From Bacteroidales bacterium (GTDB lineage Bacteria; Bacteroidota; Bacteroidia; Bacteroidales; UBA10428), in assembly GCA_016934395.1 (NCBI GenBank), contig JAFGSZ010000063.1:1-36498 (forward strand): 36,498 bases of DNA, in the 5' to 3' direction. Shown here piece by piece: positions 1 through 36,498 of the stretch. A program made the translations under genes and the position numbers. The notes beneath the pieces are model-generated. The model made no database searches, had not been told where the DNA came from, and worked only from the letters and a program-made list of their open reading frames with translations. How positions within the stretch are numbered: position 1 is the first letter of the stretch; the number at the start of each line of letters is the position of its first letter.

Positions 1-145
1 CCCATAGGCATTATCTAAGACAAAAGGATATAAATAGATGTATTTTAATTAGTTAAAAGTGTCAAAGTAGAATTATTTAGTTTTTAAATAGAATTCTTAA
101 ACAATCCTTTTATGTTTTTTGTTGATTAGTCACAAACCAAACAAA

Positions 146-1036
146 ATGGCAAATTATACCATTCGAGATTTAGAGAAACTTTCAGGGATCAAAGCCCATA
201 CTATTCGTATGTGGGAAAAAAGATACAGCCTAATTGAACCAACACGTACTTCAACTAATATCCGAACCTATTGTGATACTGAATTAAGAAAACTTCTAAA
301 TATCTCAATCCTAAACAGAAACGGGATAAAAATTTCTAAAATCGCTCAGTTAACACCCGAGGAATTATCAACAAAAATAAATCAGCTTTCTAAAAAAGCC
401 GATGATACTGAAACCCAAATAGAACATCTGGCTATAGCCATGATTGATATTGACGAAAATAAATTCGAACGGATACTTGCACGGATGATTATGCAATTGG
501 GATTTGAAGAAACTATAATTCGAATTGTTTATCCGTTTTTAGAACGAATTGGTATTATGTGGCAAACAGGGACCATTAACCCGGCACAGGAGCATTTTGT
601 CAGCAACCTTATCCGGCAAAAACTAATATCAGCCATTGATAGTCTGAATATTTCTGAAAAACCAAATCATAAAAACTTTTTACTATATTTACCTGAAGGT
701 GAAATGCATGAACTTGGACTTTTATTTTTTAGTTACCTTATTAAAAAAAGAGGCCATAAAGTAATATACCTGGGACAATCCGTGCCCTTTGAGAATATAA
801 TTGAAGTTTGCAGAATTAGACAGGCTAATATATTAATCACCTCATTTATATCTTCTTTTAATACTAATATTGATAAATATATTGAAATGCTGGCCGAGGC
901 ATTTAAGAACGATAAAACCATTTATATATCCGGTTCTCAAATTCAAAATCATACAATAAAATATCCGGATAATATTATTCCAATAAATTCCCCCAAATAT
1001 TTTATTGAAGAGCTTAATAAAATATCCTCAGAATAA
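146..1036 (+). CDS. MerR-family regulator with CarH/LitR-type B12-binding domain
   Basis: Predicted transcriptional repressor that would use adenosylcobalamin as a light sensor. Residues 1-70 form a MerR winged helix-turn-helix (YTIRDLEKLSG, HTIRMWEKRY). Residues 95-165 match the four-helix cap and residues 175-290 the Rossmann-like cobalamin-binding fold. The CarH signature is complete: W139, nine residues, then E149-H150, and E186-M-H188-E-L-G191, where H188 would be the lower axial cobalt ligand. I chose the ATG at 146 (296 residues) because family members start just before YTIRDLEKLSG; a longer reading from TTG at 119 adds nine unrelated residues. Its neighbours are an ECF sigma factor and folE on the same strand after a 359-bp gap. 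B12 binding is inferred from motifs, so light sensing is likely but unproven. Confidence 0.88.
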   Translation: MANYTIRDLEKLSGIKAHTIRMWEKRYSLIEPTRTSTNIRTYCDTELRKLLNISILNRNGIKISKIAQLTPEELSTKINQLSKKADDTETQIEHLAIAMIDIDENKFERILARMIMQLGFEETIIRIVYPFLERIGIMWQTGTINPAQEHFVSNLIRQKLISAIDSLNISEKPNHKNFLLYLPEGEMHELGLLFFSYLIKKRGHKVIYLGQSVPFENIIEVCRIRQANILITSFISSFNTNIDKYIEMLAEAFKNDKTIYISGSQIQNHTIKYPDNIIPINSPKYFIEELNKISSE

Positions 1037-1144
1037 TTTAACACTTCTGATAATTTTTCTAAAAGACGAATACTCAGCTAATAAGAGACGCCTAATTTCA
1101 ACTGATATTTTTATTTAGCACCTTTTTATCCTTTATTAATTTAT

Positions 1145-1176
1145 TGTTTATTAATGTTAATTTTTTGTTAAACATT
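1145..1176 (+). repeat. Tandem TGTT-headed repeats, array A (possible CarH-type operator)
   Basis: TGTT begins at 1145, 1155 and 1166, a spacing of 10 then 11 bp. The units read TGTTTATTAA, TGTTAATTTTT and TGTTAAACATT. Head-to-tail repeats of about one helical turn are the kind of site CarH tetramers are known to bind. The AT richness makes chance occurrence possible. Confidence 0.4.
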
Positions 1177-1231
1177 AAAAGTATTTTAATTTAAGACTAC
1201 CTGTTATTTATAAAGGATTTGGAAAAACCTG

Positions 1232-1262
1232 TGTTAAATATTGTTAAATATTTGTTTTTTAG
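1232..1262 (+). repeat. Tandem TGTT-headed repeats, array B (possible CarH-type operator)
   Basis: TGTT begins at 1232, 1242 and 1253, the same 10-then-11 spacing as array A. The first two units are identical (TGTTAAATAT) and the third is TGTTTTTTAG. The array lies about 70 bp upstream of the predicted -33 element of the sigma gene. A regulatory role is inferred from position and spacing. Confidence 0.42.
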
Positions 1263-1327
1263 TTTTTTAATTACTAACTTATTATTTAGAATAAACCTGG
1301 AATTGGTATCTGTAATCAATCTAAATA

Positions 1328-1359
1328 TTTGTTTTGTGTTTAGTTTTTACGTATTTTTG
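1328..1359 (+). promoter_or_regulatory. Promoter of the ECF sigma-folE unit
   Basis: TTTG at 1328-1331, a 20-bp spacer, and TATTTTTG at 1352-1359 match the Bacteroidota primary-sigma consensus TTTG-N19/20-TAnnTTTG exactly. Transcription would begin near 1366, about 30 nt upstream of the ATG at 1396. The palindrome TTTTGTT-C-AACAAAA (1355-1369) overlaps the -7 element and the predicted start. Confidence 0.65.
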
Positions 1360-1395
1360 TTCAACAAAACAAATCGATTATAAAACAAGGAAATC

Positions 1396-1902
1396 ATGAC
1401 TGCATTAGAATTTAACTATCAATTGACAGGCTTAAAAGAAAACCTTGAACGTTTTGCATTGAGCCTCACTTCAAATTTAGAAGATGCTAAGGATTTATTG
1501 CAGGAAACATTTGTTAAGGCAATATCCTACAGGGATAAATTTGAAGATAACACAAATCTTAAAGCCTGGACTTTCACAATTATGAAAAACACATTTATAA
1601 ATAATTACAGACGGGCAATAAAAGCAAATACAACTTTCGATAATACTGATGATTTATACTATTTAAATCTTAATCAGGAATCCGGTTTGGAAGGACCCGA
1701 TTCAAAAATTTCAACCAAAGAAATCGAAAAAAGCATCGATAAACTAGAGGAAGAATTTAAAGTTCCGTTTTTGATGCATACCCAGGGATATAAATATAAA
1801 GAGATAGCAGAAAAGCTTGATCTGAAAATCGGTACTGTAAAAAGCCGCATTTTTTTCACGCGTAAAAAATTGATGCACTCTTTACATGATTACAGTACAT
1901 AA
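1396..1902 (+). CDS. ECF-type RNA polymerase sigma factor
   Basis: Group 4 sigma factor of 168 residues. Sigma region 2 spans about residues 15-75 (EDAKDLLQETFVKA core; LKAWTFTIMKNTFINNYRR). Region 4 spans about 110-165 (YKEIAEKLDLKIGTVKSRI helix-turn-helix). It would redirect RNA polymerase to a stress regulon. An AAGGAAA ribosome-binding site stands just before the ATG. No anti-sigma gene is adjacent; the neighbour upstream is the CarH-like regulator, and folE begins 11 bp downstream, so sigma and folE are probably co-transcribed. Control by the B12 regulator instead of an anti-sigma would explain the missing partner. The family assignment is secure; the target regulon is unknown. Confidence 0.93.
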   Translation: MTALEFNYQLTGLKENLERFALSLTSNLEDAKDLLQETFVKAISYRDKFEDNTNLKAWTFTIMKNTFINNYRRAIKANTTFDNTDDLYYLNLNQESGLEGPDSKISTKEIEKSIDKLEEEFKVPFLMHTQGYKYKEIAEKLDLKIGTVKSRIFFTRKKLMHSLHDYST

Positions 1903-1913
1903 TTTATTTTAAA

Positions 1914-2630
1914 ATGAAATTAAACGGACAAGCTTTGCGGTATAAACTTAATGGTAACAGCCCTGAGTATAATAATTATTTACATTTATTAGGCGACAAC
2001 CATATTGCAACAAGTTTAGACACTCCATTGCGCCAGGATGCGGAAGTTCTTGATGAAAACTCTAAGATAGAACTCATTTCAAGACATTTCAAAGAAATAA
2101 TGCAGATTCTTGGTTTGGATATGTCGGATGACAGTTTGCAGGGAACTCCTGACCGCGTGGCAAAAATGTATGTGAAAGAAATTTTCAGCGGTTTAAATCA
2201 AAAAAACAAACCTGAAATACAACTTTTTGAGAATAAATTTCATTATAATGAAATGCTGGTTGAAAAAGATATTAAAGTACATTCAACTTGTGAACATCAT
2301 TTTGTGCCAATTAAAGGTAAGGCACATATGGCATATTATTCCGGAAATAAAATTATCGGACTTTCAAAAATTAACAGAATTGTTGATTACTTTGCCAGAA
2401 GGCCCCAGGTTCAGGAAAGGCTCACTGTGCAAATTGCAGAAGAGTTGAAGAAAGTCCTTAGTACCGATGATATCGCAGTGGTTATTGAAGCCGATCATAT
2501 GTGTGTTAGCCTGCGGGGAATAAAAGATGATAACAGCAGCACAACCACTTCAAGTTTTTCCGGTAAATTTCTTGATCCGGCAATTAAAAGTGAATTTTTA
2601 ACTTACATAAGTAATACGCACAATCATTAA
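1914..2630 (+). CDS. folE: GTP cyclohydrolase I
   Basis: Converts GTP to 7,8-dihydroneopterin triphosphate, the first step of tetrahydrofolate and other pterin synthesis, as a cytoplasmic homodecamer. The zinc and catalytic motifs are intact: STCEHHF with C126, H128 and H129, and HMCVSLRG with C197. The family blocks IGLSKINRIVDYFARRPQVQERLT (residues 148-171) and TPDRVAKMY are also present. The 45-residue N-terminal extension (including LLGDNHIATS) is usual in Bacteroidota FolE. Eleven base pairs after the sigma gene, it is probably in the same operon. In several bacteria folE sits in light-responsive CarH/LitR or ECF regulons together with photolyase, which uses a folate antenna; no photolyase gene is present here. 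Confidence 0.96.
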   Translation: MKLNGQALRYKLNGNSPEYNNYLHLLGDNHIATSLDTPLRQDAEVLDENSKIELISRHFKEIMQILGLDMSDDSLQGTPDRVAKMYVKEIFSGLNQKNKPEIQLFENKFHYNEMLVEKDIKVHSTCEHHFVPIKGKAHMAYYSGNKIIGLSKINRIVDYFARRPQVQERLTVQIAEELKKVLSTDDIAVVIEADHMCVSLRGIKDDNSSTTTSSFSGKFLDPAIKSEFLTYISNTHNH

Positions 2631-2783
2631 GATTAATCTTACTTAGACAAGCTGGTATTTTAATGCTATTAGTAATTGATTTGGGTTTTCACGCATGATT
2701 TGGCATTATTATATCAGCTTCTCTTTTTTATTCCCCCTCTTATTTTTTTCCCCTTTTAACTTCAAAGCGCAAATAAATTAATA

Positions 2784-2815
2784 TTCTTAATTATCTAAGT
2801 TATTTATTAAATTTG
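2784..2815 (+). promoter_or_regulatory. Probable promoter of purM-prfA-pyrF
   Basis: TAAATTTG at 2808-2815, followed by CA, is a strong -7 element. The -33 position, 20 bp upstream, reads TTCT and is weak. The predicted start near 2822 leaves a leader of about 30 nt before the ATG at 2854. Confidence 0.5.
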
Positions 2816-2853
2816 CACAATTTTAAAGTGATTATCATAAAGTGAATCCTTGA

Positions 2854-4020
2854 ATGAGTCAAAAGTCCAAATACGATAAAAGAGGTGTCTCTGCTTCAAA
2901 AGAAGATGTGCATAATGCAGTCAAAGATTTTGATAAAGGCCTTTTCCCAAATGCTTTTTGCAAAATTTTACCTGATATTTTAGCAAATGATCCGGAATAC
3001 TGCAATGTGATGCATGCCGATGGTGCCGGAACAAAATCCTCACTGGCATACATATACTGGCGCGAAACCGGGGATGCTTCTGTATGGAAGGGTATTGCCA
3101 CAGATGCTATCGTTATGAATATTGACGATTTGCTTTGCGTTGGAGCAACAGATAATATTTTACTTTCTTCTTCAATTGGACGTAATAAGCTTAAAATACC
3201 GGGCGATGTAATCATGAACATTCTCAAAGGTTACGATGAATTTATCCGGGAAATGGATAAATGGGGTATCCATATCCACTTAACTGGAGGTGAAACTGCC
3301 GATGTTGGAGATCTGGTAAGGACTATTATCGTTGATTCTACCGTTACCTGCCGGATGCCACGCAAAAATGTAATAGAAAATAACATACAGCCCGGAGATG
3401 TAATTGTTGGCCTCTCCTCTTTCGGAAAGTCAATTTATGAAAATGAATATAACGGAGGAATCGGCAGCAATGGATTAACCTCTGCCCGTCATGATATCTT
3501 TAATCACTTTCTCTCAGAAAAATACCCTGAAAGTTACGATGATCTTATACCGCAATCGCTTGTATATACAGGAAAATATAAGATTACCGATAAAATTGAC
3601 GGACTTGACGTAAATGCCGGTAAACTGGTGCTTTCGCCTACACGCACATATGCCCCGGTAATCAAAAAAATTCTTGACTCATACCGAAGTTATATTCATG
3701 GTATGATTCATTGTTCTGGCGGCGCACAAACCAAAGTGTTAAAATTTGTAGACAACCTGCATATTATTAAAGATAATCTTTTTGATATACCTCCGCTGTT
3801 TAAAATTATTCACGAACAATCAGATACCGACTGGCAGGAAATGTACGAGGTATTTAATATGGGACACCGGTTCGAAATTTACACCTCCCCTGATATTGCA
3901 GAATCGCTAATAGCAATTTCTAAACAATTTAATGTGGATGCAAAAATTGTAGGCCGCGTTGAAAAAGCAGATCATAAAAAACTAACCATCAAAAGTATTT
4001 TTGGGGAATTTCATTATTAA
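2854..4020 (+). CDS. purM: Phosphoribosylformylglycinamidine cyclo-ligase (AIR synthetase)
   Basis: Fifth step of de novo purine synthesis: FGAM + ATP to 5-aminoimidazole ribonucleotide. The N-terminal block YDKRGVSASKEDV, the HADGAGTKSSLAYIYW segment and the DAIVMNIDDLLCVGA segment are the conserved PurM ATP- and substrate-binding features; HLTGGETADVGD follows near residue 142. The 388-residue length suits the Bacteroidota form, which is longer than the roughly 345-residue E. coli protein. It is followed after 47 bp by prfA and then pyrF, an order I recall from other Bacteroidota. Nothing is odd in the sequence. Confidence 0.94.
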   Translation: MSQKSKYDKRGVSASKEDVHNAVKDFDKGLFPNAFCKILPDILANDPEYCNVMHADGAGTKSSLAYIYWRETGDASVWKGIATDAIVMNIDDLLCVGATDNILLSSSIGRNKLKIPGDVIMNILKGYDEFIREMDKWGIHIHLTGGETADVGDLVRTIIVDSTVTCRMPRKNVIENNIQPGDVIVGLSSFGKSIYENEYNGGIGSNGLTSARHDIFNHFLSEKYPESYDDLIPQSLVYTGKYKITDKIDGLDVNAGKLVLSPTRTYAPVIKKILDSYRSYIHGMIHCSGGAQTKVLKFVDNLHIIKDNLFDIPPLFKIIHEQSDTDWQEMYEVFNMGHRFEIYTSPDIAESLIAISKQFNVDAKIVGRVEKADHKKLTIKSIFGEFHY

Positions 4021-4067
4021 ATTTTCCAATCAATCATTAATTTTTTGATATTTTAATTATCAGAGAA

Positions 4068-5156
4068 ATGAGTAATAATTTAATTATTGATAAACTTAAA
4101 GGGGTCAAAGACCGATTTGAGGAAGTTGAAAGGCTGATCTCCGATCCGAATATAATGAGCGACATGAAACGATATGTCAGCTTAAACAAAGAATATAAGG
4201 AATTGGAACCTGTGGTGAAAGCTTATGATGAATATAAAAACATCCTGAGTAATATTGATTCGGCAAAAAAAATGCTTTCATCTGAAAAAGACGAAGAACT
4301 CAGGGAGATGGCCAAAGAAGAACTGGATGAGCTATATTCCAGGGTAGATCCTTTGGAAGAAAGGATTAAAATCCTTTTATTACCAACCGATCCTGAAGAT
4401 TCAAAAAATGCAGTGCTTGAAATCAGGGGAGGAACCGGCGGGGATGAAGCCAGTATTTTTGCCGGTGATCTGTACAGGTTGTATACTAAATTTTGCGAAA
4501 TCCAGGGATGGAAAATAGAGGTCACAAATTTTACCGAAGGTACGGTTGGAGGCTTTAAGGAAATTATTGCCAACGTATCGGGTAATGGTGTATATGGTAT
4601 ACTGAAATATGAATCGGGTGTTCACCGCGTACAACGGGTACCTCAAACCGAAACCCAGGGCCGCGTGCATACTTCTGCCGCCACAGTTGCCGTACTTCCC
4701 GAAGCTGATGACGTGGATGTGGAAATAAAACCTGAAGATATCCGGAAAGATACGTATTGCTCCTCTGGTCCGGGAGGACAATCCGTAAATACCACTTATT
4801 CTGCCATACGTTTAACACATGTGCCCACAGGCATTGTGGTAACCTGTCAGGACCAGAAATCACAGATCAAAAATCTCGAAAAAGCCATGGCAGAGCTGCG
4901 TACAAGAATTTATAACCTGGAATATCAAAAATATCTGGATAAGATCGCCTCGAAAAGAAAAACTATGGTTTCAACAGGCGACCGTTCAGCCAAAATCAGA
5001 ACGTATAATTATCCGCAAGGCCGGGTAACCGATCACAGAATAAATCTTACAATGTATAACCTGGATAATATTCTTAACGGTAATATCATGGAGATCATTG
5101 AAAAATTACAAATGGCCGAAAACGCAGAACGCCTTAAAGCCAGCGGATTAAATTAG
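4068..5156 (+). CDS. prfA: Peptide chain release factor 1
   Basis: Recognises UAA and UAG stop codons in the ribosomal A site and triggers peptidyl-tRNA hydrolysis. The peptidyl-transferase motif GGQ lies in [20 protein letters not shown]. The stop-codon-reading tripeptide is P-Q-T in [18 protein letters not shown], a form of the RF1-specific PxT (RF2 would have SPF). Length is 362 residues, normal for the family, with an N-terminal coiled-coil domain over about residues 1-100. It is flanked by purM and pyrF, and pyrF begins 6 bp after its stop, so the three are probably one operon. Confidence 0.97.
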
Positions 5157-5162
5157 CAGCTT

Positions 5163-5987
5163 ATGAATGCCACACAACTTTTTGATCAAATACAGAAGAA
5201 AAAAAGCTTTTTATGTATAGGCCTTGATACTGATCCTGTAAAGATTCCCAAACACCTGCTTAAAAATGAGCATCCTGTTTTTGAATTTAACAGGCAGATT
5301 ATAGATGCTACAGCCCGATATTGTGTGGCTTATAAACCAAATATCGCTTTCTACGAAAGCCTTGGTATTACCGGTTGGAAAAGCCTGGAATTAACCACAG
5401 ATTATATCAGAAAAAACTATCCCGAAATTTTTCTTATTGCCGACGCCAAACGAGGTGATATTGGTAATACTTCAAAAAAATACGCGGAAACATTTTTTAA
5501 AACCTACTCCTTCGATTCTGTTACCGTGGCACCTTATATGGGAAGGGATTCCATAGAGCCATTTCTTCAATATCCTGATAAATGGGTAATTCTGCTTGCC
5601 CTTACTTCTAATATTGGAGCAGAAGACTTTCAGTTTTTTACAGATACTAAAAAAACAAAACTCTTTCAGCAGGTATTGAATGTTTCAAAAAAATGGGGCA
5701 CAACAGATAATATGATGTATGTAGTAGGTGCCACGCAAGCCTCCATGCTTACCCTTATTCGTGAACAGGTTCCGGATCATTTTCTTCTTGTGCCCGGCGT
5801 AGGCGCACAGGGAGGCAGCCTTAAAGAAGTGGCGCAATACGGAATGAACACAACCTGCGGTTTACTGGTAAATTCCTCACGAGGAATAATATATGCCGAT
5901 ACCGGCGAAAGTTTTGCAAAAACTGCTGCCCTCAAATCAAAGGAACTGCAGCTTGAAATGGAAGAATATTTACACACATATTTATAA
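5163..5987 (+). CDS. pyrF: Orotidine 5'-phosphate decarboxylase
   Basis: Last step of UMP synthesis: decarboxylation of OMP. The sequence is of the type-2 subfamily (TIGR02127-like), 274 residues against about 230-245 for type 1. The substrate and catalytic motifs are visible: [18 protein letters not shown] and [12 protein letters not shown], the last containing the Asp-x-Lys catalytic pair. A phosphate-binding VPGVGAQGG segment lies near residue 215. The ATG is 6 bp after the prfA stop, indicating translational linkage. Confidence 0.95.
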
Positions 5988-6037
5988 TACTGCAACTTTT
6001 TTCTTTTTTGAAACTTTCACCGGGTAATAGTTTGTTT

Positions 6038-6055
6038 ATCGAATAAAAATTCGAT
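6038..6055 (+). terminator. Weak hairpin downstream of pyrF, possible terminator
   Basis: ATCGAAT (6038-6044), loop AAAA, ATTCGAT (6049-6055), followed by a short T run. The stem has only two G-C pairs, so termination is uncertain. The 131-bp gap from pyrF to the next gene otherwise shows nothing clear. Confidence 0.25.
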
Positions 6056-6118
6056 TTTCAGAAGGGTTTTTTTGAAGAAAAATATTAAATTTAGAAAAAC
6101 CAAAACGTTATTTGTAAT

Positions 6119-7390
6119 ATGCAGGAAGAATTTTTACATTATATCTGGAAACATAAATTATTCGACAACAAACGTCTAACCACTCATCAGAACGAAAAAG
6201 TAGAAATAATTAAACCCGGAGATCATAATCAAAATTCAGGGCCCGATTTTTTAAATGCTAAAATCAGGATCGGTTCCACATTATGGGCCGGAAATGTTGA
6301 AATTCATATTCGTTCGTCTGACTGGCAAAAACACGGCCACCAAAATGATAAAGCATATGATAATGTTATTTTGCAGGTTGTGCTCGAAAATGACTCAAAA
6401 ATAGTTCGTACTAACGGACTTGAAATACCAACGGTTAAGATTCTGTATAACGAAAAGTTGTATAAAAATTATTCGCGTCTGTTATCTGGTGAAAAGTGGA
6501 TACCCTGCCAGAGTGAAATAAATACATCAGAAAATTTTAGGATAAAATACTGGCTAAACAGCATCGTTGTTGAACGGTTAGAACATAAATCAGATAAAAT
6601 TCAACAAACACTTAAACAATATAATAACAACTGGGAGGAGACATTTTACATCCATCTTGCACGAAATCTGGGATTCCAGCTAAATGCCGATCCATTTGAA
6701 ATGCTGGCTAAATCCCTGCCACTCAAATATCTTTCACGGCACAGGGATAATATTTTTCAACTTGAAGCCCTGCTATTCGGACAAGCCGGATTTCTGGAAA
6801 AATCTTCAAATTCAGGGTACTTCCTAACTCTTAAAAAGGAGTACCAGTTCCTGCAAAAAAAATACCAACTGGAACCGTTGGAAAAACATCTTTGGAAGTT
6901 TTTAAGATTACGACCGGCTAATTTCCCAACTGTAAGAATCGCGCAATTGGCTTCCATGATTTTTTATAATCAGAATTTATTTTCTAATTTTCTTGAGTCG
7001 GAAAATATCGAACAAATATACCGGCTCTTTAGTTTTAAAACTGCAGAATTTTGGGATACTCATTATACATTCAATAAACCCTCTGCTAAACGAAAAAAAA
7101 TGCTAGGTAAATCAGCTATAAATCTGATAATTATAAATACATTAGTCCCCTTTCTGTTTATCTTTGGAAAAAACACCGGGAAAGAGAACATACAAGATCG
7201 TGCTTTAGAATGGTTGTACAGGCTGCCTGCTGAAAATAATACCATAATCCGCAATTGGTCGCAAATCGGATTCATCGCAAAAAATGCAGCGGATTCGCAG
7301 GCCCTTTTGCATTTAAAAAATCAATATTGTATCCATAAAAAATGTTTAAATTGCGAAATTGGTAACCAGATAATTTCAAAACAACTCTAA
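6119..7390 (+). CDS. DUF2851 family protein
   Basis: Conserved Bacteroidota protein of unknown function, 423 residues, with no signal peptide or membrane segment. The N-terminal quarter carries the family signature: GDHNQNSGPDFLNAKI, then WAGNVEIHIRSSDWQKHGH. The order P42-D43, 17 residues, E61-I-H63 resembles a PD-(D/E)xK nuclease core with His in place of Lys; this is my inference only. The C-terminus has a small cysteine cluster, C-x4-C-x2-C, after NQY, possibly metal-binding. The next gene, a potassium channel, starts at the base after this stop codon, so the two are co-transcribed. Confidence 0.85.
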   Translation: MQEEFLHYIWKHKLFDNKRLTTHQNEKVEIIKPGDHNQNSGPDFLNAKIRIGSTLWAGNVEIHIRSSDWQKHGHQNDKAYDNVILQVVLENDSKIVRTNGLEIPTVKILYNEKLYKNYSRLLSGEKWIPCQSEINTSENFRIKYWLNSIVVERLEHKSDKIQQTLKQYNNNWEETFYIHLARNLGFQLNADPFEMLAKSLPLKYLSRHRDNIFQLEALLFGQAGFLEKSSNSGYFLTLKKEYQFLQKKYQLEPLEKHLWKFLRLRPANFPTVRIAQLASMIFYNQNLFSNFLESENIEQIYRLFSFKTAEFWDTHYTFNKPSAKRKKMLGKSAINLIIINTLVPFLFIFGKNTGKENIQDRALEWLYRLPAENNTIIRNWSQIGFIAKNAADSQALLHLKNQYCIHKKCLNCEIGNQIISKQL

Positions 7391-8413
7391 ATGAAAAGAG
7401 AGAGCATAAGGAGTGCATATATCGCCATGGGTCTGTTATTCGGAAATATCATTATTGGTATTACGGGTTTTATGATTATTGAAGATTTTAACTTTACCGA
7501 TGCATTTTTTATGACGGTTATAACCATTGCTACCGTTGGATTTCGTGAGGTTCACCCTCTTTCACAGATGGGGATGTATTTTACAGCATTCTTAATTGTA
7601 TTTAGTTTTGGTATATTTGCGTATGCAGTTTCAACATTTACACGTTATGTGGTTGATGGCGCCTTCAGACACCTATATAAAACATCAAGAGTGAAGCGAA
7701 AAATTCAACGACTTAAAGACCATGTGGTTGTTTGCGGATATGGACGAAACGGCCGTCAGGCTGTTCAGGAGTTACTGGAACATAAGTTTCAGATTGTGGT
7801 AGTAGAATCAGATGAACTTTCCATTGAAAGGGTCTTGGAAAATCCTGATCTTCTTTATGTTCATGGAGATGCTACTAAAGACGAAACCCTGGACATGTGC
7901 CGGATTGATAAAGCAAAAGCGCTGATTACCACCCTGCCCGTAGATGCCGACAATTTATTTGTTGTGCTTACCGCCAGGGAAATGAATCCGCATGTTACAT
8001 TAATCAGCCGGGCATCGGATGAACATTCTGATAAGAAATTAAAACGAGCAGGGGCTACTAACGTTATCATGCCCGACAGGATTGGCGGACAGCGAATGGC
8101 AAAACTTGTTGCACAGCCTGACGTAGTTGAATTTCTTGAATTTTTAATGCTGCAAAGCGCAGAGAATGTTGCCCTTGAAGAAATTACATGCGATAAGCTC
8201 CATGCATGTTTTGATGGAAAAACAATACGCGAACTGGATATCAGAAACGAATCCGGTGCAAATATTATCGGATTAAAAAGACAAGACAGATCTTATATTA
8301 TTAATCCGTTGCCCGAAGTAATTTTAACTTCGAATGACAAACTATTTGCCCTCGGAACCAGCCGGCAGATTGGCCGGTTGAAAGTATTATTGCTGGACGG
8401 TGATATTGGTTAG
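7391..8413 (+). CDS. Two-TM potassium channel with RCK (TrkA-N/TrkA-C) domain
   Basis: Predicted inner-membrane K+ channel subunit of 340 residues: TM1 at about residues 9-30, pore loop and filter at 36-55, TM2 at about 61-83, then a cytoplasmic RCK domain. RCK-N begins HVVVCGYGRNG (G116-x-G118-x-x-G121, NAD-type nucleotide binding) with an acidic strand end VVVESD. RCK-C spans about 255-335. The filter reads T48-V-G-F-R52-E-V instead of TVGYGD. The Tyr-to-Phe change is common, but Arg in place of the last filter Gly is notable. The ATG immediately follows the DUF2851 stop. Conduction and ion preference cannot be judged from sequence. Confidence 0.87.
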   Translation: MKRESIRSAYIAMGLLFGNIIIGITGFMIIEDFNFTDAFFMTVITIATVGFREVHPLSQMGMYFTAFLIVFSFGIFAYAVSTFTRYVVDGAFRHLYKTSRVKRKIQRLKDHVVVCGYGRNGRQAVQELLEHKFQIVVVESDELSIERVLENPDLLYVHGDATKDETLDMCRIDKAKALITTLPVDADNLFVVLTAREMNPHVTLISRASDEHSDKKLKRAGATNVIMPDRIGGQRMAKLVAQPDVVEFLEFLMLQSAENVALEEITCDKLHACFDGKTIRELDIRNESGANIIGLKRQDRSYIINPLPEVILTSNDKLFALGTSRQIGRLKVLLLDGDIG

Positions 8414-8485
8414 AGATTTTAACTTTAGCTGTTTGTTATTTTCAGGAAAAACAGAACATTTAGAAATAAATTTTTTACCAAACAT

Positions 8486-8516
8486 ATTGATTTATTAAAA
8501 AAATTAAATACTTTTG
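8486..8516 (+). promoter_or_regulatory. Promoter of rpsO
   Basis: ATTG at 8486-8489, a 19-bp spacer and TACTTTTG at 8509-8516 (followed by CA) fit the Bacteroidota TTTG-N19/20-TAnnTTTG promoter well. A start near 8523 gives a leader of about 40 nt. Confidence 0.6.
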
Positions 8517-8560
8517 CAGTTCCAAATTTTTGGAGTAGTATGTTATAAATGGTTGAAAAT

Positions 8561-8830
8561 ATGTATTTAACAACAGAAAAGAAAAAAGAATTATTTAAAG
8601 AATACGGAGAGTCTGAGACAAATACCGGCTCACCTGAGAGTCAGATTGCTTTATTTAATTTTCGCATAAACCATCTTACCGAGCATTTAAAAAATAACAA
8701 AAAAGATTTCAGCACCCAGCGTGCTTTATTAAAACTCGTAGGAAAACGAAGGAGCTTACTTGATTACCTCAAAAATACCGACATCGAAAGATACAGGTCT
8801 ATCATAAAAGGTTTAAACCTGAGAAAGTAA
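8561..8830 (+). CDS. rpsO: 30S ribosomal protein S15
   Basis: Binds 16S rRNA early in assembly of the 30S platform. The sequence carries GSPESQIALFNFRINHLTEHL and LVGKRRSLLDYLK, the family core. I place the start at the ATG at 8561, which gives 89 residues beginning MYLTTEKKKELF, identical in length to E. coli S15. An ATG at 8549 would add four residues (MVEN) not seen in the family. A terminator follows directly and pnp lies next, the widespread rpsO-pnp pairing. Confidence 0.97.
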   Translation: MYLTTEKKKELFKEYGESETNTGSPESQIALFNFRINHLTEHLKNNKKDFSTQRALLKLVGKRRSLLDYLKNTDIERYRSIIKGLNLRK

Positions 8831-8856
8831 AAGGCAATAATAAATTGCCTTTTTTT
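8831..8856 (+). terminator. Intrinsic terminator after rpsO
   Basis: Perfect 8-bp stem AAGGCAAT (8831-8838)/ATTGCCTT (8844-8851), 5-nt loop and a T run to 8856, starting immediately after the rpsO stop. It probably separates rpsO from pnp, at least partly. Confidence 0.85.
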
Positions 8857-8904
8857 GTATAAATTAGGGCAATCTTAGAATATTTTATTAATAGAAAATG
8901 TAAA

Positions 8905-11058
8905 ATGTATAATTCATTTATTAAAAAAATTGATCTTGGTGATGGCAGGACAATAGAAATCGAAACCGGAAAACTGGCTAAACAGGCTGACGGTTCAGTA
9001 GTTGTAAAACTTGGTACAACAATGTTACTGGCAACAGTAGTATCTGCAAAAGAAGCAAAAGAAGATGTGGATTTTATGCCACTATCCGTGGAATATAAAG
9101 AAAAATATGCATCAGCCGGCCGTTTCCCTGGAGGCTTTCTGAAAAGAGAATCCCGGCCCGGAGATTACGAAATATTAATTTCCCGGCTCGTTGACAGGGC
9201 ATTAAGACCCTTGTTTCCGGATGACTATCATGCTGAAACATTTGTAAATATTAACCTCATCTCTGCCGATAAAGAAATTATTCCTGATGCACTGGCCGGT
9301 CTTGCAGCATCTGCAGCGCTTGCTGTATCAGACATTCCTTTTAACGGACCCATTTCAGAAGTTCGCGTAGCCCGAATTGACGGGGCATTTAAAATAAATC
9401 CTACTTTCAGTGAGCTTGAAAAAGCCGATATTGATATTATTGTGGGTGCTACCATAGATAATATTCTTATGGTTGAAGGTGAAATGAGTGAGGTTTCTGA
9501 AGCAGAAATGCTCGAAGCTATTAAAATTGCCCATACAGAAATTAAAAAACACTGCAAGGCGCTTATTGAATTTGCCGAAGAAGTGGGCAAAACAAAAAAG
9601 CGGGAATACAGTCACGAAGAAAATGATGAAGACCTTAAAAAGCTGCTCCACGACAAAACTTACCAGAAAGTATACGAGATTGCCAAAACAACCCCTGGCA
9701 AACACGAGCGCCACGATGCTTATGAAGCAGTAAAGCAGGAATTTATCGAATCCCTTTCCGACTCACTTAATGAAGGAGAAGAAGTAAACGAAGTGCTGGT
9801 AAACCGGTATTTCTTTGAAGTAGAAAAAGAAGCCGTACGTTCTTTAATTCTAAATGAAGAAGTACGTATTGACGGTAGAAAAACAAATGAGATCCGACCC
9901 ATCTGGTCAGAAGTGGATTATCTGCCCGCATCTCATGGTTCGGCAGTATTTACACGCGGTGAAACCCAGTCTTTAACTACCGTTACATTGGGCTCTAAGC
10001 TCAACGAAAAAATGATTGATGAAGTGCTGATTCAGGGATCAGATAAATTTGTGCTTCACTATAATTTTCCTCCGTTTTCTACAGGAGACGCACGCGCATC
10101 CCGCGGAATCAGTCGTCGTGAAGTAGGCCATGGCAACCTCGCACACAGGGCGTTAAAAAGAATGATCCCTGCTGAAAACAATCCATATGCTATCAGGGTT
10201 GTTTCCGACATTCTGGAGTCGAACGGCTCTTCATCTATGGCTACAGTTTGTGCAGGCACCTTAGCTCTTATGGATGCCGGAGTAAAAATAAAAAAACCTG
10301 TTTCCGGTATTGCAATGGGACTGATTACTGATACCAAAAGCGGGAAATTTGCAGTGCTTTCAGATATTCTTGGCGATGAAGACCATTTGGGCGATATGGA
10401 CTTTAAAGTTACCGGCACACGCGATGGTATTACTGCCACTCAAATGGACATAAAAGTGGAAGGATTATCATATGACATCCTTTCCAAAGCTTTAGAACAA
10501 GCTCGAGTTGGACGCTTACATATACTGGATAAAATATTAGAAACACTTCCCGAACCCCGCGAAGATTATAAACCACATGCACCAAGAATCGAACAAATAA
10601 TGATTCCAAAAGAAATGATTGGTGCTATAATTGGGCCCGGAGGAAAAGTAATCCAGGAAATACAGAATACAACCGGTGCCACCATTGTAATTGAAGAAGT
10701 AGATAGTTTTGGAGTTGTTGATATCGCAGCCGTAGATAAAGCTTCTATTGAAGAGGCCAAACGAAGAATTCAACTTATTGTTCAGGTTCCTGAAGTTGGA
10801 GAAATTTATAAAGGAAGAATAAAATCTATTGTGAATTTCGGTGCGTTTGTTGAAATCCTTCCTGGTAAAGAAGGACTCCTTCATATTTCTGAAATTAGCT
10901 GGAAAAGAGTCGGCAAAGTTGAAGATGAACTTAAAGCAGGTGATGAAATAGAAGTAAAACTGATTGATGTTGATAAAAAATCAGGCAATCTGAAACTATC
11001 AAGAAAAGCATTGCTTCCCAAACCTGAAAAAACCGAAGAAACCCGGGACAGAAATTAA
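8905..11058 (+). CDS. pnp: Polyribonucleotide nucleotidyltransferase (PNPase)
   Basis: Phosphorolytic 3'-to-5' exoribonuclease of mRNA turnover, a homotrimer. Two RNase PH domains (about residues 10-230 and 320-550) flank an all-alpha linker. The second carries FTRGETQSL, the [14 protein letters not shown] region and the [19 protein letters not shown] active-site block with its acidic cluster. A KH domain follows at about 565-625 ([15 protein letters not shown]), then an S1 domain at about 630-700 ([15 protein letters not shown]). At 717 residues it is full length. It lies just downstream of rpsO and ends before its own terminator. Confidence 0.98.
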
Positions 11059-11083
11059 TAGTATTTCTGAGAATATAAAAAAG

Positions 11084-11112
11084 ACGCTGGGTAACATACT
11101 TGGCGTTTTTTT
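11084..11112 (+). terminator. Intrinsic terminator after pnp
   Basis: Stem ACGCTGGGT (11084-11092)/ACTTGGCGT (11098-11106) has nine pairs, three of them G-U, with a 5-nt loop and seven T (11106-11112). It lies 26 bp after the pnp stop. Confidence 0.8.
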
Positions 11113-11160
11113 CATTTTTTAAAGTCGTTTCATAAAATTTAATCCGAAAAAATAGTAATC

Positions 11161-11652
11161 ATGGGTGAAACCCGATGGTCGGAAATAATCTACGATATTC
11201 TCGAAAAGAATAAAAATCAAATCTCGCACAACGATTTTAAATTCTATAATATTGCCAGGTTTCCGGTAATTGCTAAAAGTATTGAGCAACATGCAATTGG
11301 TTGCAGGATGTGTGCTGATAATAAAAATACATTTCTTGAACTTGCTGAAAATCTTCCGGATTACCTGAATCTCTCAATGGAATCAAGGAAAAATTTTGAG
11401 AAAAGTTTACACGCTATCACCGATCATTTAAAAAAAAGCCACAAGGTTCAATTTGTCTCTTATTACTTGTCGCTATTTTCTGCCGTTGGAATATTATCCG
11501 GAATTGTTTTAGGTATACTGCTTAGTATAGTTATTAAGAATCTTCCCGATATGAACATTATTCTTATCGGGGCAGGCATCGGGCTAATAACCGGAAGAAT
11601 ATGGGGATCGGTAAAAGAAAGAAAAACAAGACAACAATCCGGAAAGATTTAA
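11161..11652 (+). CDS. Small membrane protein with HxxxCxxC motif, possible orphan anti-sigma-like protein
   Basis: I do not recognise this 163-residue protein. The N-terminal part (1-95) is soluble and helical and contains H44-A-I-G-C48-R-M-C51 followed by a helix. This spacing, H-x3-C-x2-C, is that of zinc-binding anti-sigma domains (zf-HC2/ZAS). Two hydrophobic segments follow, about residues 97-126 and 131-149, and a basic tail (KERKTRQQ). Anti-sigma factors of this type usually have one membrane segment and lie beside an ECF gene; neither holds here, so the function is open. It starts 10 nt after an AAAAAATAG stretch and ends 6 bp before the deoxynucleoside kinase gene, implying co-transcription. 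Confidence 0.7.
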   Translation: MGETRWSEIIYDILEKNKNQISHNDFKFYNIARFPVIAKSIEQHAIGCRMCADNKNTFLELAENLPDYLNLSMESRKNFEKSLHAITDHLKKSHKVQFVSYYLSLFSAVGILSGIVLGILLSIVIKNLPDMNIILIGAGIGLITGRIWGSVKERKTRQQSGKI

Positions 11653-11658
11653 AATTTA

Positions 11659-12288
11659 ATGAATCACAACTACATCGCTATTGAAGGAAATATTGGGGTT
11701 GGCAAAACCACCCTGGCCAAAATGCTGGCCAGAGACCTTAATACCCATCTGGTACTTGAAGAGTATAATAAAAATCCATTTCTTTCCTTATTTTACAACC
11801 AACCCGAAAAATTTGCCTTTCAACTTGAATTTACATTTCTGTCGCAACGTTTGCAGCAGTTATCAAAAATATTTTCAGGCAATAAAAGTTCATCTGCACA
11901 TTATATTACCGATTATGAATTTTCCAAAAGCCTGATCTTTTCCGGAGTAACTTTATTAAAAGCGGACTTTAAAATTTTAGCCTCTGTTTACTTAAAGTTA
12001 TTGCCCTTAATTCCCCAACCCGATTTATATATTTATTTGTACAATTCACCAGATCAGTTGTTAAAAAATATAAGAAAGCGTGGAAGATCATATGAGCAAG
12101 GTGTTACTGCTGATTACCTTGAAAAAATTGAACAGGGTTACCGTGAATATATAAATAATAAGAAGGGTTATAGGATACTGAAGATCAATCTTTGTCAATA
12201 CAATTTTATCAGAGATAATAAACAATATAAAAATCTCGTTACATACCTGTTAACAGAAAATTCTTCAGCTGGAGTATATGAATTTTAG
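11659..12288 (+). CDS. Deoxynucleoside kinase (dNK/dCK family)
   Basis: Predicted salvage enzyme phosphorylating a deoxynucleoside with ATP; deoxyadenosine or deoxyguanosine is likely from the family. The P-loop is IEGNIGVGKTT (G10 to T18). An EEY follows, with the DYEFSKSLIFSG region where related kinases have DRS. The lid-type segment is NIRKRGRSYEQGV. The usual Glu-Arg-Ser is read here as DYEFSKS, a modest departure. Length 209 residues is normal for bacterial members. It lies 6 bp after the small membrane protein. Substrate specificity cannot be set from sequence. Confidence 0.87.
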   Translation: MNHNYIAIEGNIGVGKTTLAKMLARDLNTHLVLEEYNKNPFLSLFYNQPEKFAFQLEFTFLSQRLQQLSKIFSGNKSSSAHYITDYEFSKSLIFSGVTLLKADFKILASVYLKLLPLIPQPDLYIYLYNSPDQLLKNIRKRGRSYEQGVTADYLEKIEQGYREYINNKKGYRILKINLCQYNFIRDNKQYKNLVTYLLTENSSAGVYEF

Positions 12289-12566
12289 TAACCATTAAGT
12301 ATTTCGAGACAAAACTGTTTTTTTGTTAATAATTCTTTAAAAATTTGTAGATTTATTATTAACAATTTTATTTTTTATCTGTTATTAATTTATTGTGCTG
12401 ATTTATAGAATGTTTTATATTTTTTCTTATTTTTATTATAAAATTCAATTTGACACAGTTTTAGAATTTTTTTTTATTGAAAACATTAGTAAGTTTGTAT
12501 TATGTTCTGTAATTAATCCAATTAGTAAATAATTTAAAGTAATTACTTAAATAACAATTTAAAATT
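12289..12566. promoter_or_regulatory. AT-rich leader region before the OmpA-like lipoprotein gene
   Basis: This 278-bp gap contains no ORF of note. The only clear signal is TAAGTTTG at 12490-12497, a good -7 element, with no convincing TTTG 19-20 bp upstream. Transcription from it would give a leader of about 60 nt. A long T run at 12467-12475 lies just upstream. Confidence 0.4.
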
Positions 12567-14291
12567 ATGAAGCGAATAAAACAAAACTATCTATCATCTT
12601 TCGTTATTGCGGCTTTTGTTTTAGCCAGCTGCGGTGGCGTTAATAAGATGGTTGACACTGCTAATACCGTAACCTACGATGTTCAACCCAGCCCGCTTGA
12701 AACACATGCAGGAGAAGTTGAAGTAACCATTAAAACCGTTTTCCCGGAAAAATATTTTAACAAAAAAGCTATTGTTGTAGCTACTCCAATGTTAAAATAT
12801 GAAGGCGGTCAAACAGAATTTGGCTCAACGACCCTACAGGGTGAAAAAGTTGATGCAAATAATAAAGTTATCCCTGTTGCTGGTGGAAATTACACATTTA
12901 CAGGTAAAATTCCTTATGATGAAGCTATGTTGAGCTCAGATCTCGTTGTAGAAATGTCAGCTAGTATTGGTGATAAAGATCCGGTTGTTATTCCCGGAAT
13001 AAAAATTGCTGATGGTGTTATTGCCACATCAACACTTGTTGAGATTACTCCCAAGTCAATTTTAGTTGGTGATAAATTTGAACGTGTTATCCCCGAAAAT
13101 TATGAAGCAGATATCAAATATGTGATTAATAAATCTGAAGTTCGCAATTCAGAACTTAAAAAAGATGAAATTAAAAGCTTCCAGGATAAACTAGCTGCTG
13201 CAAAAGCTGCTGAAAGAAAAGAATTTAAATCAGCTTCTATTTCCGCATATGCTTCACCAGACGGAGCATATGATTTAAATGAAAAACTGGCAGAAAAAAG
13301 AAAAGAATCAGCAAACCTGTATTTTACACGTACTTTGAAGAAAAATGAAATTGAAGCTTTGCAAAACGCTGATTTCCTTAAGTTGATGTCTACAGCAGAA
13401 GACTGGGATGGTTTTAAAGCCCTGATGGAAAAATCAGATATTCAGGATAAAGACCTGATCTTACGTGTACTTTCTATGTATTCTGATCCTGCTGTTAGAG
13501 AAAAAGAAATTAAAAACATCGCTGAAGCATTCGAAGAAATTAAAGAACAGGTACTTCCTGAATTAAGAAGATCTAAAATGAATGTTACTGTTGATGTTGT
13601 AGGATATTCAGATGAAGAACTACAGGCTTTGGCAAAAAATAATCCTGATACGTTAAAACTTGAAGAAATTCTTTATTCAGCAACTTTATTTGATAATTTA
13701 GGTGATAAAATTGCTGTTTACAAAGTTGCAGCTAAAAATTTCCCCAAATGTTTCAGAGCAATAAATAACGTAGGATATGTTGCCATGGAAATGGGAAATG
13801 TTGCTGAAGCAAAAGCTGCTTTCGAGCAGGCTAAATCTCTTATGGATAATGACGTTGTGAAAAACAACTTAGGTGCAGTAGCTTTATTGGAAGGTGATGT
13901 TGCAGGTGCCGAAACTTTATTCAATTCAGCAATGGGAGCAGGCGATGTTGTTAGTTATAACCTTGGAATTGTTAAAATTATTCAGGGTGACTATGCTGCA
14001 GCAGTAAATTATTTTGGAAATAAAGCTTCCTATAATGCAGCTTTGGCACAATTATTAAATAATAATTCTGAAAAATCTTTGTCCACTTTAGGTGAACTTG
14101 GTGATTCAGACGATGCTATGGTATATTACCTTAAAGCAGTTGCCGGTGCTCGTGCCGGAAAAGAAGATGTAGTTCTAAGCAATCTCAGAACAGCAACCGG
14201 TAAAGACAGCGCTTTAAAAGCTCATGCTCTTAAAGATCTTGAATTTGCTAAATTTGCCGCAAGCGAGGCTTTTGGTGGAATTGTAAAATAA
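12567..14291 (+). CDS. Lipoprotein with OmpA-like and TPR regions
   Basis: Predicted lipoprotein of 574 residues. The signal peptide ends in the lipobox L19-A-S-C22. The residues after the Cys (GGVNKM) lack the acidic export signal of surface lipoproteins, so a periplasm-facing position is likely. The middle has an OmpA-type peptidoglycan-binding segment at about residues 225-260 (SAYASPDGAYDLNEKLAEKR). The C-terminal third is TPR-like, for example NNVGYVAMEMGNVAEAKAAF near 392 and NNLGAVALLEGDVAGAETLF near 430. It stands alone with a long leader, consistent with strong expression. It probably links outer membrane and peptidoglycan; the exact role is unknown. Confidence 0.78.
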   Translation: MKRIKQNYLSSFVIAAFVLASCGGVNKMVDTANTVTYDVQPSPLETHAGEVEVTIKTVFPEKYFNKKAIVVATPMLKYEGGQTEFGSTTLQGEKVDANNKVIPVAGGNYTFTGKIPYDEAMLSSDLVVEMSASIGDKDPVVIPGIKIADGVIATSTLVEITPKSILVGDKFERVIPENYEADIKYVINKSEVRNSELKKDEIKSFQDKLAAAKAAERKEFKSASISAYASPDGAYDLNEKLAEKRKESANLYFTRTLKKNEIEALQNADFLKLMSTAEDWDGFKALMEKSDIQDKDLILRVLSMYSDPAVREKEIKNIAEAFEEIKEQVLPELRRSKMNVTVDVVGYSDEELQALAKNNPDTLKLEEILYSATLFDNLGDKIAVYKVAAKNFPKCFRAINNVGYVAMEMGNVAEAKAAFEQAKSLMDNDVVKNNLGAVALLEGDVAGAETLFNSAMGAGDVVSYNLGIVKIIQGDYAAAVNYFGNKASYNAALAQLLNNNSEKSLSTLGELGDSDDAMVYYLKAVAGARAGKEDVVLSNLRTATGKDSALKAHALKDLEFAKFAASEAFGGIVK

Positions 14292-14311
14292 TTATAATTT
14301 AATTTTGTATA

Positions 14312-14341
14312 AAAAAGCGGTTCGTTCTGAACCGCTTTTTT
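14312..14341. terminator. Bidirectional terminator between the lipoprotein and TrmH-family genes
   Basis: GCGGTTC (14317-14323), loop GTTCT, GAACCGC (14329-14335), with an A run before and a T run after. It therefore works on both strands, and ends at the last base of the minus-strand stop codon. Confidence 0.9.
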
Positions 14342-14871
14342 TATTTCCATAATTTCTGATATAAATCCCAAAGTACTATTCCGGCGCTCACCGAAATATT
14401 AAATGAATGTTTTGTACCAAACTGAGGAATCTCAATAGCACCTTCGCACTCATTAACAATATGCTGATCCACCCCACGAACTTCATTCCCGAATATAAGT
14501 GCATACTTATTTTCTTTTTCCGGAACAAACTGATCTAACAATATACTTGATTCAGTTTGTTCCACTGCCATAAGCTTATAGCCTTCATTTTTTAGTTTTT
14601 TAACTGCCTCCATGGTGGTTTTAAAATATTTCCAATTCATAGAATCAGTAGCTCCTAAGGCTGTTTTAGTGATGTCCCTGTGAGGAGGTGTGGCTGTTAT
14701 TCCACAGAGGTAAATACTTTCAAGTAAAAATGCATCAGCTGTTCTGAAAACAGAACCAATATTATTGAGGCTTCGCACATTATCTAAAATAATAATTACC
14801 GGATTTTTTTTTATTTCCCGAAATTCATCAATAGAAATTCTGTTTAATTCTTCATTTTTTAATTTTCTCAT
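14341..14871 (-). CDS. TrmH/SpoU-family RNA 2'-O-ribose methyltransferase
   Basis: SAM-dependent SPOUT methyltransferase of 176 residues. All three SpoU motifs are present: motif 1 LDNVRSLNNIGSVFRTADAF with the catalytic Arg, motif 2 ALIFGNEVRGV, and motif 3 IEIPQFGTKHSFNISVSAGI. In motif 3 the common SLNVS is SFNIS. The protein lacks the extra N-terminal RNA-binding domain of rRNA enzymes such as RlmB, so a tRNA target is likely, though which nucleoside is modified is unknown. It converges on the lipoprotein gene and is transcribed alone. Confidence 0.9.
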   Translation of the reverse strand: MRKLKNEELNRISIDEFREIKKNPVIIILDNVRSLNNIGSVFRTADAFLLESIYLCGITATPPHRDITKTALGATDSMNWKYFKTTMEAVKKLKNEGYKLMAVEQTESSILLDQFVPEKENKYALIFGNEVRGVDQHIVNECEGAIEIPQFGTKHSFNISVSAGIVLWDLYQKLWK

Positions 14872-14968
14872 CCTTTACAACATTTCGAAAATAAATTCAT
14901 TTATTAATCATGTAATAAGTTAAAAAAAATAAATATTTTAGTATGCCGGAATAAAAAAATAAATATAT

Positions 14969-16159
14969 ATGAATTTGCATGAATATCAGGGAAAAACCAT
15001 ATTAAAATCATATGGTGTTTCTGTACCTTTAGGAATAGTAATTGATAAAGCAGAAAATGCAGTTAAGGCGGCAGAAGAAATAAGAGAAAAAACAGGAACC
15101 GATAGCTGGGCTGTTAAGGCACAGATACATGCCGGCGGAAGAGGTAAAGGCGGAGGGGTAAAAATTGCCAGGTCTTTAGATGATGTGAAAAAGTATGCTG
15201 GTGAAATATTAGGAATGAACCTGGTAACTCATCAAACCGGACCCCAGGGAAAAAAGGTGCATAAAGTTCTTATTGAACAAAGTATTTTTTATCCTGGCGA
15301 AAGTCCGATTAAAGAATATTACATGAGTGTGCTGTTAAACAGGGTCACCGGTAAAAATATTATTATGTATTCCACTGAAGGAGGAATGGACATTGAAGCC
15401 GTAGCTGAAAAAACGCCCCACCTGATATTTAAAGAAGAAATTGATCCTGCCGTTGGAATACAGGCCTTCCAGACTCGTAAAATTGCTTTTAATCTTGGGT
15501 TATCCGGTAAAGCTTTTAAACAAATGACCAGTTTTGTAGCTTCATTATATAAAGCTTATGAAAATAGTGATGCCTCACTTTTTGAAATAAATCCTGTATT
15601 TAAAACTTCCGATGATCTGATACTGGCAGCCGACTCAAAAGTAAACCTTGATGATAATGCCTTATTTCGTCATCCAGAATACGCTGAAATGCGTGATTTA
15701 ACTGAAGAAGACCCCGCTGAAGTGGAAGCATCAAAATATAATCTCAATTTTATTAAACTCGATGGAAATGTTGGATGCATGGTAAATGGCGCCGGGCTGG
15801 CCATGGCAACGATGGATATTATTAAATTATCGGGTGGCGAACCTGCCAACTTTTTAGACGTGGGGGGTACAGCTAATGCAGAAACCGTGGAGGCCGGTTT
15901 TCGGTTAATCCTGAAAGATCCCGGTGTAAAAGCTATATTAATCAATATTTTTGGTGGCATTGTACGGTGCGACCGGGTAGCCCAGGGTGTGGTGGATGCA
16001 TATCATGCTATTGGCAATATTAGTATACCTGTAATAGTCAGACTTCAGGGCACCAATGCAGATGGGGGTAAAAAAATTATCGACGAATCAGGATTGAAAG
16101 TTCACTCTGCAATTACCCTGCGGGAAGCTGCAAATCTTGTTACAACAGTTATACATTAA
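14969..16159 (+). CDS. sucC: Succinate-CoA ligase (ADP-forming) subunit beta
   Basis: TCA-cycle enzyme subunit: succinyl-CoA + ADP + Pi to succinate + ATP. The N-terminal MNLHEYQGKTILKSYGV, the ATP-grasp segment VKAQIHAGGRGKGGGVKIA and the C-terminal FLDVGGTANAE and FGGIVRCDRVAQGV blocks are diagnostic. The 396-residue length is standard. The alpha subunit gene sucD is not adjacent and must lie elsewhere, an arrangement I believe is frequent in Bacteroidota. A hairpin lies 55 bp downstream. Confidence 0.96.
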   Translation: MNLHEYQGKTILKSYGVSVPLGIVIDKAENAVKAAEEIREKTGTDSWAVKAQIHAGGRGKGGGVKIARSLDDVKKYAGEILGMNLVTHQTGPQGKKVHKVLIEQSIFYPGESPIKEYYMSVLLNRVTGKNIIMYSTEGGMDIEAVAEKTPHLIFKEEIDPAVGIQAFQTRKIAFNLGLSGKAFKQMTSFVASLYKAYENSDASLFEINPVFKTSDDLILAADSKVNLDDNALFRHPEYAEMRDLTEEDPAEVEASKYNLNFIKLDGNVGCMVNGAGLAMATMDIIKLSGGEPANFLDVGGTANAETVEAGFRLILKDPGVKAILINIFGGIVRCDRVAQGVVDAYHAIGNISIPVIVRLQGTNADGGKKIIDESGLKVHSAITLREAANLVTTVIH

Positions 16160-16213
16160 TATAAAAAGTGAATCTTTTTATTCGGTTAATACTGATCCAT
16201 AACGTATACGCTG

Positions 16214-16245
16214 CCGGATATACCTAAAAATATAAGGATATCCGG
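16214..16245. repeat. Hairpin downstream of sucC, possible terminator
   Basis: CCGGATAT-A-CCT pairs with AGG-ATATCCGG across a 9-nt AT loop (11 pairs, one bulge), followed by TCTTTCTTCT. The T tract is interrupted, so termination is possible but not certain. Confidence 0.45.
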
Positions 16246-16384
16246 TCTTTCTTCTGATGTATACTTTTATAAAGTTTATGTGTTTAGGTAATTCTGCTGA
16301 ATGACCGGTTGCTGGGATGTTGAGATTATTTAGTTTTCTCATAAAATTATTATTTTCAGTGTTATCCATTAATTTCCAATTACA

Positions 16385-17722
16385 ATGAATAAAAAAAATG
16401 TAATCATCATTGGTGCTGCCGGAAGGGATTTTCATAACTTCAATACTTGTTTCAGAAATAATCCGGATTATAACGTACTGGCATTTACCGCAGCTCAGAT
16501 ACCCGATATCGATGAAAGAAAATACCCGGCCGAACTTGCAGGCGATTTATACCCGGCAGGTATTCCAATTTATCCGGAGACTGAGTTGCCCCATCTTATT
16601 AAAGAACTTAATATTGACGATTGTATTTTTTCGTATAGCGACCTGCCCTACCAAAAAGTAATGCAAATCGGTGCCGTTGTAAATGCTGCAGGGGCTAATT
16701 TTAAACTTCTGGGATGGAAAAATACCATGATCAAAAGTAATAAACCACTGATTGCCGTTGGAGCAGTAAGAACCGGTTGCGGAAAAAGCCAGACTTCAAG
16801 AAGAATTATAGAATTGCTGATGGAGAAGGGAATTCGGGTGGTTGCCATAAGACACCCTATGCCCTATGGAAACCTGGCAGAACAAAAAGTACAACGATAT
16901 GCTGAACTTGAAGATTTGACAAAACATAAATGTACTATAGAAGAAATGGAAGAATATGAACCTCATATTGTCCGTGGAAATGTTATTTATTCCGGTGTGG
17001 ATTATGAAGCAATTCTCAGAACAGCTGAAGACGATCCCAAAGGCTGTGATGTTATTTTATGGGATGGCGGGAATAATGATTTTCCATTTTATCGACCTGA
17101 TCTTACTATTACGGTTACTGATCCCCACAGGGCAGGAAACGAGGTATCCTATTACCCGGGTGAAATTACGCTCAGGATGGCCGATGTTGTTGTAATTAAT
17201 AAAATTGACAGTTCAGATGCAGAAAATATTCAGATCGTCAGAAATAACATTCATCGAGTAAATCCTAAAGCCATAGTAATTGACGGGGCTTCACCGATCA
17301 GGGTAGATGATATTTCAGTGATCAGAAATAAACGTGTTCTGGTTGTTGAGGATGGACCTACGCTTACGCATGGTGAAATGAAGATCGGTGCAGGTACTGT
17401 TGCTGCACATAAGTATGGCGCTTCCGAAATTATTGATCCCCGGCCTTTTATTGTTGGTAAATTGGCTGAAACCTTTGCTATTTATCCACAAATTGGTACG
17501 TTATTACCAGCCATGGGTTATGGAAAACAGCAGTTGAAAGACCTGGAAACCACCATAAACAATACGGATTGCGATTCAGTGATTATCGGAACCCCTATTG
17601 ATTTGAGCAGAATAATAAAAATAAAAAAGCCTTTTACACGAGTGTATTACGATTTGCAGGAAATAGGTAAACCCGATTTTAAGGATGTTCTTGTAGAGTT
17701 CATTAAAAAACATTCGTTGTAA
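16385..17722 (+). CDS. Cyclic 2,3-diphosphoglycerate synthetase-like P-loop protein
   Basis: P-loop NTPase of 445 residues resembling archaeal cyclic 2,3-diphosphoglycerate synthetases. An N-terminal Rossmann-like half (1-115, VIIIGAAGRDFHNFN) precedes a P-loop half: GAVRTGCGKS (126-135), a Walker B-like DVILWDGGNNDFPF, and the GTPase-like VVINKID. In thermophilic archaea the enzyme makes the thermoprotectant cyclic 2,3-DPG. Bacterial homologues are common but their role is not established, and they are often simply labelled GTPase. It converges on arginine deiminase, with a 16-bp inverted repeat between the two. No carbamate kinase or ornithine carbamoyltransferase lies near. Confidence 0.75.
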   Translation: MNKKNVIIIGAAGRDFHNFNTCFRNNPDYNVLAFTAAQIPDIDERKYPAELAGDLYPAGIPIYPETELPHLIKELNIDDCIFSYSDLPYQKVMQIGAVVNAAGANFKLLGWKNTMIKSNKPLIAVGAVRTGCGKSQTSRRIIELLMEKGIRVVAIRHPMPYGNLAEQKVQRYAELEDLTKHKCTIEEMEEYEPHIVRGNVIYSGVDYEAILRTAEDDPKGCDVILWDGGNNDFPFYRPDLTITVTDPHRAGNEVSYYPGEITLRMADVVVINKIDSSDAENIQIVRNNIHRVNPKAIVIDGASPIRVDDISVIRNKRVLVVEDGPTLTHGEMKIGAGTVAAHKYGASEIIDPRPFIVGKLAETFAIYPQIGTLLPAMGYGKQQLKDLETTINNTDCDSVIIGTPIDLSRIIKIKKPFTRVYYDLQEIGKPDFKDVLVEFIKKHSL

Positions 17723-17728
17723 ATCCGG

Positions 17729-17773
17729 AATATCACTTCCTGCATCATGAGTATTAGTGCAGGAAGTGATATT
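17729..17773. repeat. Perfect 16-bp inverted repeat between convergent genes
   Basis: AATATCACTTCCTGCA (17729-17744) and its exact complement (17758-17773) flank a 13-nt loop. Neither side has a real T run, so it is a strong hairpin without the usual intrinsic-terminator tail. It may still end or protect the two convergent transcripts. Confidence 0.7.
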
Positions 17774-17811
17774 TGAATAGAGATATATAAATTTTAGTCT
17801 GAGATTAAATC

Positions 17812-19068
17812 TCAAAGGTTTTGTCTTCGCAACGGCATGGTCATACATCTGGGCCCGCCTCCACCCCTGGATAATTCGGAACCTTCGATTGTTATCAATA
17901 CTTTTTCATAGCTGTCAATTTCCAATTTCTTATCGATTACATCACGCGCCCTGATTACTTCGAATCCGTTATTGCTGAGTTCTTCAGAGGTATAAATGTT
18001 CCGTTCATAACCTATTACTTTGCCCGGGGCCAAAGCGAAAAAATTAGCCCCGCTGTGCCATTGTTCCCGCTCCTGAACAACAGCTCCCTGCTTCCCCCCG
18101 CATCGTAAAGGTTTATAATGATGACCTGCTTCGCGTAATGCACTAAGAATATTGTCTGTATTATTAATTGATTCTATTTCACCGTTTTTCATTTTCAGCA
18201 ATATGGTTTGAAATTTTCCCGTTCCCAGGATCAGGGGTTCGTAAATCATACAAATCTCGCGATCGAGAAATGTAAATACCATATCAAGATGAATGAATGA
18301 TTCGGGCGAACGGGGAAGTTCCTGAATAATGATATATTCAAGATCACTCTTCTTTTTTAACTGAGCGATTAACCGGTCGATACCCTGTGAGTTTGTCCTG
18401 GAGCCAATCCCAATAATCAGTATATTATGCGCAGCAATGAGAATATCCCCACCTTCGATAGTTAAGTTACTGTTTGACTTCATTCCGGAAGAAAGATGAA
18501 TACGATCTGATTTAAAGTAGGGCAGATATTTAAAAATAACATCCATAATCTGTGCTTCCCGAATTCTTACCGAACGTGCCATTTCAGATATTACAACCTT
18601 ATTCCCGATTACAAAAGAAGCATCTCTTGTAAAAAAGAAATTATGTAATGGTTGCAGGGTGTATTTTTCCTTGTTCAGGAAACTGGTCAGACTATTACGC
18701 AAAACAGGTACGCCCTCAATCAGTTGTCTAGCCAGTTCCGGGTTCTCAAGTTTTAATAGATCCTTACAAATTGAATCATTGTCCTGGAGATTACAATCCT
18801 TGTAAATTAACTTCTCTTTGGCATCCTGAATATTAAGGGTTTCCTGTAAAAGGTCTTTTACTTCGTATGTCTGTGTATAATTATTTAAAACTCTCAGTAA
18901 CTGATTATACTCATTTGAAGCTACAGTTAAATTTAATATATCACTATATAAAGCCCGCTCTGCTGTTGCCGGGGTCATGTTTTCTACTTCCGGTCCGGGC
19001 TGGTGAAGGATAACTGCATTTAACCTACCAATTTCTGAATTGACCTGGACTTTAACAGGTTTGCTCAT
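17812..19068 (-). CDS. arcA: Arginine deiminase
   Basis: Hydrolyses L-arginine to citrulline and ammonia. The catalytic set matches well-studied deiminases: D149 in FTRDAS, E205 in TIEGGD, H260 and D262 in HLDMVF, and nucleophile C408 in GGGGPRCMTMPL. Length 418 residues is typical. The ATP-yielding partners arcB and arcC are absent nearby, so arginine use may serve ammonia supply or acid tolerance, or the partners may lie elsewhere. The CDGSH protein gene ends 47 bp upstream on the same strand, suggesting a two-gene unit. Confidence 0.95.
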   Translation of the reverse strand: MSKPVKVQVNSEIGRLNAVILHQPGPEVENMTPATAERALYSDILNLTVASNEYNQLLRVLNNYTQTYEVKDLLQETLNIQDAKEKLIYKDCNLQDNDSICKDLLKLENPELARQLIEGVPVLRNSLTSFLNKEKYTLQPLHNFFFTRDASFVIGNKVVISEMARSVRIREAQIMDVIFKYLPYFKSDRIHLSSGMKSNSNLTIEGGDILIAAHNILIIGIGSRTNSQGIDRLIAQLKKKSDLEYIIIQELPRSPESFIHLDMVFTFLDREICMIYEPLILGTGKFQTILLKMKNGEIESINNTDNILSALREAGHHYKPLRCGGKQGAVVQEREQWHSGANFFALAPGKVIGYERNIYTSEELSNNGFEVIRARDVIDKKLEIDSYEKVLITIEGSELSRGGGGPRCMTMPLRRQNL

Positions 19069-19115
19069 TGTTATAAATAGTTTAATTCTTTAAAAAACTT
19101 TACACTATACGATTT

Positions 19116-19595
19116 TTATTCACCCTTAAATCCAATTTTTCTGTGTGTGCCGTCACAAAAGGGCATTTTTTTCGATTGGCCGCAACGACAAAAAGAAGCC
19201 ATTTTCATTGTCTTTAAAATGGTACCATCAGACCCTTTAATACTAAAATTTCCTTTCACTACTAATGGCCCATCCTGCATTACCCTTATTTCAGTAACCT
19301 GTTCTTCCTGCGCTGCGGAAATATTCTTTTCGATATTATCTTCGGAAGATTGATTTTTTGATTCATCATTCCATTTATACGTTAGTGCGTCTGTTGGACA
19401 CAAATCTACAATACGTATAATTTCTTTGGTTGAAGCGCCTTGCATATCTATCCATGGCCTTTTTCTTGGATTAAACACCTCTATTAATTCCTTGTAGCAG
19501 GTTGTAGCATGTATACAACGACCCGGGCGCCAAAATACTGTTATTTCTCCATTACTATATTCTCTGTTATTGGGATCATCTCTATCGGAACTCAT
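19116..19595 (-). CDS. Iron-sulfur protein: divergent 4Fe-4S mono-cluster domain plus CDGSH domain
   Basis: Cytoplasmic protein of 159 residues with two metal sites. Residues 15-75 match the divergent mono-cluster ferredoxin family (Fer4_19) with C27, C33 and C66 (GRCIHATTC and LCPTDAL); only three cysteines are visible there. Residues 128-156 form a CDGSH 2Fe-2S domain, C136-x-C138-x8-C147-D-G-T-H151. A charged linker joins them (about 76-100). Both domains occur fused in other bacteria and are thought to act in redox or iron-sulfur handling. It precedes arcA on the same strand. Confidence 0.85.
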   Translation of the reverse strand: MSSDRDDPNNREYSNGEITVFWRPGRCIHATTCYKELIEVFNPRKRPWIDMQGASTKEIIRIVDLCPTDALTYKWNDESKNQSSEDNIEKNISAAQEEQVTEIRVMQDGPLVVKGNFSIKGSDGTILKTMKMASFCRCGQSKKMPFCDGTHRKIGFKGE

Positions 19596-19833
19596 TACCA
19601 GAAATATTATTATTTAAATTACGTTTCGAATATAAATTGATTAATACTAATTTTGAAGAAAAGTTCAATTTATTAATTGATAAATATATTATCTATCTGT
19701 CAATTTTTTAATACGAACCGGTTTTATTTCGTATTTTAAAGTCTTAAAAATTGCAATTCTGATAAAAACATATCGATTAAATTTACGTTTAAGAAGAACA
19801 AATAAAAATCACCAGTAATATCTGCAGCTATTT

Positions 19834-20430
19834 ATGAAATTACAATTTACGTTAATATTATTTTTTTTGCTGCTATTTAGTTTTACCAAAGCCCAGGACA
19901 CCATAAGAATTGATGATGTGCATGTACTGTACAGAGTAGTCGAAGATGGTGATACCATGTATCTGGCTTCACTGAAGGAGGTCTTTATCTTTCCGCAACA
20001 TAATTTTAAATCTAAACGGGACATGCGAAGATATAGGCGGTTAATTTATAATGTTAAAAAAGCGTATCCATATGCCATTTTAGCCAGTAAAACCATAAAG
20101 GAAATTGACGAAAATATTGGCAAGCTCAAAACCGAAAAAGCCAGAAAAGATTATTTAAAAAAAATGGAAAAACAGCTTTTTGACAGGTACGAGGATGAAC
20201 TTAAAAAGCTTACTATTACTCAGGGCAGAATACTTATAAAATTAATTGATCGGGAAACCGGGGATACTTCCTACGATTTGGTAAAAGATTTCCGGGGCAA
20301 GTTTTCAGCTTTTTTATGGCAGACTATCGCCCGGTTATTTGGCACCGACCTGAAAGCTGAATTCGATCCCCAGGGTGAAGACCGCCTGATCAATGAAATT
20401 GTAATCTTAATTGAAAACGGCCAGCTTTAA
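19834..20430 (+). CDS. DUF4294 family exported protein
   Basis: Bacteroidota-specific family of unknown function, 198 residues. A signal peptide covers about residues 1-20 (FFLLLFSFTKAQ), so the protein is exported. The body is strongly basic and helical, with RRYRRLIYNVKKAYPYA at about 67-83, the recognisable family block. There are no cysteines and no catalytic motif that I can name. The upstream 238-bp gap to the divergent CDGSH gene holds only a weak TAAATTTA at 19778-19785 as a possible -7 element. Only 17 bp separate it from the convergent elbB stop. Confidence 0.82.
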   Translation: MKLQFTLILFFLLLFSFTKAQDTIRIDDVHVLYRVVEDGDTMYLASLKEVFIFPQHNFKSKRDMRRYRRLIYNVKKAYPYAILASKTIKEIDENIGKLKTEKARKDYLKKMEKQLFDRYEDELKKLTITQGRILIKLIDRETGDTSYDLVKDFRGKFSAFLWQTIARLFGTDLKAEFDPQGEDRLINEIVILIENGQL

Positions 20431-20447
20431 TTTACCGGTTGTTAATT

Positions 20448-21107
20448 CTAATGCATCATGTTTAATATCGCCTTCACTAAATTTTCTGCACCTTCTGCAA
20501 TCTGAACAATATCAGCATCGAGCATATAACAGGGCGTAGATACAATTTTATATTTTTGATCTATTATAACTTCCCCATGTGTTGTAACTACATGTTCAGC
20601 TCCCATTTTTTTAACGGCTGTAAAAGTTCCGGCATCTTCTCCTATTGTGAGTTTTACAGGCCCCAAAACTTTTGCTGCAAGTACCGGAGCAATACATAAT
20701 AATCCGACAGGTTTATTTAGTGTTACCATGCTCCTTATAAGGTTTGCAACATCATCATTAACCATACAATTAGCCCCTTTAAATGCAAAATCAGAGAGAT
20801 TTTTTGCAGCTCCAAACCCTCCCGGAAAAATAACTGCATCTACCCTGCCTGCTTCAAATTCAGCTAAAGGCTTAATTGCACCCCTGGCTATTCTGGCCGA
20901 TTCAATAAGCACATTACGCGATTCTTTCATTTCATTACCGGTAATGTGGTTTATTACATGATGTTGTAGCATATCCGGAGCATAAATTTCGTACTCTGCT
21001 CCGTTTTTTTTAATTGAATAAAGGGTAAGTGTAGCTTCATGAATTTCAGCCCCATCGTATACTCCGCATCCCGAAAGGATGACCGCTATTTTCTTTTTCC
21101 CTGACAT
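20448..21107 (-). CDS. elbB: ElbB-type DJ-1/PfpI family protein (glyoxalase-like)
   Basis: Homologue of E. coli ElbB, a DJ-1 superfamily member described as a glyoxalase and earlier linked to isoprenoid synthesis. The signature start is SGCGVYDGAEIHEA (12-25). FPGGFGAAKNLSDFA (94-108) is the conserved loop. The nucleophile-elbow cysteine is C138 in VGLLCIAPVLA. Length 219 matches the family's roughly 217. It converges on the DUF4294 gene; no terminator is apparent in the 17-bp gap. Confidence 0.92.
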   Translation of the reverse strand: MSGKKKIAVILSGCGVYDGAEIHEATLTLYSIKKNGAEYEIYAPDMLQHHVINHITGNEMKESRNVLIESARIARGAIKPLAEFEAGRVDAVIFPGGFGAAKNLSDFAFKGANCMVNDDVANLIRSMVTLNKPVGLLCIAPVLAAKVLGPVKLTIGEDAGTFTAVKKMGAEHVVTTHGEVIIDQKYKIVSTPCYMLDADIVQIAEGAENLVKAILNMMH

Positions 21108-21172
21108 ATTTTAAAAGTTTACTTTTTATTTAAATAATTCTTCTACTAAATTTATGAAAAAAGACAGAAATA

Positions 21173-21736
21173 TTGAAACGTACTTTTATTGCAATCGATA
21201 TTCCCGCTAGCCCGAAATTAATTCATTGTATATCAGACATCAGGCTGGAATTACATCAGGAATCTATCCGATGGGTACCCCGGGAGCAATTTCATATTAC
21301 ATTAAAATTTCTGGGAGATACAGAAAATTATTTTATTGAAGGAATTAATTTAAAATTAAAAGAAATTGCAGACAATGCGCACAAATTTTCGATGTCGATG
21401 AACAAAATCGGCGTATTTAAAAATATTATTTCACCCCGGGTACTTTGGGCAGGGATTAAAGCTGATGAAGAGCTTAACCGAATAATCTCAATTATTGAAG
21501 ACTCAATGGTTGAATTTGGATTCGAAAAAACCAACCGAAAGTTTACTCCGCATCTCACTATTGGAAGAATAAAATATATAAATAACCGGACAATCCTTTC
21601 AGAAATAATTGATAATTATAAAGAAACAGGATTTGGGACAATTACTATACATGAAATCGTATTTTATGAAAGCATCTTAAAAAAGACGGGGCCGGAATAT
21701 GTTGTTTTGGGAAAACACCAATTAAGAGAACGTTAA
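21173..21736 (+). CDS. thpR: RNA 2',3'-cyclic phosphodiesterase (2H family, LigT/ThpR)
   Basis: Two-histidine phosphoesterase acting on RNA 2',3'-cyclic phosphates. Both HxTx motifs are present: H41-I-T43-L in FHITLKFLGD and H127-L-T129-I in PHLTIGRIK. Length is 187 residues. The only start that keeps the family N-terminus (MKRTFIAIDIP) is TTG at 21173. An ATG at 21154 is out of frame by one base and opens an 18-codon frame that ends within thpR. The stop codon shares TTAA with the stop of the convergent sugar-transferase gene. Confidence 0.9.
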   Translation: MKRTFIAIDIPASPKLIHCISDIRLELHQESIRWVPREQFHITLKFLGDTENYFIEGINLKLKEIADNAHKFSMSMNKIGVFKNIISPRVLWAGIKADEELNRIISIIEDSMVEFGFEKTNRKFTPHLTIGRIKYINNRTILSEIIDNYKETGFGTITIHEIVFYESILKKTGPEYVVLGKHQLRER

Positions 21737-23148
21737 ATTCCTTTCCCTTTCACGATTATCATCAGGGTATAAATTAATATTTTAAAATCAACATAAAGGC
21801 TCATATTTTCTATATACAAAAGATCATACTTCATGCGCAGGAGCATTTGATCAAGATTCTCAGCATAGCCGTATTTTACCTGTCCCCATGAAGTAATGCC
21901 TGGCTTAACCTTTAATAATTGCATATAGTGCGGAGCATTTTCAATAATTTTATCGATAAAATATTTTCTTTCGGGTCTGGGGCCAACAAGCGACATATCT
22001 CCCCGCAAAACATTATAAAAATTCGGTATTTCATCAAATCTTGATTTCCGCATAAACCTTCCGAATTTTGTTATCCTTGGATCATTTTTTGTCGATAATT
22101 CGGGACCATTACTTTCAGCATTTATATACATGGATCTGAACTTATAAATCCTGAACGGTTTTCCGTAGCGTCCTATTCGTTCATGACTGTAAAATATCGG
22201 TCCTTTTGAAGATAATTTTACACCTGCCATCAGAAAAAAACACAAAGGGGATAAAATTATCAGTGCAAAAAGTGAAATTATAATATCAATAAAATACTTT
22301 AAATTTTCCTGCCAGGCGGGCATCAGTTTATGTGAAATCTGAATTAAGGGTGTACCTATAATATTGGTCATTCTTACTTTTCCGGTGAGGATATCATACA
22401 TACTTGGAATGGCTTTTACAACAACATCCACATCAATCAACTTATTGATTATCTTTCCTAATTTATCATGTTCCGAAGACTCAAGTGCAATAATAACTTC
22501 CTGCACATTATTTTTTCTGATTATTTTAGGAAGATCCGAAATATTACCTAAATGTTCCAGATAGTGTTCCAGGCTATATTTCGGTTTAGAATTAACGCTT
22601 ACAAAACCAACGAATTTATTCCCTGTGCTCCGTTTTTGATTCTCAATATCTTCGAAAACTTCATGTGCCTTTTTTGTGCCACCAATAAGCAATGTATTAA
22701 AGCCAATTTTACGCTTGTGTATTTTATGGGTAGTACGTGTTGTAATTATTAACCGGGGAATATAGGTTAAAAAGAAATGAAAAAAGGCCAATACAAAAAA
22801 AGAGGTATAATAGTTTGAATACGTATTAATAACATCATCGAGAATAAGAACAAAAAACAAAATTATTACACCGAAAAAGGTAATAGCCAGGGTTTGCCAA
22901 AGTTCGGTGAGCCTCGATTTTCTGAAAACATCTTTATAATACCCGGAGGCATAATATAAAATAAGCCAGAAGAAAGGAATTAATATAAGCCCGGTATAAA
23001 ATCTTGTGCTGAATTCAAAAGGTATATCGTATCCGAATTTTAAGGGTTCAATATATATTTTCCTGAAAATATAAAAAGCCAGATAGCTTAATCCCGCAGA
23101 AACAAAATCTGATATTAAATATTTAGATAACTGAAGTCTTTTATTCAT
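21733..23148 (-). CDS. Polyprenyl-phosphate sugar phosphotransferase (WcaJ-like)
   Basis: Initiating enzyme of exopolysaccharide or O-antigen synthesis, transferring a sugar-1-phosphate to undecaprenyl phosphate at the inner membrane; glucose-1-phosphate is likely. Four or five N-terminal membrane segments (about residues 10-125) precede a Rossmann-like CoA_binding_3 region (about 145-260) and a further membrane helix at about 275-300. The catalytic Bac_transf domain (to 471) carries ERIGRYGKPFRIYKFRSM, FDEIPNFYNVLRGDMSLVGPRPE and a KPGITSWGQV block. All are well conserved. Other polysaccharide genes are not in the window apart from the neighbouring oxidoreductase-like gene, 116 bp upstream on the same strand. 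Confidence 0.93.
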   Translation of the reverse strand: MNKRLQLSKYLISDFVSAGLSYLAFYIFRKIYIEPLKFGYDIPFEFSTRFYTGLILIPFFWLILYYASGYYKDVFRKSRLTELWQTLAITFFGVIILFFVLILDDVINTYSNYYTSFFVLAFFHFFLTYIPRLIITTRTTHKIHKRKIGFNTLLIGGTKKAHEVFEDIENQKRSTGNKFVGFVSVNSKPKYSLEHYLEHLGNISDLPKIIRKNNVQEVIIALESSEHDKLGKIINKLIDVDVVVKAIPSMYDILTGKVRMTNIIGTPLIQISHKLMPAWQENLKYFIDIIISLFALIILSPLCFFLMAGVKLSSKGPIFYSHERIGRYGKPFRIYKFRSMYINAESNGPELSTKNDPRITKFGRFMRKSRFDEIPNFYNVLRGDMSLVGPRPERKYFIDKIIENAPHYMQLLKVKPGITSWGQVKYGYAENLDQMLLRMKYDLLYIENMSLYVDFKILIYTLMIIVKGKGI

Positions 23149-23264
23149 TGAATATTCAGGATACGTACCTAACCCATCAAAGATTCATACAAAAATAAAA
23201 ATATCTTACAATGTATAAAGTAAAAATTTATAATATAATGCTAAATACAAACCCGGGAATATAT

Positions 23265-24194
23265 CTAAATAAAAATACCGCCCTTAACTTTAGATAACAG
23301 GTCGTATGCAACCAGATACGGCTTAAATTCCTCTTCGGAATTTAACAGGGTTTTAGAATTATTTTTAATCAGATCTGTAAATCTGGTTAATTCTTCGTTT
23401 AAGGGCTGATTTTTTGAGGCAATTACTTTTTCAACAGTTAATTGTCTTTCTTCAAATTTCTCAGAAAATTTAGCTCCTTTTAATGAAATAATTTCTGCTT
23501 CCTGATTGGAAAGGTCAATATTGATATATTTATCTGGTTGTGCAAAAATTGCATTGTGGCTTTTTTTGTCCGATAAAGTATTCCAGGTTAGATTTACAAT
23601 TAATTGATTATCAAATTCAATTCTGGCATTAATTAATTGTGTGTCGGTATCGGTAAACCAAACATTAGCCGATTTAATTTTTTTAATGTTAGAAGTAATT
23701 CCGATAATAATATCAATATCATCAACCATACTTTCGAGCAAGCTGTTCTGCCTTATAGAGTAATAATTCAGGTTATTCCTCACCTCCACATATCTCGAAA
23801 ATAAAAGTTGATCTTTTAATTTGGTAATAATACTGTTCCGTCTTCCGGTTTGTTTTACTTTAAGAATGGTGTTGGCTTCATTGGCAAGCTGTATAAGCTG
23901 ATAAATCTTTTTAACCTGTATGGCCGATGGATTATCTATAAATACATGTTTGGAACTTTTTACAGCACGCTTTGCAAGATCAGCCAGTAATGATCCCTTA
24001 TGCACAAGAATGATGGCATCTGACTGGTAAAATACTTTTTCAAGAGAACCAAATTGATCCAATTCAACAGTTTGTGAACCATTGCCGCCTAAGGGATCAA
24101 AATATCCGGCTATCTGTATTTCCGGAAAATCCGATAAACAAGAAATATAGGGTAAAATATTTTGTGTGCTTCCAATGATGCCTATCCTCAACAT
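23265..24194 (-). CDS. Degenerate Gfo/Idh/MocA-type oxidoreductase
   Basis: The protein has the two-domain NAD(P)-dependent dehydrogenase layout: Rossmann start MLRIGIIGSTQNILPY and a C-terminal sheet domain from about residue 110. The start is set at the ATG at 24194 (309 residues), because an upstream TTG at 24212 lies inside a -7-like TATGTTTG (24210-24217 on this strand). The catalytic EKP motif is replaced by D87-N88-P89 (HVFIDNPSAIQV), and the usual Asp/His motif of the second domain appears as MVDDIDIIIG with no His. It may therefore be inactive or work differently. It lies upstream of the sugar-transferase gene and could act on a nucleotide sugar, but that is a guess. Confidence 0.75.
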   Translation of the reverse strand: MLRIGIIGSTQNILPYISCLSDFPEIQIAGYFDPLGGNGSQTVELDQFGSLEKVFYQSDAIILVHKGSLLADLAKRAVKSSKHVFIDNPSAIQVKKIYQLIQLANEANTILKVKQTGRRNSIITKLKDQLLFSRYVEVRNNLNYYSIRQNSLLESMVDDIDIIIGITSNIKKIKSANVWFTDTDTQLINARIEFDNQLIVNLTWNTLSDKKSHNAIFAQPDKYINIDLSNQEAEIISLKGAKFSEKFEERQLTVEKVIASKNQPLNEELTRFTDLIKNNSKTLLNSEEEFKPYLVAYDLLSKVKGGIFI

Positions 24195-24296
24195 ATTTCT
24201 AGTTTTATACAAACATAAATCTTTTAGATATTGATTTTATTTTTTTAGCTATAACTTATCAACTATTTTTGTTTAATAATCTGGTATTGCTAAATA
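24195..24296. promoter_or_regulatory. Divergent promoter region for the oxidoreductase-like gene and pcm
   Basis: On the plus strand TATTTTTG (24264-24271) is a strong -7 element with TTTT at the -33 position. On the minus strand TATGTTTG (24210-24217) is a -7 match without a clear -33, and would leave only a very short leader before the ATG at 24194. Confidence 0.5.
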
Positions 24297-24950
24297 ATGA
24301 AGGAAACGACCGAGGATACATATCTACACAAAGGTTTACGAAGAAAACTTGTAGAAGAAATAAAACATAAAGGAATAAAAGATCAGGCTGTTCTTGATGC
24401 AATCAATAATGTTCCGCGACACCTTTTTATGGATAGCGGCTTTGTAAATTTTGCTTATAAAGACCAGGCGTTCCCTATTAGTGCCGGACAAACCATATCT
24501 CAACCCTATACTGTTGCATTTCAAACCGAATTGTTACAGGTTAAAAAACATGAAAAAATTCTGGAAGTGGGTACAGGTTCCGGTTACCAGGCTGCTGTAC
24601 TGGTTGAACTGGGAGCTGTAGTTTATACCATTGAACGCCATAAAGTACTCACTCTTAAAGCTCAAACTTTATTGCCAAGGTTAGGGTATAATCCGCGGTT
24701 TTTCTATGGTGACGGGTATAAAGGCCTTGAAACTTACGGTCCGTTCGATAAAGTATTGATTACAGCTGCTGCCCCTGAAATACCACAGGAGCTTTTAAAA
24801 CAATTAAGAATAGGCGGAAGAATGGTATTGCCTTTAGGAGGCAGGCACAGTCAGGTTATGACAACAATTGAAAAATTAGGCGAATCCGAATTTAAACGAA
24901 CAGAATATGGCAACTTTGTGTTTGTTCCTTTATTAAAAGGAAAAACTTAA
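24297..24950 (+). CDS. pcm: Protein-L-isoaspartate O-methyltransferase
   Basis: SAM-dependent repair enzyme that methylates L-isoaspartyl residues in aged proteins. The SAM-binding motif I is ILEVGTGSGYQAAVL (about residues 84-98). PRHLFM (41-46), the AFPISAGQTISQPYTVA block and the C-terminal LRIGGRMVLPLG segment are typical of the family. Length 217 is normal. The MBL-fold gene follows after 13 bp, so the two are likely co-transcribed. Confidence 0.95.
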   Translation: MKETTEDTYLHKGLRRKLVEEIKHKGIKDQAVLDAINNVPRHLFMDSGFVNFAYKDQAFPISAGQTISQPYTVAFQTELLQVKKHEKILEVGTGSGYQAAVLVELGAVVYTIERHKVLTLKAQTLLPRLGYNPRFFYGDGYKGLETYGPFDKVLITAAAPEIPQELLKQLRIGGRMVLPLGGRHSQVMTTIEKLGESEFKRTEYGNFVFVPLLKGKT

Positions 24951-24963
24951 TGAATATTTTAAT

Positions 24964-25602
24964 ATGATTCAATTAAAAGTATTTGTTTTTAACGATTTTC
25001 AGGAAAATTCTTTTGTGCTTTGGGATCATTCAAAATCGTGCATAATAATCGACCCGGGATGTTCAAATAATGCTGAATATAAACTGCTGGAAAGTTTTAT
25101 TTCAGAAAATGGTTTAAAACCCGAAATGCTAATCAACACGCATTGCCATATAGATCATATACTTGGCAATAAGTGGGCAGTAGAAAAATATAATATCCAA
25201 AGTTACGCCCATAATGGAGATTTACCGGTATTTGATCAGGCGGAAGAATATGCCCGAATGTTTGGATTGACCTTTGAACCTCCCCCGGTTATTCAAAATT
25301 TTCTGGAAGATAACCAAAGCTTGCATTTTGGAAATTCAGAATTAAAAATAATTCATGTCCCCGGGCATTCGCAAGGAAGTATTGCTTTGTACGCAGAGGC
25401 TGAAAAATTTATAATTGTTGGCGATGTATTGTTCCGGGGGAGTATCGGACGCACCGACCTGCCTGGTGGAAATTACAACACAATAATCCAAAGTATTAAA
25501 ACCCGGCTGTTAACACTTCCGGGTAATACTGTGGTTTATCCGGGACATGGCCCGGTAACAACCATAAAAAACGAACATGATACAAATCCTTTTTTGACAT
25601 AA
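24964..25602 (+). CDS. MBL-fold metallo-hydrolase (glyoxalase II-like)
   Basis: Cytoplasmic metallo-beta-lactamase-fold hydrolase of 212 residues. The metal motif H60-x-H62-x-D64-H65 (NTHCHIDHILGN) is followed by a third His in VPGHSQGS, an Asp in VGDVLFRGSIGRTDLPGG and a final His in YPGHGPVTT, a full two-metal site. The GRTDLPGG block is common to GloB-like and persulfide-dioxygenase-like proteins, so the substrate is uncertain. It lacks the C-terminal domain of true glyoxalase II. It lies 13 bp after pcm and 45 bp before gcvP. Confidence 0.9.
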   Translation: MIQLKVFVFNDFQENSFVLWDHSKSCIIIDPGCSNNAEYKLLESFISENGLKPEMLINTHCHIDHILGNKWAVEKYNIQSYAHNGDLPVFDQAEEYARMFGLTFEPPPVIQNFLEDNQSLHFGNSELKIIHVPGHSQGSIALYAEAEKFIIVGDVLFRGSIGRTDLPGGNYNTIIQSIKTRLLTLPGNTVVYPGHGPVTTIKNEHDTNPFLT

Positions 25603-25647
25603 AGAATTTTAGAATATTTAATCCGTAAACAATTTAATAATAATTCA

Positions 25648-28509
25648 ATGACAACTGGTAAATTTGCTATCCGTCATATCGGTCCCCGCGATCATGAAAT
25701 AAAACATATGCTTTCTTCTGTTGGCGTTAATTCTTTAGATGAACTTATAAAAAAAACCATACCCGAAACCATATTATTAGATAAAGAACTTGATCTTCCG
25801 GAAGGGATTAGTGAATATGACTATTTAAAGCAGATTAAAAAAATAGCGTCTAAAAACAAAGTATTTAAATCGTACATCGGGATGGGCTATTATAACACTA
25901 TTTTTCCGGCCGTCATTCAACGAAATGTTCTTGAAAACCCGGGTTGGTATACATCTTACACACCATATCAGGCTGAAATTTCACAAGGCCGTCTGGAGGC
26001 ACTCCTTAATTTCCAGACCGTAATTACCGAACTTACCGGAATGGAAATTGCCAATGCTTCGCTCCTTGATGAATCTACAGCTGCTGCCGAAGGAATGATT
26101 ATGCTTTTTAATGCCAGATCGCGTGAGGAGGTAAAAAACGGACATCAGATGTTTTTTGTCGACTCAAATATATTCCCCCAAACTCTGGATGTTTTAAAAA
26201 CCCGATCTAAACCTCTTGGAATAGAACTGGTTGTTGGTGACTATAAAAGAATTAAATGGGATTCCGGATTTTTTGGCGCTTTTGTGCAATATCCTGCAGG
26301 TGATGGGAAAATAGAAGATTATAAAGATTTCACACAACAGGCCCATCAAAACGGAACACATGTAATTGTAGCTGCTGATATTTTAAGCCTTGTATTACTA
26401 ACACCTCCCGGAGAATGGGATGCAGATGTAGTTGTGGGCTCAACTCAGCGTTTGGGTATCCCTATGGGCTTTGGAGGACCACATGCTGCATATTTTGCCA
26501 CACTTGAAAAATTTAAACGAAATATTCCGGGAAGAATTATTGGTGTTTCTTCCGATCGATTGGGAAATACTGCGTTACGCATGGCATTACAAACCCGCGA
26601 ACAACATATTAAAAGAGAAAAAGCCACCTCAAATATTTGTACTTCACAGGCATTACTTGCTATAATGGCTGGTTTTTATTCAATCTATCATGGTCCGGAC
26701 GGATTAAAAAACATTGCAGAACAAATTCATCAAACAGCTGGCGCACTTTCGGAGAAATTAAAAGAATTGGGATATCAGCTTGAAAATACTGACTTTTTTG
26801 ATACCCTAAAAATACTTCTACCTGAAAATATTTCCAGTAGAGATGTAAAAATTCTGGCACTGGAAAGAGATATTAATTTCAGATACTTTAATAATTCTAC
26901 CATTGGTATTAGCATTGATGAAACTACCGGCATTAAAGATCTGAATAAAATCGTTGAGGTTTTCTCTTATGCTGCCAAACATCCTGTAAGAAATGTAATA
27001 CAATTGGATAATAAAATCTATTTTAACTCACAATTCCTGAGAAAATCAGAATTTTTAAAACAGAATGTTTTCTACAGGTACAGGTCTGAAACTGAATTAA
27101 TGCGCTATATTAAAAGACTCGAACGCAAAGATATTTCACTAACTCACTCCATGATTTCACTGGGATCGTGTACCATGAAGTTAAATGCAGCATCAGAATT
27201 GTTCCCCCTTTCCTGGTCTGAATTTGGTGAAATTCATCCCTTTGCTCCAATCGATCAGACAGAAGGATATCAGCAATTGTTTCATGAACTTGAAAAGTTT
27301 CTCCGGATCATTACAGGCTTTGAAGCTATATCTTTTCAACCTAATTCAGGTGCTGCAGGAGAATATACAGGGCTAATGGTAATCCGCTCTTTTCACGAAA
27401 AAAATAATGAGGGACATAGAAACATAGTTTTAATACCTGCTTCTGCACATGGTACAAATCCTGCAAGTGCTGTAATGGCAGGTATGAAGGTTATCGTAAT
27501 AAAATGTGATGATCAGGGGAATATTGACATTGAAGATTTAAAAAATAAAGCTGTAGAAAATAAAAATGAGCTTGCTGCATTAATGGTCACTTATCCGTCT
27601 ACACATGGTGTATTCGAAGCTGATATCATTGAAATGATTGATATTGTGCATAAGAACGGTGGGCAGGTTTATATGGACGGGGCCAACATGAATGCACAGG
27701 TCGGGCTAACCAGTCCGGCTAAAATTGGAGCTGATGTCTGTCATTTAAACCTTCATAAAACATTTGCTATTCCTCATGGCGGAGGCGGCCCGGGGGCCGG
27801 TCCGATAGCAGTGGCAGAACATCTTATTGAATTTCTGCCAACACACCCGGTGGTTGAAACCGGAGGCATAAACGGGGTAACGGCAGTGGCCGGTGCCCCA
27901 TGGGGAAGTGCCAGCATACTTACTATTGCTCATGCCTACTGCACAATGATGGGTAAAGAAGGCTTAGCATATTCTTCTAAAATTGCTATTCTGAATGCAA
28001 ATTATATTGCTGCAAAACTTAAAGATTACTTTCCTGTTTTATATACCGGCTCCAATGGATTTGTGGCTCACGAGATGATCATTGATTGCAGACCGTTTAA
28101 GCAACCTTACAACATTACAGAAACAGATATTGCCAAAAGATTAATGGATTACGGTTTTCATGCTCCTACATTATCCTTTCCTGTGCATGGCACATTAATG
28201 GTTGAACCCACCGAAAGTGAATCTTTGCAGGAACTTAACCTGTTTATTGAGACCATGATATCAATTTATAAAGAAATCCTTCAGATTAACAAAGTAAATT
28301 GGAACTCCAATATTCTAAAAAACGCTCCTCATATTGAAGGTGAAGTTATAAAATCCGACTGGTCATTCGAATATAGCCGCGAGCAGGCTGCTTTTCCTCT
28401 TCCCTGGATTCGGGAAAATAAATACTGGCCTGCAGTAACAAGGATAGATGACGCTCTTGGGGATCGTAATTTAGTATGTACATGTGCCCCAATTGCCCAT
28501 TATTTGTAA
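25648..28509 (+). CDS. gcvP: Glycine dehydrogenase (decarboxylating), P-protein
   Basis: PLP-dependent first enzyme of the glycine cleavage system, decarboxylating glycine and passing aminomethyl to the H-protein lipoyl arm. A fused two-half protein of 953 residues, as in E. coli. The PLP lysine is K704 in [18 protein letters not shown]. The N-terminal [13 protein letters not shown], the RQ-type helix [20 protein letters not shown] (residues 110-129) and the C-terminal [10 protein letters not shown] are diagnostic. The other system genes (gcvT, gcvH) are not nearby. The 45-bp leader is too short for a glycine riboswitch. Confidence 0.98.
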
Positions 28510-28605
28510 ACTGTATTGATATTGTAACATAGCCTGAATCAAAAATCCTTTTTCACATCAATAAAACTTTTTTGTAATTTTATTTCCATAAAAAGGGAAA
28601 GTTGT

Positions 28606-28613
28606 TACTTTCG
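28606..28613 (+). promoter_or_regulatory. Possible -7 element for the second ECF sigma gene
   Basis: TACTTTCG resembles TAnnTTTG with one mismatch, followed by TATTATAG. The -33 position is poor. The 208-bp gap between gcvP and the sigma gene is otherwise AT-rich and shows no hairpin terminator. Confidence 0.35.
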
Positions 28614-28717
28614 TATTATAGTTTCAGGGGTGTATCAGTTTTACGACGTTAATTTTTATATCTGTATATATTTTTATATTCAAGGGTTACTTTTTGATTT
28701 TAATCAGAATTAAATAG

Positions 28718-29332
28718 TTGAATAAACAAATTAAGTTTACCGAGAAAGAGCTAGTTAATGGTATCTTAAATGGACAGAACGATGTGCTTCAATTAGTATA
28801 TGATAGAAGCTTTAAATCTGTCCGACATCTTGTTATTTCAAATAGTGGAAAAGAAGTAGATGCGGAAGATATTTTTCAGGAAGCATTTGTTGTGCTGTTT
28901 AATAAATTACGTGATAAGAATTTTAAATTAACGTGTTCTTTAAATACGTATTTATACTCTGTTTCACGGTTATTATGGCTGAAAGAACTCGAATCGCGAA
29001 AAAACAGAAAAACCAATTTATCTGAATGCGATGAGTTTGTAAACCTTAGTGATGATCTGTATAAACTGGCCTTTAAAAACGAAAGGCTAAATTTATACAG
29101 AGAGATTTTTGAAGAATTAAGTGAAGATTGCAAAAAGGTTCTGCAGTTGTTTCTTAACGATGTCCCGATAACAGAAATTACTAAAATAATGGGATTTAGT
29201 TCTGATCAACATACAAAAAACAGGAGATATCGCTGCAAAAAATCACTTATTAACAAAATTAGAAGTAGTAAAGAATATAAAGAATTAAAAAATGAAAACT
29301 ACAAAGACGATCGAGAGATACCTCGATGGTGA
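28718..29332 (+). CDS. ECF-type sigma factor of the TPR-CHAT locus
   Basis: RNA polymerase sigma factor of 204 residues. Region 2 lies at about 20-95, with VDAEDIFQEAFVVLFNKL and CSLNTYLYSVSRLLWLKEL. Region 4 lies at about 125-180, with ITEITKIMGFSSDQHTKNR and YRCKKSL. The start is TTG at 28718: a TAG stop is directly upstream in frame and no suitable ATG follows. Its last 41 bp overlap the anti-sigma-like gene, so the two are translationally coupled. I recall sigma factors with this CSxxTYLYSVxRxLWLKEL block lying beside TPR or CHAT genes in other Bacteroidota. Its regulon is unknown. Confidence 0.9.
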   Translation: MNKQIKFTEKELVNGILNGQNDVLQLVYDRSFKSVRHLVISNSGKEVDAEDIFQEAFVVLFNKLRDKNFKLTCSLNTYLYSVSRLLWLKELESRKNRKTNLSECDEFVNLSDDLYKLAFKNERLNLYREIFEELSEDCKKVLQLFLNDVPITEITKIMGFSSDQHTKNRRYRCKKSLINKIRSSKEYKELKNENYKDDREIPRW

Positions 29333-30044
29333 GATGAGCGGAGAGGAGTTGAAAGATTTTATGGCTGAGCTTAAGCATAATGATAAATTGGCTCAACTTG
29401 TAGAACTTCACAAAGAGATTAATGAAAGTATTATAGATGATCAATTATTTGCCTTTAGAAAAAATGTAAAATACTTACATACTCAAATTCAAAATAAAAA
29501 GCATATTGATATTAACAGGAATAGTTCTTTTTTCTCAAGAAATAAAATTGCCATAGCAGCGGCCATTACAATTTTAATATTATTTTCAGGTGCTTTGACA
29601 ATATTTAAAATCGGACGATTGTCATCCGAAGAAATATTCAGTAAATATTATACTGCTTATAATCCTGATGTCGTTGTTCGTTCAGAAAATAATATTAACG
29701 GAGGATTACACCTGGCTATTCAACTTTATCAGGAAACAGACTTTAGTACTTCGTTTGAAGTTTTACAGAATTTTATTAAATCTAACAAAAACGATGTAGT
29801 AGCAAATTTTTACCTTGCTATGAACGCCATGGAACTCAACCGTATGGAAACGGCAATTCAAAATTTCAAATTTATAATAGATAATGATTTACAGCCTTTT
29901 GTGCAACATGCACAATGGTATTTAAGCCTTTGCTACTTAAAAACAGACCAGAAGGAACTTGCCACAGAACAACTTGAGCAAATAATAGCACAACATTCTT
30001 ATTATTTCGAAAAAGCAAAAGATTTATTAAAGTCGATTAATTAA
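29292..30044 (+). CDS. Membrane anti-sigma-like protein with periplasmic TPR domain
   Basis: Predicted single-pass protein of 250 residues. The cytoplasmic part (1-84) begins TIERYLDGEMSGEELKDFM, the helical, cysteine-free start common to Bacteroidota anti-sigma-like proteins. One membrane helix spans about 85-106 (KIAIAAAITILILFSGALTIF region). The outer part (138-250) holds about three TPR-like helix pairs, for example FYLAMNAMELNRMETAIQNF and WYLSLCYLKTDQKELATEQL. It overlaps the sigma gene by 41 bp, so the pair is very probably sigma and anti-sigma. It converges on the TPR-CHAT gene with a shared TTAA holding both stop codons. Confidence 0.82.
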   Translation: MKTTKTIERYLDGEMSGEELKDFMAELKHNDKLAQLVELHKEINESIIDDQLFAFRKNVKYLHTQIQNKKHIDINRNSSFFSRNKIAIAAAITILILFSGALTIFKIGRLSSEEIFSKYYTAYNPDVVVRSENNINGGLHLAIQLYQETDFSTSFEVLQNFIKSNKNDVVANFYLAMNAMELNRMETAIQNFKFIIDNDLQPFVQHAQWYLSLCYLKTDQKELATEQLEQIIAQHSYYFEKAKDLLKSIN

Positions 30045-33000
30045 TCTTTTTTTATTTTCCTCACATAATACATTGAAAGAGCAAGTAATAAGAAAAAACC
30101 ACAAAAAATAAAGATCCCGATTCTTTTATTATAAATTGGAGAATCATCTCCAAATATTACATAGCCGGCCCAATAATACGGATGCAACTTAACAGGATCA
30201 GCATGATTTATATACTCCAGTTTTGCCAATTGCAACGCTTCATCTTTAGGCTTTTTTTTAGATAAATACTTATAAAAACCATTCATAAGATCTGCACTGG
30301 CTTTATCAGCAACCGACCATTTAGTAAGTACCAAAGACGGGCAACCAGCATACATAAAACTCCTGGCCAGACTTAATATTCCCTCACTTCTGTTCAATTT
30401 ACCGGAACCTGTATTACATCCGCTTAAAACCACCATATTGGCATTCAGAACCAGATTATAAACCTCAAAAACATACAATGAACCGTCTTCAGTTGTATCT
30501 TTTTCATGATCGAAAATTAGCCTTGAATACAACGGATTTTTATCATCCAATATCGTATGCAGGGCCAGATGGATCATTGAATATCCGCCGGCATATCTTT
30601 TGAAGTTACTTTCATTGGCATCCAAACCTAAATAGAACTTCCCTTTATACAATTTTTTAATAGCTTCTATTTCATCCTTTGCCCCTGCAAGTTGTTTGAA
30701 TTTTATTGTATCGGTAATTCCCGATCTTAGATTTACATATCCTTCTGAATTAATAACCAAATCCTGACCGTAATCCGGTGCAAAACCCAACATACGGGTT
30801 CCTCTGGTTTTATTTGGTTTTCGGCTAAGCAATACGGAGCCTGAGTATGCATAACGAACCGGGAATTTTTTAATAAGATATGGCAAACCTGCGTAATCAA
30901 TATGGCTTGTATTAATAGAATCTGAATACAGCAATATTTCAAAAGGGACCTGGCTTAATATTTCATCGGGCACGATGATCAGTTTTTTATTTGTTATTTC
31001 CTTTTCAACAGGTTCAATCAATAATTGATAAAGTTTTCTTGAGCATGTTGTTAAATCGGTGTAGTCCTTAAAATTAAATTCTCCATACCGGTGATCCTTC
31101 AATAATCTGTGGAGATCAGCAACATTTTGTTTATAATCCTCATATGCTTCTATTTCGGAACAAGATATACTTTTCCCTGTTATAACAAATATAAATACTT
31201 CTTTTCTACCAACCACATATTCAATAAGGGCTTCATTATCTGATAATTTATTTTGAATCTCAGGTAACGGTGGAACATTGTAATTATATTTTAAATTATA
31301 ATATTCAGGGTATTTTTTTTCCATATAACTGATTAAAGTATCATAGGCAATGTTTGTTTTCATAAGATTGGATTCCATCTGTTTTACTTCCTCTGAAAAA
31401 AGAACCTCACTCCTGTCTAAACGATTTAGGTAATGATATAAATTGCTTAGCTGACTTTTCAGTTGAATTTCCTTTTGGAGCAATGTATCCGGAATATTAG
31501 CCAAAGTTTTTGCATTTGATTCATTAATGTAAAACATAAGTGTGGCCGACTTAATTTTTTCTGCATGCTCAAATGCTTTTTTTAAATAATAATCATCACC
31601 GGTTTTTTCATAGACATTCATTGCCAGAATAATTGCATTATTAGAATTTATTTTTACCTGTTCTAGAAAATCTAATTTTGTAGTTTCATGGGAATAGTTG
31701 CGGAACATACTCTCCTGGTATGCAACAGCAAGATCATAACATTTATAACTTTCTTTTAGATCTTTAATATTATCAGACTGATATTTATAATAGAAATAAA
31801 GGTCATAGGCTTTATCTGTAATAATATTATATGTTGTTTGTTTATTTCCTGATTGTTCAAGTGTGGGATTTGAATAAATGCTGGTGTCTGAAAATTGATC
31901 ATTAGCTTTTATCAGGGCTTTCTGAAGAAAGTGTAAAGCTTCTTCGTAGTTTTTAATATTAAAGTAATAATCCGATAAACTGGTTAGTAAACCTGCAACA
32001 TAATAGTTATAAATTCGACTAACATTCCCGCTTATTTTATATGCCTCAGATAAGCTGGCAAATTGTTCAGAGGGATTGTTTATTTGCTCATAATAATAGG
32101 CTTTGGAATGATGAAGATAAAGCCAGTTTATGCTGTCTGTTATGTTATATTCTTTAAGAGTATTTTCTGCCATTTGGTAATAATACTCCGCACTTTTAGA
32201 ATTACTTTTTGTAGCATATGCATTTCCAATTTTAATATAGTTTATAAAAAGGTGATAGGGATTGCTCTTAAACAGTGTGCTTTTTTTTAGATATTCGATG
32301 GCCTGTTCATATTTACCCTGGGTATAATATATTGTTCCAAGTTTGACTAAAACCGGTAATTTTAAATCGTTCAAGTCTTCATAAAAGCCGGAATATTTAA
32401 GCGCTAATTCACAGTATTCAATAGCCTTATCATATTCGTCTAATGAATTATATACACTTGCATAATTACTATATATTTCTCCTATTCTTGAGTTATCATA
32501 TCCGAATTTATTTATAATTATTCTTGTAGTATTATCCAAATCGCTTAAAGCTTCACTATAGTTCTTGGATAATACATTGTACCCGTAACTCGCCAGATAA
32601 TAATTAATTAACTTCGGATTATTTTTATCAGGGAAACGAATAATATAGGCTCTAACTGAATCAATTATCGGCTGTATGTCAACCGGATCATAGTTAAAAG
32701 GCAAAAAAGTCTTCCTGTATATTGTTTTTATAGTTTTATCTATGGCTGCCAGAGGCTCTGAATTATATATATATAAAGATAAATTAAAGTTCTCTTCTGA
32801 AGCCTTGTAATTTTGCAGTCCCAGATAAGTGTACCCAAGATAGTGCCGGTATTCAAATAGAATATCTTTCCCTAATAATTTTTCTGATGTTGCATCATCC
32901 GTCAATTTAAGGGTATTCAACAACTTTAAAGATTTTTCGAATTCGGAAAGACTGATGTAAATCTTACTTCCGATAATTTTTAATCTGGCCTTTGCTTTTG

Positions 33001-33337
33001 CATCTATGATATTCTGATTTATATATAACTTTTCTGCCTGATAATAATAATATCTTGAGCTATCCAACCTCCCCATTTCAAGGTAAATATCACTAAGAGA
33101 TAATTCTACTTGTGATGCTGTAAAATATTCCTTTGACTGATAAAACAACGAGAGGGATGATTTATAGTGCGACAAGGCACTCATATAGAAACCGTCGTTA
33201 TAGTTGTTTTCAGCCAGGAATTTCAGGTTCCTTGCTTGTTGGATTCGTTCTTCTCTTAATCCGGGGATTTCTGCAACAGCATTATAAAATACTAAAGAAA
33301 AAATAAGCCAAATTAGAATCTTCCTGAATAATTTCAT
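30041..33337 (-). CDS. Exported, membrane-anchored TPR-CHAT caspase-like protein
   Basis: CHAT-domain (caspase HetF-associated) cysteine protease candidate of 1098 residues. A signal peptide covers about 1-22 (ILIWLIFSLVFYNAVA). Many TPR-like helix pairs fill roughly 25-560, for example YASVYNSLDEYDKAIEYCEL and LVKLGTIYYTQGKYEQAIEY. A helical linker leads to the CHAT domain, about 770-1065. The dyad is intact: H927 in HLALHT and C974 in VVLSGCNTGSG, with GILSLARSFMYAG and LTKWSVAD behind. A C-terminal helix (1073-1092) ends in RKIKKD, so TPR and CHAT should lie in the periplasm. Its location suggests a partner role with the sigma/anti-sigma pair. Protease activity is inferred from family and dyad. 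Confidence 0.9.
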   Translation of the reverse strand: MKLFRKILIWLIFSLVFYNAVAEIPGLREERIQQARNLKFLAENNYNDGFYMSALSHYKSSLSLFYQSKEYFTASQVELSLSDIYLEMGRLDSSRYYYYQAEKLYINQNIIDAKAKARLKIIGSKIYISLSEFEKSLKLLNTLKLTDDATSEKLLGKDILFEYRHYLGYTYLGLQNYKASEENFNLSLYIYNSEPLAAIDKTIKTIYRKTFLPFNYDPVDIQPIIDSVRAYIIRFPDKNNPKLINYYLASYGYNVLSKNYSEALSDLDNTTRIIINKFGYDNSRIGEIYSNYASVYNSLDEYDKAIEYCELALKYSGFYEDLNDLKLPVLVKLGTIYYTQGKYEQAIEYLKKSTLFKSNPYHLFINYIKIGNAYATKSNSKSAEYYYQMAENTLKEYNITDSINWLYLHHSKAYYYEQINNPSEQFASLSEAYKISGNVSRIYNYYVAGLLTSLSDYYFNIKNYEEALHFLQKALIKANDQFSDTSIYSNPTLEQSGNKQTTYNIITDKAYDLYFYYKYQSDNIKDLKESYKCYDLAVAYQESMFRNYSHETTKLDFLEQVKINSNNAIILAMNVYEKTGDDYYLKKAFEHAEKIKSATLMFYINESNAKTLANIPDTLLQKEIQLKSQLSNLYHYLNRLDRSEVLFSEEVKQMESNLMKTNIAYDTLISYMEKKYPEYYNLKYNYNVPPLPEIQNKLSDNEALIEYVVGRKEVFIFVITGKSISCSEIEAYEDYKQNVADLHRLLKDHRYGEFNFKDYTDLTTCSRKLYQLLIEPVEKEITNKKLIIVPDEILSQVPFEILLYSDSINTSHIDYAGLPYLIKKFPVRYAYSGSVLLSRKPNKTRGTRMLGFAPDYGQDLVINSEGYVNLRSGITDTIKFKQLAGAKDEIEAIKKLYKGKFYLGLDANESNFKRYAGGYSMIHLALHTILDDKNPLYSRLIFDHEKDTTEDGSLYVFEVYNLVLNANMVVLSGCNTGSGKLNRSEGILSLARSFMYAGCPSLVLTKWSVADKASADLMNGFYKYLSKKKPKDEALQLAKLEYINHADPVKLHPYYWAGYVIFGDDSPIYNKRIGIFIFCGFFLLLALSMYYVRKIKKD

Positions 33338-33393
33338 TTCTTCTTGAAACCTAAGACGATGTTATATATCGTAAATATAATAATTTATTAGTA

Positions 33394-33425
33394 CTTGACT
33401 TTTACCCATAAATAGGTTAAATTTA
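33394..33425 (+). promoter_or_regulatory. Promoter-like motif for the proline-rich peptide gene
   Basis: CTTG at 33394-33397, exactly 20 bp, then TAAATTTA at 33418-33425: one mismatch in each element of TTTG-N19/20-TAnnTTTG. The predicted start lies about 35 nt before the ATG at 33467. The 129-bp gap is shared with the divergent TPR-CHAT gene, for which TATATTTA on the minus strand (33372-33379) is a weak -7 candidate. Confidence 0.5.
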
Positions 33426-33466
33426 AAATTATCCCCTAAAATCACTTAATTCTTAAAACAGTAGTT

Positions 33467-33574
33467 ATGGAAAAAATTTTAAAAAAAAACGTTCAGGTAA
33501 GAACAGATCCTTATCCCAAACCAACGCCTCCGCCAGATCCGGAGCCACCACCTGGATTAGACAAAATGCATTAA
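33467..33574 (+). CDS. 35-residue proline-rich peptide
   Basis: I do not recognise this short gene. It encodes a basic N-terminal third (MEKILKKNVQVR) and a stretch, residues 15-29, with ten prolines (core PKPTPPPDPEPPP), ending GLDKMH. It has no signal peptide, membrane segment or cysteine. Support for a real gene is the promoter-like motif upstream, the strong terminator 11 bp after the stop, its own strand orientation between two minus-strand genes, and a composition unlike random AT-rich sequence. It is divergent from the TPR-CHAT gene. Possible roles are protease substrate, signalling peptide or adaptor; none is shown. No strong ribosome-binding site is seen, which is normal here. Confidence 0.62.
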   Translation: MEKILKKNVQVRTDPYPKPTPPPDPEPPPGLDKMH

Positions 33575-33584
33575 AAATAAAAAC

Positions 33585-33620
33585 GGGACTATTTCAACAT
33601 TTAGCTATAGTCCCTTTTTT
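33585..33620. terminator. Intrinsic terminator after the proline-rich peptide gene (and ddl)
   Basis: GGGACTAT (33585-33592), 14-nt loop, ATAGTCCC (33607-33614) and six T (33615-33620). On the minus strand the stem is followed by a T-rich GTTTTTATTTTT, so it can also stop ddl transcription. Confidence 0.88.
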
Positions 33621-33641
33621 CTATATCAAAAATATGAGATT

Positions 33642-34619
33642 TTAGTCAAGTATATTATCTATAAGTTCAGCAAGTATGCTTTTTATTGAGTAATTCATTG
33701 ACTTTATTTGTTTTGGAACGATACTATTTGCACTCATGCCCGGTATTGTATTAATTTCAAGCAAGTATAGGATATTATTACTAAAAATATAATCAATTCG
33801 CACGATACCCCTGCAATTTAATAAGTCATATATTTTTGATGACAGGTTCTTACAATTATTCTCAATATCGACACTGATCCGGGCAGGAGTAATTTCATCA
33901 GACATGCCATCGGTATATTTTGCTTCGTAATCAAAAAACTCTTTTTTACTTACTATTTCAGTTATTGGAAAAATATATTCATTCCATTTCGATTTAAAGA
34001 CACCACAAGTTAATTCTATGCCTTTGATGTATTTCTCTATCAATACTTCATTATCTTCTTTCAGCGCTTCCTGAATGGCATCCTCAAGGTTATGAATGGT
34101 ATTTACTTTGGTAACACCAAAACTTGACCCCCCCTCATTGGGTTTTACAAAACAGGGTATACCGACTTTTTTTTCTATTTCTTCGATATCTACCTTGCTA
34201 TTTTCTTTTATCAATACTGAATCGGCTGTATCCACACCAAAATTCTTCAAATAACTTTTACAAAAATGTTTATTAAAAGTCAGCGAAGAAGTTAACACAT
34301 CGCACGAAGTATAGGGCAGACCAAGCATATCAAAATATCCCTGTAATTTTCCATCTTCGCCGGGTGTTCCATGTATCATAATAAGTGCGCAATCAAATCC
34401 TGTTTTTGTGTTATCAACAGTAAACGTGAAATCGTCTTTATTTACCGATATATTGTTTTTGCCTTCAACATCTATACTCCATTCTAATCCTTTTATCTCT
34501 ACCCTGTAAGGGATGTATTTTTCCTTATCCAGATTATCAATAATGAGTTGTGCACTTTTTACCGATATTACATATTCGGATGAATTGCCCCCTGTGATAA
34601 TTGCAATTTTCTTTTTCAT
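33642..34619 (-). CDS. ddl: D-alanine--D-alanine ligase
   Basis: ATP-grasp ligase making the D-Ala-D-Ala dipeptide of peptidoglycan. The N-terminal AIITGGNSSEYVISVKSA, the IHGTPGEDGKLQGYFDMLG block, FVKPNEGGSSFGVTKV and the C-terminal metal-binding LLEINTIPGMSANSIVPKQ are all family hallmarks. Length 325 residues is typical. The start ATG at 34619 gives the expected MKKKIAIITGG. It is isolated from other cell-wall genes. Its neighbour on one side is the proline-rich peptide gene; I considered a peptide-modifying ATP-grasp role, but the Ddl motifs are too complete to favour it. Confidence 0.93.
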   Translation of the reverse strand: MKKKIAIITGGNSSEYVISVKSAQLIIDNLDKEKYIPYRVEIKGLEWSIDVEGKNNISVNKDDFTFTVDNTKTGFDCALIMIHGTPGEDGKLQGYFDMLGLPYTSCDVLTSSLTFNKHFCKSYLKNFGVDTADSVLIKENSKVDIEEIEKKVGIPCFVKPNEGGSSFGVTKVNTIHNLEDAIQEALKEDNEVLIEKYIKGIELTCGVFKSKWNEYIFPITEIVSKKEFFDYEAKYTDGMSDEITPARISVDIENNCKNLSSKIYDLLNCRGIVRIDYIFSNNILYLLEINTIPGMSANSIVPKQIKSMNYSIKSILAELIDNILD

Positions 34620-34778
34620 TGATATAAAATTTGATACAAAATAAATAAAAAATATACCAGGATTATCAGGAGTAACTGCTTTTTAATTCACTCTCAGTAT
34701 AATTTACAGGATTATTTTTACGAATATTTCTTTGGTTTAAATTAATTTAAATTCAATATTTTCGAATCAGGGCTGCTT

Positions 34779-36395
34779 TCAAATTTTTTTATATTTATAA
34801 AGTATCACGCGTTGATCTTCTGAAGCATACTCCAATATATAATCAGGTTGTAGGTCAACCTTATATTCGAAAGTGAATGCTGATGGCTGGTGGATATTTT
34901 TATCATTTAGCATAAATATATGGTCAATAGGTTTTGAAATAGCTTTAATATTTGATGGCCATCGTAAACATGTTAGGGGAGTGTTCAGAGATCCAAAATG
35001 CAGGTTAGGCAGATTTTCTGTATTCCACTTTAGGGGAAAATAATCAAGCTCTGCTTCATAATTTTCCAGGATAATCACCGGAATTTCACTTCCAAGGTAA
35101 TTTGATACATGTCCAAAAAGCCAGTAATCGCTGTTATTAATCGGTAATATGGTACTATAGGGTTCGATATACTCCGAAGCCTTTTTTATCTCCTGCACAA
35201 TCCGGCTATTTTCTTTAGCCTGCCTAAAATAAATTAACAATAAAGAAAAACTGATATAGGATACTATTAAAAATCCCGAAACCTGCAGCCAAAATGGAAC
35301 AAGAAGGCCTGCCAGCCCCACAAATAAAAACAGGAAAAAAAACAACAACAACCGTGATGATACAAAACCTGCCGAAGCGCCTGTAACGGTATCGGGCAGA
35401 ATAAAGTACAGGATTAGAAACACAAAACTAAGTATCAGCCATAATAAATTACCGGGTTTTTGATGTAAAGCTATTTTGATTTTTCTGAACTGTCCGACTA
35501 AAAAATAAATTATTGATGTCAATATTACCAGAAGAATCAGGTATAATATCCACTTTGTAAAAATATCTTCTTTTGCATAAACCATAGCTTTTGCCGGCTG
35601 GACCTGAATAATCCATTTTAATAATGTGTTCAGGGGTAACTTTATACCTTGAGCAAAATGATTTGTGCCCCGGCAGGCATAAACAATTAAAATCACAATA
35701 CCGGCTGAAAGAGCCAATAATTGTTTACCCAGACTTTTTAACAGAACCCGTTTATCAGAAGAAGAATGTAATAGTTTTTTAAGATTATTAAAATTGAGCA
35801 AGAAAATAACAAGCAGAAAAACAGCAAAGACAAAAATATGAGACAGAACCATTAAACCTGAAAAAACAAACAACAAAAGCACCTGTTTAAATGATGGGCG
35901 ATTGAGATATTTTATCCACAAAGAAATACTAAAAAATAACAGTACCAGTCCAAAATGAAAATTGTAAAATCCATATAAAAACAGAAAGGAATAGGTAAAC
36001 GGAAACACCATGTAAACCAGGAAACTTCTTTTCACACCCAGGGTCTGAAACAACATTCTGAAGCCCATTGGAAATCCAATGAGATAAATAAGAAGCAGCA
36101 GCTTTTCGGCAAGAAAAGCAGGCAAGAGGGTTAAAAATAAAACCAGTAAAATATGACCGGTCCAGTTGGGATTAATATGCGGATTAAATATCAGAAAATC
36201 GTGAACAGGACTTTGAGGATTGGATACCATTTCGAGAATAAGACGTGAATTATACAGGTGGGCCGGACCATCTACCGTTGGGAAGTACCTGTAAAAAAGC
36301 ACAGGGATTAAATGAAACAGGATAAACAAATAAAAAATAAAAGGTTCGGAATTTTCAAAAAACCGAAAGATTTTTGATGTTACTACTTTAATCAT
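34779..36395 (-). CDS. Polytopic membrane protein, possibly GT-C-like
   Basis: Unrecognised 538-residue protein. After a short N-terminal tail a first membrane helix (about 18-36) leads to a loop with YFPTVDGPAHLYNSRLI (37-53) and NPHINPNWTGH. About ten further hydrophobic segments fill residues 80-405, and a soluble tail of about 130 residues follows. An acidic residue in the first outer loop, then many helices and a C-terminal soluble domain, is the layout of GT-C glycosyltransferases using polyprenyl-linked sugars. That assignment is inference from layout only. The 159-bp gap to ddl and the 103 bp beyond its start show no clear signal. Confidence 0.6.
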   Translation of the reverse strand: MIKVVTSKIFRFFENSEPFIFYLFILFHLIPVLFYRYFPTVDGPAHLYNSRLILEMVSNPQSPVHDFLIFNPHINPNWTGHILLVLFLTLLPAFLAEKLLLLIYLIGFPMGFRMLFQTLGVKRSFLVYMVFPFTYSFLFLYGFYNFHFGLVLLFFSISLWIKYLNRPSFKQVLLLFVFSGLMVLSHIFVFAVFLLVIFLLNFNNLKKLLHSSSDKRVLLKSLGKQLLALSAGIVILIVYACRGTNHFAQGIKLPLNTLLKWIIQVQPAKAMVYAKEDIFTKWILYLILLVILTSIIYFLVGQFRKIKIALHQKPGNLLWLILSFVFLILYFILPDTVTGASAGFVSSRLLLFFFLFLFVGLAGLLVPFWLQVSGFLIVSYISFSLLLIYFRQAKENSRIVQEIKKASEYIEPYSTILPINNSDYWLFGHVSNYLGSEIPVIILENYEAELDYFPLKWNTENLPNLHFGSLNTPLTCLRWPSNIKAISKPIDHIFMLNDKNIHQPSAFTFEYKVDLQPDYILEYASEDQRVILYKYKKI

Positions 36396-36498
36396 TTATT
36401 ATAACATAGAATGAGAAAGCACGTAATTTACATATTATTACTGGTTGATAACAAGTTAAAAAGATACTTTTTGAAAATTATATTATATTTACTTTATA

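Follow-up and report, generated by a model that had tools for sequence, protein, structure and literature searches.

Joint change of a TPR-CHAT protease and a membrane anti-sigma candidate points to a probable CRISPR-free proteolytic sigma switch in Bacteroidales

The joint change of a predicted TPR-CHAT protease and a transmembrane anti-sigma candidate points to a CRISPR-free switch that turns genes on when the protease cleaves the inhibitor. Both genes, and that of an ECF-type sigma factor, lie in a 36,498-nucleotide stretch of DNA from a Bacteroidales bacterium (contig JAFGSZ010000063.1), the whole of which is called the window here. We consider it probable that these proteins form an inner-membrane switch without a CRISPR effector, in which the periplasmic CHAT protein cuts the anti-sigma candidate after Arg130 and the sigma factor is freed; the cleavage is inferred. 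The proposed cut site, to the residue, and the proposed specificity pocket are additions beyond the original prediction, which had been made from the DNA sequence alone.

An ORF check of the window confirmed that the three genes are open at the coordinates in Table 1. The sigma and anti-sigma genes overlap by 41 bp, and the stop codons of the anti-sigma gene (30042-30044, + strand) and the TPR-CHAT gene (30041-30043, - strand) interlock. The original prediction of a sigma gene overlapping a one-TM TPR protein by 41 bp, and of their convergence on a TPR-CHAT gene with common stop-codon bases, was borne out by these coordinates together with hydropathy and Pfam. The sigma protein scored 48.3 bits against the TIGR02937 cut-off of 42.9, which identifies it as ECF-type by profile, whereas its Pfam Sigma70_r2 score (23.4 bits) was marginally below the cut-off of 24 and no Pfam match was obtained for its region 4. 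The anti-sigma candidate has a single hydrophobic segment (residues 80-98 by hydropathy; a helix at 84-105 in its AlphaFold model, mean pLDDT 86.7) and TPRs above threshold (PF13174, 28.8 bits versus a cut-off of 26.3). With an overlapping gene 3′ of sigma, a short cytoplasmic N-terminal part and one predicted TM segment, it has the layout of a transmembrane anti-sigma factor. The 50 Foldseek matches listed for its model are TPR, TPR-like or designed helical proteins; no direct comparison with Csx30 was made.

Table 1. Positions of the three genes and of the residues proposed to be functional.
Feature	Coordinates	Strand	Remarks
ECF-type sigma factor	28718..29332	+	204 aa, TTG start; TIGR02937 above cut-off, Sigma70_r2 just below
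Anti-sigma candidate	29292..30044	+	250 aa; predicted helical cytoplasmic domain at 1-70, TM at ~84-105, periplasmic TPRs at ~137-249
Arg130 codon of the anti-sigma candidate, proposed P1 residue	29679..29681	+	Loop 120-136, from juxtamembrane helix to TPRs
TPR-CHAT protease (predicted)	30041..33337	-	1098 aa; signal peptide, TPRs, CHAT 765-1064, C-terminal TM anchor ~1068-1097
His927 codon, catalytic dyad	30557..30559	-	H in 141/141 paired CHATs
Cys974 codon, catalytic dyad	30416..30418	-	C in 141/141 paired CHATs
Glu889 codon, proposed S1-pocket acid	30671..30673	-	Model helix 884-894, the first in the caspase-like core

The CHAT domain was recognized by PF12770 (201 bits, cut-off 24). Hydrophobic segments were found at residues 3-21 and 1068-1086 of this protein, its tail reads RKIKKD, and the H927/C974 dyad is intact in the window gene, as it is in all 141 paired CHAT proteins; Pfam, hydropathy and alignment thus upheld the expected signal peptide, catalytic residues and C-terminal anchor. 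No pairwise sequence match was found between the CHAT region and solved structures; a sequence-profile search recovered Csx29 and DdvA with CHAT. The best structural match of the model (mean pLDDT 81.6) was Csx29 (Z 28.7, 532 residues, rmsd 8.2), which supports the assignment of a TPR-CHAT fold. DdvA (PDB 8rot, 8rw5) ranked second in Foldseek (Z 22.1, rmsd 11.4 by VIA-align), and separase 5fc2 gave Z 27.3 with an rmsd of 3.1 over 307 residues.

The type III-E effector gRAMP/Cas7-11 is a very large protein. No ORF of that size is listed for the window, where the longest listed ORF (1098 aa) is that of the CHAT protein itself; ORFs running off the window ends are omitted from the list. On this ground the expectation of a CRISPR-free locus holds for the window only, and nothing is said of the rest of the genome. 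A PADLOC scan assigned no defence family to the three proteins. The PF17893 profile, a poor choice, matched nothing, controls included, and was uninformative.

Topology was called from hydropathy and charge only. Among CHAT homologues of more than 850 aa, a C-terminal segment was present in 99 of 105, with a positively charged tail in 98 of these 99, and an N-terminal segment exceeded the threshold in only 74 of 105; among the listed proteins below it, a contig edge marks the start of some, and others carry N termini that look signal-like but weaker. Exactly one segment was found in 101 of 103 anti-sigma homologues; of the 102 that have a segment, 91% carry more positive charge on its N-terminal side. 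This pattern predicts that both TPR parts and the CHAT domain lie outside the inner membrane, so that the periplasmic placement originally proposed for them survived, by prediction alone. Hydropathy led us to reject a cytoplasmic CHAT domain for the window gene. In the CHAT proteins of two loci (L187 and L188), an internal segment precedes the CHAT domain, and the topology of these proteins may differ.

As a control for the anchor, we examined 20 regions around CHAT genes without a strong anti-sigma match nearby. They hold 21 CHAT genes, one of which (L206) is cut off at its C terminus; among the other 20, only the two of L194, whose genome (G067) is without an anti-sigma match, have a hydrophobic segment within 75 residues of the C terminus. 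Weaker anti-sigma homologues do occur in the control regions L192, L195, L199 and L201, next to CHAT proteins without an anchor, indicating that anchor and linkage do not strictly go together.

The co-occurrence of the genes was counted in 99 genomes of the window organism's family and order. CHAT was observed in all 42 genomes with a strong anti-sigma match, compared with 20 of the 57 others; outside the family the counts were 23/23 versus 19/53, and phylum-wide 45/47 versus 52/151. For the phylum-wide table, anti-sigma matches that began no later than position 35 and ended no earlier than position 226 were chosen by eye from the list, and one genome (G174, 76-250) was excluded. At least 38 of 62 anti-sigma loci lie within 6 kb of a CHAT gene, a lower bound since CHAT positions were taken only from the matches listed; in G001, G048 and G085, CHAT is on the same contig as the anti-sigma gene but more than 10 kb away. 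The arrangements include a sigma/anti-sigma pair convergent with CHAT, sigma and CHAT face-to-face with a divergent anti-sigma gene, and CHAT one gene away. Linkage, whose absence from related genomes would have spoken against the original prediction, is therefore conserved in several arrangements and several families of the phylum, and chance neighborhood was rejected by the co-occurrence and linkage counts. CHAT genes as such are frequent (62/99 genomes in the family and order set, 97/198 in the phylum set), and their presence in genomes without a strong anti-sigma match indicates that CHAT has other partners too. Conversely, 12 of the 26 genomes of family f86 with a full-length anti-sigma protein have no CHAT match, so the anti-sigma protein can exist without CHAT.

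The anti-sigma proteins of genomes without CHAT were also compared. In G003 and G018, which have no CHAT match, the sigma gene was observed beside an anti-sigma gene reduced to its cytoplasmic part (67 and 94 aa; loci L167 and L168); these stubs are soluble and the TM-TPR part is absent. In the anti-sigma alignment, Arg130 is unchanged in 89 of 89 rows within a variable linker, and its sole equal is W209 in the TPRs (88/88, one gap); 83 of the 89 rows have Ser, Gly, Ala or Thr directly after Arg130. This alignment consists of the different rows with at least 150 aligned residues, from 108 aligned stretches. The blocks covering residues 121-140 have pLDDT values of 72-76 in the model, against 94-95 for the adjoining blocks. 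Arg, Lys or Met plus a small or polar residue was found at the site in 182 of 183 rows from CHAT-containing genomes versus 5 of 12 from CHAT-less ones, where the TPRs are retained; judged from the aligned sequences, the site drifts in genomes without CHAT. The comparison covered 199 anti-sigma proteins; four from genomes with only a weak CHAT match were excluded from the two-by-two table, and all others not marked CHAT-less were counted as CHAT-containing. The rule searches about 20 residues, and its R motif has a background match rate of 23%. Because the anti-sigma gene of L053 contains a run of N, the missing CHAT there was not counted as evidence.

Covariation was analyzed in 141 of 200 CHAT rows, those in which column 889 is occupied and the anti-sigma protein of the same locus is aligned. 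Glu889 was kept in 130 of 130 CHAT proteins paired with an Arg-type anti-sigma protein and lost in 9 of 11 paired with a non-Arg type (Met, Lys and one Gln). Residue 130 and Glu889 are mutual best-associated columns (130/0 versus 2/9; the best of 346 CHAT columns), and D1011 ranks second among CHAT columns for association with residue 130. Scored by alignment column alone, Arg occurs in 117 of 132 E-type rows and none of 9 non-E rows. Each clade without Glu889 has non-R anti-sigma proteins. Four loci were listed as exceptions: Glu889 is retained with Gln at the site in L180 and with Lys in L175, and it is lost with Lys in L244 and L281. The pairing rule also accepts Glu or Ile after the basic residue, an extension added after L087 (FTRIES) had been scored as Lys. 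About four independent changes underlie the nine non-E rows, so with few pairs a phylogenetic sign test cannot reach 0.05; this count rests in part on a 71-row subset, from which the R rows L182, L257, L253 and L192 were omitted and in which older R rows were randomly sampled. In clan CD structures, an acid that binds a P1 Arg, Asp163 in gingipain, sits on helix alpha-1, where metacaspase Asp95 and MALT1 Asp365 lie as well, and S1 specificity has been traced to alpha-1, L4 and L5 (PMC4357240). Glu889 lies on the model helix that matches clan CD alpha-1.

The covariation, the drift of the site without CHAT and the stubs of G003 and G018 are indirect evidence that CHAT acts on the anti-sigma protein. 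They have to be weighed against readings without cleavage of the anti-sigma protein by CHAT. Securin sits uncut in the active site of separase, and the anti-sigma candidate could likewise act on CHAT as a pseudosubstrate inhibitor: the R130 loop would lie uncut in the active site, and the two partners would regulate each other by binding. The R130-Glu889 covariation would reflect contact just as well as cleavage, and the CHAT model resembles separase-securin structure entries; however, the small residues after R130 suit a cut and the dyad is intact in all 141 paired proteins. Neither point excludes binding without cutting, and we regard this explanation as unlikely rather than dismissed.

There is only a slight chance that CHAT belongs to the sigma regulon, or is a co-regulated neighbor, and has another envelope substrate, the anti-sigma protein being cut by other proteases. 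The 20 CHAT-containing genomes among the 57 that lack a strong anti-sigma match, and the persistence of some anti-sigma proteins without CHAT, would fit such an arrangement, but it leaves unexplained the covariation, the drift of the site without CHAT and the stub anti-sigma proteins of L167 and L168. A third reading, in which R130 caps the TPR domain structurally and its match with Glu889 reflects shared ancestry, is very improbable. The independent changes are indeed few, and even L199, a weak homologue whose stretch after the TM segment is long, has an Arg-Gly immediately ahead of the TPRs; against this, the TPRs are kept in CHAT-less genomes while the residue drifts, the 121-140 blocks are less well predicted than the blocks on either side, and every clade without Glu889 has non-R anti-sigma proteins.

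In the proteolytic switch that we prefer, the N-terminal cytoplasmic domain of the anti-sigma protein would hold the ECF sigma factor at the membrane, sigma binding and inhibition being inferred. An unknown envelope signal, likewise inferred, would be read by the CHAT TPRs, the anti-sigma TPRs or both, and would let the periplasmic CHAT protein, if proteolytically active as presumed, make a site-1 cut after Arg130, which lies in a loop some 25 residues beyond the TM helix on its outer side. The TPR head would then be shed, an RseP-type intramembrane protease would cut the remaining stub, and the sigma factor would be freed; the site-2 step and the activating direction are inferences. An M50 intramembrane protease is encoded in the genome (PF02163, 169 bits, C1:626-1894), which is weak support for the site-2 step since such proteases are present in 14 of 14 control genomes too. 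RseA is a one-TM anti-sigma factor with a periplasmic domain, and DegS is a PDZ serine protease. The proposed order of a periplasmic site-1 cut followed by an RseP-type cut is that of the RseA/DegS/RseP pathway (PMC10028731); unlike DegS, the site-1 protease here would be a cysteine protease of caspase fold that brings along a TPR region.

Craspase (Csx29, Csx30 and CASP-sigma) likewise combines a TPR-CHAT protease with an inhibitor of an ECF-type sigma factor, and cleavage has been proposed to relieve the inhibition (PMC10028731, PMC9729208). Csx30 is cut in a flexible loop, as is proposed here, between residues 427 and 429 (PMC10028731) or, according to other studies as told in PMC9729208, after L407. 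In contrast to Craspase, the protease and the outer anti-sigma part of the window are predicted to be periplasmic and membrane-anchored, no gRAMP-sized ORF accompanies them in the window, and an Arg at P1 is proposed together with an acid in S1. Cleavage of Csx30 depended on loop size but on no single residue (PMC10028731); CHAT enzymes need not, therefore, read P1 strictly. Separase (clan CD, family C50) also carries a caspase-like domain behind helical repeats and takes Arg at P1 (PMC4357240); its P1-Arg reader D2151 corresponds to K670 in the Craspase TPR-CHAT protein (PMC9729208). The window protein differs in being a predicted bacterial envelope protein and in its proposed S1 acid on helix alpha-1, D2151 being located elsewhere by our interpretation.

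DdvA is the anti-sigma factor of the ECF sigma factor DdvS in Myxococcus (PMC4374960), and from its name we infer that the DdvA of the PDB is the same protein; no paper on its structure was found among the matches listed. Its anti-sigma and CHAT-containing parts apparently form one chain, whereas the window has two genes. In the ECF54 group, the gene context includes carboxypeptidase, subtilase and CHAT genes, and proteolytic control has been proposed as here, but without an anti-sigma factor (PMC8999054), whereas for the window we propose a TM anti-sigma candidate as substrate. A similar gene trio is seen in caspase systems with ECF sigma and TPR (DUF1822) neighbors, for which autopeptidase activation has been proposed; the accessible part of that source names no CHAT domain or anti-sigma factor (PMC8195603).

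That CHAT genes stand near some ECF sigma genes is thus already in print (PMC8999054), a point that the original prediction did not mention. Among the open PMC papers listed by our searches, which include the Craspase papers, no title described the sigma/anti-sigma/TPR-CHAT triad. The only CHAT substrates met in the available parts of the literature were Csx30 and, in passing, gasdermin (PMC10028731, PMC9729208). Tentatively, the triad could represent a widespread, CRISPR-independent form of TPR-CHAT sigma control, from or beside which type III-E and DdvA arose, with a lock and key matched in each pair; residue 130 (R, K or M) and the S1 pocket (Glu889, Asp1011) would then be that lock and key. 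Such a code might prevent cross-talk between parallel switches within a cell, and small proline-rich peptides, encoded beside some CHAT genes, may be ligands of the TPR sensor. For one branch of CHAT proteins, a substrate and a specificity pocket can now be proposed as likely, as can a cut site at single-residue resolution. If the proposal is true, a protease of the caspase/separase type joins the site-1 proteases of sigma control, the logic of Craspase exists widely without CRISPR, and the family offers a natural enzyme-substrate pair whose specificity has seemingly been rewired several times.

The proteolytic sigma switch of the original prediction comprised an ECF-type sigma gene, a TPR protein with one transmembrane (TM) segment (the anti-sigma candidate), and a convergent TPR-CHAT gene, and this layout was borne out exactly. 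In profile searches, the sigma gene exceeded the TIGR02937 cut-off, and the CHAT gene matched PF12770 with 201 bits; the match of the window sigma to Pfam sigma region 2 was slightly below cut-off. A single M50 protease gene was detected in the window genome, whose assembly consists of 155 contigs. The same genome carries a second locus (L058, contig C124), where a sigma gene (38% identical to that of the window) is convergent with a CHAT gene truncated by the contig end, the stop codons of the two interlocking.

Topology was predicted from hydropathy and charge across homologues, without mapping. On this basis, the anti-sigma candidate is expected to be N-in and C-out, and the CHAT protein would be exported and tethered by a C-terminal anchor. 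A single hydrophobic segment was present in 101/103 anti-sigma homologues, and 99/105 CHAT homologues had the anchor segment, 98 of these 99 with a positive tail. As a control, CHAT genes were taken from regions chosen for the absence of a strong anti-sigma match; among those whose C terminus was complete, only 2/20 (both from L194) had such an anchor. At L187 and L188, CHAT has an internal hydrophobic segment, and another anti-sigma candidate with Cys-rich motifs, presumably of the zinc-binding type, lies between the sigma match and CHAT; these loci may represent an alternative version of the switch. The anti-sigma proteins of four other loci (L099, L101, L121, and L130) are 466 to 516 aa long, and their cytoplasmic part before the TM segment resembles, by eye, a repeated N-terminal domain, perhaps giving several sigma-binding sites.

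At least 38 of 62 strong anti-sigma places were within 6 kb of CHAT, and most of the others were on contigs without CHAT among the matches listed. A search with a CHAT alignment returned 80 named loci, with an anti-sigma and/or sigma match in 59 (58 if the weak match of L134 is excluded) and none in 21; the linkage count is biased upward because the alignment was made from linked CHATs. In the first of several layouts, the sigma–anti-sigma pair is convergent with CHAT and, in the gene maps, is often preceded by an ORF of ~950 aa, the size of the window glycine dehydrogenase (e.g., L039, L041, L046, and L047); L077 has this layout without the ORF. In the second, sigma faces CHAT, and the anti-sigma gene is divergent beyond the other side of CHAT (L050, L054, L055, L057, and L071–L074; L056 with two genes intervening); L058 begins in this way before the contig edge. 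In the third, one gene comes in between, then CHAT (L063 and L067). Some loci had no CHAT in the examined stretch (e.g., L051, L061, L062, and L068). At L195, a secreted caspase-like protein, recognized by eye, is encoded between CHAT and the sigma–anti-sigma pair.

The anti-sigma protein was detected in 52/99 genomes at E ≤1e-3, 42 of them with a match at ≤1e-10. CHAT was present in 42/42 genomes with a strong anti-sigma match versus 20/57 others (Fisher, 6e-13) and, outside the family of the window genome, in 23/23 versus 19/53 others (Fisher, 2.8e-8), although both tests disregard ancestry. Phylum-wide, CHAT was found at 1e-15 in 45/47 genomes with a full-length anti-sigma protein versus 52/151. 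In one family, f86, the corresponding counts were 14/26 versus 3/34, and the anti-sigma protein is often present there without CHAT. Two genomes (G003 and G018, completeness rated 94% and 87%) had no CHAT match; both retain sigma, and the adjoining anti-sigma proteins have only 67 and 94 residues, stopping before the TM segment. Gene sizes agree between L168 and L046 except that CHAT and the TM-TPR part are missing in L168. The truncation in G003 and G018 may be one event because both share one genus code.

Arg130 of the anti-sigma protein (R130), the proposed P1 residue, was invariant in 89/89 different rows, a conservation equaled only by W209 in the TPRs (88/88, one gap), and was followed by Ser, Gly, Ala, or Thr in 83/89. 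In the AlphaFold model, it lies in a loop (120–136) between the juxtamembrane helix and the TPRs, and the blocks at 121–140 had pLDDT values of 72 to 76, flanked by blocks at 94 to 95. In a wider set of 199 anti-sigma proteins, the rule, which asks for R, K, or M and then a small/polar residue in the linker, was met in 182/183 rows from genomes with CHAT versus 5/12 from CHAT-less genomes (Fisher, 3e-9), and the R motif alone in 169/183 versus 3/12. The rule is loose, with the R motif found elsewhere in the same proteins in 23% of such windows, and the 12 CHAT-less rows are not independent because all but one came from f86.

Residue 130 covaried with Glu889 of CHAT, the proposed S1 acid. Among 141 same-locus pairs, Glu889 was kept in 130/130 CHATs paired with an R-type anti-sigma protein and lost in 9/11 paired with a non-R type, namely seven with Met (L276, L277, L255, L174, L306, L309, and L311) and two with Lys (L244 and L281). 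The exceptions retaining it were L175 (Lys) and L180 (Gln, classed as Met by rule). Glu889 ranked first of 346 CHAT columns (1e-12), followed by D1011 (1e-6); in the reverse scan, anti-sigma column 130 was best against the Glu889 state (117/132 versus 0/9). The control set retained Glu889 in 19/19. With column 889 excluded from tree building, the parsimony counts were 4 changes for Glu889 and 5 to 6 for residue 130. Across independent pairs, the two never changed in opposite directions, and the sign test had no power because only 2 to 6 such pairs were available. The chance that four random changes over 279 branches all hit the six with a change at 130 is ~6e-8, a rough value that takes branches as equal and assumes shared branches, as the clades suggest.

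In clan CD structures (PMC4357240), the acidic residue that serves P1 Arg is located on helix alpha-1, as in gingipain (Asp163, bidentate salt bridge), with metacaspase Asp95 and MALT1 Asp365 also on this helix, and S1 specificity is attributed to alpha-1, L4, and L5. In the CHAT model, Glu889 lies on helix 884–894 between strands 849–853 and 899–903, and the catalytic His and Cys are at or after strands, as in the clan CD fold. By this analogy, R130 and Glu889 look like P1 and S1. D1011 follows the strand at 1001–1005, which we read from the model as the L5 region. The Lys-type loci L244 and L281 lack Glu889 yet have Glu at 1011, a pattern not accounted for by a simple one-acid rule.

In the mechanism considered most likely, upon a signal of unknown identity, CHAT would cut the anti-sigma protein at R130 (the signal, the cleavage, and its direction are all inferred), the TPR head would be lost, an RseP-type protease would complete the cut, and sigma would then act. 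A short, divergent proline-rich ORF was observed in the 500 bp upstream of CHAT at 6/112 CHAT loci versus 0.2% of letter-shuffled sequences. The L180 peptide has Gly-Gly ahead of its proline part; leader peptides carry Gly-Gly. At L071, a gene downstream of the anti-sigma gene encodes HisKA and HATPase domains (a small histidine kinase), and genes for an ABC exporter with a C39 peptidase and for an HlyD-type protein come next; genes of ~300 aa, matched to the kinase gene on size alone, follow divergent anti-sigma genes at several other loci. The L071 exporter and the proline-rich ORFs are hints of a peptide signal.

Coordinates of the neighbors of the triad and of features at related loci
Feature	Locus	Position	Strand	Remark
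Glycine dehydrogenase gene	window	25648-28509		neighbor of triad
D-alanine-D-alanine ligase gene	window	33642-34619		neighbor of triad
Proline-rich ORF	window	33467-33574	+	
Proline-rich ORF	L046	10163-10285		
Proline-rich ORF	L048	5523-5636		
Proline-rich ORF	L039	2813-2896		
Proline-rich ORF	L047	4409-4543		
Proline-rich ORF	L180	5156-5293		
HisKA and HATPase gene	L071	8257-9216		
C39-peptidase ABC exporter and HlyD-type protein	L071	9370-12896		
Caspase-like protein	L195	3988-4860		

The closest structures to the CHAT model were Csx29 of Craspase, with Z 28.7, and separase, with Z 27.3 and rmsd 3.1. The model also resembled (Z 22.1) the CHAT-containing transmembrane anti-sigma factor DdvA. 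In Craspase, Csx29 cleaves a flexible loop of Csx30, which inhibits an ECF-type sigma factor, and no individual residue is essential for cleavage (PMC10028731). A review describes CHAT genes in the vicinity of ECF54 sigma genes and suggests proteolytic control without an anti-sigma factor (PMC8999054). In contrast to both, the window triad is membrane-held and predicted to be periplasmic, the anti-sigma candidate is the proposed substrate, and the site is Arg-type. No gRAMP-sized ORF was among those listed for the window. The proposed mode of action thus resembles those of Craspase and RseA/DegS, although the triad is assigned to neither system.
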